Source: Tamlana sp. I1
Lineage (GTDB): Bacteria; Bacteroidota; Bacteroidia; Flavobacteriales; Flavobacteriaceae
Assembly: GCF_015355625.1 (NCBI RefSeq)
Contig: NZ_JACLAF010000004.1
Location: 186,001-250,000, forward strand
Direction: 5' to 3'
Length of the DNA stretch: 64,000 nucleotides
Under the pieces are notes generated by a model. It worked only from the letters and a program-made list of their open reading frames with translations, did no database searches and had not been told where the DNA came from. Positions 1 through 64,000 of this stretch are shown piece after piece. Position 1 is the stretch's first letter. Each line of letters begins with the position of its first letter. The translations under genes and the position numbers were made by a program.

Positions 1-1
1 T

Positions 2-1354
2 AGTCCTTCTCGAGCAAGTATTATGACAGGGAAATTTACGGCGAGACATGGCATAACCGATTGGATTGGTGCCAAAGCAGGAACCGATTGGCGTTTAAGA
101 AACAGACATGATAAGTTGCTGCCTGCCAATTATGTGATGCAGCTGCCACAAGAAGATATTACCATAGCTGAAGCTTTTAAAAATGAAGGGTATAAAACCT
201 TCTTTGCAGGGAAATGGCATTTAGGCGATAAGGGCTCTTATCCAGAAGATCATGGTTTCGATATTAACAAAGGAGGCTTTCATCGTGGAGGGCCATCGGG
301 TGGTTTTTTTGCACCATTTGGCAATCCTAAATTAAAGAATAAACAAAAGGGAGAAAATCTTACCATGCGTTTGGCAAATGAAACAGCCGATTTTATAACC
401 CAGCATAAGGATTCATCGTTTTTCGCTTTTCTGTCCTTTTATGCCGTACATGCTCCTATTCAAACCACCCAAGCAAAATGGGCTAAGTATAGAACAAAGG
501 CAGATAGTATAGGACTCGCTAAAACGGGCTATACCATGGAACGTATCTTACCAATTCGAACCGTTCAAGATAACCCCGTTTACGCTGGTTTGGTAGAAAC
601 CATGGACGATGCTGTGGGCGTTGTTTTAAAAGCTTTAAAGGATAACGGCTTAGAAGATCATACCATAGTTGTTTTTACTTCCGACAACGGCGGTGTGGCT
701 TCTGGCGATAATTACGCTACCAGTAACTTACCACTAAGAGGGGGTAAGGGTTACCAATGGGAAGGTGGTATTAAAGAGCCGTTCTTTATTAAAGTGCCCT
801 GGCTAAAAAATAGTATAAAAACATCCGAAGTACCAGTGGTAAGTACCGATTTGTATCCTACACTATTGGATCTTTCAAATTTGCCTTTAATTCCTGAACA
901 ACATATGGATGGCATAAGCTTAAAACCATTGCTGGAAGGTAAAAAAATAGATGAGAAAAGGTCCTTGTATTGGCACTACCCGCATTATGGAAATCAAGGT
1001 GGCGAGCCTTCATCTATTATTCAAAAAGAAGGGTGGAAACTAATTCATTATTGGGAAGATGGAAGAGAGGAACTTTTTAAACTCCCCTCGGAAGAAAGCG
1101 ATAATCAAAATGTGATTTCTCAACATACAGAGACTGCCAAAAAATTAAGTAAGGAACTAATGATGTGGCTAGAAGAAGTAAATGCGCTTAGACCAGTTGC
1201 AGATACGGAATTCGATGCGGCTAAGCGAGAAAAATATTTGCTAAACATTAAAAATCAAAAACTCCCGAATTTAGAAAAACAGCGATTGGAAGTATTGTCT
1301 CCAGATTTTAAACCAAATGAAGATTGGTGGGGAAGTCAGCTAACAGCTGATTAA
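2..1354 (+). CDS. Sulfatase, family S1 (5'-truncated by window edge)
   Basis: This is the C-terminal bulk of an arylsulfatase-like enzyme (alkaline-phosphatase superfamily). The reading frame is open from base 2, and the ATG at 23 is internal. The first codons read SPSRASIMTG, which is the formylglycine signature CxPSR with its first codon cut by the window edge. That codon ends in T, which is compatible with Cys. Further family marks are GKWHLG (substrate/metal pocket), a SDNGG metal-binding motif near the middle and a typical C-terminal subdomain containing WHYPHYG. A periplasmic or exported location is expected, but the signal sequence lies outside the window. The enzyme would remove a sulfate ester from the oligosaccharide. 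It is followed after 36 bp by an unrelated VOC gene. The family is secure; the sulfated position cannot be told from sequence. Confidence 0.93.
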   Translation, partial: SPSRASIMTGKFTARHGITDWIGAKAGTDWRLRNRHDKLLPANYVMQLPQEDITIAEAFKNEGYKTFFAGKWHLGDKGSYPEDHGFDINKGGFHRGGPSGGFFAPFGNPKLKNKQKGENLTMRLANETADFITQHKDSSFFAFLSFYAVHAPIQTTQAKWAKYRTKADSIGLAKTGYTMERILPIRTVQDNPVYAGLVETMDDAVGVVLKALKDNGLEDHTIVVFTSDNGGVASGDNYATSNLPLRGGKGYQWEGGIKEPFFIKVPWLKNSIKTSEVPVVSTDLYPTLLDLSNLPLIPEQHMDGISLKPLLEGKKIDEKRSLYWHYPHYGNQGGEPSSIIQKEGWKLIHYWEDGREELFKLPSEESDNQNVISQHTETAKKLSKELMMWLEEVNALRPVADTEFDAAKREKYLLNIKNQKLPNLEKQRLEVLSPDFKPNEDWWGSQLTAD

Positions 1355-1390
1355 CGAGGCTTATATAATTAATTTTATCAACAAGGTAAT

Positions 1391-1759
1391 ATGAAAATAA
1401 ATTTTCAAAAAATTGACCACGTACAAATATGTATTCCAATTGGGGAAGAAGAAAAAGGCCGTGCATTTTATTGTGATATTTTAGGTTTAAAAGAAATAAA
1501 GAGACCTGAATCTATAAAGCATATAGGAGGATTCTGGTTGGAAATGGCCAATATTAACTTGCATATAGGAACTGAAAAAATGGAGGGCAAATCTAAAAGA
1601 CACCCCGCATTTGAAGTTAAAAATATAAACGAAGTGAAGTCATATCTTATTAATAAAGGTGTTAAAGTTAAAGAGGATGCGGAAATACCAGGAATTAGCA
1701 GGTTTTCATTTTATGATTTCTGGGATAACCGTATTGAGTTAATTGAAAAATTATTTTAG
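1391..1759 (+). CDS. VOC (glyoxalase/bleomycin-resistance fold) family protein
   Basis: This is a 122-residue cytoplasmic protein with no signal peptide. The opening KIDHVQICIP, the AFYCDILGL segment and the closing YDFWDNRIELIE match single-domain vicinal-oxygen-chelate proteins. Residues typical of the metal site are visible: the His of DHVQ, the His of NLHIG and the Glu of RIELIE. Substrates in this family range from methylglyoxal adducts to antibiotics and catechols, so no reaction is assigned. It lies between the sulfatase and a gene remnant and shares no obvious role with the polysaccharide genes. It may be a bystander at the locus border. Confidence 0.8.
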   Translation: MKINFQKIDHVQICIPIGEEEKGRAFYCDILGLKEIKRPESIKHIGGFWLEMANINLHIGTEKMEGKSKRHPAFEVKNINEVKSYLINKGVKVKEDAEIPGISRFSFYDFWDNRIELIEKLF

Positions 1760-1849
1760 ATAATGGTAGTGTGGCATCAGGGGCATTTGTATGTTCCTAG
1801 AATTTTAAATTTAAAAGGTTTGTAGGCGTCTCCATATTAGAACTGCAAT

Positions 1850-2494
1850 ATGCAATCGCCCTATTTTAAAAAAATAATAGAGCAGCAGAACGATGCGCAT
1901 TTAAATGAGCATAATTTGGGGTATTTGTATAAAACCATGATAGAAGCTAAATCTTCAGCTAAATATATCTATCAGAATTCTAAAACGTATACATCTAAAC
2001 TAGAGTATCCAGATAATCCCTTTGGTAAACAGCTAAAAATGACAGCACAGTTTATAAATTCTAATTTAGACACAAGTGTTTATTATGCTTCAATGGGAGG
2101 CTATGACACGCATGCTGGTCAAGTGAACAAACAAAATAAGCTGCTTAAAATGTATAGTGAATCTATGGAAGTTTTTGTGAAAGATTTAGAGCAGAATGAC
2201 ACTTTTAAAGATACTTTAATTTTAACTTTTTCTGAATTTGGAAGACGTGTTAAGGAGAATACCGCATTAGGAACAGATCATGGTGCCGCAAATAATGTGT
2301 TTCTCATTGGTAAAAATTTAAAAACTCCAGGTTTTTATTATGAAGCTCCTAATTTGATGCGTTTAGATAAAAATGGTGATATTACCTATACGGTAGATTT
2401 TAGATCTATTTATGCATCCATACTAGATTCTTGGCTTAAGGCAGATGCTTCTGCAATTTTAAAAGCTCCTGTAGGTAAATTGGGCATACTGTAA
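1850..2494 (+). pseudogene. DUF1501-family protein, N-terminally truncated remnant
   Basis: The 214-residue product matches only the C-terminal half of DUF1501 proteins (sulfatase-like, alkaline-phosphatase superfamily, usually about 400 residues or more with a Tat-type N-terminus). Recognisable segments are VYYASMGGYDTHAGQ, LTFSEFGRRV and GTDHGAANN. The N-terminal half and any signal sequence are absent. In-frame stops (TAG at 1838-1840 and at 1823-1825) lie directly upstream of the first ATG, so no longer product is possible without a frameshift. I read it as a decayed gene rather than a short functional protein. It marks the left border of the PUL. Confidence 0.7.
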
Positions 2495-3039
2495 TTGTGG
2501 TTTTTTTAATAATATAGAAAGCTGAATTCTATCGTTTTTAAATTTATAATTCCTTTTTAATATTACGCACTCCAACTATTTAATCAGCTTTAAAAATTAA
2601 ATAGGCTTAAAGTATGCTTGAAAACTTCAGGTGCCAAAAAAAAAATCAACTTTTATAGAGTATAACTAAGCAGTAAGTCATAAAATTTATCTACTTGAAC
2701 CATAAGTAGTTTTCTTAAATCTTTTAGCATGTATAGCAACAGGTGTTAGAAAAGTTAAGGGAGAGTCTTATTCAATACTTCTAAGTGCTATAATTTTTTA
2801 TATCTATAAAATGACAATATAGCAGAGTGCAAGTTAATCAATCCCAATAATCCACTTCGTTTTACAGTATAATCAATCATTTTTAGGTTGTCGTGTTGGT
2901 AAAATGGTTTTTATACGATTTAACTCATATATCTTTTAATTTATACCTGTTATTTTTAGGTAAATATTATGGAAGACTAAGCTTTTATGTCATTATTTTA
3001 TAATAATAAATAGCTTATAAATATAGCCGAAAATTGAGG

Positions 3040-3130
3040 TAGTTTTGTAGTAATTTTAATTTTTTTTCTAGCGTATGAGCGTAAGCTTAATCAAGGTTTG
3101 ATGCTACTTTTGTAGTAAGTTTTATTTTAC
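3040..3130 (+). repeat. Two direct repeats resembling -7 promoter boxes
   Basis: Near-identical segments start at 3040 (TAGTTTTGTAGTAATTTT) and 3105 (TACTTTTGTAGTAAGTTTT), 65 bp apart. Each begins with a perfect match to the Bacteroidota -7 consensus TAnnTTTG. No convincing -33 TTG sits at the expected distance for either. They may be alternative start sites for susC or paired regulator sites. Neither has been tested. Confidence 0.45.
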
Positions 3131-3180
3131 AATTAATTTGATAAATCACACATTATATACCAGTTACTATTCGAGTTGAA

Positions 3181-3225
3181 CAGGATAAAACAGGACAATA
3201 ATCGTTTTGCCCTCTTGTAAATTTA
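3181..3225 (+). promoter_or_regulatory. Promoter of susCD with tandem CAGG repeat (site A)
   Basis: The element reads CAGGATAAAACAGGACAA from 3181, a direct repeat with 10-bp period. A -7-like box, TAAATTTA, lies at 3218-3225. The G of the second CAG (3193) is 25 bp upstream of the first T of the box. Sites B, C and D have the same spacing. The start codon follows 28 bases after the box, giving a short leader. The repeat occupies the place of the -33 element, as expected for an activator-dependent promoter. Confidence 0.6.
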
Positions 3226-3253
3226 AAAATTACTAACTAAATGTTGAATTAAT

Positions 3254-6200
3254 ATGAAATTAAAAATGATCACCTTATTGTGGCTTAATAAGCCATTTTT
3301 TTGGATGCTTTTACTCTTTATGAGTTACACTTCAGTACAAGCTCAGGTTGTTAAAGGTACTGTTTCGGCCGATGGCCAACCGCTACCAGGAGCAGCCATA
3401 ATAATTAAAGGTTCTTCTAAAGGAACGGTTACCGATTTTGATGGGTTTTATACCATTGAAGCGGGGGCAAATGACGTCCTAATGTTTTCGTACGTTGGAT
3501 ATGCTTCTAAAGAAGTCGTAGTAGGAACACAAACAGAAATAGATGTTACTTTAGAAGCTGATAATAGCTTAGATGAAGTTGTTGTTATTGGTTACGGAAC
3601 TCAAAGAAAATCCGATTTAACAGGATCTGTTTCTAGTGTCAGTTCAGAGGACGTAAATGTCAATCCTGTTTCGCGTGTAGATCAGGCGCTTCAAGGACGG
3701 GCTGCCGGGGTTCAGGTTACACAAACCAGTGGTGCGCCTGGTGCGGCATCAGTTATCCGTGTTAGGGGAGGTAACTCCATTACAGGGAGTAACGAACCTT
3801 TATGGGTTATTGATGGTATTGTAGTAGGGACAAATTTCAATTTAAATAATATTAATAGTAACGATATTAAGTCAATTGAAATTTTAAAAGATGCCTCATC
3901 TATCGCTATTTATGGATCACGAGGAGCCAATGGCGTCATTTTAGTCACTACAAAAACGGGTACTGGAGCACACTTAGGTAAACCAGAAGTAAGTGCTAAT
4001 GTTTATACGAGTATGCAAATGGTACCCGAGTTGCCTAAAATGTTATCTCAAGAAGAACAAATTGCTTTTACCAACGAAAGTGCCGATTTTAGAGGTGCTG
4101 CCATTCCCTTTCCTGGTGATCCTTCCGATTACCCTAATAACGATTGGTTTGATTTATTACTTGGCCCAGCACCAATATTTAATGCCGATGTATCTGTTGT
4201 TGGATCTGGTGAAAATGTAAGTTACTATACATCTTTAAACTATTTTAATCAAGAAGGAATTGTAAAAACTAGTGGTATCGAAAAGTATATTTTTAGATCT
4301 AATATAGATGTAAGACTTAGCGATAAAGTAAAAACTGGGTTTCGTGTAAATTATTCGTATATCGACCAGAAAAATGGTTTGGTTGGTTATGGAAATGCCA
4401 TAGCTTCTTTGCCAACACAGCCTATCTATAACGATGATGGGACTTATAATGGTTTTGATGAAGTAACAGGATCGCCATGGTCTAACCCCATAGCTAATAT
4501 GAACTTAAATACAAATGAAACCTTTAGAAATAACCTTTTAGGTTCATTTTATATCGATTATAGTCCTTCTTCTAAATGGATTATTCGTTCTACATTTAGT
4601 CCAGATTTTGATAATTCTAAACAAAACCGATTTACTTCAAGTCAAAGTCCAAATTTACTTTACTTAGGTGAAGGGGGGAATGCGAGCGTAAGAACGGTTT
4701 TAACAAAAGGATGGAATAATGAAAACACCGTTCAATATCAATCTGATATAAATGAAAATCACAAAATAACAGCATTGGCTGGGGCCTCGTTTCAAAAAGT
4801 GACTACAGAAATTGTAGAATCTGAAGCTTTCGGTATTACCAATGATGCAACAGGGTTTAATAACCTAGAAAATGCAGATCCAAACCGAAATATTATTACG
4901 AGTGATTATAGTGGTTTTCAAATTGCTTCATTTTTCGGGAGGCTAAACTATAGTTATAAGGATAGATATTTGTTAACCTTAGTAGGCCGTACCGATGGGA
5001 GTTCTGTTTTCGCAGACGATAATAAATATGAATTTTATCCATCTGTAGCAGCTGCTTGGAAGGTATCTGAAGAGCCTTTTATGAAGAATCAAGAAACATT
5101 TAACGAACTTAAATTAAGAGCGAGTTACGGAAAGTCTGGTAATCAAGCCATAGATCCTTATAGAACTAAAGGACTATTGGTTGAAGCAAATACTACAATT
5201 AACGGAATACAACAAACAGGATTAACCTTGGGTAGGCCGTCTAACCCTAATTTAACATGGGAAACAACCACATCTTTAGATATAGCTTTAGAGGCATCAC
5301 TGTTTAAAGGTCGTATTTTTACCGAGTTTAATTATTACTACAAAAAAACAAACGATTTATTATTAGATGTTACTATTCCTAAACAGACAGGGTTTACCAG
5401 TCAGTTGCAAAACGTAGGAGCTTTAGAAAATAAAGGTTGGGAATTAAGCTTGAATACAAATAATATTAGTACCGCTAATTTTAACTGGTCAACAACTCTA
5501 ATGTTATCCTCAAATAAAAATAAAATTCTAGATCTTGGTGGTGTTGATTATATAGATGTTGTCGTAGATGAAATTTTAGGTTCTGGTAATACGAGATTAA
5601 TTGTTGGCGAATCTGTACCTGTTTTTACAGGTGTTAAATATTTGGGAACTTGGAAAAGTCAGGATGAAATCGATGCGTCTGGTTTAAGAGATCCTCAAGT
5701 TGTTGGTGGACCTAAATTTCATGATGAAAATGGCGATGGTATAATTTCTAATGATGATGCTGTGGTGCTTGGAAGTCCGTTGCCAGATATAATTTTTGGT
5801 TTCGAAAATAAGTTTAGTTATAAAAATTTTGATTTTTCATTCTATTTTCAAGGAACAAAAGGTAACGAAGTTTATAATTTAAGAATGCGTAACCACTATT
5901 TTACAAGAGGTGAGTTTACAAAATTTGAAGATATCGCTAACCGTTGGACTCCAACTAATCAAGGTTCAGATATTCTTAGAGCTGGTAGTGATTCGGTTAC
6001 TGGTATTCCACCAAACTCAGAATATGTAGAAGATGGGTCTCACATCCGACTTAAAAATGTGAGATTAGCTTTTAATATGCCTGTAGAAAAAATGGGTATG
6101 CCAGGTATAAAAAATGCGTCTATTTATTTAACAGGGACTAACTTGTTACTTTGGTCAGACTTTAGACTTATAGATCCTGAAGGCAGTAGATTTGGTAGAA

Positions 6201-6289
6201 ATGGTTTAGGGAATATAGCCCAAGGTTATAACGACGGGTCGTATCCTAACCCAAGAACACTAACTTTAGGTTTAAATGTAACATTCTAA
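3254..6289 (+). CDS. SusC-like TonB-dependent outer-membrane oligosaccharide transporter
   Basis: This 1011-residue protein would import PUL-derived oligosaccharides across the outer membrane using TonB energy. An N-terminal signal sequence ends near AQVVKG. A carboxypeptidase-D-like regulatory domain follows (about residues 31-105, with SFVGYA-type segment MFSYVGYASKE). The TonB-box/plug entry EVVVIGYGTQRKSDLTGSV comes near residue 115. The plug contains RGGNSITGSNEPLWVIDG and GSRGANGVILVTTK. The 22-strand barrel runs to a C-terminal Phe (LNVTF). The length is normal for the family. It is followed after 12 bp by its SusD partner. It is the first gene of the PUL unit and sits under promoter site A. 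Ulvan oligosaccharides are the inferred cargo. Confidence 0.96.
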   Translation: MKLKMITLLWLNKPFFWMLLLFMSYTSVQAQVVKGTVSADGQPLPGAAIIIKGSSKGTVTDFDGFYTIEAGANDVLMFSYVGYASKEVVVGTQTEIDVTLEADNSLDEVVVIGYGTQRKSDLTGSVSSVSSEDVNVNPVSRVDQALQGRAAGVQVTQTSGAPGAASVIRVRGGNSITGSNEPLWVIDGIVVGTNFNLNNINSNDIKSIEILKDASSIAIYGSRGANGVILVTTKTGTGAHLGKPEVSANVYTSMQMVPELPKMLSQEEQIAFTNESADFRGAAIPFPGDPSDYPNNDWFDLLLGPAPIFNADVSVVGSGENVSYYTSLNYFNQEGIVKTSGIEKYIFRSNIDVRLSDKVKTGFRVNYSYIDQKNGLVGYGNAIASLPTQPIYNDDGTYNGFDEVTGSPWSNPIANMNLNTNETFRNNLLGSFYIDYSPSSKWIIRSTFSPDFDNSKQNRFTSSQSPNLLYLGEGGNASVRTVLTKGWNNENTVQYQSDINENHKITALAGASFQKVTTEIVESEAFGITNDATGFNNLENADPNRNIITSDYSGFQIASFFGRLNYSYKDRYLLTLVGRTDGSSVFADDNKYEFYPSVAAAWKVSEEPFMKNQETFNELKLRASYGKSGNQAIDPYRTKGLLVEANTTINGIQQTGLTLGRPSNPNLTWETTTSLDIALEASLFKGRIFTEFNYYYKKTNDLLLDVTIPKQTGFTSQLQNVGALENKGWELSLNTNNISTANFNWSTTLMLSSNKNKILDLGGVDYIDVVVDEILGSGNTRLIVGESVPVFTGVKYLGTWKSQDEIDASGLRDPQVVGGPKFHDENGDGIISNDDAVVLGSPLPDIIFGFENKFSYKNFDFSFYFQGTKGNEVYNLRMRNHYFTRGEFTKFEDIANRWTPTNQGSDILRAGSDSVTGIPPNSEYVEDGSHIRLKNVRLAFNMPVEKMGMPGIKNASIYLTGTNLLLWSDFRLIDPEGSRFGRNGLGNIAQGYNDGSYPNPRTLTLGLNVTF

Positions 6290-6301
6290 AAATCAAATCA
6301 G

Positions 6302-7885
6302 ATGAAAACTAAAAATATAATTTTATATACATTATTATTGTTCTCATGCTTTGCATGCGAAGACTTTTTGGAGGAAGATCCAAGAGCTCTTGTAGCTCCC
6401 GAAACCTTTTATCGATCAGAGTCCGATGTTAGGCAAGCTGTTGTTGGAATTTATGCTATTCTTAAAAATAATTCTATTTATGGCCAATTAGGTTTAGATT
6501 TATTTTATGATAACGGTGCCGATATTTTAGAACCTAATCGTTCTGCTAATATTGTAGAACCTATGGGGAATTATTCTTTAAATGAAGCTATTGCCGATGC
6601 GTCTACCCAAAAAATGAGTGTTTCAGATACTTGGAAAGATTTATACAGGGTTATTTATAATGCTAATATTATAATCGATAAAACAACAGGAAATAGTGCT
6701 ATTTCTGTAGCGGCTCAAACCGATATAATAGCCGAAGTGCGATTTATTCGAGGACTGTGTTATTGGCATATTGCGAACCTTTGGGGTGATGCACCTTTTT
6801 ATACTGAAGCTCTAACTTTAGATCAAATTCGCGTATTAGGGAGAACAGATGAAGCAACGATCTTAGATAGTGTATTAGCCGATTTACAATTTGCTCAGCT
6901 GCATTTAGCATCAGACTATCCAGAAGAACAACGCGGTCGTGCTTCCAAATGGGCGGCAGCTATTATAGAGGCTAAATTGCATATGCAACAAAAAAATTGG
7001 CAGGCAGGTTTAAATAAGTCCTTAGAAATTATTAACCAATCTCCACACCGTTTACTAACAAATTATGCAGATGTATTCGATCCTAAAAATGAGTATAATG
7101 ACGAAATAATTTGGTCTTTAGATTTTGCTAAAGATATCCGTGGTCAATTTGAAGAAGGAACCGTTCGAGCTGATGGTAGTTTTCCTAGTGTTTTTGGAAA
7201 CGGTAACTGGAGACCAAGTATGTTTTCACCGCGTTTACGTGACGAACCTAAAAACTCTAGTGAAAGAAGTGCTCTAGCAGATGCTTTAGAGGCTAGAGGA
7301 GAGGCTTTTAATGGAACAGGTTTACAAGTTGCAGCAAAAGATTTCGCTGAAAAATTTCCTTTAAATGACTTAAGACGTTCTATTAACATCGTGGATAACT
7401 ATTTAGGTTTCGATTTAAATTTTCCATACATGGCAAAAGTATGGAATTTGGATGTAGATGATTCGCCACGTTTTAATCATAGCGATAACAGACTCGTATT
7501 CCGTTTAGCCGATGTATATTTAATGGCTGCCGAGTGCGAAAACGAATTAAATGGACCCGTTAATGCTTATCAATACATACACCCAATAAGACAACGTGCT
7601 TTTATTACGCAAGCAGAATGGGAACTTGTAGGGCTTAGTCAGCAAGAATTTAGAGAAGTCATCTATGATGAAAGAAAATGGGAATTGGCAGGTGAATGTA
7701 ATAGACGTTACGATTTAATAAGATGGGGTATTTTATTCGATGTAGTCGAAAATTTAGAATACCGTTTCTGGACTCCTAATACTAATATAAGACCGTATCA
7801 CGTAAAATTACCAATTCCTTTACAGGAGTTACAAGTAAATCCAGCATTACTCGAATCCGACCCATCAAATAATGGGTATAGGTAG
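6302..7885 (+). CDS. SusD/RagB-like surface glycan-binding lipoprotein
   Basis: A 527-residue lipoprotein that forms the lid over the SusC transporter and captures oligosaccharides at the cell surface. The signal peptide ends in a lipobox with Cys19 (SCFAC-EDFLEEDP), followed by acidic residues typical of surface-exported lipoproteins. SusD marks include the early segment TFYRSESDVRQAVVGIYA, the TPR-rich region with EVRFIRGLCYWHIANLWGD and the C-terminal YDERKWELAGE plus LPIPLQELQVNP. Length and order fit the family. It is paired with the upstream susC and closed by a strong terminator 20 bases downstream. Confidence 0.96.
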   Translation: MKTKNIILYTLLLFSCFACEDFLEEDPRALVAPETFYRSESDVRQAVVGIYAILKNNSIYGQLGLDLFYDNGADILEPNRSANIVEPMGNYSLNEAIADASTQKMSVSDTWKDLYRVIYNANIIIDKTTGNSAISVAAQTDIIAEVRFIRGLCYWHIANLWGDAPFYTEALTLDQIRVLGRTDEATILDSVLADLQFAQLHLASDYPEEQRGRASKWAAAIIEAKLHMQQKNWQAGLNKSLEIINQSPHRLLTNYADVFDPKNEYNDEIIWSLDFAKDIRGQFEEGTVRADGSFPSVFGNGNWRPSMFSPRLRDEPKNSSERSALADALEARGEAFNGTGLQVAAKDFAEKFPLNDLRRSINIVDNYLGFDLNFPYMAKVWNLDVDDSPRFNHSDNRLVFRLADVYLMAAECENELNGPVNAYQYIHPIRQRAFITQAEWELVGLSQQEFREVIYDERKWELAGECNRRYDLIRWGILFDVVENLEYRFWTPNTNIRPYHVKLPIPLQELQVNPALLESDPSNNGYR

Positions 7886-7905
7886 AAACGATTTTATAAT
7901 TTAAA

Positions 7906-7939
7906 AAAAAACCGAAGCACTTGTGTTTCGGTTTTTTTT
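7906..7939 (+). terminator. Rho-independent terminator after susD
   Basis: The hairpin ACCGAAGCA-CTTG-TGTTTCGGT (7911-7932) has a 9-bp stem with one G-U pair and a 4-base loop. It is preceded by an A-run and followed by an eight-T run. It separates the susCD transcript from the GH3 unit, which has its own candidate promoter 12 bases later. Confidence 0.85.
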
Positions 7940-7950
7940 ATGATAATAAA

Positions 7951-7994
7951 CAGACAGAGCAGTATAGAAAATATAATTTGCCTTGATATATTGC
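7951..7994 (+). promoter_or_regulatory. Candidate promoter of GH3 unit (site E, weaker copy)
   Basis: CAGACAGAGCAGTATAGAA from 7951 resembles the tandem CAGG element, with the half-sites one base closer together. A degenerate -7 box, TATATTGC, begins at 7987, exactly 25 bp after the G of the second CAG, as in sites A to D. The start codon of the GH3 gene is 30 bases after the box. It is weaker than A or B, and I count it as probable only because of the conserved spacing. Confidence 0.4.
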
Positions 7995-8024
7995 GATATT
8001 TATGTATAGAAAGACAAAAATCCT

Positions 8025-10202
8025 ATGAAAAAAATATTTTTAGCAGCAGCCTTATTTTTTATGCTGTTTTCGGCCATAGCGCAATCAGGAAAAGAATCAT
8101 TAAATTCTAAGTCGGAATTAGAAATAGAAAAGAAAGTAAGTGCTTTATTGAATAAAATGACCTTAGAAGAGAAAATTGCAGAGATGACGCAAGACGCACC
8201 TGCAAATGATAGACTAGGTATTCCTGTTATGAAATACGGAGAAGCATTACATGGATTATGGCTCGTTCTCGATTATTACGGTAACACAACAGTTTACCCA
8301 CAAGCCGTAGCGTGTGCCTCAACTTGGGAGCCAGAACTTATTAAGAAAATGGCATCGCAAACAGCGAAAGAGGCTCGTGCTTTAGGGGTTACTCATTGTT
8401 ACTCTCCAAATTTAGATGTTTATGCAGGAGATGCACGCTATGGTCGTGTTGAAGAATCTTATGGTGAAGATCCATATTTGGTTTCACGAATGGGAGTTGC
8501 GTTTATTGAAGGTTTACAAGGTACAGGTGACGAACAATTTGATGAAAACCATGTTATTGCAACGGCAAAACATTTTGTGGGATACCCAGAAAACAGACGT
8601 GGTATAAATGGTGGTTTTAGCGACATGTCTGAACGTCGTTTGCGTGAGGTTTATCTTTCGTCGTTCGAGGCGGCAGTAAAAGAGGCAGGGGTAGGCTCTG
8701 TTATGCCAGGGCATCAAGATTTTAATGGTGTACCATGTCATATGAATACGTGGTTGTTAAAGGATATTTTAAGAGATGAATTAGGTTTTGATGGTTTTAT
8801 TGTGTCCGATAATAATGATGTAGGAAGATTGGAAACCATGCATTTTATTGCTGAAAACAGAACTGAAGCAGCTATCTTAGGATTAAAGGCAGGCGTTGAT
8901 ATGGACTTGGTCATAGGGAAGAACGTTGAATTGGCAACCTATCATAGCAATATTTTGAAGGATACCGTAATTAAGAATCCTTCATTGGAGAAATATATAA
9001 ACCAAGCCACATCACGTATTTTAACCGCAAAATATAAATTAGGTTTGTTTGATGCAGAACCAAAAGCGATTGACACAGAAACAGTAGAAGCAGGCACCGA
9101 TGAACATCGCGAGTTTGCATTGGAAATTGCAGAAAAATCTATTATCATGCTTAAAAATGATAATAATCTCTTACCACTAGATGTTTCAAAAATTAAATCT
9201 TTAGCTGTTATTGGTCCTAACGCTCACGAAGAACGTCCTAAAAAAGGAACTTATAAACTTTTGGGTGGTTATTCTGGGTTACCCCCATATTATGTTTCGG
9301 TTTTAGATGGTTTAAAGAAAAAAGTGGGAAAAAATGTAAAAATAAACTACGCAGAGGGTTGCGATATAGATAGTTTTTCTAAGGAGGGATTTCCTGAAGC
9401 TATTGCTGCAGCAAAAAAATCGGATGCTGTTGTATTAGTTGTAGGGAGCTCTCATAAAACCTGTGGTGAAGGTGGCGATCGCGCCGATCTTGATTTGTAT
9501 GGTGTGCAAAAAGAATTAGTAGAAGCTATTCATAAAACAGGAAAGCCGGTGATTGTAGTACTCATTAATGGCCGTCCATTGAGTATAAATTATATAGCAG
9601 AAAATATACCGTCTGTGCTAGAAACGTGGTATGGGGGTATGCGTGCTGGTGATGCTGTAGCCAATGTTATTTTCGGAGATGTAAACCCAGGAGGGAAACT
9701 TACCATGTCTTTTCCTCGATCGGTAGGACAAACTCCTGTAACATATTTAGAGCGTCCAGACTTTATAGGGTCTGGAAAAGGAAAGTATCGATTTAGTGAT
9801 AAATCACCTCTGTTTCCATTTGGTTATGGCCTAAGCTACACCACTTTTCAATACGGCGAACCAAAGCTTAAAAATGCGGTTATAAATGCTGATGGAACAA
9901 CAACGGTTTCAATTGAAGTGACCAATACAGGAAAAGTAAAAGGTGATGAGATTGTGCAAATGTACGTACGTGACGACTTTGCTTCTGTAGGGCGCTATCT
10001 CAAACTATTAAAAGGCTTTGAGCGTATTACATTAAAGCCCGGTGAGACTAAAACCGTTAGTTTTAAATTAGGTTTTGATGAATTGAACATCTTAAATCAA
10101 GATATGAAAAAGGTTGTAGAACCAGGTACTTTTACTATTTCAGTTGGGGCATCTTCTCAAGAAAAAGATCTAAAAACAGTTACTTTAAAGGTGAATAATT
10201 AA
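8025..10202 (+). CDS. Glycoside hydrolase family 3 (beta-glucosidase/xylosidase-like)
   Basis: A 725-residue exported exo-acting beta-glycosidase. A signal peptide (MKKIFLAAALFFMLFSAIAQ) is followed by the GH3 TIM barrel, the alpha/beta sandwich and a C-terminal fibronectin-III-like domain (from about residue 640, VTNTGKVKGDEIVQMYV). The nucleophile is Asp262 in FIVSDNNDVGRL. AKHFVGYPENR supplies the substrate-binding KHF. GEGGDRADL holds the likely acid/base Glu. In ulvan degradation such an enzyme could release terminal glucuronate or xylose, but GH3 specificity cannot be read from sequence. Its TAA stop overlaps the next ATG by one base (TAATG), so the next gene is probably translationally coupled. 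Confidence 0.92.
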   Translation: MKKIFLAAALFFMLFSAIAQSGKESLNSKSELEIEKKVSALLNKMTLEEKIAEMTQDAPANDRLGIPVMKYGEALHGLWLVLDYYGNTTVYPQAVACASTWEPELIKKMASQTAKEARALGVTHCYSPNLDVYAGDARYGRVEESYGEDPYLVSRMGVAFIEGLQGTGDEQFDENHVIATAKHFVGYPENRRGINGGFSDMSERRLREVYLSSFEAAVKEAGVGSVMPGHQDFNGVPCHMNTWLLKDILRDELGFDGFIVSDNNDVGRLETMHFIAENRTEAAILGLKAGVDMDLVIGKNVELATYHSNILKDTVIKNPSLEKYINQATSRILTAKYKLGLFDAEPKAIDTETVEAGTDEHREFALEIAEKSIIMLKNDNNLLPLDVSKIKSLAVIGPNAHEERPKKGTYKLLGGYSGLPPYYVSVLDGLKKKVGKNVKINYAEGCDIDSFSKEGFPEAIAAAKKSDAVVLVVGSSHKTCGEGGDRADLDLYGVQKELVEAIHKTGKPVIVVLINGRPLSINYIAENIPSVLETWYGGMRAGDAVANVIFGDVNPGGKLTMSFPRSVGQTPVTYLERPDFIGSGKGKYRFSDKSPLFPFGYGLSYTTFQYGEPKLKNAVINADGTTTVSIEVTNTGKVKGDEIVQMYVRDDFASVGRYLKLLKGFERITLKPGETKTVSFKLGFDELNILNQDMKKVVEPGTFTISVGASSQEKDLKTVTLKVNN

Positions 10203-11452
10203 TGCGGATTCAAATTAAAATTTTTGTTGTTTTTCTAACCTTAATAACAAGCTATACTTGTATTGCGCAAACCTTTAATTTGCAACAGCCTTTAGTGAAT
10301 CAGGATGTAGTTTTTAAAGAAAAAGGAGGATTGGTTGCTGTAGAAGCCGAATATTTTAATAAACAAACGCATTCAGAAATTAGACAATGGTACCGTACAA
10401 CAAAAGACAGCGCTGCTATTGTTGGGCGTGATGAAGACGCTAATCATTATTTAAACGCGAGTAATTATAGTTATATCGAAGTGTTGCCAGATACCAGAGT
10501 AACCCATGATGATGTCATTGTTAGAGGAGAAAATTTTTCTAATAAGCCAGGGCAATTGGCTGTAGTGAGCTATAAGGTTAATTTTAGTTCTCCAGGCCGC
10601 TATTATGTATGGGTGCGCGCCATGAGTACCGGTAGTGAAGACAATGGCCTTCATGTGGGATTAAATGGTAATTGGCCTGAACATGGACAACGTATGCAGT
10701 GGTGTGCAGGAAGAACATATTGGATGTGGGAAAGTAAGCAACGAACTAAAGAGGAACACTGTGGTGTACCACATAAGATATATTTAGAAGTGCCTAATGC
10801 TGGAATTCATGACGTTCAATTTAGTATGCGTGAAGATGGGTTTGAGTTTGATAAGTTTGTGCTATCTAACGATATTAATTATGTGCCCATCGATATAGGT
10901 CCTACTGTGTTATTAGCAGCAGGTAATTTGCCTAAGTCTGATAATTCTAAACCCGAATTGTCCTATTTTCAAACTATAGCAAGAAGTCTTCCTGGCAATA
11001 AGTATATCGCCGCTCAAGAATTTCCTGTTGAAGGAACACATTTTTATAAAAATGGTAAAAATTGGATGGCTATAAATCCTAAAAAACATAAAAAAGCACA
11101 AACATCAAAAACCTTCAATTTTGAGAGTGGTCGCTACGATGTTATTTTTGTCGGAGTAGGCGAAAATGATGGCCGTTCAACATTTCGTATAAAACTTAAT
11201 GAGACAGAACTAGGCGTATACCAACCCCCAATAACACCAGTGCTTTGGGAAGAAGGAAAACGGTTTAATGGATTTTGGAAGAATGTTAAACTTAAAAAAG
11301 GTGATAAAATAACCATTGAAGCCCAAGTAGCTACAGATGGAACGGAATGGACTCGCGCACGTTGGGCAGGTCTTGTTTTTACGCCGGTAGGACAAGGAGA
11401 GATTGTGCAAGAGTCACCATCAACTTACACGTTTTACAAAAAGAATAAATAG
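10202..11452 (+). CDS. Exported carbohydrate-binding-like protein, function unknown
   Basis: A 416-residue protein with a signal peptide (cleavage near CIAQ). I do not recognise a catalytic family. Two beta-rich modules are visible. Residues about 45-220 resemble the CBM35/GH115 C-terminal type, with AVEAEYFNKQTH, SPGRYYVWVRAMSTG and an aromatic-rich stretch MQWCAGRTYWMWESKQR. The second module, about 265-410 (AAQEFPVEGTHFYKNGKNW, RYDVIFVGVGENDGRSTFRIKLN), looks like a further jelly-roll carbohydrate-binding domain. Two cysteines flank the aromatic stretch. It is coupled to GH3 by a one-base overlap and followed after 7 bases by the nucleoside-hydrolase-like gene. A substrate-binding or auxiliary role to GH3 is inferred. 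Confidence 0.6.
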   Translation: MRIQIKIFVVFLTLITSYTCIAQTFNLQQPLVNQDVVFKEKGGLVAVEAEYFNKQTHSEIRQWYRTTKDSAAIVGRDEDANHYLNASNYSYIEVLPDTRVTHDDVIVRGENFSNKPGQLAVVSYKVNFSSPGRYYVWVRAMSTGSEDNGLHVGLNGNWPEHGQRMQWCAGRTYWMWESKQRTKEEHCGVPHKIYLEVPNAGIHDVQFSMREDGFEFDKFVLSNDINYVPIDIGPTVLLAAGNLPKSDNSKPELSYFQTIARSLPGNKYIAAQEFPVEGTHFYKNGKNWMAINPKKHKKAQTSKTFNFESGRYDVIFVGVGENDGRSTFRIKLNETELGVYQPPITPVLWEEGKRFNGFWKNVKLKKGDKITIEAQVATDGTEWTRARWAGLVFTPVGQGEIVQESPSTYTFYKKNK

Positions 11453-11459
11453 AAATCAT

Positions 11460-12308
11460 ATGAATAAATTAGCTTTATTACTGTTAACCATTTTAATTTC
11501 TACCAGTTTAACAGCTCAGCCAACAATAAAACCTCCAAAGGGCCGAATCGCCATAGTGGCAGATGGTAATTCTCCAGACCCAGACGATTTAGGTGGTACA
11601 GCAGTTTCATTGGCATTATTACGTGCTACAGGTTTAGAAAATAAATTAGTGCATTATTCCCATAGCTGTGATTTGGTTCGCGTAGCTCGTATTTCGGAAG
11701 CGGCTGAATACGAAAGGCATGCCATGATGCAAACCGCTTGCGATGGAACAGCAAGGCGCTGGGGTGGTTTTGAAAAGCTAACCTTTTTTGATGCCAAATG
11801 GCAGCTAGATGATACTATAAAAGATTTGAGTAAAGCTATAAATAACTCGTCTGAAGCCGATCCACTTTGGATTATTGAAGCTGGTGAACCTGATATTATT
11901 GGATTTGCTTTAGCAGCTTCAAAAAAAGAGAAACATCCATTTGTTAAGGTGGTAACACATCACCCCGCTAACGATGATGCTGGCGATTTTTATACTTGGC
12001 AAAGTATTCTAGATTTTGGAGTGGATGAAGTGCGTATCCCAGATCAAAATATGAATTTAAAAGTAGATGAATCACATTTGGATTGGGCAAAAAACCATAA
12101 AGATGATAGAGTAAAATTTGTTTGGCTTATGGGAAAGTTAGCTGAAGTTGATGATGTGGTGAAGTTTCAAAAAGGTAAATGGGACTGCTCCGACGCAGGA
12201 ATGGTTTTATACTGGATAACAGGTGCGACCAATAACGGAATAAAATTAGGGACAGTAGAGCACGTAAGATCTTTATTAGAAAATTTTATTGTTAAAAATT
12301 CAAAGTAA
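11460..12308 (+). CDS. Exported nucleoside-hydrolase-like (DUF1593-like) protein
   Basis: A 282-residue protein starting at the ATG at 11460; an in-frame upstream extension to 11403 lies inside the previous gene and lacks a signal peptide. The signal peptide is MNKLALLLLTILISTSLTAQ. The sequence RIAIVADGNSPDPDDLGG resembles the Asp-rich Ca-binding start of inosine-uridine nucleoside hydrolase folds (DxNxxxDD type), and WIIEAGEPDIIGFALAA and KVVTHHPAND fit the same fold. Members in PULs are thought to act on glycosides rather than nucleosides, and the substrate here is unknown. It forms a tight trio with GH3 and the carbohydrate-binding-like protein, which suggests a joint step on one oligosaccharide. 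Confidence 0.6.
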   Translation: MNKLALLLLTILISTSLTAQPTIKPPKGRIAIVADGNSPDPDDLGGTAVSLALLRATGLENKLVHYSHSCDLVRVARISEAAEYERHAMMQTACDGTARRWGGFEKLTFFDAKWQLDDTIKDLSKAINNSSEADPLWIIEAGEPDIIGFALAASKKEKHPFVKVVTHHPANDDAGDFYTWQSILDFGVDEVRIPDQNMNLKVDESHLDWAKNHKDDRVKFVWLMGKLAEVDDVVKFQKGKWDCSDAGMVLYWITGATNNGIKLGTVEHVRSLLENFIVKNSK

Positions 12309-12408
12309 AATCAACTCAGTTTATAATTTGAATATAGTGTTTTATTCTATGTAATAAAATGCATTTTATTGAAAAAAATAAAGAAAAAATGAGTTTTTAA
12401 GGGTCGAG

Positions 12409-12453
12409 CAGGGTAAAGCAGGATAAGAATAGTTTTAAACCATATTAACTTTA
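12409..12453 (+). promoter_or_regulatory. Promoter of the 12.5 kb secreted protein (site B, best copy)
   Basis: CAGGGTAAAGCAGGATAA from 12409 consists of two CAGGRTAA half-sites with 10-bp period. A -7-like box TAACTTTA lies at 12446-12453, with 25 bp from the G of the second CAG (12421) to its first T. Similarity to site A continues on both sides (TCGAG upstream, AAT-GTTTT downstream). The start codon is 61 bases beyond the box. A GCATTTTATT-type palindrome at about 12353-12370 lies upstream and is of unknown relevance. Confidence 0.62.
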
Positions 12454-12514
12454 TAGTCGGACACTTAGGTGTTTAGAACTAAATTTTATTAATAACCAAT
12501 TAAAACTATTTATT

Positions 12515-13336
12515 ATGAGAAAAATTACTTTAAAATTTATTGCTGCATTATTCTTTTGTGCATTTGCTTTACAGGTGCAAGCTCAAGGTAATGCTTTTGA
12601 TCATATGGAAGCAACCTATATGATTAAAGTAGATGGTGAAGATTTGTATTTAACTTTACCAGACCAAACCCCACCAATATTTGGAACTTGGGAACAAAAA
12701 CTGACATATCAACCTCTAAATACCGCTAAACCAGAATTGCAACAGTTTAAGACGGTTAAAGTTCCAGATGGTGCAATAGGATCAGGGTTTTATTATTTAG
12801 AATCTGTTATTGCAGGAAGAGGATTGGTTGAAATTTTACAATCTGATGTCGATTCACCTGTAATAGGTGTTAAAGGAAATACGACTGCAGCTCCTAGTCC
12901 TGATGGTTTAGATGTGTGGAATCCAACGAGAAATTCTGGAACTCAAATATTTAGTGAGAATACATGTGCAACTTGTAGTTGGGCTGGAAAAGCTAAGCGA
13001 AGAATTCAAACTGCTGGTGATGGTCTTGAAGTAAAATTAAACGGTGGTGCAGGTGTTACGTTTTCTTGGGAAGCCACTACTTTAAGTAATTCGAAGTTTG
13101 ATACAAGCTCGGTGTTTGTTTCAAACCCAGTAAAAGAAGTACTTTCTATTGGTGGTTTGACCTCTAATTTTGAGCAAGTTTCAGTTTATTCTTTACTAGG
13201 TAAAGAGGTGATAACAAGAAAATTAAATGGCAATTCGTCAATGGAATTAGATGTTAATGCACTGGTTGCTGGAATCTACATTGTAGAATTTCAAGGTAAA
13301 GGTGTTGGCTTCTCAAAAAAGATTATTAAGCAGTAG
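12515..13336 (+). CDS. T9SS-secreted protein with putative beta-trefoil-like binding domain
   Basis: A 273-residue protein with a clear signal peptide (ending QVQAQ). The C-terminal T9SS type A sorting domain spans about 195-273, with FVSNPVKEVLSIGGL, VYSLLGKEV and LVAGIYIVEF. The central 165 residues (YMIKVDGEDLYLTLPD, WEQKLTYQPL, QQFKTVKV) have the YxI..G.YLT and QxF patterns of ricin-like or glycan-binding beta-trefoil modules, but the match is loose and no catalytic residues stand out. A CATC pair (Cys149/152 region) is notable. It is a single-gene unit under promoter site B with a strong terminator, so it is probably made in large amounts and displayed or released at the surface. A glycan-binding role is a guess. 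Confidence 0.7.
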   Translation: MRKITLKFIAALFFCAFALQVQAQGNAFDHMEATYMIKVDGEDLYLTLPDQTPPIFGTWEQKLTYQPLNTAKPELQQFKTVKVPDGAIGSGFYYLESVIAGRGLVEILQSDVDSPVIGVKGNTTAAPSPDGLDVWNPTRNSGTQIFSENTCATCSWAGKAKRRIQTAGDGLEVKLNGGAGVTFSWEATTLSNSKFDTSSVFVSNPVKEVLSIGGLTSNFEQVSVYSLLGKEVITRKLNGNSSMELDVNALVAGIYIVEFQGKGVGFSKKIIKQ

Positions 13337-13368
13337 TCGTAGACGAAATCATCTGTAATTAAAATTTT

Positions 13369-13405
13369 AAAAATCATTCTATTTTTTAGTAGAATGATTT
13401 TTTTA
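13369..13405 (+). terminator. Rho-independent terminator after the 12.5 kb gene
   Basis: Arms AAAATCATTCTA and TAGAATGATTTT form a 12-bp stem with a roughly 8-base T-rich loop and a T-run (to 13404). It isolates the 12.5 kb gene as a monocistronic unit. Confidence 0.85.
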
Positions 13406-13437
13406 TACCATAAAAACTAAAGAAAATAATAAAGAAT

Positions 13438-13752
13438 ATGCAAAGAATAGCTTTTAAGATGAAATTGAATAAAGGTCAAAAACAAGCCTATAAATCACGT
13501 CATGATAAGTTGTGGCCAGAGCTAAAACAGTTACTTAAAGAAGCAGGGGTTAGCGAATACTCGATATTTTTAGATGAAGATACCGACACGCTTTTTGCCT
13601 TTCAAAAAGTTTCAGGGAATAATAACTCTCAAGATTTGGCTAATAACGACATTGTTAAAAAGTGGTGGGATTTTATGGCGGATATTATGGAAGTAAACCC
13701 AGATAATTCGCCAGTTACCATGCCTTTGGAAGAGTTGTTTTACTTGGACTAA
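13438..13752 (+). CDS. rhaM: L-rhamnose mutarotase
   Basis: A 104-residue cytoplasmic protein of the L-rhamnose mutarotase (RhaM/YiiL) family, which interconverts alpha- and beta-L-rhamnopyranose. The start MQRIAFKMKLNKGQ is typical, YKSRHDKLWPEL carries the conserved catalytic His, and the C-terminal KKWWDFMADIMEVNPDNSPV matches the family pattern. Length is as usual (about 104). It indicates that the locus yields free rhamnose, in line with the GH78 and GH106 enzymes. It follows a terminator and no CAGG element precedes it, so its promoter is unclear. No rhamnose isomerase, kinase or aldolase gene is in the window. Confidence 0.93.
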   Translation: MQRIAFKMKLNKGQKQAYKSRHDKLWPELKQLLKEAGVSEYSIFLDEDTDTLFAFQKVSGNNNSQDLANNDIVKKWWDFMADIMEVNPDNSPVTMPLEELFYLD

Positions 13753-13785
13753 AAAGTTGATTACAAATGTGCTACATTTCTACCC

Positions 13786-13828
13786 CTGTAAAGCAGTACA
13801 GCCATTATTACGAAAGATTATAACTTTA
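13786..13828 (+). promoter_or_regulatory. Promoter of the 13.9 kb lyase (site C)
   Basis: CTGTAAAGCAGTACA from 13786 keeps the TAAAGCAG core of the tandem CAGG element. A -7-like box TAACTTTA lies at 13821-13828, again exactly 25 bp from the G of the second CAG (13796) to its first T. The start codon at 13858 is 29 bases after the box. The first half-site is degenerate. Confidence 0.52.
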
Positions 13829-13857
13829 GCTGTTAAACAAACTAAACAGCTAAAAAT

Positions 13858-16317
13858 ATGATAAATAGAAAATTAAAGAGATGTAAGAGGTTTAAAACCA
13901 TATGGTTATTAGGGTTTTTAATGTTTTCTTGCTTTTTGCATGCTCAGGTTGTATTGGAAAATGAGATTAATATAACCGATTTAGGTTTACACTTTGATGG
14001 TAATCAAGTTCCAAGCGGTACTGCAAATACAGGAGATAATGCGCCTTACGATTATTATTTTGGAAAAAACATTTCTGCACATGGTGATTGTATAAAAACC
14101 TACGGTGATTATGTTTTTATGACTTGGTATAAAGGTGGAAAGGCAGAGCGCCATGTCATGCTAACGCGGTACAATACCAAAACGGGAACTAAGGCAACGA
14201 TTGAGTTTCCGCACAGACATACTGGCTTTCAAAATCAATATTGGATTGGTGAATCCCACAACACGATTGCTGTAGGAATAAGTCCTTTAAATGGATCGAT
14301 TCATTTGCTTTACGATATGCATGCCTATAGTGCAACTAAACCATCTAATGGTAGTTTGGCTAATGATTATTTTAGGTATTCGTATTCCTTAGCAAACGTT
14401 GCTTCCTTACCAGATGCCGATTTTACTTTAGATAAATTTGTTCAAAGTAGTAGTGGAAACTATAAGCATTTAAGAATGCCTGGAGCTGCACCGCAATCTG
14501 AATTTGTTGCATTAACCTATCCTAAATTCTTTTTAAATGATGGTGGCGAACTATTTATGCTAATGCGTGAAGGCGGCAACAATAACGGGATGTATAAATT
14601 TATAAAATACGATGCTAGTACAGGAAACTGGGGTAATTTCACAGATTTCAATGCCTTAAATGCAAAAAATCAACCTGGTATAACTTATAATTGGGGTCTT
14701 TATGGAGAAATGAAATACCTTAACGGAAAGTTACGTATTGGTTTTCAAAGAAGATCTGCTAATAATAATGATAAATACGAATACCAAAATGGGGTGTATT
14801 ATGCCTATTCCGATGACCAAAGTGGCGCAACAGGTTGGAAAAATTATAAAGGAGAACCTTTTTCTGTGCCTTTATATGATGCTGATTTGATTAAAGTAAT
14901 GGAACCAGGCGATTATGTGCAAGGAACCGATAAAAACGCGCTTCGTATTGTAGATGGTTTCGATTGGACCGTAACAGAAAATGGTGATGTGCATATTATT
15001 AGTAAAGTAAAGGATAATCAGTTTAATGTTACTAAATATTTGCATACGTATAAACCTTCAGGCGCAACAAGTTTTACGACATCTGATAATTTTTCTGGAG
15101 GAGGTTCAGAATTATATACATCCGGTGATAGTGTTTTTTTAATTGGACTTAGTAATGGACGTGTTTTTATAGAAAGTGCTCAAGGAGGGACCAATAATTT
15201 CACAAGAATTTATGAGGCTACTTCTGGTAGAACTTTTGATCATGGAGTGGTGCATATTAATGAAGGTAAAGTTTATTATTACTTGATGGAAAATAAATCG
15301 GGTAATGCTCAGCCATTATATTTACAAATAATAGATCTAGATATTATAAAAGAACCGTTTAGGGTATCGCTAACTTCCCCTATGGATGGTACTACTTATG
15401 ATGTTGGCGAGACAGTACAAATAGCTGCAGAAGCTACCGATGAAAATGGTAGTATTTCTAAAGTAGAATTTCTGGTTAATGGTACTTATTTTAGCGAAGA
15501 TAATACCGCTCCTTATACGGTTGACTGGACGCCAAGCACAGACGGTACTTATACCGTACAAGCTGTGGCTTACAATGCTTCAAGTCAAACGGTGAACTCT
15601 TCTGAAATTACTGTAAATTTTAAGATTTTCGATCCAAATGATTTAACTGGAGACATATACAGATTAAAAAACTATGTTACTGGAAAATATATCCACTCTG
15701 TAGGGGCTGATGTTGTCGAAAGTGATACCGGCACAAATGAAGTTCCTGGTGATAAGGAATGGGAGTTTGTAAAAGCTGGTAATTATTACAATATAGAAAG
15801 CAAAAGAACGGATAAAGGTATTTTGAGAGCAGCTGGAAATCCTGCAAATGATTTAATAAATACGGGTTTTGGTGCTCCAAGAGAAGATAGCGATAAACAG
15901 TTTTCTGTGGTTTATAACAGTGCAGACCAAACCTACCAATTTGTAACTAGAAATAACTCTCATTACATTTACCATAATCCTAATGGTATCATAGAACATG
16001 TTGGGAGTTCGGATGCGAGATCTAAATGGATTGTCGAATCTAATACGCTTAGTACACCAGATATAGACTCCAACGCTTTTGGAGTGAAAATTTATCCGAA
16101 TCCAGCGAATAATCAATTTACCATTAGTTTGAATAATTTGGAGGGCTTGGCTTATGTAGACATATATGATATGCTTGGTAAATCTGTTTTTAAAACTAAA
16201 ATGACTTCAGGTAAACTAAAGATTGATAGCCAAATGAAATTTAATTCAGGTCTTTACATGATTAAAATTTCTAATGGAAATAACGCTACGGTATATAAAA
16301 AGCTACTTGTAAATTAG
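13858..16317 (+). CDS. T9SS-secreted BNR-propeller polysaccharide lyase, PL24-like candidate ulvan lyase
   Basis: An 819-residue multidomain secreted protein. A signal peptide ends near CFLHAQ. A BNR-type seven-bladed propeller spans about 35-490; His-containing segments such as HGDCIKTYGDYVFMTWY, HRHTGFQNQYW and SIHLLYDMHAYS resemble ulvan lyases of PL24/PL25. An Ig-like domain follows (about 500-580, SPMDGTTYDVGETVQIAAEA), then a beta-trefoil-like module (about 592-730, YRLKNYVTGKYIHS, QFVTRNNSHYIYHN), then a T9SS tail (about 740-819, VKIYPNPANNQF, GLYMIKI). It would cut ulvan endolytically outside the cell by beta-elimination. The trefoil-like module may be the substrate-binding domain. 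The PL24 assignment is by overall likeness; the other option is an uncharacterised BNR_4 lyase family. Confidence 0.72.
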   Translation: MINRKLKRCKRFKTIWLLGFLMFSCFLHAQVVLENEINITDLGLHFDGNQVPSGTANTGDNAPYDYYFGKNISAHGDCIKTYGDYVFMTWYKGGKAERHVMLTRYNTKTGTKATIEFPHRHTGFQNQYWIGESHNTIAVGISPLNGSIHLLYDMHAYSATKPSNGSLANDYFRYSYSLANVASLPDADFTLDKFVQSSSGNYKHLRMPGAAPQSEFVALTYPKFFLNDGGELFMLMREGGNNNGMYKFIKYDASTGNWGNFTDFNALNAKNQPGITYNWGLYGEMKYLNGKLRIGFQRRSANNNDKYEYQNGVYYAYSDDQSGATGWKNYKGEPFSVPLYDADLIKVMEPGDYVQGTDKNALRIVDGFDWTVTENGDVHIISKVKDNQFNVTKYLHTYKPSGATSFTTSDNFSGGGSELYTSGDSVFLIGLSNGRVFIESAQGGTNNFTRIYEATSGRTFDHGVVHINEGKVYYYLMENKSGNAQPLYLQIIDLDIIKEPFRVSLTSPMDGTTYDVGETVQIAAEATDENGSISKVEFLVNGTYFSEDNTAPYTVDWTPSTDGTYTVQAVAYNASSQTVNSSEITVNFKIFDPNDLTGDIYRLKNYVTGKYIHSVGADVVESDTGTNEVPGDKEWEFVKAGNYYNIESKRTDKGILRAAGNPANDLINTGFGAPREDSDKQFSVVYNSADQTYQFVTRNNSHYIYHNPNGIIEHVGSSDARSKWIVESNTLSTPDIDSNAFGVKIYPNPANNQFTISLNNLEGLAYVDIYDMLGKSVFKTKMTSGKLKIDSQMKFNSGLYMIKISNGNNATVYKKLLVN

Positions 16318-16339
16318 AAAAGTTTGTCTTCAATGGAAG

Positions 16340-16469
16340 AAGCTGTCTAAAAAGTTAAAACAATTGTCATTCTGTGCTTGACACTGAATCTCATTATATT
16401 GAAATTCAATAATTTTAAGGATCTGAAATAAATTCAGATTGAGGTAAAAACAACTTTTTAGGCAGCCTC
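16340..16469. repeat. Inverted-repeat element, copy 1 (MITE/REP-like)
   Basis: A roughly 130-bp element bounded by inverted ends AGCTGTCTAAAAAGTT (16341-16356) and AACTTTTTAGGCAGCCTC (16452-16469). Inside, TCATTCTGTGCTTGACAC near the left and AAATAAATTCAGATTG near the right can pair as a second, inner hairpin. A second copy is at 56643-56771 with the same architecture. It encodes nothing. The gap 16318-16624 otherwise contains only 155 bases before the GH78 gene. There a partial motif TAAAACAG (16560-16567) lies 24 bp from TAGTCTCA, too weak to call a promoter. Confidence 0.75.
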
Positions 16470-16624
16470 TTTACCGAAATAAGTAAAAAGCGCTATGCTG
16501 TAAGTCACGGCTAAAGGAACAAAAGTGTAACCATGCTTTTTAACAATATTCAATCCATATAAAACAGTTCTATTCACAGTATCATAATATTAGTCTCATA
16601 AAAGTTCAATTTAAATTTTGATTC

Positions 16625-19426
16625 GTGTATAAATTTTTAGCCTATAAGCTTTGTTTCTTTTTAATGGTAAGTTTCACCTTTTTAGGTGTTTTGCTGGCTT
16701 GTACAGAAAAGTTTTTAGTTAAAGGACCAGAACATTTAACGGTTTCAGAAGGTTTTAAAAATCCTATAGGGTTTTACAATGATACGCCTTCATTCTCTTG
16801 GAAACTACCCGTTTCAGAAGCTGTGAAATCACAATCGGCCTATCAAGTTATTGCGGCGACTTCAACAGAATTTTTACCGAATAACCCAGATTTATGGGAT
16901 TCTAAGAAACAAGAAAGTTCACAATCTACTTTTGTGAAATATCAAGGAGAACAATTAAAATCAAGACAAAACGTATTTTGGCAAGTACGCTTTTGGAATC
17001 AAGATGGAAAAGTTTCAGAATGGAGTGCGATTAATTCTTTTGAATTAGGCTTGTTAAAAAATGCCGATTGGAAAGCGAAATGGATAGGATTAAACACGGC
17101 AAAAGATAGCATAAAAGGTGTTCGAAATTTTTTAATGCACAGGCCTCAATATTTAAGAAAGGGTTTTGAGTTGTCTTCGGATGTCACTTCTGCTAGACTA
17201 TACATTACTGCAAAAGGTGTTTTTGATGTGCACTTAAATGGGAAAGATGTGAGTGATGACGTCATGACGCCTGGTTGGACACCATACAATCATCGCATAG
17301 AAACACTTACTTACGATGTTACTAGCCTGTTACAAACTGGTGTAAACGCCCTAGCTGTTGAGCTAGCATCTGGGTGGCATTCAGGAAGAATTAGTAGAGG
17401 TAGAGCGTTGTATGAAAATTTTGCATCACCTAAAATTCTATGTCAATTAGAAGTTGTCATGAAAGATGGTTCAAAACATACCATTATTTCCGACGAATCT
17501 TGGAAAGGTACTACAAATGGCCCCATACGTTTAGCGGGGATTTACGATGGCGAAATTTACGATGCCAATTTCGAAATACCAGATTGGAACACTGCTACTT
17601 TTGATGACCGTAGTTGGGAATTGGTTGAAGTTGAGACTATTTCTAGGGATGTTAAATTAGCACCAAAAAGACATCATACCGTTAAGAATCAACAGGTTTT
17701 AAAAGATACAGAAATTGTTTCGGTTGATGAAAATTCGGCAGTTTTTAATCTAAAACAAAATATGGTAGGCGTACCAAAAGTAAAAGTACCGATGAAAAAA
17801 GGTGATACTTTAAAAATCCGTTTTTCGGAAATGTTGCTAAAAGACCATACTTTTTATACTAAAAACTATCGTTCTGCAAAGTCAACCGATTATTATATAG
17901 CTGCTAAAGATGGTGTTGTAGAGTATGTTCCGAAATTTACATTTCACGGATTTCAATTTGTAGAACTAAGTGGTTATGATAAAAATGCGAAACCAGAATC
18001 TTCTTGGGTACAAGGTATAGTACAACATTCAGATTTTGAGAAAAACGGAACCTTTACATCCTCTCATGACAAACTAAATCAGCTGCAAAGTAATATTACT
18101 TGGGGTTTACGTGATAATTTTTTCGATATTCCAACAGATTGTCCGCAACGAGATGAGCGATTGGGGTGGACAGGTGATGCTCAGGTTATTGCGCCTACAT
18201 CACTATTTAACTATGATACCCATGCGTTTTGGACAGCTTGGCTGCAAAGCCTTAGAGAAAATCAGTCAGAACACGAAAGCGGATTAGTCCCTTGGATTGT
18301 GCCAGACGTCCTTCAAATTAACAGAGCAAGTCCTGGTTGGGGAGATGCTGTAGTGCTTATTCCTTGGAATATTTATAACATTACAGGTGATAAAAGGGTT
18401 TTAAAAGAAAATTTTGAAGCTGCAAAAAAATGGATTGGTTTTTATAAATCGAAAATAGAAGACAAAGAATTTATCCCCAAAATGCGTTCTTTTGGAGATT
18501 GGTTACAACCCTATCCAACCAAAACAGGAAAAGGTGGAAATAGTGGAGATACCTCGAAAGAGCTAATCATTACCGCATATTTTGCCCACTCGTCTCTTTT
18601 AGTTTCTAAAATGGCAGGAATCTTAGGACATAGTAAAGATGAAAAAGAATATTACGATTTACATAAAAACATAGCTGGAGTTTTTAGAGATACTTTTTTT
18701 GATAAAAACGGAAAAGTAAAGAATGTTAAAGAAACCCAAACCAGTTATTTATTGGCAATTTATTTTGATTTGTTAAAACCTGAAACCAAAATAAAAGCAC
18801 AAAAGCACTTACTTGAAGAAATTAAAAAAGCCGATTACCATTTAGGAACAGGTTTTATTGGGACGCCCATTTTACCGAAAGTCCTGGATGATATGGGAGA
18901 GATAGATTTGATGTATAAAATCTTATTTAAAGAAACCTATCCTTCTTGGTTTTACTCTATCAATCAAGGAGCGACAACGATGTGGGAACGTTGGAACAGT
19001 TATAGCCAAGCTGAAGGGTATAATCCGCAGAGCATGAATAGCCTTAATCATTATGCTTACGGAGCCATTGGGCAATGGATGTACGAACGCATTGCAGGGA
19101 TTGCTCCATTAGCTCCTGGATACAAGAAAATTAAAATAGCACCACTACCAAACGACAGATTAACATCGGCAGCAGCAAGTATTAATACCCCTTATGGGCT
19201 AGCATCAACTTCGTGGAAAAAAGATAAAGAAACTTTTATACTGGATGTTGTTATTCCGCCAAATACAACTGCAGAAATTACCGTGCCAAATGCATCTATA
19301 GAAAGTGTAACAGTAAATGGTCATATAATTAACGAAAAATCAAATATAAAACTCATAGATTCAGATCAAGGATTAATTAACATTTTAGCCGAACCAGGTA
19401 CTTATAAAATTCAAACTAAACTTTAA
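16625..19426 (+). CDS. Alpha-L-rhamnosidase, GH78 (lipoprotein), copy 1
   Basis: A 933-residue exo-alpha-L-rhamnosidase. The GTG at 16625 gives a lipoprotein signal (MYKFLAYKLCFF...LLAC, Cys26). A stop lies two codons upstream; ATG 16664 is a possible shorter start but would lose the basic n-region. The Ig-like N-terminal domain (HLTVSEGFKNPIGF, PSFSWKLP) leads to the jelly-roll and (alpha/alpha)6 barrel. The hallmark DCPQRDERLGWTGDAQ carries Asp510 and Glu511 of the catalytic region. Also visible are WGDAVVLIPW and, near the end, TTMWERWNSY and the C-terminal jelly-roll. It removes rhamnose from oligosaccharide ends in the periplasm. It is 4 bp from a close paralogue. An uronate-bearing rhamnoside from ulvan is the inferred substrate. 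Confidence 0.95.
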   Translation: MYKFLAYKLCFFLMVSFTFLGVLLACTEKFLVKGPEHLTVSEGFKNPIGFYNDTPSFSWKLPVSEAVKSQSAYQVIAATSTEFLPNNPDLWDSKKQESSQSTFVKYQGEQLKSRQNVFWQVRFWNQDGKVSEWSAINSFELGLLKNADWKAKWIGLNTAKDSIKGVRNFLMHRPQYLRKGFELSSDVTSARLYITAKGVFDVHLNGKDVSDDVMTPGWTPYNHRIETLTYDVTSLLQTGVNALAVELASGWHSGRISRGRALYENFASPKILCQLEVVMKDGSKHTIISDESWKGTTNGPIRLAGIYDGEIYDANFEIPDWNTATFDDRSWELVEVETISRDVKLAPKRHHTVKNQQVLKDTEIVSVDENSAVFNLKQNMVGVPKVKVPMKKGDTLKIRFSEMLLKDHTFYTKNYRSAKSTDYYIAAKDGVVEYVPKFTFHGFQFVELSGYDKNAKPESSWVQGIVQHSDFEKNGTFTSSHDKLNQLQSNITWGLRDNFFDIPTDCPQRDERLGWTGDAQVIAPTSLFNYDTHAFWTAWLQSLRENQSEHESGLVPWIVPDVLQINRASPGWGDAVVLIPWNIYNITGDKRVLKENFEAAKKWIGFYKSKIEDKEFIPKMRSFGDWLQPYPTKTGKGGNSGDTSKELIITAYFAHSSLLVSKMAGILGHSKDEKEYYDLHKNIAGVFRDTFFDKNGKVKNVKETQTSYLLAIYFDLLKPETKIKAQKHLLEEIKKADYHLGTGFIGTPILPKVLDDMGEIDLMYKILFKETYPSWFYSINQGATTMWERWNSYSQAEGYNPQSMNSLNHYAYGAIGQWMYERIAGIAPLAPGYKKIKIAPLPNDRLTSAAASINTPYGLASTSWKKDKETFILDVVIPPNTTAEITVPNASIESVTVNGHIINEKSNIKLIDSDQGLINILAEPGTYKIQTKL

Positions 19427-19430
19427 TGAC

Positions 19431-22211
19431 ATGCTAAATAAATTCACAATAAAACCTCTCTTGCAGTTATTAGTCTGTTTTATTCTACTACTTCAACTTT
19501 CTTGTGCAGATAAAACATCACTAAAGACTGTAGATAATTTAACCATTTCCGAAGGCTTTAAAAATCCGCTAGGTTTTTACGATGCTAAACCTACATTTTC
19601 GTGGGAATTACCCGTTGTGGAAGGAGTAATTAGTCAGTCGGCTTACCAGATTGTGGTAGCTAGTAGTCCAGAACTATTGCCAAGCAATCCCGATTTATGG
19701 GATTCTAATAAGCAATCTTCTTCGCAATCTGTATGGATAAACTACGAGGGTAAACCGCTTGAGTCACGTCAAAAAGTATTTTGGCAAGTAAAATATTGGA
19801 ATCAGGATGATAAGGCTTCAAATTGGAGTCCGGTTCAGAATTTTGAATTAGGCTTATTAAATAACAGCGATTGGAAAGCTCAATGGATTGGGTTGCCTAC
19901 CAAAGAAGAAGGCGTTTTAGGAAGTCAGGATAACATTATTCATAGACCACAATATTTAAGAAAAGGCTTCGAGTTGGCTAACGATGTGGCTACAGCCAGA
20001 TTATATATTACGGCAAAAGGTGTGTTTGATGTGGCTATCAATGGAGAAGATGTGAGTGATGACGTGATGCCTCCAGGGTATACGCCTTATAAAAAGCGAA
20101 TTGAAACCATCACTTATGATGTTACCGATTTAATAGAATCTGGACAAAATACTATTGGTGTTGAAGTTGCTGCAGGATGGCATTCTGGCCGTTTAGGTTG
20201 GATGAAATCCTACTGGAGCGATACCGAATCACCTAAAATATTATGTCAGCTAGAAGTAACCATGAAAGATGGTTCCAAAGCATCCATCATTTCAGATGAT
20301 ACTTGGAAAGCCACATTCCAAGGCCCAATACGAATCTCAGAAATTTATGATGGTGAAACCTATGATGCTCATTTAGAAATGCCACAATGGACTACAAATA
20401 ATTTTGATGATAAAAACTGGAAAGCAGTACAAGCGTTCCCAGTAACATCAGCCATTAAATTAGAACCAAAACGTCATACTACCGTTAAATCTAAAATGGT
20501 ATTAGAATCTAAAGAGATTATATTAAAAGAAGATGCATCTATTTTTGATTTGCAACAGAATATGGTTGGGGTACCTGTGTTAAAAGTTCCTATGAAAAAG
20601 GGGGATACTTTAAAAATTCGTTTTTCTGAAATGTTATCGCCAGACGGGACTTTTTATACAGACAATTACAGAAGTGCGCAATCTACAGATTACTATATAG
20701 CCGCAAAAGATGGTACCATAGAATGGATGCCAAAGTTTACATTCCACGGATTTAGGTATGTAGAGTTAAGTGGGTTTGATGCTTCAAAAACACCTTCTAA
20801 AGATTGGGTTAAGGGTGCAGTGCAGTATTCTAATTTTGATGAAAATGGCACGTTCACAACGTCTCACGAGAAGCTAAATCAGTTGCAAAACAACATCGTT
20901 TGGGGCTTAAGAGGCAACTTTTTCGATATCCCTACTGATTGTCCGCAACGCGACGAACGTATGGGCTGGACGGGCGATGCCCAAGTTTTCGGACCAACAT
21001 CGATGTTTAATGCCGATGTTTATAAGTTTTGGGCCAGTTGGATGCAAAGTGTACGCGAATCGCAATATGATAATGGTGGTATTCCATTTGTAGTTCCAGA
21101 TGTGTTACACAATGGAAAAGTAAGTTCTGGTTGGGGCGATGTTTGTACTATAATTCCATGGAAAATATATTACCGAACGGGCGATGTTAGCATTTTAGAA
21201 GAAAATTACGATATGATGAAAAAATGGGTAGCGCATCATCAAGCGTCTTCAACAGATTTCATCTCGCATATGAATTCTTTTGCCGATTGGTTACAGCCTT
21301 ATCCTGAAAATGGAAATAATAAAGGAGATACTTCACATAGTTTAATCGGTACCGCTTTCTTTGCGCATTCGGCAAGATTAACAGCAAAAACGGCCGAGGT
21401 TCTTGGAAAGAGTGAGGAACAAGCTACATATGAAGCTTTATACAAATCGGTAGCAAAAGCCTTCGAAAATGCGTTTTTTATAAATGGTAAAGTAAAAGAT
21501 ATTACCGCAACCCAAACCTCTTATTTGTTAGCCTTGGCTTTCGATTTAATTTCTGAAGTAAATAAAGAAAACGCAAAAGTACAGTTATTAGAAAAAATTA
21601 GCGAAGCCGATAATCATTTGCGTACAGGCTTTTTAGGAACCCCATTGCTATCGGAGGTATTAGATGAAACGGGAGAAATAGACTTAATGTACAAACTCTT
21701 ATTTAATGAAACCTATCCGTCTTGGTTTTATTCAATAAACCAAGGAGCAACAACCATTTGGGAGCGTTGGAATAGCTATAGCAAAACAGAAGGTTATAAC
21801 CCGATGAGTATGAATAGTTTAAATCATTATGCTTATGGAGCAATAGGCGAGTGGATGTATGAGCGCATTGCAGGAATTGCACCTTTACAAGCGGGTTATA
21901 AAATCATCAGAATCGCACCAATACCAAAGGCACCGTTAACATCGGCATCAGCAACTTTAAATACGCCTTATGGAGAAGTAGCATCTTCTTGGGAAATAAA
22001 AAATGAAACCTTGTTTTTAGAAGTTGTTGTGCCTCCAAACACGACTGCCGAGATTGAAATTCCAGCAGATGATTCAGAGTCATTAAAAATGGATAATGAG
22101 GTTTTTAAAGAGAGTAAGAGTGTGTTGCTCATATCATCAAAAGAAAAAAATATAATTAAGGTTTTAACCCAACCGGGCACCTATAAATTTCAAACAAAAT
22201 ATAGTTTATAA
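19431..22211 (+). CDS. Alpha-L-rhamnosidase, GH78 (lipoprotein), copy 2
   Basis: A 926-residue paralogue of the preceding gene and collinear with it throughout (same NLTISEGFKNPLGFY opening, same RPQYLRKGFELA segment, same DCPQRDER core, here Asp508/Glu509). The lipobox is LQLSCADK. Differences cluster in loops: WMKSYWSDTES replaces RGRALYENFAS after GWHSGRL, and the region before NNKGDTSHSL is shorter. These changes near the active site suggest a split in specificity, for example sulfated versus non-sulfated neighbours. The gene lies 4 bp after copy 1 and 3 bp before a sulfatase, so all three are surely co-transcribed. Confidence 0.95.
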   Translation: MLNKFTIKPLLQLLVCFILLLQLSCADKTSLKTVDNLTISEGFKNPLGFYDAKPTFSWELPVVEGVISQSAYQIVVASSPELLPSNPDLWDSNKQSSSQSVWINYEGKPLESRQKVFWQVKYWNQDDKASNWSPVQNFELGLLNNSDWKAQWIGLPTKEEGVLGSQDNIIHRPQYLRKGFELANDVATARLYITAKGVFDVAINGEDVSDDVMPPGYTPYKKRIETITYDVTDLIESGQNTIGVEVAAGWHSGRLGWMKSYWSDTESPKILCQLEVTMKDGSKASIISDDTWKATFQGPIRISEIYDGETYDAHLEMPQWTTNNFDDKNWKAVQAFPVTSAIKLEPKRHTTVKSKMVLESKEIILKEDASIFDLQQNMVGVPVLKVPMKKGDTLKIRFSEMLSPDGTFYTDNYRSAQSTDYYIAAKDGTIEWMPKFTFHGFRYVELSGFDASKTPSKDWVKGAVQYSNFDENGTFTTSHEKLNQLQNNIVWGLRGNFFDIPTDCPQRDERMGWTGDAQVFGPTSMFNADVYKFWASWMQSVRESQYDNGGIPFVVPDVLHNGKVSSGWGDVCTIIPWKIYYRTGDVSILEENYDMMKKWVAHHQASSTDFISHMNSFADWLQPYPENGNNKGDTSHSLIGTAFFAHSARLTAKTAEVLGKSEEQATYEALYKSVAKAFENAFFINGKVKDITATQTSYLLALAFDLISEVNKENAKVQLLEKISEADNHLRTGFLGTPLLSEVLDETGEIDLMYKLLFNETYPSWFYSINQGATTIWERWNSYSKTEGYNPMSMNSLNHYAYGAIGEWMYERIAGIAPLQAGYKIIRIAPIPKAPLTSASATLNTPYGEVASSWEIKNETLFLEVVVPPNTTAEIEIPADDSESLKMDNEVFKESKSVLLISSKEKNIIKVLTQPGTYKFQTKYSL

Positions 22212-22214
22212 AAA

Positions 22215-23717
22215 ATGGCCATTTCTATGAAAATAACAGCGATACTTCAATTAGCATTGGTAACAAGTTTTACGCTGGTTAGCTGTAAGAACGAAGTGAA
22301 AACGGTTGAACAGCAAGAAGAACCAACAAAACCAAATATAGTATATATCCTTACAGACCAATGGCGCGGTTCGGCACTTGGTTATGCGGGAGACCCTAAT
22401 GTGAAAACGCCACATTTAGATGCTTTGGCAAAAGAAGCCGTTAATTTTACTAATGCGGTTTCGGTAACCCCTGTTTGTACACCACATCGCGCGGCTTTGC
22501 TTACAGGTAGGTTTCCAACAACTACGGGCATGTTTTTAAACGATTTGTATTTGCCGTCAGAAGAATTATGTATGGCTGAGATTTTTAAAGCCGAAGGATA
22601 TCATACAGCTTATTGGGGGAAATGGCATCTTGACGGACACGGACGTTCTGCCTTTACACCAAAAGAAAGACGCCAAGGATTCGACTATTGGAAAGCTTTG
22701 GAGTGTTCTCACGATTATAATAAAATGCCTTATTATGATAATGATAATCCTGAAATTAAATATTGGGATAAGTATTCGCCTTTCGCAATTGTAGAGGATG
22801 CGAATTCATATTTAGAAAAACATGCAAAAGATGATGTTCCATTTTTGGCTGTTGTGTCCATAGCAACACCGCATTTTCCACATGTCTCTGCGCCTCAGAA
22901 GTATAAAGATATGTATCCCCCAGAATCACTGATACTTAATCCTAATGTAAGTCCGAAATTTGAGGCCCGTAGTCGAGAAGAGTTACAAGGGTATTATGCT
23001 CATGCCACGGCAACAGACGAGGCCATAGGTTTATTGTTAAAACAGATGGATGCTTTAGGTTTAAATGAAAATACGATAGTGGTGTTTTCTTCAGATCATG
23101 GTGAAATGATGGGCGCACATGATGTTAGACCCTTTCAAAAACAAGTCGCTTGGGATGAATCTATACGCGTTCCTTTTTTAATAAAATATCCAGGAATAGA
23201 TAAACAAAAAGGTACTACAGTAAATGCTCCTATAAATACACCTGATATATTACCGTCTCTTTTAGGTTTATCTGATATCAAAATTCCAGACGGTATAGAA
23301 GGCGAAGATTTGTCTGAATTAATTAAAAATCCAGACCCTGAAGCAGACCGTGAAGCTTTGGTAATGAATGTGGCGCCTTTTGCTGGCGGATATCCAAATT
23401 TGCCATACAGAGCGATAAGGACGAAGCAATATACTTATGCAAAAACCACAGAGGGACCAAGTATGTTTTTTGATAATGTAGCCGATCCATATCAACAGAA
23501 TAATTTATTGGGTAACCCTGAGTTTGAAACTCTTCAGAATGAATTAGACGCCAAGCTTAATAAGAAATTGGCTCAATTGGGAGATGAGTTTAAATCTAGA
23601 GACTATTATTTAAAGAAATACAATTATGTATTTGGTAAAAATAAACCTGCCATTCCGTTTTGGGAATTCAACAAAGGTAAAGGCGTAGTGCAGTCGCCAA
23701 CCTCTGTTACTAAATAA
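22215..23717 (+). CDS. Sulfatase, family S1 (CTPHR motif), lipoprotein
   Basis: A 500-residue sulfatase with a lipoprotein-type signal (LVTSFTLVSC-KNE). The formylglycine signature CTPHRAALLTG places the catalytic residue at Cys88 (CxPxR). Metal and sulfate pocket residues are visible in NIVYILTDQWRG, WGKWHLDG and FSSDHGEMMGAHD. The C-terminal subdomain includes YPNLPYRAIRTKQYTYAK. SDHGEMMG-type members act on various sulfated sugars; the position attacked is not deducible. It starts 3 bases after GH78 copy 2 and is likely to act in sequence with it, by exposing or trimming the rhamnose unit. Requires a sulfatase-maturating enzyme encoded elsewhere. Confidence 0.94.
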   Translation: MAISMKITAILQLALVTSFTLVSCKNEVKTVEQQEEPTKPNIVYILTDQWRGSALGYAGDPNVKTPHLDALAKEAVNFTNAVSVTPVCTPHRAALLTGRFPTTTGMFLNDLYLPSEELCMAEIFKAEGYHTAYWGKWHLDGHGRSAFTPKERRQGFDYWKALECSHDYNKMPYYDNDNPEIKYWDKYSPFAIVEDANSYLEKHAKDDVPFLAVVSIATPHFPHVSAPQKYKDMYPPESLILNPNVSPKFEARSREELQGYYAHATATDEAIGLLLKQMDALGLNENTIVVFSSDHGEMMGAHDVRPFQKQVAWDESIRVPFLIKYPGIDKQKGTTVNAPINTPDILPSLLGLSDIKIPDGIEGEDLSELIKNPDPEADREALVMNVAPFAGGYPNLPYRAIRTKQYTYAKTTEGPSMFFDNVADPYQQNNLLGNPEFETLQNELDAKLNKKLAQLGDEFKSRDYYLKKYNYVFGKNKPAIPFWEFNKGKGVVQSPTSVTK

Positions 23718-23755
23718 GAGCAGTATAATATTCAACAAATCAAACTTATTACTAA

Positions 23756-25222
<1,467 letters not shown>

Positions 25223-25249
25223 AACCGATACTTAAATCAGTATAACAAA

Positions 25250-28213
25250 ATGAAAAAGTTGATCACACTATGTTTTATTGCTATTTTATGTTCTTGTGCA
25301 GAAAACCAACAGGTTGCAGAAGCCCTTACAAATAGTAATCGAACAAAATATAACTTTAATGTCGATTGGAAATTTATAAAATCCAATCCAGAGCAAGCAC
25401 AAGATATAAATTATGATGATGCAACTTGGGAAACGATAAGTTGCCCGCATACCTTTAATGATATCGATACTTTCGACGATTTAAGTCACGGTCATCATGA
25501 TGGCGAAGATAACCAATGGCGTGGTACGGTTTGGTATAGAAAGCATTTTAAATTACCCAAAGAAGATGACGGTAAAAAGGTATTCATTGAATTTGAATCG
25601 GTGCGTCAAATAGCTGATGTGTACATCAATGGCGTTCATTTGGGCCAAAACCAAACTGGGTTTATTCCTTTTGGTTTCGATTTAACCTCACATCTTAAAT
25701 TTGGAGAAGATAATATCATCGCTGTAAAGGTAAATAATGATCGTGGTGATCATTTTAGAGAAAATTTCCCATTAGTTTGGAATCACGAACACTGGCATCC
25801 AACCCACGGTGGAATCTACCGAAATGTTTTTCTGCATACCATGGATCCGCTTCATATTACATTACCGCTTTACGATAATCTAGAAACGGTTGGAACCTAT
25901 GTTTATGCCGAAAATATTAGCGAAAAAAGTGCCGATATTACTGTTGAAGCCGAAATTCAAAACGAGCACTCCCAAAAAAAGAACATCACATTGGTAACAC
26001 AGATTATCGATAATGATGGTGCTGTGGTTGCACATTCTATTAAAGATGTGGCAATTCCAAGCGGACAAAAAATGAAGGTTACATCGGTAACCAATATTCA
26101 AAATCCGCAGCTTTGGTATACGCGTTACCCTTATATGTACAAAGTGGTATCGGCTATTAAAGAAAGTGATAAAGTGATTGATACTTACGAATCGCCTTTA
26201 GGTATTCGCAATTTTGATTTTAATAAAGATTCTGGTTTTTGGATTAATGGTGAACAAATTAAGTTACACGGTTGGGGGCAAAAACCAACCAATGCTTGGG
26301 CTGGATTAGGAGCTGCTTTACCAGATTGGTTACGCGACCTTACTTTTAAGTTAATGGATGAAGCTGGCGGAAATTTTATTCGTTGGGGACATTGTGCTGC
26401 TTCGCCCGCCGAAGTAGATATGGGCGATAAATACGGATTTGTTACCCTTATGCCAGGTGTGAGCGGCGAATCGGAAGACGAAGGTGAAACCTGGGACATC
26501 CGCTATAAAGCTTTTAAAGATTTAATCGTGTACTACCGTAACCACCCATCTATATTTATTTGGGAAGGTGGAAACTGGGCAGAATCTGAAGCCCATTACA
26601 AAGAAATTCTAGAGGCTATTAATACCTTCGATCCTAAAGGAAAACGCTTGATGGGAAACCGTCGTGCAGATGTTAAAAACGATTCAGAAGGTTATGTGTC
26701 TATCGAAATTGGCACAGAGGGTTGGGAACGAGAATACCCCGATTTACCGCTAATCGAAAGCGAATATAATCGCGAGGAAGCTCCGAGACGTATTTGGGAT
26801 AAAAATTCGCCAGACGATAATTTTTATAACCATCCTAACATTAGTAAAAATACATACAAATTAAGTTCGGAAGAATTTGCGGTGCGCCAAGCCGACCACT
26901 GGTGGAATAAAATGGGTAAAAAAGCGTACCATTCTGGAGGTGCAAATTGGATATTTTCAGATGGCCCACATGGCGGTCGCTGTCCTACAGAAGTCACCCG
27001 TGCTAGTGGCGAAGTGGATGCCGTACGCTTACCAAAAGAAGCTTTTTACGCTTTAAAGGCTATGTGGCGCCCAGAGCCGCAAGTGCATATTGTAGGGCAT
27101 TGGAATTATGAAGAAAGCACTAAAAAAACAATGTATGTTATGTCTAACTGTGCTTCGGTTAAGTTATATGTGAATGATAAATTGGTAGGAACGAATTCAA
27201 ATCCTGAAAATGGCTATGTCTTTAAATTCGATAATGTCGCTTGGGAATCTGGTAAAATAAAAGCAGAAGGCTTTATAGATGACGCCTTAAAAACCACTCA
27301 AACAAAAGAAACGACAGGAGAACCTGCGGCTTTAAAATTAACATCTATTACGGGGCCAGAAGGTTGGTTGGCAGATGGTTCGGATGTTGCTTTAATTGAT
27401 GTTGTAGTTGTAGACGCCCATGGCAGACGATGCCCATTAGCAAAAGGACGTGTAGACTTTACTATAAGTGGTCCAGCAATCTGGCGCGGTGGATACAATA
27501 GCGGAAAACCAAATAGTACCAACAATCTATATTTAGATATTGAGGCGGGTATTAATCGTGTGGCTGTGCGTTCTGTTTTAGAGTCTGGAACGGTAACCAT
27601 TACTGCTAAAAAACCTGGATTTAAGGATGCTAACGTCACGCTTAAAAGCTTACCAATCGATTTTAAAAATGGATTAACAACAACGCTTCCACAAGTTTAT
27701 ACCAATGTATTAGCCAAAGAGCCTTTACCAGCACACACGCCAGAAATGCCAGAATATGTTCCGGGAGTAAAGAATAGAAGTGAATTATTTAAAAAATTCA
27801 GCTATACCGGCGATGGTAAGGCCATGTTAAGAACTAACATGCACTGGGGTAAAAAAGCATATACCGATTTAGAATATAATTATACAGTATTACCGAGGTA
27901 TTTAAATGAATCGGAATATGTTAGAACGCCTAATTCCGATAATCGTTATTGGGCGCGTGATCAGTTACAATTTATTGCTGGTAAAAAAATGCACATTTAT
28001 GTATTACATGACGATACCGTACCACGCCCAGAATTTTTATTGAGAGATTATAAAGATACAGGAGATAATGTAAATGTGGTTGGGGCAAGTATGTCTGTGT
28101 TTCATCGTGTAGCCGAGGAGGGTGAAAGTATTATTATGGCAGGAAACAGCGATGGTGATGCACCAGAAAATTGTAGAATGTATACCGTTATGGTCAAGGA
28201 ATTTAAAAAGTAA
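25250..28213 (+). CDS. Glycoside hydrolase family 2 protein with altered acid/base site, lipoprotein
   Basis: A 987-residue GH2 enzyme with lipoprotein signal (AILCSCAEN). The sugar-binding jelly-roll (about 35-200, GTVWYRKHFKLP), the Ig-like domain, the TIM barrel (about 300-620) and C-terminal Ig-like domains are all present. The nucleophile region is LIESEYNRE (Glu503/Glu505). At the acid/base position the usual NE of WxxGNE reads NW: NHPSIFIWEGGNWAE, with Trp443 in place of Glu and Glu439 three residues before the Asn. The protein may use another acid or have a different activity, so I do not call it beta-galactosidase. It overlaps no neighbour; the next GH2 starts 10 bases later. Confidence 0.88.
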   Translation: MKKLITLCFIAILCSCAENQQVAEALTNSNRTKYNFNVDWKFIKSNPEQAQDINYDDATWETISCPHTFNDIDTFDDLSHGHHDGEDNQWRGTVWYRKHFKLPKEDDGKKVFIEFESVRQIADVYINGVHLGQNQTGFIPFGFDLTSHLKFGEDNIIAVKVNNDRGDHFRENFPLVWNHEHWHPTHGGIYRNVFLHTMDPLHITLPLYDNLETVGTYVYAENISEKSADITVEAEIQNEHSQKKNITLVTQIIDNDGAVVAHSIKDVAIPSGQKMKVTSVTNIQNPQLWYTRYPYMYKVVSAIKESDKVIDTYESPLGIRNFDFNKDSGFWINGEQIKLHGWGQKPTNAWAGLGAALPDWLRDLTFKLMDEAGGNFIRWGHCAASPAEVDMGDKYGFVTLMPGVSGESEDEGETWDIRYKAFKDLIVYYRNHPSIFIWEGGNWAESEAHYKEILEAINTFDPKGKRLMGNRRADVKNDSEGYVSIEIGTEGWEREYPDLPLIESEYNREEAPRRIWDKNSPDDNFYNHPNISKNTYKLSSEEFAVRQADHWWNKMGKKAYHSGGANWIFSDGPHGGRCPTEVTRASGEVDAVRLPKEAFYALKAMWRPEPQVHIVGHWNYEESTKKTMYVMSNCASVKLYVNDKLVGTNSNPENGYVFKFDNVAWESGKIKAEGFIDDALKTTQTKETTGEPAALKLTSITGPEGWLADGSDVALIDVVVVDAHGRRCPLAKGRVDFTISGPAIWRGGYNSGKPNSTNNLYLDIEAGINRVAVRSVLESGTVTITAKKPGFKDANVTLKSLPIDFKNGLTTTLPQVYTNVLAKEPLPAHTPEMPEYVPGVKNRSELFKKFSYTGDGKAMLRTNMHWGKKAYTDLEYNYTVLPRYLNESEYVRTPNSDNRYWARDQLQFIAGKKMHIYVLHDDTVPRPEFLLRDYKDTGDNVNVVGASMSVFHRVAEEGESIIMAGNSDGDAPENCRMYTVMVKEFKK

Positions 28214-28223
28214 TTTAAAGAAA

Positions 28224-31200
28224 ATGAGAAGTAAAGGGGTAGCTTGTTTGTTAATAATACTGTGTTCAATTATTTATAGAACAGAGGCACAACGTATAGA
28301 AACCAATTTCAATAATAATTGGCATTTTATATTAAAAGATAGCCCTGACTTTTCTAAGGAAAATGTAGATGATTCCTCATGGGAGTTGCTTAATGTTCCA
28401 CACGATTGGTCTTTCGAAAAAGGTGTTCGAAAAGGTGGCGATCAAGGCCAAGGTGGCGGGTACCATGATGGCGGAATTGGTTGGTACCGAAAAACATTTT
28501 CGGTTAACAAAGCGAGTCTGTCTAAAACTACCTATATCAATTTTGATGGCGTTTATATGAACAGCGAAGTATGGATAAATGGAAACAGATTGGGTAAAAG
28601 ACCTTACGGCTACATCAGTTTTAGATATGATATTTCTAAATATTTAAAAGCAGGAAAAAATACGATTGCTGTACGTGTAGATAATAGTTTAGAGCCTTCG
28701 GCAAGGTGGTATCACCCATGTGGTATTTATGCTCCTGTAAAGCTGGTTGAAGTCAATCCAACACATTTTAAGCCTAACACCATTTTTATAAAAACGCCTT
28801 CTATAGGAAAACAACAAGGCGTTGTTTCTATCGACGCAGAAATTAAAGGCGCTACTAAAGGTTTAAAATACAAAGTGGAGTTATTAACTGCAAACGGCAA
28901 AGTAATAGCAACATATAGTGAAAGGTTAGCCTCAGCACAACCAAGTGTTCAATTGGAGGTGAAAACACCTAAACTTTGGAGTCCAGAATCGCCAAATCTT
29001 TATAAAGCCATAACGAAAATTCTGGATGGTAAAAAGGTTATTGATGAAAAAACAACCACCTTCGGATTTAGAACCGTTGCATGGAAAACCGAAACCGGCT
29101 TTTGGTTGAATGGTGAAAACGTAAAACTTAAAGGTGTTTGCGAACATTGGGAAGGTGGTCCAGTTGGAGGGGCTTGGACAAAGCCCATGTTGCGCTGGAA
29201 ATTACAATCTTTAAAAGATATGGGAATCAATGCTATTAGACCATCGCACAATCCTACACCGCCAATGTTTTATGATATCTGTGATGAAATTGGCTTGTTG
29301 GTAATGGATGAAATTTTTGATGGCTGGCATAAAAAAGCACCCGAAGATTATGGCAAACAAGCCTTTGATGCATGGTGGCAAGCCGACGTAAAAGAGTGGA
29401 TTACTAGAGACCGCAACCATCCAAGTATTTTTGTTTGGAGTTTGGGGAATGAAACCCATAGTGATGTAGCCCCAGAAATGGTTGCATTTGGTAAAAATCT
29501 AGACCCAACGCGATTGTTTACATCTGGTGCAGGAAATCCCGAAGATATGGACATTCAAGGTGTTAATGGTGGGTCTGAAACAAAGTCTTTTATAGAGAAT
29601 AACAAATTAACAAAACCTTTTATTTCTACCGAAGCACCACACACTTGGCAAACAAGAGGGTATTACAGAACCCAAACTTGGTGGCGCGATAATGAATTAC
29701 CAGGAACTTATGAGCTTCCTAATTTAACCGAAAAGGAGATTTTCTTTTACGAAGGCATTAATCCAAAAGATTGGAAAAATAGGAAACAACGTTTCAACTC
29801 TTCTTATGATAATGCTACGGTACGCGTTTCGGCCAGAAAATATTGGGAAGTGATGCGCGATAATCCGTGGCACAGTGGGCATTTCCGCTGGACAGGTTTC
29901 GATTATTATGGAGAAGCTGGTTTAGTACACGGGGGCTTGCCTTTTAACTTGTTTATGGGAGGCGCTTTGGATGTTGCAGGGTTCAAAAAAGACTTGTATT
30001 ATTTCTACCAGAGTCAATGGACAGAAAAACCAATGATTCATATGTTGCCACATTGGACGCATCCAAGAATGGAAAAAGGTACGGGCATTCCGGTTTGGGT
30101 TTACGCTAATACAGATGAAGTAGAATTGTTTCTTAACGGAAAATCTTTAGGAAAAGATAAACCAGGAACCGTTTGGAACGAAATGCAATGCGAGTGGCTA
30201 GTGCCATACGAAGCGGGAAGGCTTGAAGCAGTTGGATATATTGATGGAAAGGAAGTTAATAGAACGTCATTTTCAACGGCGCAGCAACCATCAAAATTAA
30301 AAACTAGTATTCTAAAATTAGACGCCGAAGCAAGTTTTACAGACAGTTTTATAGTTACTTCAGAAAGTTTAGATACTGATGGCCATTTATACCCTTACGG
30401 AGAAAGCAAAGTGTATTACCATATTCAGGGTGATGTCAAGAAAATTTCCATGGAAAATGGAAATCCAATAGACCCTACAAGCAGAACTAAATCTGATTTT
30501 AGAGCCTTGTTTTTTGGGAAAACGAGACTGTTTTTAAGAGCCTTGCCTAAGGCTAAAGAAGCCTCGGTGGTAACCGCATTTATCTTAGGTGATAAGGCAT
30601 TATATACTTCAAATTTAATTACAATTGATGCGCAGCACATTCAACTTTTAGGAAAATCGAAAACTTCAGATTTAGAAATCCGTTACACCACCAATGACGA
30701 AAATCCGGAAACGCATGGCAAGCTTTATAAGGATCCTTTTAAGGTTGAAGATGGCACGACTGTGAAAGCCATTGTAAAACAAAATGGTAAAACGGTTTTA
30801 ACTATGGAAGAAACTTTCGGTAAAAATGAAGGTCTGTTTTGGGGCGATGAACATTCTGCCGATATGTGGATAGGTAGAGGTGTAAATATTTCTGCCGAAG
30901 AAGGTATTTTAACAGGAGCCGCCAAACCGAGTAGAGAAGCGCATCGTTTTAAAGGTTCTGGTTTTGTCGATTTTAAAGGAGGTGAAGGCGCTATCACTTG
31001 GTATCAAGAAAACGATGGCGAACCTGGCGATTATAGTATTCGCTTTAGGTATATGCATAACAACGAAGGGAAGTTACACCCAATGAAGCTGTATGTAAAT
31101 GATGAATATGTAAGAACTATTGAATTTAAACCAACCGGTGGTTGGGAAAAGGAATGGAAGTTTGCACCTACCATTATTGTACTGCAATCTGGAGCTAATA

Positions 31201-31262
31201 ATATCAAATTAGAAACCACAGGAGAGAGTGGGCCTTATATAGACGAGTTGTTTATTGATTAA
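28224..31262 (+). CDS. Glycoside hydrolase family 2 with C-terminal binding domains
   Basis: A 1012-residue exported GH2 enzyme. The start is set at ATG 28224, which gives the signal peptide MRSKGVACLLIILCS...TEAQ; the longer in-frame ORF (from 28122) would overlap the preceding gene and add a sequence without signal character. GH2 domains are complete: WYRKTFSVN in the jelly-roll, NHPSIFVWSLGNETHSD with acid/base Glu410, and STEAPHTWQT with nucleophile Glu470. After about residue 780 come a short chitobiase-like sandwich (LEIRYTTNDENPETHG) and a CBM6/35-like module (about 880-1012, GSGFVDFKGGEGAITWY, IDELFID). Exo-beta-galactosidase, -glucuronidase or -xylosidase activity are all possible. 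Confidence 0.9.
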   Translation: MRSKGVACLLIILCSIIYRTEAQRIETNFNNNWHFILKDSPDFSKENVDDSSWELLNVPHDWSFEKGVRKGGDQGQGGGYHDGGIGWYRKTFSVNKASLSKTTYINFDGVYMNSEVWINGNRLGKRPYGYISFRYDISKYLKAGKNTIAVRVDNSLEPSARWYHPCGIYAPVKLVEVNPTHFKPNTIFIKTPSIGKQQGVVSIDAEIKGATKGLKYKVELLTANGKVIATYSERLASAQPSVQLEVKTPKLWSPESPNLYKAITKILDGKKVIDEKTTTFGFRTVAWKTETGFWLNGENVKLKGVCEHWEGGPVGGAWTKPMLRWKLQSLKDMGINAIRPSHNPTPPMFYDICDEIGLLVMDEIFDGWHKKAPEDYGKQAFDAWWQADVKEWITRDRNHPSIFVWSLGNETHSDVAPEMVAFGKNLDPTRLFTSGAGNPEDMDIQGVNGGSETKSFIENNKLTKPFISTEAPHTWQTRGYYRTQTWWRDNELPGTYELPNLTEKEIFFYEGINPKDWKNRKQRFNSSYDNATVRVSARKYWEVMRDNPWHSGHFRWTGFDYYGEAGLVHGGLPFNLFMGGALDVAGFKKDLYYFYQSQWTEKPMIHMLPHWTHPRMEKGTGIPVWVYANTDEVELFLNGKSLGKDKPGTVWNEMQCEWLVPYEAGRLEAVGYIDGKEVNRTSFSTAQQPSKLKTSILKLDAEASFTDSFIVTSESLDTDGHLYPYGESKVYYHIQGDVKKISMENGNPIDPTSRTKSDFRALFFGKTRLFLRALPKAKEASVVTAFILGDKALYTSNLITIDAQHIQLLGKSKTSDLEIRYTTNDENPETHGKLYKDPFKVEDGTTVKAIVKQNGKTVLTMEETFGKNEGLFWGDEHSADMWIGRGVNISAEEGILTGAAKPSREAHRFKGSGFVDFKGGEGAITWYQENDGEPGDYSIRFRYMHNNEGKLHPMKLYVNDEYVRTIEFKPTGGWEKEWKFAPTIIVLQSGANNIKLETTGESGPYIDELFID

Positions 31263-31273
31263 TACTTTAAAAG

Positions 31274-31357
31274 ATGATTATAGTATATATAATAAGTGGC
31301 TTATTATTAGTTAATGCTTTGTTATTAAAATTTAGTAGAAATAGAGACAGTAAATAG
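31274..31357 (+). CDS. Putative 27-residue membrane peptide
   Basis: In the 107-base gap between the GH2 and PL38 genes an ATG at 31274 opens a 27-codon frame ending in TAG at 31357: MIIVYIISGLLLVNALLLKF followed by SRNRDSK. It is one hydrophobic helix of about 18 residues with a basic polar tail, as in small single-pass membrane proteins. It lies 11 bases after the GH2 stop and 12 bases before the next ATG. Whether it is translated is unknown; AT-rich gaps can produce such frames by chance. Confidence 0.3.
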   Translation: MIIVYIISGLLLVNALLLKFSRNRDSK

Positions 31358-31369
31358 AAATAAAAAAAC

Positions 31370-32473
31370 ATGAGAAATAAACAAGTATTATTTTTTTTGG
31401 GATTATGTTTCTTTTTTTGGGGAAGTACATTCAGTCAAAATCTAGATGATAGGTCTAATGAATTAATAAATAAAGCAAAAAACTTATTAACGACTAAAGT
31501 ATATTCTGTAGTGCATAAAGTTGGAGTGCCTCCAAGTGGTAATAAACATGACTATATGAGTATTGGTCCGTATTGGTGGCCAAATCCTGAATCCGAAAAT
31601 GGCTTGCCATATATTAGAAAAGATGGAAAAGTAAATCCGGAATCTCGAAACAATTACACAGATTTTTCTACACTAGATAACTTTATTTCTGCTGTTAAAA
31701 CACTTAACAGCGCATACTACTTAACCAAGGAAGAGAAATACGCCAATAAGTGTTTGGAGTTGATAAATACTTGGTTTTTAGATGAAACTACTAAAATGAA
31801 TCCTAATGTTAATTATGGACAGTATGTTCCGGGAGAGTCAGAAGGAAGGTGTTTTGGTATCATTGAGTTTAGCGGGATTACAGAAGTAATCGAATTTTTA
31901 GAACTCGCTAAAGATAGAAACACATTGGATAAAAAAACCGAGAGCGGTATGCTTAAATGGTTTAAGGAATATAGCGATTGGTTAATGCATAGTAAATTAG
32001 GGAAACAAGAATCTACTAGAACAAATAATCACGGAACACACTATGATGTACAATTGTTAAATATTCTACTGTATCTAAATAAAAAAGAAGCAGTTAAAAA
32101 GTACCTCTCCACAATAACAAAAGATCGCATATTTAGCCAAATAGAACCTGATGGGAGTCAGCCATTAGAATTAGCACGAACTAAATCATTTTCCTATTCG
32201 GTAATGAATTTACATGGGTTTTTAGAATTGGCCATAATGGGGCAGCAAGTGGGGGTGAATCTTTGGGATACAGTTTCTGAAGATGGAAGGAGTATAAAAG
32301 CAGGCTACCAATACTTACTACCATATTTAACTGGTGAAAAAGATTGGGAGTATCAACAAATTGAGGATAAAAAACATTCCAAATCGAAACTGCTATCGGA
32401 TTTGAATTTGGCTAAAGAAGTGTTTAATGATAACACTTTTGATAAAGCACTTAATACCTTAAATAAAAAATAA
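31370..32473 (+). CDS. Alginate-lyase-superfamily polysaccharide lyase, PL38-like
   Basis: A 367-residue exported protein with signal peptide (ending GSTFSQ). The hallmark SIGPYWWPNPES and the later RTNNHGTHYDVQ and DGSQPLELARTKSFSYS belong to the (alpha/alpha)-toroid alginate_lyase (PF05426) fold, as in family PL38 and relatives. The Asn-His of NNHGTHYD and Tyr/Arg of the LARTKSFSYS region are likely active-site residues. Family members cleave uronic-acid-containing glycans, including glucuronan, by beta-elimination. Here the inferred substrate is a uronate-containing oligosaccharide in the periplasm. It lies 17 bp upstream of the GH106 gene. Confidence 0.82.
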   Translation: MRNKQVLFFLGLCFFFWGSTFSQNLDDRSNELINKAKNLLTTKVYSVVHKVGVPPSGNKHDYMSIGPYWWPNPESENGLPYIRKDGKVNPESRNNYTDFSTLDNFISAVKTLNSAYYLTKEEKYANKCLELINTWFLDETTKMNPNVNYGQYVPGESEGRCFGIIEFSGITEVIEFLELAKDRNTLDKKTESGMLKWFKEYSDWLMHSKLGKQESTRTNNHGTHYDVQLLNILLYLNKKEAVKKYLSTITKDRIFSQIEPDGSQPLELARTKSFSYSVMNLHGFLELAIMGQQVGVNLWDTVSEDGRSIKAGYQYLLPYLTGEKDWEYQQIEDKKHSKSKLLSDLNLAKEVFNDNTFDKALNTLNKK

Positions 32474-32489
32474 ACTTGGATTTTAGATC

Positions 32490-35400
32490 ATGCAAAAGAT
32501 AGTTTCATTAATCATATTATTACTAGTTTTTGGAGTTTGTCAATCTCAAGAAGCTATGGACGAAGCTTTAAAGAATGGCTTTAAAAATCCGCCAAACCAA
32601 GCCAAAGCTCGTACTTGGTGGCATTGGATTAGCGGTAACGTCTCAAAATCTGGAATTACCAAAGACTTGGAGGCTATGAAAGCGGTAGGGATTCAGGAAG
32701 CTCAATTGTTTAATGTAGATTTAGGTTTTCCTGCTGGTCCTGTAGATTATTTAAGTGAAGACTGGTTGGATTTATTTCATTTTTCGGCTCTTGAAGCAAA
32801 ACGATTAGATTTAGAACTCACTTTTCATAACACCGCCGGCTGGTCCTCTTCTGGTGGGCCATGGATAAGTCCGGAATATGCCATGCAAACCGTGGTATTT
32901 AGCGAAATTATAGTTGAAGGCGGTAAAGCCATTAAAAAGCAGTTACCACAACCTGAAACCAAATTAAATTTTTATAAAGATATTGCTGTTCTGGCCTTTC
33001 CTAAACCTAAGCAAACAGTAAAAATTGACGATTTAGATTTTAAAAGTTTATCGGGACGAATTCGCAATCATTTGTTGCCAGATACAAAATATATACCTTC
33101 TGAAGCTGTCATTCAAAAACAAGACATTATTGACCTCACAGCACATCTCAATGAAGCAGGTATTTTAGAATGGAAAGCCCCTAAAGGCGAATGGGTGATT
33201 CTAAGATTAGGACATACGCCTACAGGTAAAAAAAATCATCCTGCACCAAAGGGCGGCCATGGATTGGAGGTTGATAAAATGAGTACAAAGGCGGTAGATG
33301 TGTATTGGGAAGGAGGCATTCAACCAATTCTCAATAAGTTGGGCGATTTAGTAGGTACAACAGTTAATAATTGTTTAATAGATAGTTATGAGGTTGGAAC
33401 CGCTAATTGGACTGCTGAATTTGATGCTGAATTTGAAACATTAAGAGGCTACAGTTTGGTCTCTTATTTACCAACTTTAGCAGGCTATTATGTGGAAAGT
33501 GGCGAAGTTACCGAGCGTTTTCTTTGGGATTTCCGTAGAACCATTGGGGATTTAATGGCAAAAAATTATTATGCTCATTTTCGGGATTTATGCCATAAAA
33601 ACGGCTTGAAATTTTCGGTAGAACCCTATTGGGGACCTTTCGATAATATGCAAGTGGGCGCCACGGGCGATATCGTCATGTGTGAATTTTGGAGTGGTGG
33701 TTATCCGTTTTTCGATTCGCCTAAATTTGTGTCTTCCATTGCACATTTAAACGGAAGTTCTATTGTAGGCGCCGAATCCTTTACGGGTATTGGCGGCTGG
33801 GACGAGCATCCTGCGCAACTCAAATCCATTGGAGATAGAGCATGGGCCGAAGGTATTACCCGATTTATTTTTCACACCTATGTACACCAACCTTGGGATG
33901 TGGCTCCAGGTTTAGCTTTAAGTTATCACGGTACCGATTTTAATCGCCTTAATACCTGGTGGCGTCAAGGTAAAGCATTTATGGATTACATCACTCGTTC
34001 GCAGTTCATGCTTCAACAAGGTAAAAATGTTGCCGATGTGCTTGTGTTTACAGGGGAATCTTCACCAAATACAGCTTTTTTATTACCAGAAATAAAGCAT
34101 TTAGGATATGATTACGATTTAATTGGGTCGAATAAATTGTCAGATTTATTTGTTAAAAACGGAAAAATTTGCACCCCTGTGGGGGGACAATACCAAGTGT
34201 TAATGCTACCAGAATCAGATTGGATAAAACCAGAAACGCTTCATAAAATTGAAGATTTAGTAAAAGATGGTGCCAAAGTAATTGGCAGTAAACCCAAAAA
34301 ATCGCCAAGCTTAGAACAATATTCAACTTGTGATGCGGAGGTAAAAAGACTGAGTGATTTCCTTTGGGGGAAGGGTTTGGTGAAGGAGATTTCGATAGTC
34401 GATTTCTTAAAGGGTAATAATATGTTGGCTGATTTTATGATTGAAAGTGATGACGTCTCCGATATCAGTTTTATCCACCGAAAAACAGAAGAAGCCGATA
34501 TTTATTTCATCGCCAATACCCGAAAGGAAAGTCGGGAAATTAAAGTCCGTTTTAGAGTATCCAATAAGCAACCTGAAATATGGCAGGCAGAATCGGGTGC
34601 CAGTAAAAAGCCTGCTGTTTGGCAAAATCATGCAGATGGCACCACGAGTTTACCACTGCAATTGGGTATGGAAGAGGCCGTGTTTGTAGTTTTTAGGAAT
34701 GCTTCAAAAGAAAAGTCACAGTTGGTATCGGCTAAAATGGAACTTGAAAACCTAAAGCCAGAGCCGCTTTCAAATTTACAAATTATTAAAGCCGAGTATG
34801 GCACGTTTCTTCAAGAAGGCTTAGTAGATATTACAGATAAAGTTGCAGCCGAGGTAAAAGATAATCAACTGCATATTCAAGCCAGTCGACATTTTTGCGA
34901 TTGCGATCCAGCCATGGGGTATATAAAGGAGTTTAGAATGGAATACCAAATTGGTGAAGACATTAAAACGATATCTGCACAAGAAAAAGAGTTTGTAAAT
35001 ATTAATGCGGGCGACAAAAAGTTAACCGTGTTAAAAGCGGTTTTCGGAAAATTTAAACCAGAAACAAAAGGAGTACCCAAACATTATCCAGTTCATGATG
35101 TTACCAAAAAAATCAAGCAAGAAATAGCATCAGGTAATTTGGTAATTCCTGTAAACAATCAATTGATAGGAGGAAAGACTCCTGAAGGTGATAACACTAC
35201 GATAAAAATAACATTTACCACCAATGGTGAAGTGCAAACACTTTTTGTTCCAAAAGGGAGACCATTAAATCTTTCAAAAGATAGGAGCAAACCAGAAATT
35301 GTTTTAAACGATGGTGAAGCACAATGGGTAACCCCATATCCTGGAGCGCTTACTTATAAAAATGCATCTGGAAAAGTGATGACTAAAATAGTCAAATCAG

Positions 35401-35984
35401 TGCCACAACCTATTTTGCTTTCGGGAGCTTGGGATTTAGAATTTCCGAAAGATTTAGTTGAACAAAATAAAGTAAGTTTTGATAAATTAAAATCGTGGTC
35501 AGCTGTTGAAAATGAAGGTATTCAACATTTTTCAGGAACAGCGAGTTATCATAAAACCTTTCAGCTATCCAAAAAACTATTGAAGTCTGGTCACAAATTA
35601 GAACTCGATTTAGGAAGCGTTGCTGTAATCGCAGAAGTGATTATAAATGGAAAACCAGTAAGGACACTTTGGAAAGCACCTTTTAGATTGGATATCACTA
35701 ATTACGTGAAATCTGGTAAAAACACACTTGAAGTCCAGGTCACCAACTTATGGCCAAACCGATTAATTGGTGATGAAAAATTGCCATTGGATTTTGAGCG
35801 TAAAGGTGCTAAAATAGAAAGCGTACCAGATTGGTTGCTAAATAACACCAAACGTCCGAGTGAAAGAACCACGTTCCCAGCTTGGAAACATTGGGATAAG
35901 GAGGACGAATTATTAAGCTCTGGATTGTTGGGGCCCGTAAAGATCAATATATCAGAAATAAGAAAACTAAAATTAAATAACTAA
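32490..35984 (+). CDS. Alpha-L-rhamnosidase, GH106
   Basis: A 1164-residue exported enzyme of the GH106 rhamnosidase family. The signal peptide is MQKIVSLIILLLVFGVCQS. ARTWWHWISGNVSKSGITKDLEAMKAVGI is the family's N-terminal hallmark; the barrel carries NCLIDSYEVG (Glu301) and VGAESFTGIGGW (Glu429), candidate catalytic carboxylates. A C-terminal beta-sandwich (about 985-1100, SGTASYHKTFQL, IINGKPVRTLWKAP, NTLEVQVTNLW) resembles GH2 sugar-binding domains. Such enzymes need calcium and remove rhamnose from complex branches. Together with two GH78 enzymes the locus has three rhamnosidases, a strong sign of a rhamnose-rich polymer. Confidence 0.93.
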   Translation: MQKIVSLIILLLVFGVCQSQEAMDEALKNGFKNPPNQAKARTWWHWISGNVSKSGITKDLEAMKAVGIQEAQLFNVDLGFPAGPVDYLSEDWLDLFHFSALEAKRLDLELTFHNTAGWSSSGGPWISPEYAMQTVVFSEIIVEGGKAIKKQLPQPETKLNFYKDIAVLAFPKPKQTVKIDDLDFKSLSGRIRNHLLPDTKYIPSEAVIQKQDIIDLTAHLNEAGILEWKAPKGEWVILRLGHTPTGKKNHPAPKGGHGLEVDKMSTKAVDVYWEGGIQPILNKLGDLVGTTVNNCLIDSYEVGTANWTAEFDAEFETLRGYSLVSYLPTLAGYYVESGEVTERFLWDFRRTIGDLMAKNYYAHFRDLCHKNGLKFSVEPYWGPFDNMQVGATGDIVMCEFWSGGYPFFDSPKFVSSIAHLNGSSIVGAESFTGIGGWDEHPAQLKSIGDRAWAEGITRFIFHTYVHQPWDVAPGLALSYHGTDFNRLNTWWRQGKAFMDYITRSQFMLQQGKNVADVLVFTGESSPNTAFLLPEIKHLGYDYDLIGSNKLSDLFVKNGKICTPVGGQYQVLMLPESDWIKPETLHKIEDLVKDGAKVIGSKPKKSPSLEQYSTCDAEVKRLSDFLWGKGLVKEISIVDFLKGNNMLADFMIESDDVSDISFIHRKTEEADIYFIANTRKESREIKVRFRVSNKQPEIWQAESGASKKPAVWQNHADGTTSLPLQLGMEEAVFVVFRNASKEKSQLVSAKMELENLKPEPLSNLQIIKAEYGTFLQEGLVDITDKVAAEVKDNQLHIQASRHFCDCDPAMGYIKEFRMEYQIGEDIKTISAQEKEFVNINAGDKKLTVLKAVFGKFKPETKGVPKHYPVHDVTKKIKQEIASGNLVIPVNNQLIGGKTPEGDNTTIKITFTTNGEVQTLFVPKGRPLNLSKDRSKPEIVLNDGEAQWVTPYPGALTYKNASGKVMTKIVKSVPQPILLSGAWDLEFPKDLVEQNKVSFDKLKSWSAVENEGIQHFSGTASYHKTFQLSKKLLKSGHKLELDLGSVAVIAEVIINGKPVRTLWKAPFRLDITNYVKSGKNTLEVQVTNLWPNRLIGDEKLPLDFERKGAKIESVPDWLLNNTKRPSERTTFPAWKHWDKEDELLSSGLLGPVKINISEIRKLKLNN

Positions 35985-35998
35985 TTAAGACTAAAAAA

Positions 35999-38900
35999 AT
36001 GAAAAAAATAATAATAGGATTATTCCTTTTAAAGGTGGTGTTTTTGTCAGCACAATCTTTACAGCACCCTGTCATTTGGACAACACCTGCAGAAAAATCG
36101 GAGGTTTTGTCAAAAATTAACAATTACACTTGGGCAAGTACTATTGTGTCTCAAGTAAAGGGGCATGTAGATTCCAAAGTAAATGCACATGTTACCAATC
36201 CGGCAGCTTTTTTAAATACTATTTCGGCATTAGCTACAGATGATAATGTATCAGAAGCGCAAGCTGGTTCAGCTATTTCAGCACACTCCTCAACTTTACA
36301 ACACGCTTCGTATGCTGCGATGATGTATTATATTTCTGGAGAAGAAAAGTATGCGCAATTCGCTGCAGATGTTTTGTGGTATTATATAGAAGAACTTGCT
36401 CCTAGAACGCCAGATAAGACTGCAATGAGCGGCAATTATTTTGCAGACCCTCGTACTGGGTATTTACAATTTGCTATCGCTTATGATTTTATGGTAAACT
36501 ATTTAAAAGAACCTGAAACTAGGGTGTATCAAAAATCTTCAGGAAATAAAATTCCTTTCGATAATGTTAAGGCGCAAGAAGCAGTGCACAATATAGCAAT
36601 GAACGCATTAGGAGAATTTACGGGTGTAGATAATAGATATGGAAGAACAGTAAGTAACCATCCTATTTTAACAGCTCCAGGTTCTTTATTTACTATACTT
36701 TGTGTAGAAGATGATGCAGAAAGGGAAAGAATGTTTAATATTTTCTGGAACATTGGAACGAGGCGACAAAACTCTTTTACCAGAACCATCTTACCCATAT
36801 TTGGAGAACAAGGTATTTGGCCTGAGCCTGTGAGCTATAGTTTTATGCCCAATGTAACTATGGTACTTAATATAGTGGATCGTCTTAAACCAGAATTAAA
36901 TGTAATGGATAATTACACGAATATATTAGATGGAAACTTTCTATTTGATAATTTAAGGCACCCTAATAGAAGTTTTGTGCGTTTTGGCGATTCTAAGAGA
37001 TACAGTGATCAAACAAGAAAAATTTATAGATATACGCATAATTTGGCATCTAGAAAGGGATTAACTGATTATGTGAAAAAAGCAGAAATAGCATTAAGAC
37101 AGGGTTATGATGCCGTTGGCGGTTACACTCCAAACATCGGAATAAGTACTTATGAAAACGTAGATGCTTTTGAACAATTGTTTTGGGCTGCAGACATACC
37201 AAATACTATTGATGGCGAAATAGATTTTCAAAAGCCAACAGTAATTATTAAACATGCAGGTGTAGCTCTACAACGCAATTATGTAGAACAGAATAATGAA
37301 GATTATGGACTTTGTGGTATTATAGGTGGGGCACATTATGTACATTCTCATGTTACAGGAATAACTATGGAATTGTATGGAGCCAACCATATTATGGCTC
37401 CTGGAGCTGGATTACCACAAACAGTTGCAGAAAGAAAATTACCAGAGCATACAAATTATTTTTGGAGACACGCAGGGAATAATACTATGATTGTAAATGG
37501 TACTACACATGGTATTCAACCTGGTTCTTGGAACTCAGATTCTTATTTATGGATGAACACAACTGTTAATGAAGCTGCAGAACCAAAACATTTAGAAGAT
37601 CCTATTAATCCTAATTTTAGTTTTGCAACTCAATTTTTGGATGATACTGTAAATAATGACCAACAGAAAAGAACACTAAGTACTATTAGAACAAGTGAAA
37701 CTACAGGTTATTATTTTGATATGTTCCGTTCTAAATCTTTAGGTACGAACAATTTTCATGACTACATATATCATAATATAGGAGATGTAACAAATATTAC
37801 GACGATGGATGGAACAGAATTAGCGGTTTCTCCAACAACAAGGTATCAAAATGATATAGGGGATTTACAAAAATCACCAGGGTGGCGTTTCTTTGAAAAC
37901 ACTAATGTTACACAAGCTACAAATGATGCTGTAAAAGTTCGATTTGATTTAGAGGAAACTAATACATATATGAACATGTTTGCACCATCAGGTGTTAATA
38001 GAGAGTATACCAAAGCACTTGGGCCAGCCACTAGGGAGGCAAAAGGAGGTTATATTAACAAGAAAACACAAATTGTAGCCATTAGACAACAAGGGGAAGC
38101 TTGGGATAAACCGTATGTACATATTTTCGAACCTTCTAAATCTGCAAACACAAGTGTTAAATCCGTAGAGCATTTGTATAGAGGAGGAGTTATTGTAGGA
38201 GCCATAGTAAAAAGTCAGATTGGAGATAAGGTTATTAAAGATTATGTTATTTGTCAAGAAGATGCTTCCAAAGTATTGAGTCTTCCAAGTATAGGAGTTG
38301 AATTTACAGGACATTTTGCAATTATTCGACGTGAGCAAGATTTGGAAAAGGCTTTTGTTACTTTATATATTGGCGAAGGAAAAAGCCTTTCCTTTGGCGA
38401 ACATTCATTACAGGTAGGAGCTAATGATAAAGGCCAAAAAATTATTGAAGTGGCAGTTGATGATAGCCGAACTCTTGGTTTTAAGGATTTAGTGAATAAT
38501 CAAGAATTTATGAAAGGTTCAGATGTGACTGTAGAGGCATTGGTTGGTTCAGGTTTTACTGAAGCGACATTATATGTTAATAATATCAATGTTGGTAAAA
38601 AAACCGCTGCTCCATTTGTTTGGTCATCAATACCTGAATTAACAAACTTAACAGAACTTAGTTATGTACTAAAAATTGAGGCCAAGGATGTTCAAGGTAA
38701 TCTTGAAGAAAGATCATTAACCATTGTAACACCTAATCAATGGCCTTATACATCGGATAATAAACCACATCCAGTTCCTGGAAAAATAGAATTTGAACAT
38801 TATGATAACGGAGGAATCGATATTGCGTACTGGGATAAAGCAAATCAAAATAGTTCATCCTTTAGACCAGATGAAATGGTAGATATTAGTAGTAATGGGC

Positions 38901-39481
38901 AAGTTGTGAGAGATATAAAAAATCTAGAGTGGTTAGAATATACAATTGACGTTGCCCAAACAGGAAATTATGAATTAGAAGTAACCCATCAAACAAGACG
39001 AAGTCCAGCATTTAGACAATTTACGGTTTCTTTTCCAGATGAAAATATGACCTTTTTAAGTGATGTCATATTAACCAATACAGGTTCTGGTGCATATTTA
39101 ACAGAATCTGTTGGGGATTTTGATTTGGAAGCGGGAGAGCATGTATTAAGATTTAGTTTATTTAATTATGGTTTTGACTTAGACTCCTTTGAATTAAAAC
39201 TAAACAGTCTTTCGGTATCAGATATTCAAAATGAAAGTAAACTCAAAATAGATGTATTTCCCAATCCAGCGAGTCATTCATTTACGGTAAAAGTGGATAA
39301 ATCTAATTGGGAGAACATTAGTATTTATAGTGTTCTAGGTAAAAAGGTTTATACCAATAACAGCGTTCAAAACAAGTTAATTATAAATACACAAGAACAA
39401 AAAATGACCAGTGGATTGTATTTTATAGTAATTCGAGACCAAAAAGGAAATCAACATACACAAAAGCTAATCTTAAAATAA
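35999..39481 (+). CDS. T9SS-secreted heparinase-like ulvan lyase candidate (PL40/PL37 type) with CBM6-like module
   Basis: An 1160-residue secreted lyase. After the signal peptide (ending FLSAQS), an (alpha/alpha) toroid (about 25-400) has HASYAAMMYYISGEEKYA, SNHPILTAPG and QGIWPEPVSYSFMP. A heparinase II/III-like beta-sheet domain follows (about 410-830, GIIGGAHYVHSHVTGITMEL, RSKSLGTNNFHDYIYHN). Next are an Ig-like linker (about 840-910), a CBM6-like module (about 920-1070, GKIEFEHYDNGG, VRDIKNLEWLEYT) and a T9SS tail (about 1078-1160, KIDVFPNPASHSF, SGLYFIVI). The paralogue at 48579 has only the lyase part. It is probably an extracellular endolytic lyase. Family PL40 versus PL37 cannot be settled by eye. 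Confidence 0.75.
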   Translation: MKKIIIGLFLLKVVFLSAQSLQHPVIWTTPAEKSEVLSKINNYTWASTIVSQVKGHVDSKVNAHVTNPAAFLNTISALATDDNVSEAQAGSAISAHSSTLQHASYAAMMYYISGEEKYAQFAADVLWYYIEELAPRTPDKTAMSGNYFADPRTGYLQFAIAYDFMVNYLKEPETRVYQKSSGNKIPFDNVKAQEAVHNIAMNALGEFTGVDNRYGRTVSNHPILTAPGSLFTILCVEDDAERERMFNIFWNIGTRRQNSFTRTILPIFGEQGIWPEPVSYSFMPNVTMVLNIVDRLKPELNVMDNYTNILDGNFLFDNLRHPNRSFVRFGDSKRYSDQTRKIYRYTHNLASRKGLTDYVKKAEIALRQGYDAVGGYTPNIGISTYENVDAFEQLFWAADIPNTIDGEIDFQKPTVIIKHAGVALQRNYVEQNNEDYGLCGIIGGAHYVHSHVTGITMELYGANHIMAPGAGLPQTVAERKLPEHTNYFWRHAGNNTMIVNGTTHGIQPGSWNSDSYLWMNTTVNEAAEPKHLEDPINPNFSFATQFLDDTVNNDQQKRTLSTIRTSETTGYYFDMFRSKSLGTNNFHDYIYHNIGDVTNITTMDGTELAVSPTTRYQNDIGDLQKSPGWRFFENTNVTQATNDAVKVRFDLEETNTYMNMFAPSGVNREYTKALGPATREAKGGYINKKTQIVAIRQQGEAWDKPYVHIFEPSKSANTSVKSVEHLYRGGVIVGAIVKSQIGDKVIKDYVICQEDASKVLSLPSIGVEFTGHFAIIRREQDLEKAFVTLYIGEGKSLSFGEHSLQVGANDKGQKIIEVAVDDSRTLGFKDLVNNQEFMKGSDVTVEALVGSGFTEATLYVNNINVGKKTAAPFVWSSIPELTNLTELSYVLKIEAKDVQGNLEERSLTIVTPNQWPYTSDNKPHPVPGKIEFEHYDNGGIDIAYWDKANQNSSSFRPDEMVDISSNGQVVRDIKNLEWLEYTIDVAQTGNYELEVTHQTRRSPAFRQFTVSFPDENMTFLSDVILTNTGSGAYLTESVGDFDLEAGEHVLRFSLFNYGFDLDSFELKLNSLSVSDIQNESKLKIDVFPNPASHSFTVKVDKSNWENISIYSVLGKKVYTNNSVQNKLIINTQEQKMTSGLYFIVIRDQKGNQHTQKLILK

Positions 39482-39490
39482 TTTGTGTAA

Positions 39491-40912
39491 ATGACAAAAA
39501 AGCAATGTATAATCAAAATTTTCCTTTGTTTAATCATATTTGGCTGTAAGACCAATAAAAAGGACTTAAAAAGTATTGACTCGGAAGTACAGATGGTAGA
39601 TTATTTTGCCGACAACGGATTTGGAAATGCCGTTGCGGTGGTACAACACCCTGCAGGAATTTATTATAAAGGAGTCACTTACGTTTGTTACCAAGGACCG
39701 CTTGAAGATCCCTACGTAGCCTCGTATAACCATAAAACGAAAGTGTGGAAAGGACCGTATAAAGCAGGAATAAGTGCTATGGGGAAAGACCCTAATCGCA
39801 AAAAAAAGATTGATAATCACGGTAAACCATCCATGATTATTGATGATCTGGGATACATCCACATTACTTTTGGAGGTCACGGTGGTATGCGCCAGCATGG
39901 CGAAAATACTTTGGGAAATCATCACTATGGTAAAAATACACACGTGGTTTCCAAAAAGCCTTTGGACATATCTAATTGGGAAGTATTAGATAATATTCCA
40001 CCGTTTGGTACCTACAACCAATTTATAAAAATGGACAATGGCGATATCTATTTGTTTTATCGCCATGGTGCTCATCGTAGTAATTGGGTGTATCAAAAAT
40101 CCACAGATAACGGTCGAACATTTAGCGATCCTGTTTCCTTTTTAAAACATAAGCGTAGAACCGATATGGCAGCAGTAGACTCTTGGTATCCTTGGATAAC
40201 TCGTGGTAATGGCGATGATCTAATTGTGGTATTCGATTATCATTTGTGTAGTGATGCAAACAAAACTGGTACTGAGCTAGGTCATATTGCAAAACGCTAT
40301 AATGTGTATTATACAATCTTTAATACAGTTACAGGTAAGTGGAAAAATATCAATGGTGAATCTGTTGAAATTCCAATTACAAGAGAAGTAGCCGATGAAA
40401 AAATGAGGGTTACAACCACACCTGGTAATTGGACTTTTCAAGGTGTTGTAGATTTAGATACTAACGGAAACCCACATATTGGAATGACCATTGGAGCCGA
40501 AAATGAGCAAGGTAACAAGAGTGTGCCTAAGCACATGCATCATTATCGATGGGATGGTACCAGTTGGAGACATTCTGAAAATTCAGGTTTACCAATTGGT
40601 AACGGCGATATCAAAGTATTGAATAACCAAGATGTTCAGATGTATTTAGATGAAAAAGATAATCAGGGCTTTGGAGAAATATCCAGGTGGGATAGCAACA
40701 ATGCCGGGGAAACCTTCACAAAATCGAAAACTTTTTTAAGAAAACCCAAAGCAAGTTTTGCCATTTCGGCACTTATTGAAAATGCACATCCCGATGCCCA
40801 AATAATTGTAGCTGAAAGAAAAAAAGGTACAGCTTTCAGGAAAATGTATGTTTTAGGAGAGCAGGGGCCAATAAAGCGCCTTAAAAATGACGCGAAAGTA
40901 TTAGAAAAATAA
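39491..40912 (+). CDS. PL25-type ulvan lyase, lipoprotein
   Basis: A 473-residue lipoprotein (lipobox LIIFGC) with the BNR-type seven-bladed propeller of PL25. The His-rich active-site run is well preserved: DNHGKPSMIIDD (His110), FGGHGGMRQHGE (His130, His136) and LGNHHYGKNTH. IYLFYRHGAHRSNWVYQKS and DSWYPWITRG supply the Tyr/Arg region. PL25 enzymes cleave the bond between 3-sulfated rhamnose and uronate in ulvan by beta-elimination. The lack of a sorting tail and the presence of a lipid anchor suggest periplasmic or membrane-bound action on shorter products. It is the last gene of the 16.6-40.9 kb run. A weak hairpin (GAAAAATA...TATTTTTC, about 40903-40938, then T-run) may end the transcript. 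Confidence 0.86.
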   Translation: MTKKQCIIKIFLCLIIFGCKTNKKDLKSIDSEVQMVDYFADNGFGNAVAVVQHPAGIYYKGVTYVCYQGPLEDPYVASYNHKTKVWKGPYKAGISAMGKDPNRKKKIDNHGKPSMIIDDLGYIHITFGGHGGMRQHGENTLGNHHYGKNTHVVSKKPLDISNWEVLDNIPPFGTYNQFIKMDNGDIYLFYRHGAHRSNWVYQKSTDNGRTFSDPVSFLKHKRRTDMAAVDSWYPWITRGNGDDLIVVFDYHLCSDANKTGTELGHIAKRYNVYYTIFNTVTGKWKNINGESVEIPITREVADEKMRVTTTPGNWTFQGVVDLDTNGNPHIGMTIGAENEQGNKSVPKHMHHYRWDGTSWRHSENSGLPIGNGDIKVLNNQDVQMYLDEKDNQGFGEISRWDSNNAGETFTKSKTFLRKPKASFAISALIENAHPDAQIIVAERKKGTAFRKMYVLGEQGPIKRLKNDAKVLEK

Positions 40913-40963
40913 AATAAATTTTTCAAGAAAATATTTTTCTCTTTTTTTAACAATAATATACAG

Positions 40964-41008
40964 CAGGGTAAGCCATGATAGAATTGGTTTAACTTCTTTA
41001 TAGATTTG
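40964..41008 (+). promoter_or_regulatory. Promoter of the five-sulfatase block (site D)
   Basis: CAGGGTAAGCCATGATAGAA from 40964 is the tandem CAGG element with the second half-site changed to CATGATAG. A perfect -7 consensus, TAGATTTG, lies at 41001-41008. Its first T is 25 bases after position 40976, which aligns with the G of the second CAG in the other sites, so the geometry is identical to A, B and C. The start codon at 41051 is 42 bases after the box. Confidence 0.6.
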
Positions 41009-41050
41009 AGTTTAAGTGTAAAATTGATAAATACTAATAAATTAATTATA

Positions 41051-42385
41051 ATGTGTCGATTAAAAAAAATATGTTTTGTAGTACTAATGCTCGGTTTATA
41101 CTACTCTTGTGCTAATAAGTCTGGTGAAAAAAAACAGAATACCCCTGCAGAACCTGAGCCAGAACAGCAACAACCTAATATTGTCTTTATTTTGTCCGAC
41201 GACCAATCTTGGACAGATTATGGTTTTATGGGTGATGAAAATATAGAAACACCACGCTTAGATCAGTTTGCGGCTGAGAGTTTAACTTTTCAAAAAAGTT
41301 ATGTTCCAACACCTCTATGTTCACCATCCTTGGCAACTATTATTACAGGTTTATACCCTAAAGATCATGGTATTTTAGGCAATGATAAGGTGTATGATCG
41401 TTCTGGAAATAGAAAAAAGAACAGAGCTGAAGCGTACAAACCTGTAATTTCTGCTTTTGAAAAGCAAACAACTCTTCCAGACTTGCTAAAAGAAAAAGAT
41501 TATTTGTCATTTCAAACTGGTAAATGGTGGCATGGCAACCACAAAATTGGCGGTTTTGATTATGGTATGACCCATGGTAATCCTAATGAAGGTGGTCGTC
41601 ATGGCGATTTTGGTTTGCAAATAGGACGAAAAGGTTTAGACACGATTAATAGTTATTTAAATTTAGCTGCTAAAGAGAAAAAACCATTCTTTTTATGGTA
41701 TGCGCCATTTTTACCACATCAACCGCATACACCTCCACAACGCTTATTGGATAAGTATTTAAAGAAAACCGATTCAGAATTCGTAGCTAAATATTGGGCC
41801 ATGTGTGAGTGGTTTGATGAAACTTGTGGCGAGTTATTCGATATGTTCGATGAAAAAGGACTAACTGAGAACACACTTTTTGTTTATGTATGTGATAACG
41901 GTTGGGTACAAGAACCTAATAAAAATACTTATGTGAAAACATCAAAAAGAGCACCTTACGATTTAGGGATTAGAACACCAATTATGTACAAGTGGAAAGG
42001 GAAAATAACACCTAAAATGGATAATGAAACTATAACAAGTAGTATCGATATGGTACCTACCGTTTTAGATATTCTAGGTATAGATAAACCTAAAAATTTG
42101 CCTGGAGTTAGCGTTTTGAATGAAAAGGCTTTAAAAAAACGTAAAGGTATTTTTGGCGAAGTGTACGCACATGATTTTGATACCATTGAAAATAGCATGC
42201 TTTACAATATGGCCATTTTTCCTCCTTATAAAATTATAGTTCCAGACCCCGTAAGAAAGAAAGATGAGGTAGTGCAATTATTTAATATAGAAGAAGACCC
42301 ATTTGAGAAAAATAACATTGCAGAAGCAAATCCTGATATTGTTAAAGATTTGAAAGAAAAAATCAAAGTGTTTAGAACGGAGTAA
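41051..42385 (+). CDS. Sulfatase, family S1, with non-canonical CSPSL motif, lipoprotein
   Basis: A 444-residue sulfatase. The start is set at ATG 41051 (signal CFVVLMLGLYYSCANK); the longer frame from 41006 would begin inside the -7 region and is rejected. NIVFILSDDQSWTDYGFMG, GKWWHGNHKIGGFDYG and YVCDNGWVQEPN are normal S1 features. The formylglycine site reads CSPSLATIITGLYP, with Cys90 present but Leu94 where the signature has Arg. This may alter maturation or activity. The remaining metal-binding residues look intact. It is first of five sulfatases in a row. Confidence 0.88.
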   Translation: MCRLKKICFVVLMLGLYYSCANKSGEKKQNTPAEPEPEQQQPNIVFILSDDQSWTDYGFMGDENIETPRLDQFAAESLTFQKSYVPTPLCSPSLATIITGLYPKDHGILGNDKVYDRSGNRKKNRAEAYKPVISAFEKQTTLPDLLKEKDYLSFQTGKWWHGNHKIGGFDYGMTHGNPNEGGRHGDFGLQIGRKGLDTINSYLNLAAKEKKPFFLWYAPFLPHQPHTPPQRLLDKYLKKTDSEFVAKYWAMCEWFDETCGELFDMFDEKGLTENTLFVYVCDNGWVQEPNKNTYVKTSKRAPYDLGIRTPIMYKWKGKITPKMDNETITSSIDMVPTVLDILGIDKPKNLPGVSVLNEKALKKRKGIFGEVYAHDFDTIENSMLYNMAIFPPYKIIVPDPVRKKDEVVQLFNIEEDPFEKNNIAEANPDIVKDLKEKIKVFRTE

Positions 42386-42397
42386 TTAAATAGAATT

Positions 42398-43921
42398 ATG
42401 AAAAACACCCTTCTCATAGTATTGGTACTACTTGTTTTATCATGTAAAAATGAAAATAAGATGGTGTTAGATGAAGGCGATTCTAAGCCAAATGTATTGT
42501 TTATTGCCATAGACGATTTAAACAATATGATTAGCCCTATAGCTAATTTTTCTAATATTAAAACACCAAACTTTGATAGGTTAGCGGCTATGGGCGTTAC
42601 TTTTACAGATGCCCATTGTCCAGCGCCATTATGCGGACCTTCAAGAGCGGCTATAATGACGGGCTTGCGACCTTCAACAACTGGGATTTATGGCATGACG
42701 CCCGATAATAAAATCCGTAGAGATGATAATGAGGCTACTAAAGATATTATTTTCCTTCCTGAATATTTTAAGAAGAATGGTTATCATACCATGGGAATAG
42801 GCAAACTGTTTCATAATTATGCACCTGATGGTATGTTTGATGAAGCAGGTGGTCGTGTAAAAGGTTTTGGCCCATTTCCTGAAAAACGATTTGTTTGGGA
42901 TGGTTTTGGAACTTCTAAATCAAGAAAAGGGAGGTATGGCAGAACCAATACAGATTGGGGCGCATTTCCCGAAAGCGATACGCTAATGCCAGACCATCAA
43001 GCGGTGAATTGGGTTTTAGAACGCTTCAATAAAAATTACAAACAGCCTTTCTTTCTGGCCTTGGGGTTTCAAAGACCACATGTCCCATTATATGTCCCTC
43101 AAAAATGGTTCGATCTGTATCCGCTTGAGAGCATACAAACACCACCATATCAATCAGATGATTTAAATGATATTCCATCTGTAGGACTAAAAATTAACGA
43201 TTTACCTATGATGCCTTCAACAGAATGGGCTATAAATAGCGGGGAATGGAAAAAAATAATACAAGCGTATTTGGCTTGTGTCAGTTTTGTGGATTACGAA
43301 TTGGGGCGTGTTTTAGATGCTTTAGAAAATAGCCAATATGCCGAAAATACCATCATTGTATTATGGTCCGATCATGGATACCGTTTAGGAGAAAAAGGAA
43401 CCTTTGCAAAACATGCCCTATGGGAAACGGCTACCAAAGCACCTTTAATGATTGCAGGGCCAAATTTACCAAAAGGGAAAAAGATAGATGCCCCAGTAGA
43501 AATGTTATCGATTTATCCAACACTTTTGGGGTTAAGTGGTTTGCCTGCTTACTCGCGAAATGAAGGTAAAAGTCTGGTGGGCATGATGCAAAAGAATGAA
43601 GGTTTAAAAGAAGCCTATGCCATTACTACCTATGGAAAGAACAACCATGCCGTTAAAGTTGATGGTTACCGATACATTCAATATGAAGATGGGACAGAAG
43701 AATTTTACGACCATGCTTCAGATCCGAATGAATGGATTAATGCAACCAATAATTTTAAATTCAAAAGTAAAATTGAAGGCTTAAAAGCCTTGTTGCCGAA
43801 AACAAATGCGACGTGGGATGCGGAGTCCAACTATACTTTTCAACCTTATTTTGTAGAACAAAAAGCACGTGGAAATGTAGATGCTGTTAAGGCCATTAAA
43901 GTTTTTGGCGCAGAAAGGTGA
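42398..43921 (+). CDS. Sulfatase, family S1, iduronate-2-sulfatase-like, lipoprotein
   Basis: A 507-residue lipoprotein (VLLVLSCKNE). The formylglycine signature CGPSRAAIMTGLRPSTTGIYG gives Cys79. VLFIAIDDLNNM, GFQRPHVPLYVPQKWFDLYP and WSDHGYRLGEKGTFAKHALWE are typical of the iduronate-2-sulfatase-like group. It is separated by 12 bases from the previous sulfatase. The specific sulfate ester removed is unknown. It differs enough from 23756 and 47139 (insertion with KSRKGRYGRTNTDWGAFPES) to suggest a distinct substrate. Confidence 0.94.
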   Translation: MKNTLLIVLVLLVLSCKNENKMVLDEGDSKPNVLFIAIDDLNNMISPIANFSNIKTPNFDRLAAMGVTFTDAHCPAPLCGPSRAAIMTGLRPSTTGIYGMTPDNKIRRDDNEATKDIIFLPEYFKKNGYHTMGIGKLFHNYAPDGMFDEAGGRVKGFGPFPEKRFVWDGFGTSKSRKGRYGRTNTDWGAFPESDTLMPDHQAVNWVLERFNKNYKQPFFLALGFQRPHVPLYVPQKWFDLYPLESIQTPPYQSDDLNDIPSVGLKINDLPMMPSTEWAINSGEWKKIIQAYLACVSFVDYELGRVLDALENSQYAENTIIVLWSDHGYRLGEKGTFAKHALWETATKAPLMIAGPNLPKGKKIDAPVEMLSIYPTLLGLSGLPAYSRNEGKSLVGMMQKNEGLKEAYAITTYGKNNHAVKVDGYRYIQYEDGTEEFYDHASDPNEWINATNNFKFKSKIEGLKALLPKTNATWDAESNYTFQPYFVEQKARGNVDAVKAIKVFGAER

Positions 43922-43979
43922 CATAGCAATAAAATTATTTCTTAGAAGCTGTGTGTATGAAATTTAAATGAAATCAGAA

Positions 43980-45629
43980 ATGAAGAAACTTTCAAAAATC
44001 ATAATATTTGGTTTGCTAATTAGTCCTTTGTTAGCTAGCTCTCAGACCAAAAAAGACGTAAACCAAAAACCCAATATCATTTTTATTATGGCCGACGATT
44101 TAGGTTGGACAGATTTAAGTTCGCCTAACACCAGTTTAGGACATGGGTCTAAGTATTACGAAAGTCCGAATATAGACCGATTAGCTCAGCAAGGGAAGTC
44201 TTTTGCCTATGCCTATACGCAGCAAAACTGTCAACCTACTCGAGCAGCACTGCTTAGCGGCCAATATGCTACAGGGGCTCAAAATGGCGTGTATAATGTG
44301 GGAAGTCTCAAAAGAGCTTCAAAAGGTGTTGTGACACCCATCACGCCACATAATCAAAATAATTATTTACAGGAAGACTGTGTTTCTATGTTCGAAACCT
44401 TAAAAACAGCGGGCTACCATACGGCATGGTTTGGGAAGTTTCATGCTATCAAACTAGGAAAGCAAGCGGAAAGCTATATGGGTGTAGATTATAATGTGGC
44501 TTTACATAAAGAAACTAGTGCTACCGTAAATGGCGTAAAAGTGAAAAATGAGTTTTTTGCACAAAACGATGATGCAAAAGGTTGGATGTTTGAAATCGAA
44601 AATTTAAAACCCTATGCACAGCCTTACGATGCTGCTTACATTCAGAAGGTTTTAGAACCTATAAAGAACGGAAATAATCCTTGGCTTTTGGAAGGAGCAC
44701 CAAAACACCTTACCGATGCTTTAGGGGATGCCGTTGTCGATTATATAAAAGATAGATCTAAAACCGACAGTCCGTTTTTTGCTTATATTCCATTTCATGC
44801 CGTTCATGTTAGCATCCTTCCACGTCTTGATTTGGAAGCGAAATATAAAGCGAAGAAGTCTCTAGATCCTCGCCACACCCAAGCCGACTATGCTGCTTTT
44901 GTAGAGCTTCTTGACCAGACCGTAGGTCGTATTTTAAATGCACTAGAAGACCCTAATGGAGATGGAAACAAAGCAGATGGTATCGCTGAAAATACTTTAG
45001 TTATTTTCTATTCGGATAATGGTGGTTTTATGGGGCCAACCGATAATTCACCATTACGTTTAAGAAAAGGTACCTATTATGAAGGAGGTGTTCGTGTGCC
45101 CTTAATTTTTAAATATCCTGGTGTTATTACGCCTAATTCGGTGAATACGACTCAGGAAGTTCACACCATTGATTTTTATCCGACACTAGCGGAAATTGCA
45201 GGGGCTAAATTGCCAAGTCCAAAAGTGCAAGAATTGGATGGTAAGTCGATCGCGTCGGTTTTACGAGAAGAATCTCAAGTCCGTGATGATAAAAATGAAT
45301 TGTTTTGGCATTTCCCTGGCTATATGGATGTACGAAATATGCCGCAATCGGTTATTCATTATAGACATTCCGATAATCAGCATTATAAATTATTCTACCG
45401 CTACGAAGATGAGTCTTTCGAGCTATATAACCTAACTAAAGATCTGGGAGAAACCACTAATCTTTTGGCTGAAAATCCAAGTCAACAAACACTAGATTTA
45501 GCTTTAAAAATGAATAATAAACTACGAGCATGGCTGATAAGAAATAATGCCCCTACAGGAACATGGGCAAAAATCGGCGAAAAAGTACCATACCCTAAAA
45601 AAGATGACGTTAAAAAACATAAAAAATAG
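43980..45629 (+). CDS. Sulfatase, family S1, arylsulfatase-A-like
   Basis: A 549-residue exported sulfatase. ATG 43980 gives the signal MKKLSKIIIFGLLISPLLASSQ; ATG 43968, four codons earlier, is equally possible. The signature CQPTRAALLSGQYATG places formylglycine at Cys84. NIIFIMADDLGWTD, FGKFHAIKLG, YSDNGGFMGPTDNSPLRLRKGTYYEGGVRVP and the long C-terminal segment WHFPGYMD place it with the arylsulfatase-A-like group. The 3' end is rich in Lys codons (DDVKKHKK). The next sulfatase begins 6 bases later. Confidence 0.94.
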   Translation: MKKLSKIIIFGLLISPLLASSQTKKDVNQKPNIIFIMADDLGWTDLSSPNTSLGHGSKYYESPNIDRLAQQGKSFAYAYTQQNCQPTRAALLSGQYATGAQNGVYNVGSLKRASKGVVTPITPHNQNNYLQEDCVSMFETLKTAGYHTAWFGKFHAIKLGKQAESYMGVDYNVALHKETSATVNGVKVKNEFFAQNDDAKGWMFEIENLKPYAQPYDAAYIQKVLEPIKNGNNPWLLEGAPKHLTDALGDAVVDYIKDRSKTDSPFFAYIPFHAVHVSILPRLDLEAKYKAKKSLDPRHTQADYAAFVELLDQTVGRILNALEDPNGDGNKADGIAENTLVIFYSDNGGFMGPTDNSPLRLRKGTYYEGGVRVPLIFKYPGVITPNSVNTTQEVHTIDFYPTLAEIAGAKLPSPKVQELDGKSIASVLREESQVRDDKNELFWHFPGYMDVRNMPQSVIHYRHSDNQHYKLFYRYEDESFELYNLTKDLGETTNLLAENPSQQTLDLALKMNNKLRAWLIRNNAPTGTWAKIGEKVPYPKKDDVKKHKK

Positions 45630-45635
45630 TAGATC

Positions 45636-47126
45636 ATGTTTAGCAAAAAAATAGGTGTTATTATTTTTGGGGGTATAGCTCTACTACATTTAAATTGTTC
45701 AGGAAATAAAAAAGCACAAGAAGTATCAGGTACTAAGATCGAGAAGCTATCAACACTAAGCGAGAAGCCCAATATTATTTTCTATCTCGCCGACGACCAA
45801 GATGTATATGATTATGGCTGTTATGGGAACGAAAAAGTACACACACCCGCTGTTGATGGTCTAGCAAATGAAGGCATCATATTTACTAATGCGTTTACAG
45901 CACAGGCTATTTGCGCCCCAAGTAGATCACAACTTTTTACAGGGAAATATCCGTTAAAGAATGGCTGTTTTGCCAATCATACAGCAACGAAACCCGATAT
46001 AGAAAGCGTAACCGCTCACATGAAAAAATTAGGTTACGAGGTTGTATTGGCAGGAAAAAGTCATGTAAAACCAGAAAGTGTGTATCAATGGGATAGGGAA
46101 TGGGAGCCTGTGCCTAAACAAGGCGTGCCTAGAGATTATATTCCCATAGATAGTATGGCGGCTTATTTAAAAAATGCTAAAAAACCGTTTTGTATGTTCA
46201 TTACATCAAAGTACCCACATAGTAAGTATTTTGATGTTGAAAATCCACAAGCCGAGGATATCAAATTTTATCCCTTTAATGAAAATAAAAAAACGGATAA
46301 GGCCTTTATAAAAACAAAAGCAGGGTATTATAGAAGTATTGAAGAAGATAATACACAACTTGAAGAAGTTTTAAAATTGGTAGATACTTATTTAACAGAT
46401 AACACCCTTTTTATTTATAGTGCAGACCATGGGGTTTCAGGGAAATTTACCGTAAAAGACATTGGGTTAAAAGTACCTTTTGTAGCCCGTTGGCCAAAGG
46501 TCATAAAGCCAGGTACTACATCCAATCAATTGATTCACTATACCGATGTATTGCCAACGTTTATGGAAATAGCAGGTGGTAAGTCTCCGGAAGATATGGA
46601 TGGAAATAGTTTTTTACCATTATTACAAGGTAAGGATGTTGAGGTAAACAACTATGTGTACGGGGTAAGAACCAATCAGAATATATTAAATTCTGAAATA
46701 TTTCCGTCCCGTATGATTCGCAATAAGCGCTATAAATACATTAGAAACTTTAATTCAATAGAAGTTGTTGAGCAAAATTTAACAGGAAAACCCCATGTAG
46801 ATTATTTTATAGTACGAGGCGCAAAGGCTCATAAAAATGAACCTTTTGAAGAGTTGTACGATCTACAAAACGATCCTTTCGAACTGCATAATTTAGCGAG
46901 TCATCCAGACTATAAATCGATTAAAGAAAAGTTAACCAGAGACATGTTTAGCTGGATGAATGCACAAGGGGATATTTTAAGTGAAAATATGATTGGCGTA
47001 CCTATTATCACGCCAAAAGGAAACAGGGGTTTTAAATTAGATCAAGACACACCACGACGAAAAATTCCAGAGGCTAGAAAAAACACCCTTACAAAAGACG
47101 ATTATATCGTAATTGAACATTGGTAA
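45636..47126 (+). CDS. Sulfatase, family S1 (CAPSR motif), lipoprotein
   Basis: A 496-residue sulfatase with a lipoprotein-like signal (FGGIALLHLNCSGNK). CAPSRSQLFTGKYPLKNGCF gives formylglycine Cys93. NIIFYLADDQDVYDYGCYG, LAGKSHVKPES and IYSADHGVSGKFTVKDIGLKVP are the metal/sulfate-binding features. The SHGVxxxKFT arrangement is shared with sulfatases of the N-sulfoglucosamine/choline type, but this does not define the substrate. The neighbours on both sides are sulfatases, 6 and 12 bp away, so the set is a single transcript. Confidence 0.93.
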   Translation: MFSKKIGVIIFGGIALLHLNCSGNKKAQEVSGTKIEKLSTLSEKPNIIFYLADDQDVYDYGCYGNEKVHTPAVDGLANEGIIFTNAFTAQAICAPSRSQLFTGKYPLKNGCFANHTATKPDIESVTAHMKKLGYEVVLAGKSHVKPESVYQWDREWEPVPKQGVPRDYIPIDSMAAYLKNAKKPFCMFITSKYPHSKYFDVENPQAEDIKFYPFNENKKTDKAFIKTKAGYYRSIEEDNTQLEEVLKLVDTYLTDNTLFIYSADHGVSGKFTVKDIGLKVPFVARWPKVIKPGTTSNQLIHYTDVLPTFMEIAGGKSPEDMDGNSFLPLLQGKDVEVNNYVYGVRTNQNILNSEIFPSRMIRNKRYKYIRNFNSIEVVEQNLTGKPHVDYFIVRGAKAHKNEPFEELYDLQNDPFELHNLASHPDYKSIKEKLTRDMFSWMNAQGDILSENMIGVPIITPKGNRGFKLDQDTPRRKIPEARKNTLTKDDYIVIEHW

Positions 47127-47138
47127 AAAATACATACT

Positions 47139-48578
47139 ATGAAAAGATTATTTATATATACGCTGGGTTTAGTTTTAACGGTATCGGCCTGTAAAGAAGA
47201 ACAACAAAAAACATCCGTTACTCAAGAGCAAAAACCAATGAATGTTTTGTTTATTGCTGTAGATGATTTACGTCCAGAACTTAATTTTTATGGTGCTTCT
47301 CATATAAAATCACCTAACTTAGATAAGTTAGCAAGTCAGAGTTTGGTGTTTGATCGCTCATATTGTAATGTTCCTGTTTGTGGGGCATCTAGAGCAAGTT
47401 TATTAACGGGAACCCGACCTACTCGGCATCGTTTTTTCGATTATAAAGCTCGAGCCGATACAGATGCTCCAGAGGCGGTTTCTTTACCTATGACTTTTAA
47501 ACAAAACGGATATACAACCATTTCAAACGGAAAAATATACCATAATATCGATGATGATAGCCTGGCTTGGGATAAAATATGGTTTCCAAAAGGGAATATA
47601 CGTAATTACCAATTAGAGAAAAATATTCTAAAAAATGCTGATGCCAATTTAGCCATGGGAGGCGCTAGTGCTTTTGAAAATACAGATGTAAATGACGAAG
47701 CTTACTTTGATGGTGAAATTGCAAGAAAAGGCGTAGCAGATTTGCAACAACTTAAAAAGTCTAAGCAACCTTTTTTTCTCGCCATGGGCTTTATGAAACC
47801 GCATTTACCATTTAATGCACCAAAAAAGTATTGGGATTTATATGATAGAGAACAAATAAAGTTACCAGAAACCTATGTGCAACCAGAATCTACACCCAAA
47901 AAGGCCTTTCCTAATTATGGCGAGTTACGGAATTATGGAAATATTCCTAAAAAGGGAGATTTACCAGAAGATTTAGCCAAAGAATTAATACATGGCTATT
48001 ATGCCTGTGTGAGTTATGTAGATGCGCAAATTGGTCTGGTTCTAGACGAATTAGAAAAAACAGGCTTAGCAGACAATACAATTGTGGTGTTATGGGGTGA
48101 CCACGGATGGAATTTGGGAGATCACAAATTATGGTGTAAACATGTGAATTTTGAAACGGCCCTTAGTGCGCCTTTAGTAGTAAAAGTACCAGGAAAAACG
48201 AATGGAGAACACAGTAATGCCATCACCGAATTTATAGATATTTATCCAACATTATGCGAATTAACAAGCTTAGAAGTGCCAGATACGGCTGAAGGGCTTA
48301 GTTTTCTGCCGCTTATTAATGGTGAAAAGCAGATTAAAAACTGGGCGGTTAGTAAGTTTAAAGATGGGGTTACACTCGTTAAAGACGATTTATTTTATAC
48401 GGAATGGACCGATGATGATGGGGTGGCTTACGCACGCATGTTGTTCGACCATAAAACAGATCCGCTTGAATTAGATAATTTAGCTGAAAAGCCAGAGTAT
48501 CAGGAACTAGTGAAGCAATTAGCAGTAGAATTAAGACAAAAATGGGGGAAGGATTTTTTAACTCAAAATACAAAATAG
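47139..48578 (+). CDS. Sulfatase, family S1, iduronate-2-sulfatase-like with CxAxR motif, lipoprotein
   Basis: A 479-residue lipoprotein ([10 protein letters not shown]). The formylglycine signature is [11 protein letters not shown] (Cys81, Ala83 in place of the usual Pro, Arg85 kept). CxAxR sites are known substrates of the radical-SAM maturase an[37 protein letters not shown] and [19 protein letters not shown] put it in the iduronate-2-sulfatase-like group, close to the gene at 23756. Its stop is directly followed by the ATG of the lyase gene (no gap), indicating coupling of the two. Confidence 0.94.
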
Positions 48579-51029
48579 ATGGGAACTAGTGTAAGAAGAA
48601 TAAGTGTTGTGTTAATGATGTTGTTTGGGACAAATTTTTGTTGGTCTCAATCCATGCAGCATCCTGTTATCTGGGTAACCCAAGATGAAAAACAAGATGT
48701 TTTAAATCTAATAGGAAAGTATGATTGGGCTAAAAAATTGGAACAGGATTTACATGCTGTAGTAGATAAAAAAGTGGAAGCCCATCAAAAAAAGCCATCA
48801 GCAATATTATCCTATATTCCAGAAATACCAGCCGACAATTCGTTAACCGAATTTGAAGCGGTAACAGTAGGAGATCATGCAGCAGTACTTACAGATGCTT
48901 CGTATGCAGCTATGTTGTATTTTTTGACTGATGACGAAAAGTACGCTCAATTTTCGGCAGATATATTATGGCACTTTGTCTCTGTTTTATCCGATAGAAG
49001 CCCTGAAAACACTACCATTTGTGGAAATCATTTTTACGATCCGCGTACGTCTTACGCCCAATTTGCATTAGCATATGATTTTATTTATAATTTTTTAAAT
49101 AAACCGACAACCAAAGTTTATAAGGCTTCTGAAAATAAGCAACAAACTTTTGATAAAGCGCTGTTTCAAAAAGTCCTTTTAAATATGGTTGGTAGTAGTT
49201 TACAAGAATATGGTCGCCCGGATACGCATGGTAAATTTATTTCAAATCATCCTATTTTAACCGCTCCAGGGGTGCTTTATGGTATTCTTTGTATTGAAGA
49301 TGATAAAGAACGGGAGCGCTTGTTCGACGTTTTTTGGGAGAAAGGAACCGCACATCAAAATTCTTTTAAAAACACTATTTTACCAATGTTTGGTAAGCAA
49401 GGGATTTGGCCAGAATCAACAAGTTATAGTTTTATGCCAGCCGTTACTCTAGTTTTAAATATCATAGATCGTGTTTATCCTGAAATGCATGTTACTCAGA
49501 ATTATAAAAACATTTATAAAGGAAATTTTTTGTTCGATAATTTAAGAATGCCAGATGGAAGGTTTGTGAGATATGGTGATTCTAAAAGGAACCACGATGG
49601 TACAGAACAGCTATACCGGTATACACTAAATTTAGCACAACGTCGTGGGTATTCAAATTTAGAAAATCAAGCCAAAATAGCCCTCAGTCAGGCCTATAAA
49701 AGGCAAGGAGGTTATCATCCTAAAATTATCCCTTCTACTTTTGATAGCACAGGCCCTTTAAAATTATTCTGGGGAACACCTATCCCAAAAGATATCGATT
49801 CTAAAATAGATTTTAAAAAACCTACAGTATTGGTTGAGCATGCTGGTATTGCCTTGCAGCGAAACTATGTTGAAAAAGATAATGAATTGTATGGCTTATG
49901 TGGTATTATTGGTGGTGCCCATTATGTGCATTCCCATGTTACCGGAATAACTATGGAACTTTATGGTGCAGGATATGTTATGGCTCCTAATGGTGGCTTG
50001 CCTAAATCGGTAAAAGAACGAAGAATTCCTTTGCACGAAAATTATTTTAGATTGTATGCAGGTAATAATACCGTAATTGTTAACGGTACTTCACACGGTA
50101 TCCAACCAGGGTCTTGGAAAGATGGTGCCTATGTGTGGCAAAATACGGTAGTTAATATTGCCGCAGAGCCCAAACATTTGGAAGATCCTATTAGTGAACA
50201 CTTTAATTTTGCAACACAATTTTTAAAAGACACCATTAATAACTGTGATCAGGAGCGCACATTAAGTACTATTCGTACCAGTGAAAAAACGGGGTATTAT
50301 TTAGATGTATTTCGTTCTAAATCATTAACTGAAAATAAGTTTCAAGATTACATTTATCACAATATAGGTGATGCTATTTCGCTTAAAACTGCAAAAGGTG
50401 AAACGTTAACTATACAACCAACAACACGATATCAAACAGATATTGGAGATCCAGTACAATCTCCTGGTTGGCGCTATTTTGAAGACACCAAATCAACGAA
50501 ACCAACTCAAAAAGGGGTGCGAGCAACATTTCAAATTGATTATGATCAACGTTTTATGCATATGTTTGTGCCGCAAGGCGTGAATAGATCCTATACAACG
50601 GCACTGGCACCACCTACACGAGAAGCTAGAAATGGTTACGAAGAAAAACCAACTCAAATATTGGCTATAAGACAGGATGGAGAAGCTTGGGAAAAGCCGT
50701 TTATTGCCGTTTTTGAACCTTCAACAGAAAAGAAATCAAGTGTTCAAGCTGTTATGTCTTTAATGGATGGCGATAAAGTTGTTGGCGTTAAAGTAGAATC
50801 TAAAGTTAAGGGAGAATTAATTACAGATTATATTATTTCTTTAGATGGCAAAGACGGCGTGTATGAGAATAAGGCTCTGAAAGTAAAGTTTGAAGGTCGT
50901 TTTGGAATAATTAGAGTGGAAGGTAAAAATCAGTCGGTGAGTCTTTATATCGGAGAAGGAAAAACATTAAGGTATGGTAATTTTACTTTAAATACTGGGA
51001 CTTCAACCAAAGCATTTAAAGCGTATTAA
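48579..51029 (+). CDS. Heparinase-like polysaccharide lyase without secretion tail (PL40/PL37 type)
   Basis: An 816-residue exported lyase, paralogous to residues 1-830 of the 35999 gene. Shared landmarks are MQHPVIWVT, HAAVLTDASYAAMLYFLTDDEKYAQF, SNHPILTAPG, QGIWPESTSYSFMP, GIIGGAHYVHSHVTGITMELYG and HNIGDA. It ends just after the beta-sheet domain; the Ig-like, CBM6-like and T9SS parts of the paralogue are absent. A signal peptide (ending CWSQS) sends it to the periplasm. I infer a division of labour: the tailed form outside the cell, this one on imported oligosaccharides. It abuts the upstream sulfatase with no spacer. Confidence 0.78.
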   Translation: MGTSVRRISVVLMMLFGTNFCWSQSMQHPVIWVTQDEKQDVLNLIGKYDWAKKLEQDLHAVVDKKVEAHQKKPSAILSYIPEIPADNSLTEFEAVTVGDHAAVLTDASYAAMLYFLTDDEKYAQFSADILWHFVSVLSDRSPENTTICGNHFYDPRTSYAQFALAYDFIYNFLNKPTTKVYKASENKQQTFDKALFQKVLLNMVGSSLQEYGRPDTHGKFISNHPILTAPGVLYGILCIEDDKERERLFDVFWEKGTAHQNSFKNTILPMFGKQGIWPESTSYSFMPAVTLVLNIIDRVYPEMHVTQNYKNIYKGNFLFDNLRMPDGRFVRYGDSKRNHDGTEQLYRYTLNLAQRRGYSNLENQAKIALSQAYKRQGGYHPKIIPSTFDSTGPLKLFWGTPIPKDIDSKIDFKKPTVLVEHAGIALQRNYVEKDNELYGLCGIIGGAHYVHSHVTGITMELYGAGYVMAPNGGLPKSVKERRIPLHENYFRLYAGNNTVIVNGTSHGIQPGSWKDGAYVWQNTVVNIAAEPKHLEDPISEHFNFATQFLKDTINNCDQERTLSTIRTSEKTGYYLDVFRSKSLTENKFQDYIYHNIGDAISLKTAKGETLTIQPTTRYQTDIGDPVQSPGWRYFEDTKSTKPTQKGVRATFQIDYDQRFMHMFVPQGVNRSYTTALAPPTREARNGYEEKPTQILAIRQDGEAWEKPFIAVFEPSTEKKSSVQAVMSLMDGDKVVGVKVESKVKGELITDYIISLDGKDGVYENKALKVKFEGRFGIIRVEGKNQSVSLYIGEGKTLRYGNFTLNTGTSTKAFKAY

Positions 51030-51065
51030 ATGTGTTAAAAGGATAATGAATTATAACCAGTTAAA

Positions 51066-52208
51066 ATGATTAAAAGAAGTCTTATTGTTTGCCTGATATT
51101 CCTGTGCAACTTTCAAGTGATACAGGGGCAGGATAGAACACTTTTGTTTGTGGGCAGTTTTACCAATAAGAAACCTGATACAGGCATACATGTATTCGAT
51201 TTTAATACAAAATCAGGTGAAGCAAAATTACTCTCGGCAGTAGACAGTGTTATTAATTCTTCATTTTTAAAACTTTCCCCAAACGGACAGTATTTATATT
51301 CGGTAATTGAAAGTCAGTTGCAAACCCATGGCAAAATAGCGGCTTTTAAAATCGATTCTGATGCAGGCGATTTAAAACTGATAAATATGCAAGATTGTGG
51401 CGGTAGAAATCCAGCGCATATAGAAATAGATAAATCCGGGAAGTATCTTGCCGTCTCCAATTATACTGACCCGAGCTTGAGTTTTTTTGAAGTAAATGAA
51501 ACAGGAGAAATTAAAAAATTTGATGAATTTTTTACGTTTACCGGAAGTAGTATTATAAAAGGTAATCAAGACACAGCTCACATTCATTCTTCAAATTTTT
51601 CGCCAGAAAATGATTACTTGTTTTTACAGGATTTAGGTTCAGATTGCATACATAATTTTAAAGTAATCGAAAATGCCAATCAAAAAATGTCACTTCGAAA
51701 AGCAGGAGCTATAAAAGTAAAGCCGGGTAGTGGACCAAGACATTTTGTGTTTCATCAAAATGGGAAATATGGTTATGGTATAAATGAGTTAAGTGGTAAA
51801 GTCTCGGCATATGCATTAGTGAACGGGAATTTAAAGTTTTTAGCCGATTATAACGCGTATAGTAAAAAACAGGAAATTTATAGATCTGCTGATATTCATA
51901 TATCGCCAGATGGGAAATTCTTGTACGCCTCCAATCGAGGTCCGAGTGAAGATAGTATAGTTATTTTTTCGATTAATAAAAATAATGGAGCTTTAAAGCT
52001 AATTGGGCATGAGCCAACTTATGGCGAACATCCACGAAATTTTGCCATAGATCCTTCCGGTAAATTTTTATTGGTGGCTAATCAATTTTCAAATAATATC
52101 GTCATTTTTAGAAGAGATGTTGAAACTGGTAAACTTCAAAAATTACCTCAAGAGCTAACTGTTGATGGTGCATCTAGTTTGCAGATGTTTTCATATGATA
52201 ATCATTAA
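51066..52208 (+). CDS. Exported lactonase, 7-bladed propeller (6-phosphogluconolactonase-like)
   Basis: A 380-residue protein with a signal peptide (ending VIQGQ). LLFVGSFTNKKPDTGIHVFDF, YLYSVIESQ, GRNPAHIEIDKSGKYLAVSNYTDPS, PGSGPRHFVFHQNGKYGYGINE and EHPRNFAIDPSGKFLLVANQFSNN are the repeats of the lactonase family (PF10282). The cytoplasmic Pgl enzyme of the pentose-phosphate pathway has this fold, but an exported form in a PUL is unlikely to do that job. It may open sugar lactones or only use the propeller for binding. It lies 37 bases after the lyase. Confidence 0.82.
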   Translation: MIKRSLIVCLIFLCNFQVIQGQDRTLLFVGSFTNKKPDTGIHVFDFNTKSGEAKLLSAVDSVINSSFLKLSPNGQYLYSVIESQLQTHGKIAAFKIDSDAGDLKLINMQDCGGRNPAHIEIDKSGKYLAVSNYTDPSLSFFEVNETGEIKKFDEFFTFTGSSIIKGNQDTAHIHSSNFSPENDYLFLQDLGSDCIHNFKVIENANQKMSLRKAGAIKVKPGSGPRHFVFHQNGKYGYGINELSGKVSAYALVNGNLKFLADYNAYSKKQEIYRSADIHISPDGKFLYASNRGPSEDSIVIFSINKNNGALKLIGHEPTYGEHPRNFAIDPSGKFLLVANQFSNNIVIFRRDVETGKLQKLPQELTVDGASSLQMFSYDNH

Positions 52209-52405
52209 AAAGAGTAATGTTATAAATTAGTTAGGGACTTTTAAAAAAAGGCCTTTTTAAAATTTTAGAGTTAATTTTAGTTAGTTCAAAGGGGTTTTGC
52301 TTGTATTTTGAACGATTTTGGTACTGTTTTCGGACTTAAAACCGACTTGTAAACGCTAATTTTATGGTTAGTTAATTTATATCGTTTTAATGTACCATTA
52401 GCCAG

Positions 52406-54070
52406 ATGAATTTTAGTAAACTTCAAATTTACATTGCCATATTTATGGTGATTACCATTTGTAATACCATGGTATTTGCCCAAAACATTCCGAAGATTCT
52501 TCAGAATAACTCTGTAAATGATTTAAATTATTTGCCAGATTTTAGTTTTGCAGGTTATTATAATGGTGAAGTAGATATCTCGAAATCTAAAGGGACTATT
52601 ATAAAAGCCACAGATTATGGCGTGGTTGCAAATGATGCATTGGATGACTCTAAAGCATTGCTTCAAGCCATTGAGTCTGTTTCAAAAATGGAAGGTCATG
52701 TTATTTTACAACTTCCAAAAGGGCGGCTTATTTTAAGTGAAATTCTTTATTTAGAACGTAGTCAATTCATACTAAGAGGGTCTGGTTCAGGAACTGGTGG
52801 AACCGAATTATATTTTCCTAGACCACTCATGTATTCTAAAGATTCAGAATCATTAAAAGAACTTCGTGAATATTTGGTGAAATTTGACAAGCGCCAACGC
52901 GAAAAGGAACATAACATCGATTTAGCTTTCTCTCAATATGCTTGGGCTGGTGGTTTTATCTGGACACGAGTACCAGATGTTCGTGTTAAAGCTTACCTTG
53001 ATAAATACGATCAGCCAGTTGATGTTTTAGCTCAAGTTTCTAATGGTAAAAGAGGAAGCTTCAGTTTCGAGGTTTCTGATGTACAATTACTTAAGGTTGG
53101 AGATGTTGTCGAATTACAACTATTCAATAAAGATGGTGAACACGGGGCCATTATTTCCGAATTATATAAAAATGAAAAGGTTAAAGTAGGATCCCATCAT
53201 TGGAATTTTCCAGAGTTACCATTGGTAAAACAGCAATTTAAAATTGTTGAAATTTCAGGTAAAACGGTTACTGTTAATTGTCCGCTAACCATAGATATTC
53301 TTTCTAGCTATAAAGCACAATTAGTTGCCTGGAAACACCTTGAAGATATTGGTATTGAACATTTAAAAATAACGTTTCCAAATGCCCAGCCAGTGGCACA
53401 TCATGTAGAGCAAGGTTTTAATGCTATTTATTTAACCCGTGTCTATAACAGTTGGGTAAATGATGTTACTATTGAAAATGCCGATAGTGGTGTATTAACT
53501 GAAGAAATTGCTAACGTCACGATAAAAAATGTAACTACAATGGGCGATCATCTAGCCCATTATACTGTAATGATGCAAGGTACTTACAATGTCTTGGCTC
53601 AAAACATAAAGGTTTATAATAAGGCCGTTCACCCTTTAAGTTTTAACACTTTTGCAACTAAAAGTGCATACACCAATTGCGAGGTGTTCACTGAACCTAT
53701 TTTAGATCAGCATTCTGGTGCAAATCATCAAAACCTATTCGATAATATTAAAGTTCATATCACACCAAATACAGACAATAGTTATCCCTTATTTGCAGGA
53801 GGAGGTGCAGGTTACTGGAAGCCTTCACATGGTGCTTATAGTACATTTTGGAATATAAATGTATATATTAAAGACAGTTTAGGTGCTTCAGCCATACTTT
53901 TAAATGGTATGGAAGATGGTCCTTATGCACGCGTTATCGGGGTACATGGTAATCATGCTTTAAAACTTAGTTATGGCCCCAATGCTCATGTAGAATTTAC
54001 GAATAAGGCTTTAAAAGCCATTCCGTCTTTGTACGAATATCAACTAAATAAACGATTAAAAAAGAATTAA
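52406..54070 (+). CDS. Exported right-handed beta-helix protein, pectate-lyase-3-like
   Basis: A 554-residue protein with a signal peptide (ending TMVFAQ). The opening ATDYGVVANDALDDSKALLQAIE is the usual start of pectate-lyase-3/GH28-like beta-helices. The middle has beta-helix coils (YLTRVYNSWVNDVTIENADSG, VTIKNVTTMGDHLAHYTVMMQGTYN). I do not recognise a characterised family. An inserted beta-domain (about 195-300) is present. It may be an unclassified lyase or hydrolase of the PUL. The 197-base gap upstream has no CAGG element; an A/T palindrome around GGCC (about 52243-52262) may be a weak terminator. Confidence 0.65.
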   Translation: MNFSKLQIYIAIFMVITICNTMVFAQNIPKILQNNSVNDLNYLPDFSFAGYYNGEVDISKSKGTIIKATDYGVVANDALDDSKALLQAIESVSKMEGHVILQLPKGRLILSEILYLERSQFILRGSGSGTGGTELYFPRPLMYSKDSESLKELREYLVKFDKRQREKEHNIDLAFSQYAWAGGFIWTRVPDVRVKAYLDKYDQPVDVLAQVSNGKRGSFSFEVSDVQLLKVGDVVELQLFNKDGEHGAIISELYKNEKVKVGSHHWNFPELPLVKQQFKIVEISGKTVTVNCPLTIDILSSYKAQLVAWKHLEDIGIEHLKITFPNAQPVAHHVEQGFNAIYLTRVYNSWVNDVTIENADSGVLTEEIANVTIKNVTTMGDHLAHYTVMMQGTYNVLAQNIKVYNKAVHPLSFNTFATKSAYTNCEVFTEPILDQHSGANHQNLFDNIKVHITPNTDNSYPLFAGGGAGYWKPSHGAYSTFWNINVYIKDSLGASAILLNGMEDGPYARVIGVHGNHALKLSYGPNAHVEFTNKALKAIPSLYEYQLNKRLKKN

Positions 54071-54110
54071 CCTCTCAAAAAAATCACATCCTTATAATTA
54101 GTATACGACT

Positions 54111-56534
54111 ATGAATAATAAAAGCAACATTGCCCAATTAGTAGGTGTTTTCATAATATGTTTAACCTTTGGGGCTTGGAATTCTAAATTAAATGAAACA
54201 GCTCCCATACGAACTAAAGTAAATATCAACAACAATTGGAGTTACTTAGAAAAAAATATCAAAAATATTAATGAAGCTTTACAGGAAGTCGATTGGCAAA
54301 CTATAGATCTACCACACACCTGGAATGCTTTAGATGCTACCGATTTAAATCCGGGTTACAGACGTACGGGGAGTTGGTACAAAAAGACACTGAATATCTC
54401 GAATATTGATAGCAATACCTTATATCAGCTTTATTTTGAAGGCGTGAATATAAATAGTGAAGTGTACGTAAACGGACAAAAAGCAGGTGGGCATATAGGA
54501 GGTTATATTGGCTTTACCATTGATATCACCAAGTTTATAAAATCAGGTAAAAATGAAGTTGTTATACGTGTGGATAACAGTTACGATCCCGAAGTTATCC
54601 CGTCTCAAAAGAGTGATTTTTTTATATTCGGTGGTATTACAAGAGATGTTTGGTTAGAATCCATACCAAAACAACACCTTTCAGAATTAAAAATTACGAC
54701 TCCAAAAGTTTCTAAAAATGAAGCTGAGCTTTTGGCCACTGTAGCTATTAATAACTTAAATAATTCCAATCTAAAAGTAAAGGCCGATTTATTAGATGCT
54801 CAAGGAGAAACTGTAGCTTCATCGGTGTTCAGAATAAAAAATAGTACAGCCAAAATTCATTTCAGGAATATTAAAAACCCGAAGTTGTGGGACACCGAAC
54901 ATCCTAATCTATATACTTTAAAAGTAGCCTTATTAGAAAAGGGTGACGTTATAGATCGCATGCAAAATAAGGTAGGTTTCAGATGGTTTGAATTTAAAGA
55001 CCACGGAGCTTTTTACCTAAACGGAAAACGAGTTTTGCTTAGAGGAACTCACCGACATGAAGAACATGCCGGAGTAGGTGCAGCCATGACTAACGCGCAG
55101 CATAGAAAGGATATGGAACTTATTAAGGAGATGGGAGCAAACTTTGTGCGTTTGGCGCATTATCCGCAAGATCCAGAAGTGTACAAGGCCTGCGACGAAT
55201 TAGGATTATTGGTTTGGGACGAATTGCCTTGGTGCCGAGGTGGCGTAGGAAATGAAGCTTGGAAAACAAATACCAAGCACATGCTTACAGAGATTATCAA
55301 TCAGAATTATAACCACCCAAGTATCATTATTTGGTCTTTAGGCAATGAAATGTATTGGTTGCCAGATTTTGAAAACGGCGGTGATACCGACAAAATGAAT
55401 TCTTTTTTATCGGAATTAAACGATTTATCGCACCAACTAGATCCGTCAAGGAAAACAGCGATTCGAAAATATTATGAAGGGTCCCATATTGTGGATGTGT
55501 TTTCGCCTTCTATCTGGTCTGGGTGGTATTCGGGAAGTTATAAAAGCTACCAAAAGGCCATCGATACTTATAAAAAAGAATATCCGCATTTTTTACATGC
55601 CGAGTATGGTGGTTCTAGTCATGTGGGGCGTCATACCGAAAATCCAATAACGGGAGAAGGTAAAATTCAATCGGATGGATGGGAAGAAGAAATTGTGCAA
55701 ACCGATGTGGCTAATATAGCTCAAATAGGGGATTGGAGCGAAAACTATATCGTCGATTTGTTTGATTGGCACCTTCGTATTAGTGAAAATGATAAGGATT
55801 TCGTTGGAAATGTGCAGTGGGCTTTTAAAGATTTTGGTACCCCATTACGTCCCGAAAATGCGATTCCTTATATGAATCAAAAGGGTTTGGTAGATCGTGC
55901 AGGAAATCCAAAAGATGCCTTTTATGTATTTAAAAGCTATTGGAGTAACGAGCCGTTTACCTATATAGAATCGCATACTTGGACAGAGCGACAAGGACCA
56001 GAAGATTTAGCAAGAGATATTAGTGTTTATAGTAACTGTCCGGAAGTAGAACTGTTTTTAAATGGTAAAAGTTTAGGAGTTAAAAAGCGTGATCTTAAAG
56101 CGTTTCCTGCGGCTGGTTTAAATTGGAATTTGAATTTTAAGGAAGGAAAGAATACACTTGTGGCTGTAGGGAATACTAGTGAAAATAAAACCGTTAAAGA
56201 TGAATTGACTATTAATTATAGGTTTAATAAAAATGGTAAAGCCGTAGGATTAAAATTAGACTCTGAAATTCTCGATAATGGAAACTATTTAGTGACAGCA
56301 ACTGCCTACGATAGTAAAGGGTTACGTTGTTTGGATTATGAAGATCGCGTGTATTTTCAATGTCTTTCTGGAGGTGAAAATTATAAGAGTCTAGGAACAC
56401 CAACAGGAAGCGAATCGATTGCAATGGCCAATGGAAAGGCGGCCATTGAGGTAAAAAGAAATGGTAATGGTATGCCTTTAGTAATGATGGTCTTGAATCA
56501 AAGTTTTAAGGGGACCTATCTAACCATAGATTAG
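54111..56534 (+). CDS. Glycoside hydrolase family 2 (beta-galactosidase/glucuronidase-like)
   Basis: An 807-residue GH2 enzyme. The N-terminal hydrophobic stretch (QLVGVFIICLTFGAW) is a signal peptide or anchor. The jelly-roll (DLPHTWNALDATDL, GSWYKKTLNIS), Ig-like and TIM-barrel domains follow. NHPSIIIWSLGNEMYW gives acid/base Glu413 and FLHAEYGGSSH gives nucleophile Glu498. A DUF4982-like and a further Ig-like domain close the protein. Both catalytic residues are canonical, unlike the GH2 at 25250. It is the last gene of the plus-strand block, and a strong terminator follows 37 bases later. Confidence 0.92.
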   Translation: MNNKSNIAQLVGVFIICLTFGAWNSKLNETAPIRTKVNINNNWSYLEKNIKNINEALQEVDWQTIDLPHTWNALDATDLNPGYRRTGSWYKKTLNISNIDSNTLYQLYFEGVNINSEVYVNGQKAGGHIGGYIGFTIDITKFIKSGKNEVVIRVDNSYDPEVIPSQKSDFFIFGGITRDVWLESIPKQHLSELKITTPKVSKNEAELLATVAINNLNNSNLKVKADLLDAQGETVASSVFRIKNSTAKIHFRNIKNPKLWDTEHPNLYTLKVALLEKGDVIDRMQNKVGFRWFEFKDHGAFYLNGKRVLLRGTHRHEEHAGVGAAMTNAQHRKDMELIKEMGANFVRLAHYPQDPEVYKACDELGLLVWDELPWCRGGVGNEAWKTNTKHMLTEIINQNYNHPSIIIWSLGNEMYWLPDFENGGDTDKMNSFLSELNDLSHQLDPSRKTAIRKYYEGSHIVDVFSPSIWSGWYSGSYKSYQKAIDTYKKEYPHFLHAEYGGSSHVGRHTENPITGEGKIQSDGWEEEIVQTDVANIAQIGDWSENYIVDLFDWHLRISENDKDFVGNVQWAFKDFGTPLRPENAIPYMNQKGLVDRAGNPKDAFYVFKSYWSNEPFTYIESHTWTERQGPEDLARDISVYSNCPEVELFLNGKSLGVKKRDLKAFPAAGLNWNLNFKEGKNTLVAVGNTSENKTVKDELTINYRFNKNGKAVGLKLDSEILDNGNYLVTATAYDSKGLRCLDYEDRVYFQCLSGGENYKSLGTPTGSESIAMANGKAAIEVKRNGNGMPLVMMVLNQSFKGTYLTID

Positions 56535-56571
56535 AAGTAAAGTTAGTTTTTATTCATTAGTTTTTGATTGT

Positions 56572-56608
56572 AAATCGGGTTTATACAGGGGTATAGACTC
56601 GATTTTTT
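56572..56608 (+). terminator. Rho-independent terminator closing the plus-strand PUL block
   Basis: Arms AAATCGGGTTTATAC (56572-56586) and GTATAGACTCGATTT (56591-56605) form a 15-bp stem with two wobble pairs and a 4-base loop AGGG. A six-T run follows (56603-56608). It ends the transcript that runs through the GH2 gene. Confidence 0.88.
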
Positions 56609-56642
56609 ATTTAGAATACTTTGTATACTATGTGAAAATAAA

Positions 56643-56771
56643 AGACTGTCTTAAAGGTTATAACATGCGTCATTCTGTGCTCGACATAGAATCTCATAAT
56701 ATTGAAACTCCATGATTATGAGAATCTGAAATAAATTCAGATTGACGTGTAATTAACTTTTAGACAGCCTC
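56643..56771. repeat. Inverted-repeat element, copy 2 (MITE/REP-like)
   Basis: This is the same architecture as the copy at 16340-16469. Ends AGACTGTCTTAAAGGTT (56643-56659) and AACTTTTAGACAGCCTC (56755-56771) are inverted. Inside, CGTCATTCTGTGCTCGACA and AAATAAATTCAGATTGACG form an inner hairpin. It lies between convergent genes and could also end the minus-strand transcript. The two copies bracket 40 kb of catabolic genes. Confidence 0.75.
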
Positions 56772-56804
56772 AAGTTATGTACTAGGGTGCTATTAATCCT
56801 GAAG

Positions 56805-57989
56805 TTATTGAATACTAACTTCTAAAGGCGTATTAATTTTTTTATAAAAGGCATTAAGATAATTTTCCCAAGCAGCATTAGTAGGGAATTGCCCAGATTC
56901 TTTCCAAGCAAAACCTGCGTAATAAACGACTTTGTTATCGTTAACCTTTAGTTGAGCGTATAAATTGCTACGATCCTTTATTGAGGTAACATAATAATCG
57001 GAAGTGGTCATAACATCTTTAGGTGCGACGATTGCGGTGCCTAATTCAGAATTGAAGTATTCAGACTCCCAGTGTGAAATCCAGCCGTTATCTACTTGTT
57101 CTGTGATTTCTCCTTTCTTATCATGTAAGGTTAGTCCAACCGATAAAACATCGGTTCCTGTTACCTCTATTTCATATCTAGATAGGTTATTTCCATAATC
57201 TAAAGAAATATGTTTGGTTTCAGTTATGGTTTTTCCATTGGCATCCCAATCGGCATATTTTAAAACAAAACTGGTTCTTATAGGCCCTGTAGTGATGGTT
57301 TTATAATCGGTAAAGTTTTTAGAGATATAATAACTGGTATCCACTTTTACAGCAGTACCACCTACACCACGACTAGAACCTACATGAAAATTATCTAAGC
57401 CTTCACCATGATCTTTATGATAGTAGCCTTTTTCTTTATCATTGCCAGCATACCATTTATTGATAATTGGGTATTCTACTTTTTTTAACCAAGCATCAAT
57501 TCCGCTCGATAGGGTACCGCCTTTTACAGAATCTTCTACCATCTTTTGGGCAACTGGCCCATAAGTTCTAAAGGCCACTTTGTTGTTTTCCCAGGTATAA
57601 TCATCGGTGCGTTCGGGCACAAAACGCGAATAGCAATAAGCTACGGTGTCGGTATTCGTGAGGTTAGATGTAACCAGTTCATATTGCTTTTCTGATTTGG
57701 CAGCCACTTCAGGTTGAAATAACAACACATCAGCTGTACCGTCTTGATCTTCATCTACAAATTGGGAAGTTACAATCACCTGTGTTGCTTTATCACGGAT
57801 TACCAAATTTTCAAAGCGTTCACCTTCATTTAAATGAATATCTGATTTTGAAATTTCTACCGTTTCGAATTGTCTTGAAAGCTCTAAACTATTCTTTACA
57901 GTAATAACAGTCGCTTCTTTTTTCTGTGAATCGCAGCCCATCATTAACGATACGGCTGCGATACAAGAATACAATGCTATGGATTTCAT
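56805..57989 (-). CDS. DUF4861-family lipoprotein, function unknown
   Basis: A 394-residue lipoprotein (lipobox VSLMMGC, Cys19). The segments NSLELSRQFETVEIS, DEDQDGTADVLLFQPEV, YAGNDKEKGYYHKDHGEGLD and GTAIVAPKDV match DUF4861 proteins, which are often found in PULs for uronate-rich glycans. The His-rich stretch YYHKDHGEG and Trp/Tyr-rich core suggest a sugar-binding or catalytic pocket. No reaction is assigned. An oligosaccharide dehydratase has been described for an ulvan locus, and this protein could be tested for such a role, but I cannot confirm kinship. It lies 1 bp after kduD in the kduI-kduD-DUF4861 operon. Confidence 0.72.
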   Translation of the reverse strand: MKSIALYSCIAAVSLMMGCDSQKKEATVITVKNSLELSRQFETVEISKSDIHLNEGERFENLVIRDKATQVIVTSQFVDEDQDGTADVLLFQPEVAAKSEKQYELVTSNLTNTDTVAYCYSRFVPERTDDYTWENNKVAFRTYGPVAQKMVEDSVKGGTLSSGIDAWLKKVEYPIINKWYAGNDKEKGYYHKDHGEGLDNFHVGSSRGVGGTAVKVDTSYYISKNFTDYKTITTGPIRTSFVLKYADWDANGKTITETKHISLDYGNNLSRYEIEVTGTDVLSVGLTLHDKKGEITEQVDNGWISHWESEYFNSELGTAIVAPKDVMTTSDYYVTSIKDRSNLYAQLKVNDNKVVYYAGFAWKESGQFPTNAAWENYLNAFYKKINTPLEVSIQ

Positions 57990-57990
57990 A

Positions 57991-58785
57991 TTAAGCTTCG
58001 TTTGATGGTTTCCCGATGGTCGCTAATATACCACCATCCACATACACCACATGGCCGTTTACAAAATCACTAGCTTTAGAGCTTAAAAAGATTGCTGCTC
58101 CTGCTAAATCGTTAGGATCTCCCCATTTGGCAGCTGGTGTTCTGTTAATGATAAAATCGTTAAACGGATGGCCGTCTACACGAATAGGGGCGGTTTGCGA
58201 TGTTGCAAAATATCCAGGACCAATACCATTCACTTGAATGTTATACTTAGCCCATTCGGTAGCCATATTTTGTGTTAACATTTTTAGTCCGCCTTTGGCT
58301 GCAGCATAGGCACCCACGCTATTTCTGCCTAACTCACTCATCATTGAGCAAATGTTTATCACTTTTCCTGCTTTTCGTGCTACCATGTTTTTAACCACAT
58401 GTTTTGATACGATAAATGGACTAACCAAATCGATATCTACCACCTCTTTAAAATCGGCAACTTCCATGTCTAAAAGTGGCGTACGCTTGATGATTCCAGC
58501 GTTATTGATAAGGATATCTATGGCACCGACTTCTTTTTCAATTTTGGCAACTGCATCAATAACTTCTTCTTCCTTGGCAACGTTAAATTTGTAACCTACA
58601 GCTTTGATACCTTCTTTTTCATATTCCGCAATAGCGGTATCAATTTTATCTTGCGAGGAGTTTCCATTAACAACAATAGTTGCACCTGCTAAACCTAAGC
58701 CTCTAGCCATAGCCATACCTAGCCCGTGTGTACTGCCTGTTACTAGTGCTATTTTTCCTTTTACATTAAATAAATCTATACTCAT
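57991..58785 (-). CDS. kduD: 2-dehydro-3-deoxy-D-gluconate 5-dehydrogenase (SDR)
   Basis: A 264-residue cytoplasmic short-chain dehydrogenase. The NAD(P) motif is GSTHGLGMAMARGL (TGxxxGxG), followed by NNAGI and the catalytic Ser-Tyr-Lys in ICSMMSEL...YAAAKGG. The C-terminal VNGHVVYVDGGILATIG is typical. KduD reduces 3-deoxy-D-glycero-2,5-hexodiulosonate to 2-keto-3-deoxygluconate. The direct neighbour upstream is kduI, five bases away, which makes KduD a better call than gluconate 5-dehydrogenase. Together they process unsaturated uronate released by lyases. Confidence 0.88.
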   Translation of the reverse strand: MSIDLFNVKGKIALVTGSTHGLGMAMARGLGLAGATIVVNGNSSQDKIDTAIAEYEKEGIKAVGYKFNVAKEEEVIDAVAKIEKEVGAIDILINNAGIIKRTPLLDMEVADFKEVVDIDLVSPFIVSKHVVKNMVARKAGKVINICSMMSELGRNSVGAYAAAKGGLKMLTQNMATEWAKYNIQVNGIGPGYFATSQTAPIRVDGHPFNDFIINRTPAAKWGDPNDLAGAAIFLSSKASDFVNGHVVYVDGGILATIGKPSNEA

Positions 58786-58789
58786 GGTC

Positions 58790-59632
58790 TTATCTTAATT
58801 CGGTTATTTTTGCGACATCCATATCATTATAATCTAAATTCTCTCCAGCCATACCCCAAATAAAAGTATAGTTTGAAGTTCCAGATCCAGAGTGTATAGA
58901 CCATGGTGGTGAGATAACTGCTTGATCGTTTTGCATCCAAATATGACGCGTTTCTTGTGGTTGCCCCATAAAGTGACATACGGCTTGATCTTGTGGGATA
59001 TCTAAATAATAGTAAATCTCCATTCTACGATCGTGAACGTGAGCAGGCATGGTGTTCCAAACACTACCTGTTTTAAGTTCGGTCATTCCCATTTGTAGTT
59101 GGCAAGTGGTTACAATACCTCCAATGATCATTTGGTTTACGGTACGATGGTTTGCTGTTTCTAAAGAACCCAATTCTAATTTATTAGCTTCGGCTTTGCT
59201 TACTTTTTTTGTTGGATAATTGGTATGTGCTGGTGCGGAGTTTAAATAAAATTTAGCAGGATTGTTTGCGTCTTTACTAGCAAATACCACGTCTTTATTT
59301 CCCATACCAACATATAAGGCATCTTTTAAGCCTAATTCGTATACCGTACCATCAACCGTTACCGTTCCATTTCCGCCAACGTTAATAATTCCTAATTCAC
59401 GACGCTCTAAAAAATATGGCGCTTTAAGAGGATCGATGGATTCTAGAGTTAGTGGAGCAGAAGCAGGTACAGCTGAACCAGCGATATAGCGATCGTAATG
59501 AGTATAGGTTAAATTAATTTTATCGGCTTGCATCAAGTTGTCAATTAAAAACTCGTTGCGTAATGCTTGTGTGTCGTATTTTTTGACCGTTTCTGGATTT
59601 GAAGCATAACGGCTTTCATAAATTGTGCTCAT
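58790..59632 (-). CDS. kduI: 5-dehydro-4-deoxy-D-glucuronate isomerase
   Basis: A 280-residue cytoplasmic cupin enzyme. The start STIYESRYASNPETVKKYDTQALR is the family hallmark. The metal-binding set is visible in MPAHVHDRRMEIYYY (two His and a Glu) and SPPWSIHSGSG (third His). It converts 5-dehydro-4-deoxy-D-glucuronate (the keto form of unsaturated uronate) to 3-deoxy-D-glycero-2,5-hexodiulosonate for KduD. Length is as usual (about 278). It is the first gene of the minus-strand operon, divergent from the regulator at 60014. Confidence 0.95.
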   Translation of the reverse strand: MSTIYESRYASNPETVKKYDTQALRNEFLIDNLMQADKINLTYTHYDRYIAGSAVPASAPLTLESIDPLKAPYFLERRELGIINVGGNGTVTVDGTVYELGLKDALYVGMGNKDVVFASKDANNPAKFYLNSAPAHTNYPTKKVSKAEANKLELGSLETANHRTVNQMIIGGIVTTCQLQMGMTELKTGSVWNTMPAHVHDRRMEIYYYLDIPQDQAVCHFMGQPQETRHIWMQNDQAVISPPWSIHSGSGTSNYTFIWGMAGENLDYNDMDVAKITELR

Positions 59633-60013
59633 TTTTAGTATGTTTTATTGTTTGTTGATTTTCTGTTTAAGTTCATGAAATCATTTAAAATATAAACTTA
59701 GTAGAAATCCATGAGAACCATGACTGTTATTAGTGTTTTAGAGTAAATATGTACGATAGACACCCTATTTTGGTACGAAAAAGCACTATAAACTAGGTAA
59801 AAGAAGTAATTTTAAACTATTATTTTTTAGATATTAAATATTAATAAAATCCATTTGTTTTTTTACTCTTTTAGGACATTTAAAATTGATTTTATGGTGG
59901 GATTTATATCGGTTGATTTTAGTTGTATAGCATTATTGAAAAGGCTGTATTTAGTAGTGATACAATTAATTTTTCAAGTCTTAAATTATTAATTGGGGAT
60001 TTATATTTTATAC
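59633..60013. other. Divergent control region between kduI and the regulator gene
   Basis: These 381 AT-rich bases contain no ORF that I can support. On the minus strand a candidate kduI promoter sits at 59693-59735. On the plus strand I see no convincing -33/-7 pair for the regulator gene; weak regulator promoters are common. Nothing else is recognisable. Confidence 0.55.
59693..59735 (-). promoter_or_regulatory. Candidate kduI promoter, distant relative of the CAGG element
   Basis: On the minus strand CACTAATAACAG (59735 to 59724) is followed by a -7-like TAAGTTTA (59700 to 59693). The spacing from the G of CAG to the first T is 24 bp instead of 25, and the first half-site lacks CAGG. The leader to the kduI ATG would be about 60 bases. 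I list it as a weak candidate. Confidence 0.28.
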
Positions 60014-63000
60014 ATGCGTAGTAACAATATTTTTAGTGTCATTGTTTTATGGTTTTGTGCTGCTGCTTTAACAGCTCAGAACAATAACTTCGTTTTTAAA
60101 TCTTTTACACCTACAGATGGACTTTCTCAAAGTTCTGTAATTGATATAGAACAAGATGTTTTTGGCCAGTTATGGATTGGTACACGTGACGGACTAAATA
60201 AATTTGATGGACATAATTTTAAAGTTTATAGAAATAATCCGCAGGATTCCACTTCAATAAGTAATAGTGATATTTTAACTATCGAGGAAGATAGCTCGGG
60301 AATGTTATGGGTAGGTACTTATAATGGTTTAAATAAGTATAATCCGTCTACAAATACTTTTCAGCATTTTTTTCATACCAACGATCCCATGTCTTTACCA
60401 TCCAATACCATTTGGGAAATAAAGGAAATAAAGGATGAAATTTGGATTGGTACCTTAAATGGTTTAGCGATATATAATAAAAAAACGGGAAAGTTTATTT
60501 CGGTTTTGTCAAATGAAAAAAACAACTACAGTCTTCCGGGTAGGTTTGTTACCAGTATTTACGAATCTAAAAACGGAGATATTTGGATAGGGACAGATAA
60601 CGGCCTTTGTATGGTGAAATCGCGTAAAGCAGAAGAAATTACATTTCAACTTATAGATTATAAAGTCAAAGCTGTTTCTAAACCACATAAATTACATGTT
60701 AAAGATATAGCAGAGGATAGTGATAATAACTTGTGGATAGCTACTCAGGATAGTGGTTTGTATCAAATTAAAGCGCATACAACCACCTTAATCTCTTATA
60801 AAAATCATTCAGAATTTAAAGGTTTAGATCTAGATATCAGGGCGATTAATTTTGATAAACATAATAACCTATGGCTAGGGACATATAGTGGTATTTCTAT
60901 TTTAAAATCTAACGGAAAGCTTCAGCATATTGGTAAAAAATCTTCAGATTATAGTGGCTTAAATAAAATCAAGACCATTTTTACAGATAAACATGGTTCA
61001 ATTTGGTCGGGTAGTTATTATGGAGGTTTACATCTATGGGATGAATCTAATTTTAATTTTATTAATTATAACCAAGATACAAAGCCTAAGAGGTTAAGTT
61101 ATAATGTCATTGGGTCTATTGCAGCAAGTAAAGATAGTGTCGTTTTTTTTGGAGCGGAAGGGGGTGGAATAACCCAATGGGATTTTAAAACAGATGAAGT
61201 TAGTTATATTAATGCGACAAATACTAAAGGGGTTTTAAGTGATAATATAAAGTCGTTAACCGTTTTTAATAATGAATTATGGGTAGGGTGCTTTAATACT
61301 TTGCCTTTTATATACGATTACAAAACTAAAACGGTTAGAAAAAATGATTTTCCAGAATCACTTAGCAAAATATTAGAAGAATCGAGTGTATATGTTTCTG
61401 CAAAAGAAAGCGATTCCATTATATGGCTTGGTACTTTTGGCTCTGGAGGGATTAGATATAATACCGAAACTAAAAAATTCCAACAAATAACTACCAATAA
61501 TGAATCTCCTTATTCCCTTACAAACAATAGGGTACGTTCTTTACTTATTGATTCTAAACAGCGGGTCTGGATGGGAACTCAAAGTGGACTAAATGTGGTT
61601 ACACTGTCTAGTATGAATAAGGAAAATATACCCATAAAACATTTTTTCTTTGATTCTGAACTTATATCAGGGGTGGATATATTAACAATTTTTGAAGATA
61701 GTTCTCAGAATATATGGATTGGAACAAAAGCCAGTGGCTTATATAAGTTTAATGGCGAAACTTTTAATAAAGTTGAAATACAGCAAAATGGAGTGACCAT
61801 AAACTCTGTACATTCCCTATTAGAAGATGCCAATCAGAATCTATGGTTTAGTTCAAACCAAGGTTTAGTGAAATATAATTTAAATAGTGAGGAAATTACT
61901 ATTTACGATCAAACAGATGGTTTAATAAGTAATGAATATAATGACAACTCGAGTTTAAATTTTGAAAATAATACATTCTATTTTGGAGGTCCTGCAGGTG
62001 TAGTTTCATTTCAGCCAGAAAATATTAGTGTTAATGATTATAATCCGCAAGTAATTTTAACAGATTTTAGAATTAAAAATGAATCGGTTCCTATTGGTGG
62101 AGATCGTGCCATTTTAAACAAGGATATTGCATTTACAAAAACAATAGACCTAGATTTTGATAATGCGAATTTCGCCATTCGTTTTGCAATACCCAATTTC
62201 ATAAATGCGTCTAATAATCAATATGCCTACAGAATGATTGGGTTAGAAGACACTTGGAATGTAACTAGTAATACCGAGGTAAATTACATTATTCAACAAG
62301 GAGGGACTTATAAATTTGAAGTTAAAGGCGCTAATAATGATGGGGTTTGGAATGATAGTCCCACGGTATTAAAAATAAAAGTACAGCCTGCTCCATGGCG
62401 TAGTTGGTGGGCATTTATTTTTTATGGATTGTTTATAGGCGTGGCATTATTTGCTTTAATTACTTTTTTAAAATCGAAAGCAAAATTAAAACATGAACTA
62501 GCCTTAGAGACTATAGAGAAGAAAAGGAATGAAGATATTAATCAGGCAAAACTGCAATTTTTTACTAATATATCTCATGAATTTAGAACCCCATTAACTC
62601 TAATTTTAGGGCCTTTGCAACAAGTGTTGATCGATTATAAGGGCAGTAATAAAGTTTATAAAAAGTTATTGGTTATTGAGAATAGCGCTAACCACTTATT
62701 ACAACTTATTAATAGGTTAATGGACTTTAGGAAGCTTGAAAATAATCAGTTTAACTTACAGGCAGCAGAAGGTAATATTGTGAAATTTTTAAAAGAAATT
62801 TATTTTTCATTTAGTGAGTATGCCAAAAATGGACACTATAAATACACCTTTGAATCTGATGAAGATGTTATTAATGTATACTACGATAGGTATAAATTAG
62901 AACGGGTTTTTTATAACCTCATTTCTAATGCTTTTCGTTATACGCCTGAAGGCGGAAGTATTGCTATAAAAATTAGTAAAGATTTTAATTTTATATACAT

Positions 63001-64000
63001 AGATATTGATGACTCTGGAGTAGGCGTGTCTAAGGAGTTTGAAAATAAAATTTTTGATCGTTTTTTTGAAGTGCCTATTCATAACCAACCGCAAAAAAGT
63101 TATAACAGCGGTTCGGGAATTGGTTTGTCCATAGCAAAAAATATAGCCGAATTACATAAAGGTACCATTGCTTTAAAACCAAAAAATGAGCCTGGTACCA
63201 TTTTTAGAGTAAGTTTACCTTTAGGACGGGAGCATTTGCAGGAAAGCGAAATTCTTAACGATTTTAAATTAAGTGATGATGTAAGTCAGTACGAAAATCA
63301 ATTAAAAGAAGCTCCAACTCTCGATGAAGAAAATATAGAAGATTTAATTTCTGAAACAGATAAACCAACCATTTTAATTGTAGAAGACCACAAACCACTG
63401 CGTGTTTTTATTAAAAATCTATTAAAACACGATTATAATGTGCTAGAGGCTGAAAATGGTAAAGTAGCATTAAAATTAGCGCAACAAAATCTACCTAATC
63501 TTATTGTAAGTGATGTTATAATGCCCGAAATGGTGGGAACAGAGTTGTGCTCTAAAATTAAAGAAGATATTAAAACGAGTCATATTCCAGTAGTTTTATT
63601 AACCTCTAGAAGTTCCTTGATTTATAAGTTTGAAGGGCTAGAAAGTGGAGCCGATGAATACATTAGCAAGCCCTTTAATGTTAAGGAGTTTCAATTGCGT
63701 ATTAAAAATATTTTGGAAAATAGGCTGCGATTAAAACATAAATTTTCTAAAATTAATGATATAACGCCTAGCGAAATCACGATTACTTCTATAGATGAGA
63801 AGCTTCTAAAAAAAGCCTTCAAAATTGTAGAGGAACATATTGCAAACGATCAATTCGATGTCATACTTTTTAGTCAGGAATTGGGTGTTAGTAGAACAAC
63901 TTTATTTAGTAAAATAAAAGCCTGGACCAATTTTACGCCTAACGAATTTATACAAGAAATTAGGCTTAAACGTGCTGCACAACTTTTAGAAACTAATAAA
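60014..64000 (+). CDS. Hybrid two-component system regulator (HTCS), 3'-truncated by window edge
   Basis: The frame is open for 1329 codons from ATG 60014 to the window end. The signal peptide is MRSNNIFSVIVLWFCAAALTAQ. The periplasmic sensor has repeated Reg_prop blades (GQLWIGTRDGLNKFDG, GMLWVGTYNGLNKYNP, GDIWIGTDNGL) and a Y_Y_Y domain up to about residue 790. One membrane helix spans about 798-822. The histidine kinase has HEFRTPLTL (His855), NLISNAFRYTPEGG and GSGIGLSIAK. The receiver has ILIVEDHKP and SDVIMPEM (acceptor Asp1167) with SKPF. The AraC-type HTH begins (VSRTTLFSKIKAW) and is cut at LETNK. It would sense a PUL oligosaccharide and activate PUL promoters; the CAGG elements are candidate targets. 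Confidence 0.96.
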   Translation, partial: MRSNNIFSVIVLWFCAAALTAQNNNFVFKSFTPTDGLSQSSVIDIEQDVFGQLWIGTRDGLNKFDGHNFKVYRNNPQDSTSISNSDILTIEEDSSGMLWVGTYNGLNKYNPSTNTFQHFFHTNDPMSLPSNTIWEIKEIKDEIWIGTLNGLAIYNKKTGKFISVLSNEKNNYSLPGRFVTSIYESKNGDIWIGTDNGLCMVKSRKAEEITFQLIDYKVKAVSKPHKLHVKDIAEDSDNNLWIATQDSGLYQIKAHTTTLISYKNHSEFKGLDLDIRAINFDKHNNLWLGTYSGISILKSNGKLQHIGKKSSDYSGLNKIKTIFTDKHGSIWSGSYYGGLHLWDESNFNFINYNQDTKPKRLSYNVIGSIAASKDSVVFFGAEGGGITQWDFKTDEVSYINATNTKGVLSDNIKSLTVFNNELWVGCFNTLPFIYDYKTKTVRKNDFPESLSKILEESSVYVSAKESDSIIWLGTFGSGGIRYNTETKKFQQITTNNESPYSLTNNRVRSLLIDSKQRVWMGTQSGLNVVTLSSMNKENIPIKHFFFDSELISGVDILTIFEDSSQNIWIGTKASGLYKFNGETFNKVEIQQNGVTINSVHSLLEDANQNLWFSSNQGLVKYNLNSEEITIYDQTDGLISNEYNDNSSLNFENNTFYFGGPAGVVSFQPENISVNDYNPQVILTDFRIKNESVPIGGDRAILNKDIAFTKTIDLDFDNANFAIRFAIPNFINASNNQYAYRMIGLEDTWNVTSNTEVNYIIQQGGTYKFEVKGANNDGVWNDSPTVLKIKVQPAPWRSWWAFIFYGLFIGVALFALITFLKSKAKLKHELALETIEKKRNEDINQAKLQFFTNISHEFRTPLTLILGPLQQVLIDYKGSNKVYKKLLVIENSANHLLQLINRLMDFRKLENNQFNLQAAEGNIVKFLKEIYFSFSEYAKNGHYKYTFESDEDVINVYYDRYKLERVFYNLISNAFRYTPEGGSIAIKISKDFNFIYIDIDDSGVGVSKEFENKIFDRFFEVPIHNQPQKSYNSGSGIGLSIAKNIAELHKGTIALKPKNEPGTIFRVSLPLGREHLQESEILNDFKLSDDVSQYENQLKEAPTLDEENIEDLISETDKPTILIVEDHKPLRVFIKNLLKHDYNVLEAENGKVALKLAQQNLPNLIVSDVIMPEMVGTELCSKIKEDIKTSHIPVVLLTSRSSLIYKFEGLESGADEYISKPFNVKEFQLRIKNILENRLRLKHKFSKINDITPSEITITSIDEKLLKKAFKIVEEHIANDQFDVILFSQELGVSRTTLFSKIKAWTNFTPNEFIQEIRLKRAAQLLETNK

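Follow-up and report, generated by a model that had tools for sequence, protein, structure and literature searches.

Searches for sulfatases, and the naming of what they find, rely on the C-x-P-x-R signature, which is assumed to be necessary for both maturation and catalysis. What, then, is to be made of a protein with the sulfatase fold that carries Leu in place of the signature Arg? A gene for such a protein lies in a 64,000-nucleotide stretch of DNA from Tamlana sp. I1, the whole of which is called the window here. The gene and the site in question are as follows.

41051..42385, + strand: Leu-type S1-fold protein of 444 aa, recognised by PF00884, SGSH_C, an AF2 model, and Foldseek and VIA matches to S1 sulfatases

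41318..41332, + strand: C-S-P-S-L (Cys90, Leu94) where C-x-P-x-R is expected, read from the codons and from a clade tally of 146 Leu and one Ile in 147 domains

Numbered from the ATG at 41051, the codons at 41318-41332 are TGT TCA CCA TCC TTG. This bears out the C-S-P-S-L of the original prediction, with Cys90 and Leu94, and the SulfAtlas S1 signature (C/S-x-P/A-x-R) is absent from the protein. The PF00884 profile matches it end to end at 158.6 bits, above the curated cut-off of 25, and together with the S1 fold this places it in the PF00884 fold family; SGSH_C matches at 55.3 bits. There is an N-terminal signal with, read by eye, a lipobox-like LYYSC. The AF2 model has a mean pLDDT of 88.9 and a pTM of 0.86. 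The best VIA match to this predicted fold is 7stv (Z 39.6, rmsd 2.6, 372 residues); the 50 matches listed have Z from 33.8 to 39.6 and are spread across S1_16, S1_19, S1_25 and others. The top Foldseek match is 9fo1 (7.1e-29). An assignment to S1_27 is not favoured, as 6s21, which we take to be S1_27, matches at 3.8e-17, compared with 4.2e-34 for the best chain. The closest folds, which are also among the closest sequences, are the S1_16 and S1_19 carrageenan sulfatases and PyuS of P. yulinensis (9fo1, 6prm and 7stv), at about 23-27% identity. Unlike the Leu-type protein, 9fo1 reads CSPTR and GKWH in the alignment, and PyuS has CXPXR (PMC8746622; for this and every other paper cited, we refer to the parts of its text that were available).

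Is the Leu simply a sequencing error, or a lapse peculiar to one strain? The original prediction allowed for an error at this codon or for homologues that all carry Arg, and proposed an alignment to see whether the Leu is conserved. Homologues were taken from two sources. The first was 299 genomes of the organism's own family, matched at 1e-60, among which 21 have the Leu-type gene (own genome included). The second was a genome collection, represented by the best 80 of 171 coding stretches, with loci drawn partly by similarity to the query. At 103 matched places the motif is C-x-P-S-L by regular expression in 99 and C-R-P-S-L in the remaining four; L022, L026 and L031 among these are copies of the window gene itself, and some genomes are present twice. 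In the alignment Leu94 is invariant in 85 of 85 distinct sequences, the query included, so near relatives carry Leu rather than Arg. The nearest Arg codon is two base changes away from TTG. These two facts rule out a sequencing error. A pseudogene is ruled out as well, since all the homologue rows listed from the family, Bacteroidota and Planctomycetota genome searches are stop-free; one row (G684:C5) has a single stop over a slightly longer range, and is stop-free in a second search. A single scan of viral_contigs found no viral relatives of the gene. Judged by the sequences compared, Leu94 is neither an error nor a local loss.

How far does this form of the protein extend? A 27-row alignment (A1) was used as a search profile. 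A search of 395 Bacteroidota genomes with it returned 19 rows, from 17 genomes, that score at least 369 bits, and the next score is 228 bits; a tally of 38 genomes from the same search includes the lower-scoring matches. The Leu-type profile matched at 1e-70 in 39 of 294 Planctomycetota genomes, counting the centre genome, which had been picked for having the gene; of the 50 rows from this phylum 48 were looked at (30 loci and 18 of 20 stretches, that is, all but G801:C330 and the partial G964:C138). We then delimited a clade by a profile over 239 sequences as the domains scoring at least 300 bits, which yields 147 distinct domains. The lowest member scores 369.0 bits and the best non-member 227.9. 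As the clade is picked out by profile score, membership is independent of the letter at residue 94, which is Leu in 146 domains, Ile in one (L235, from Planctomycetota) and Arg in none. Cys and Arg are both present in 227 of the 264 lower-scoring rows, and one has a gap with Arg; the other 36 are gapped at both columns and are thus uninformative.

Every one of the six Leu codons occurs at this position (TTG 36, TTA 34, CTG 30, CTC 10, CTT 10 and CTA 7, in 127 domains), and pairwise identity among these 127 falls as low as 29%. Both tallies, of 127 and of 147, are of distinct domain strings, many of which come from related genomes, so the counts are not counts of independent events. In a tree of 41 rows a single branch with a support of 100/100 parts 24 Leu-type from 17 Arg-type sequences, which fits one origin. 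The clade ranges over Bacteroidota, Planctomycetota and one Verrucomicrobiia bin. By sequence comparison, the Leu-type proteins are a real, conserved, distinct and non-canonical clade with the S1 fold, and the best explanation, which we judge to be just probable, is that the clade is old.

The original prediction also described the rest of the S1 fold as intact. This holds for the fold itself, which is complete, but not for the His of the GKWH motif.

41528..41530, + strand: Trp160 at the place of the GKWH His (AtsA His115), Trp in 147/147 clade domains

In the mixed-profile alignment Trp occurs at this column in none of 228 Arg-type domains, which have His (112), Phe (71), Tyr (24), Gly (17), Asp (3) or Asn (1); this count understates His, as in Arg-type rows that read GK[IL][FY]H the His is one place further on. 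The apparent Trp at column 160 in several distant Arg-type rows of the A1 profile search was a misalignment, and the ten rows that were rechecked read GKWH or GKIYH. A loose motif count also turned up a G[KHR][WFYL]W string in two Arg frames, but these are a single gene that reads GKWHLG at the site itself and has GHYW by chance at a later position; the two Leu frames lacking the string in that count are not sulfatases. Among solved structures, 7ana and 7anb (from work on how a gut symbiont uses mucin O-glycans) read GKWG and are likewise without the His; unlike the Leu-type protein they retain the Arg.

The type enzyme of family S1 is AtsA of P. aeruginosa, whose numbered roles we take from PMC5066984 and transfer to the Leu-type protein by motif and alignment. 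In AtsA, Arg55 stabilises formylglycine and His115 is the base in the favoured release step; they are conserved in 99% and 81% of SulfAtlas, respectively (PMC5066984). Throughout the clade examined, the equivalent of the first is Leu or Ile and that of the second is Trp; on the formylglycine side, then, two hydrophobic residues have taken their place. The absence of the His115 base, a residue that is not strictly defining, is not telling when taken alone, given its 81% conservation and the Gly in 17 Arg-type domains here. The unusual loss is that of the Arg. We consider it highly improbable that these proteins are ordinary formylglycine sulfatases, in which the Leu would have little effect and other residues would do the work of recognition and binding. 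The canonical fold and most of the catalytic residues would suit this reading, as would a His that is dispensable in sequence terms, yet the Arg is 99% conserved across 4058 sulfatases (PMC5066984) and its loss here is clade-wide and coupled to Trp160 and to other residues specific to the clade.

Loss of this Arg has been described before. The 2016 SulfAtlas paper reports 11 of 4058 sequences without it, of which nine, from Lentisphaerae and Planctomycetes, have Ile or Leu and 'may be inactive' (PMC5066984). The likeness to our clade is one of description: the same Arg is lost to Leu or Ile, and the clade too has planctomycete members, one of them with Ile (L235). Section 7 of PMC5066984 mentions neither a linked Trp nor any Bacteroidota for the nine sequences. 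In the available parts of PMC9096561, PMC8511951, PMC11101340, PMC8746622, PMC6189696, PMC6698867 and PMC4505483 the loss is not mentioned. The literature searched, which took in few subscription papers, held no other paper on the Leu type, and in its available parts no test of FGE on a motif without the Arg was found. A set of 2040 PVC sulfatases matches SulfAtlas in Arg55 conservation (PMC6388578), which leaves room for only a small proportion of the Leu type among the sulfatases there.

Which residues of the site are kept? Besides residue 94, 11 positions are invariant in the clade: Asp50, Asp51, Cys90, Gln155, Lys158, Trp160, Arg193, His223, Asp282, Asn283 and Lys299. Those beyond Cys90 and Trp160 are placed as follows.

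41198..41203, + strand: Asp50-Asp51, metal ligands by alignment, 147/147

41513..41515, + strand: Gln155, clade-specific invariant, 147/147; 24/24 Leu-type rows against at most a quarter of the 17 Arg-type rows

41522..41524, + strand: Lys158 (AtsA Lys113 equivalent), 147/147

41627..41629, + strand: Arg193, clade-specific invariant Arg, 147/147; 24/24 Leu-type rows against Asp or Glu in 12/17 Arg-type rows, in a column where the alignment could slip by one

41717..41719, + strand: His223 (AtsA His211 equivalent), 147/147

41894..41899, + strand: Asp282-Asn283 (AtsA Asp317-Asn318 equivalent), 147/147 each

41945..41947, + strand: Lys299 (AtsA Lys375 equivalent), 147/147

By alignment, then, the clade has the S1 metal ligands (AtsA Asp13, Asp14, Asp317 and Asn318) as well as the equivalents of AtsA Lys113, His211 and Lys375. 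Cys90 is present in 147 of 147 domains. At Pro92, which belongs to the maturation motif, 145 domains have Pro and two have Ala. The PF00884 fold, the metal ligands, the Cys, the Pro, Lys158, His223 and Lys299 are all shared with family S1. Two further Trp residues mark the clade, Trp285 (146/147) and Trp254 (138/147). In a planctomycete side branch (L219-L222 and L224-L228) the motif is GK[FY]W instead of GKWW and the place of Trp254 is taken by Gln (seven) or Glu (two); every genome in this branch also has another match to the Leu-type profile.

As far as an alignment can tell, the kept residues form the pattern of a working site. Inactivity by plain decay, which the original prediction had left open, is unlikely: not one of the 147 domains has changed Cys90, a metal ligand, Lys158, His223 or Lys299, and pairs among 127 of these domains share as little as 29% identity. 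Such invariance suggests that the chemistry at Cys90 is probably kept and that the formylglycine side of the pocket has probably been rebuilt; it also argues against the SulfAtlas guess of inactivity. The gene marks a distinct and probably working group of enzymes rather than a dying gene and, by its fold and its other residues, the protein probably works like an S1 sulfatase.

On balance we lean towards a clade whose members carry out catalysis at Cys90 and hydrolyse a sulfate ester, which in the window would be that of an ulvan-type oligosaccharide, with the formylglycine-facing side of its pocket rebuilt. The Leu-type protein would be an exported glycan esterase, most likely a sulfatase, that acts on such an oligosaccharide beside canonical sulfatases. 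As in AtsA, the metal, Lys158, His223 and Lys299 would hold the sulfate and help the leaving group, and the nucleophile would be a residue made from Cys90. Leu94 and Trp160 may provide a hydrophobic floor at the spot where the formylglycine diol would otherwise contact Arg and His, in which case the enzyme must release sulfate with no help from that His. A compensating role may, as a guess, fall to Arg193 and Gln155, and Arg193 could be a stand-in for the lost Arg. Against all this stand the missing base of the favoured release step (AtsA His115), the 99% conservation of the Arg and the inactivity guessed for the nine Ile or Leu sequences (all PMC5066984).

Does Cys90 become formylglycine at all? 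A relaxed enzyme may mature the protein, as the original prediction suggested. Loss of the Arg might remove both the maturation signal and the formylglycine clamp, so that Cys90 stays unmodified and a metal-bound thiolate attacks the sulfate or another ester. We hold this to be rather doubtful. It would agree with CXPXR being the recognition motif of FGE (PMC4505483), and with Leu94 and Trp160 replacing two residues that stabilise or serve formylglycine (PMC5066984). In the choline sulfatase of E. meliloti an unmodified Cys in such a pocket turns over without formylglycine, but this enzyme, unlike the Leu-type protein, has C-X-P-X-R (PMC6189696). Against an unmodified Cys90 stands the +2 position, which in all 147 domains retains Pro or Ala as the maturation motif does.

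The maturation enzymes themselves were also looked for. In the organism's own genome no FGE was found at 1e-30 with a flavobacterial FGE-like protein (L172) as the query, and no anSME above the cut-off. Three proteins match PF03781, namely GldK and GldJ (545.7 and 598.3 bits to their NCBIfam models) and a 258-residue protein that adjoins a copper-oxidase-like gene (named by eye). This lack of a recognisable maturase would suit an unmodified Cys90, but the genome has 37 PF00884 matches (two are pieces of one 558-residue frame), and since more than 30 other PF00884 genes face the same lack, it says nothing special about the Leu-type gene. Among 28 genomes with the Leu-type gene 16 have an FGE match at 1e-30, again with the L172 query, which also counts against an unmodified Cys90. 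Of the 12 without, two have anSME above the cut-off and ten have neither enzyme at the thresholds used (the own genome and nine others). The same-genus genome G084 gave a partial FGE match only, and G291 gave none. With a single query protein distant FGEs could be missed, and the pattern across these genomes neither supports nor opposes maturation of the Leu-type protein. In work on F. agariphila a sulfatase was made by co-expressing that organism's own FGE (PMC8511951), which shows that a usable FGE exists in one flavobacterium at least.

What surrounds the gene? The original prediction placed it at the head of a five-sulfatase block, and indeed five consecutive PF00884 genes lie on the same strand at 41051-48578. 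The four that follow are all of the Arg type.

42398..43921, + strand: Arg-type sulfatase, CGPSR, adjoins the Leu-type gene; nearest solved relative 6hhm

43968..45629, + strand: Arg-type sulfatase, CQPTR; nearest solved relative 9fo1 (S1_16)

45636..47126, + strand: Arg-type sulfatase, CAPSR; nearest solved relative 7lha (exo-L-galactose-6-sulfatase)

47139..48578, + strand: Arg-type sulfatase, CGASR; nearest solved relative 6hhm (F. agariphila S1_7 ulvan sulfatase)

41001..41008, + strand: TAGATTTG, claimed -7 box, not above chance

The 'perfect -7 box' that had been read upstream of the block is present in its letters, but TANNTTTG is rarer in the window (64 occurrences) than in shuffles (mean 97.4), so the box carries no weight. 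The window also holds an endo-ulvan-lyase beta-trefoil gene (PF24208), two GH78 and one GH106 rhamnosidase genes (PF17389, PF17132), and GH2, GH3, SusC/SusD and alginate-lyase-family genes. The Leu-type gene therefore shares the window with the ulvan lyase, rhamnosidase and SusC/D genes of an ulvan locus. The ulvan enzyme 6hhm has a near relative in the gene at 47139-48578, which unlike the Leu-type protein keeps the Arg; the Leu-type protein matches 6hhm at only 2.7e-17. A link to the P19 gene of F. agariphila, suspected from gene order, was dropped.

This context recurs in part. In 67 Bacteroidota loci (L052-L118; several end at contig ends, and L125, also from Bacteroidota, is uncounted) a relative of the 42398-43921 sulfatase is present in 56, and in 41 it begins no more than 400 bp past the downstream end of the Leu-type gene. 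Upstream of that gene, 40 loci have a BNR gene, and GH106 or GH78 is present in 45. In 13 loci (L119-L131) no other window gene, GH106 and GH78 included, was matched at 40% identity or more, and the substrate there may accordingly differ. Two other window proteins also have relatives in such loci. The one at 48579-51029 (816 aa) lies in the ulvan locus, has no Pfam match, and has relatives near the Leu-type gene in L052 (62%) and L095 (59%). The one at 35999-39481 (1160 aa) matches only a secretion tail and a sub-cut-off CBM35, with 59-86% identity in nine homologous loci.

The association with canonical sulfatases goes further in planctomycetes, where a Leu-type domain and another S1 domain are fused in nine frames (L123, L200, L201, L209, L218, L229, L230, L231 and L232). 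The Leu-type domain comes second in five and first in four. The Arg of the partner domain is visible in eight of the nine, L200 being without those columns. For both orders to exist the domains must have been joined at least twice, which speaks for their acting in the same pathway. The original prediction had missed these fusions to a second sulfatase domain, as well as the clade and the linked His-to-Trp change.

Fusion and neighbourhood would also suit a protein that binds a sulfated glycan, or props up a canonical sulfatase, and hydrolyses nothing. This was among the suggestions of the original prediction, and we regard it as unlikely. Two catalytic residues have been lost together, the nine fusions and the conserved sulfatase neighbour fit the role of a partner, and inactivity was the SulfAtlas guess for nine such sequences (PMC5066984). 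A binding protein could keep the same residues, and a fusion to an Arg-type domain suits a non-catalytic partner too, both of which are points against catalysis at Cys90. The invariance of Cys90, Asp50, Asp51, Asp282, Asn283, Lys158, His223 and Lys299 in 147 domains tells against a pure binding role. Dead enzymes usually lose their nucleophile or their metal ligands.

A further reading, which we hold to be possible but less likely than not, is that a widespread branch of the sulfatase fold has dropped the Arg/His clamp of formylglycine and would use a different nucleophile chemistry at the same Cys, in a pocket lined by Leu and Trp, as a working partner of canonical sulfatases. The nucleophile might be a thiolate left unmodified, or formylglycine that skips the usual elimination step. 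A clade of this size, in which the Arg is always absent but every other main catalytic residue save the His is kept, offers a natural test of the roles of the Arg and the His. The Leu-type protein might, as a speculation, explain a desulfation step in ulvan use. Scans for the signature would miss the clade, though it is not rare (39/294 Planctomycetota and 21/299 own-family genomes).

A different joining is seen in one planctomycete locus (L124:7911-12314), where a frame of 1468 aa begins with a Leu-type domain and has a cytochrome c domain (PF00034) at its end; the part between them includes a rhamnosidase-N-like stretch that scores below the cut-off.
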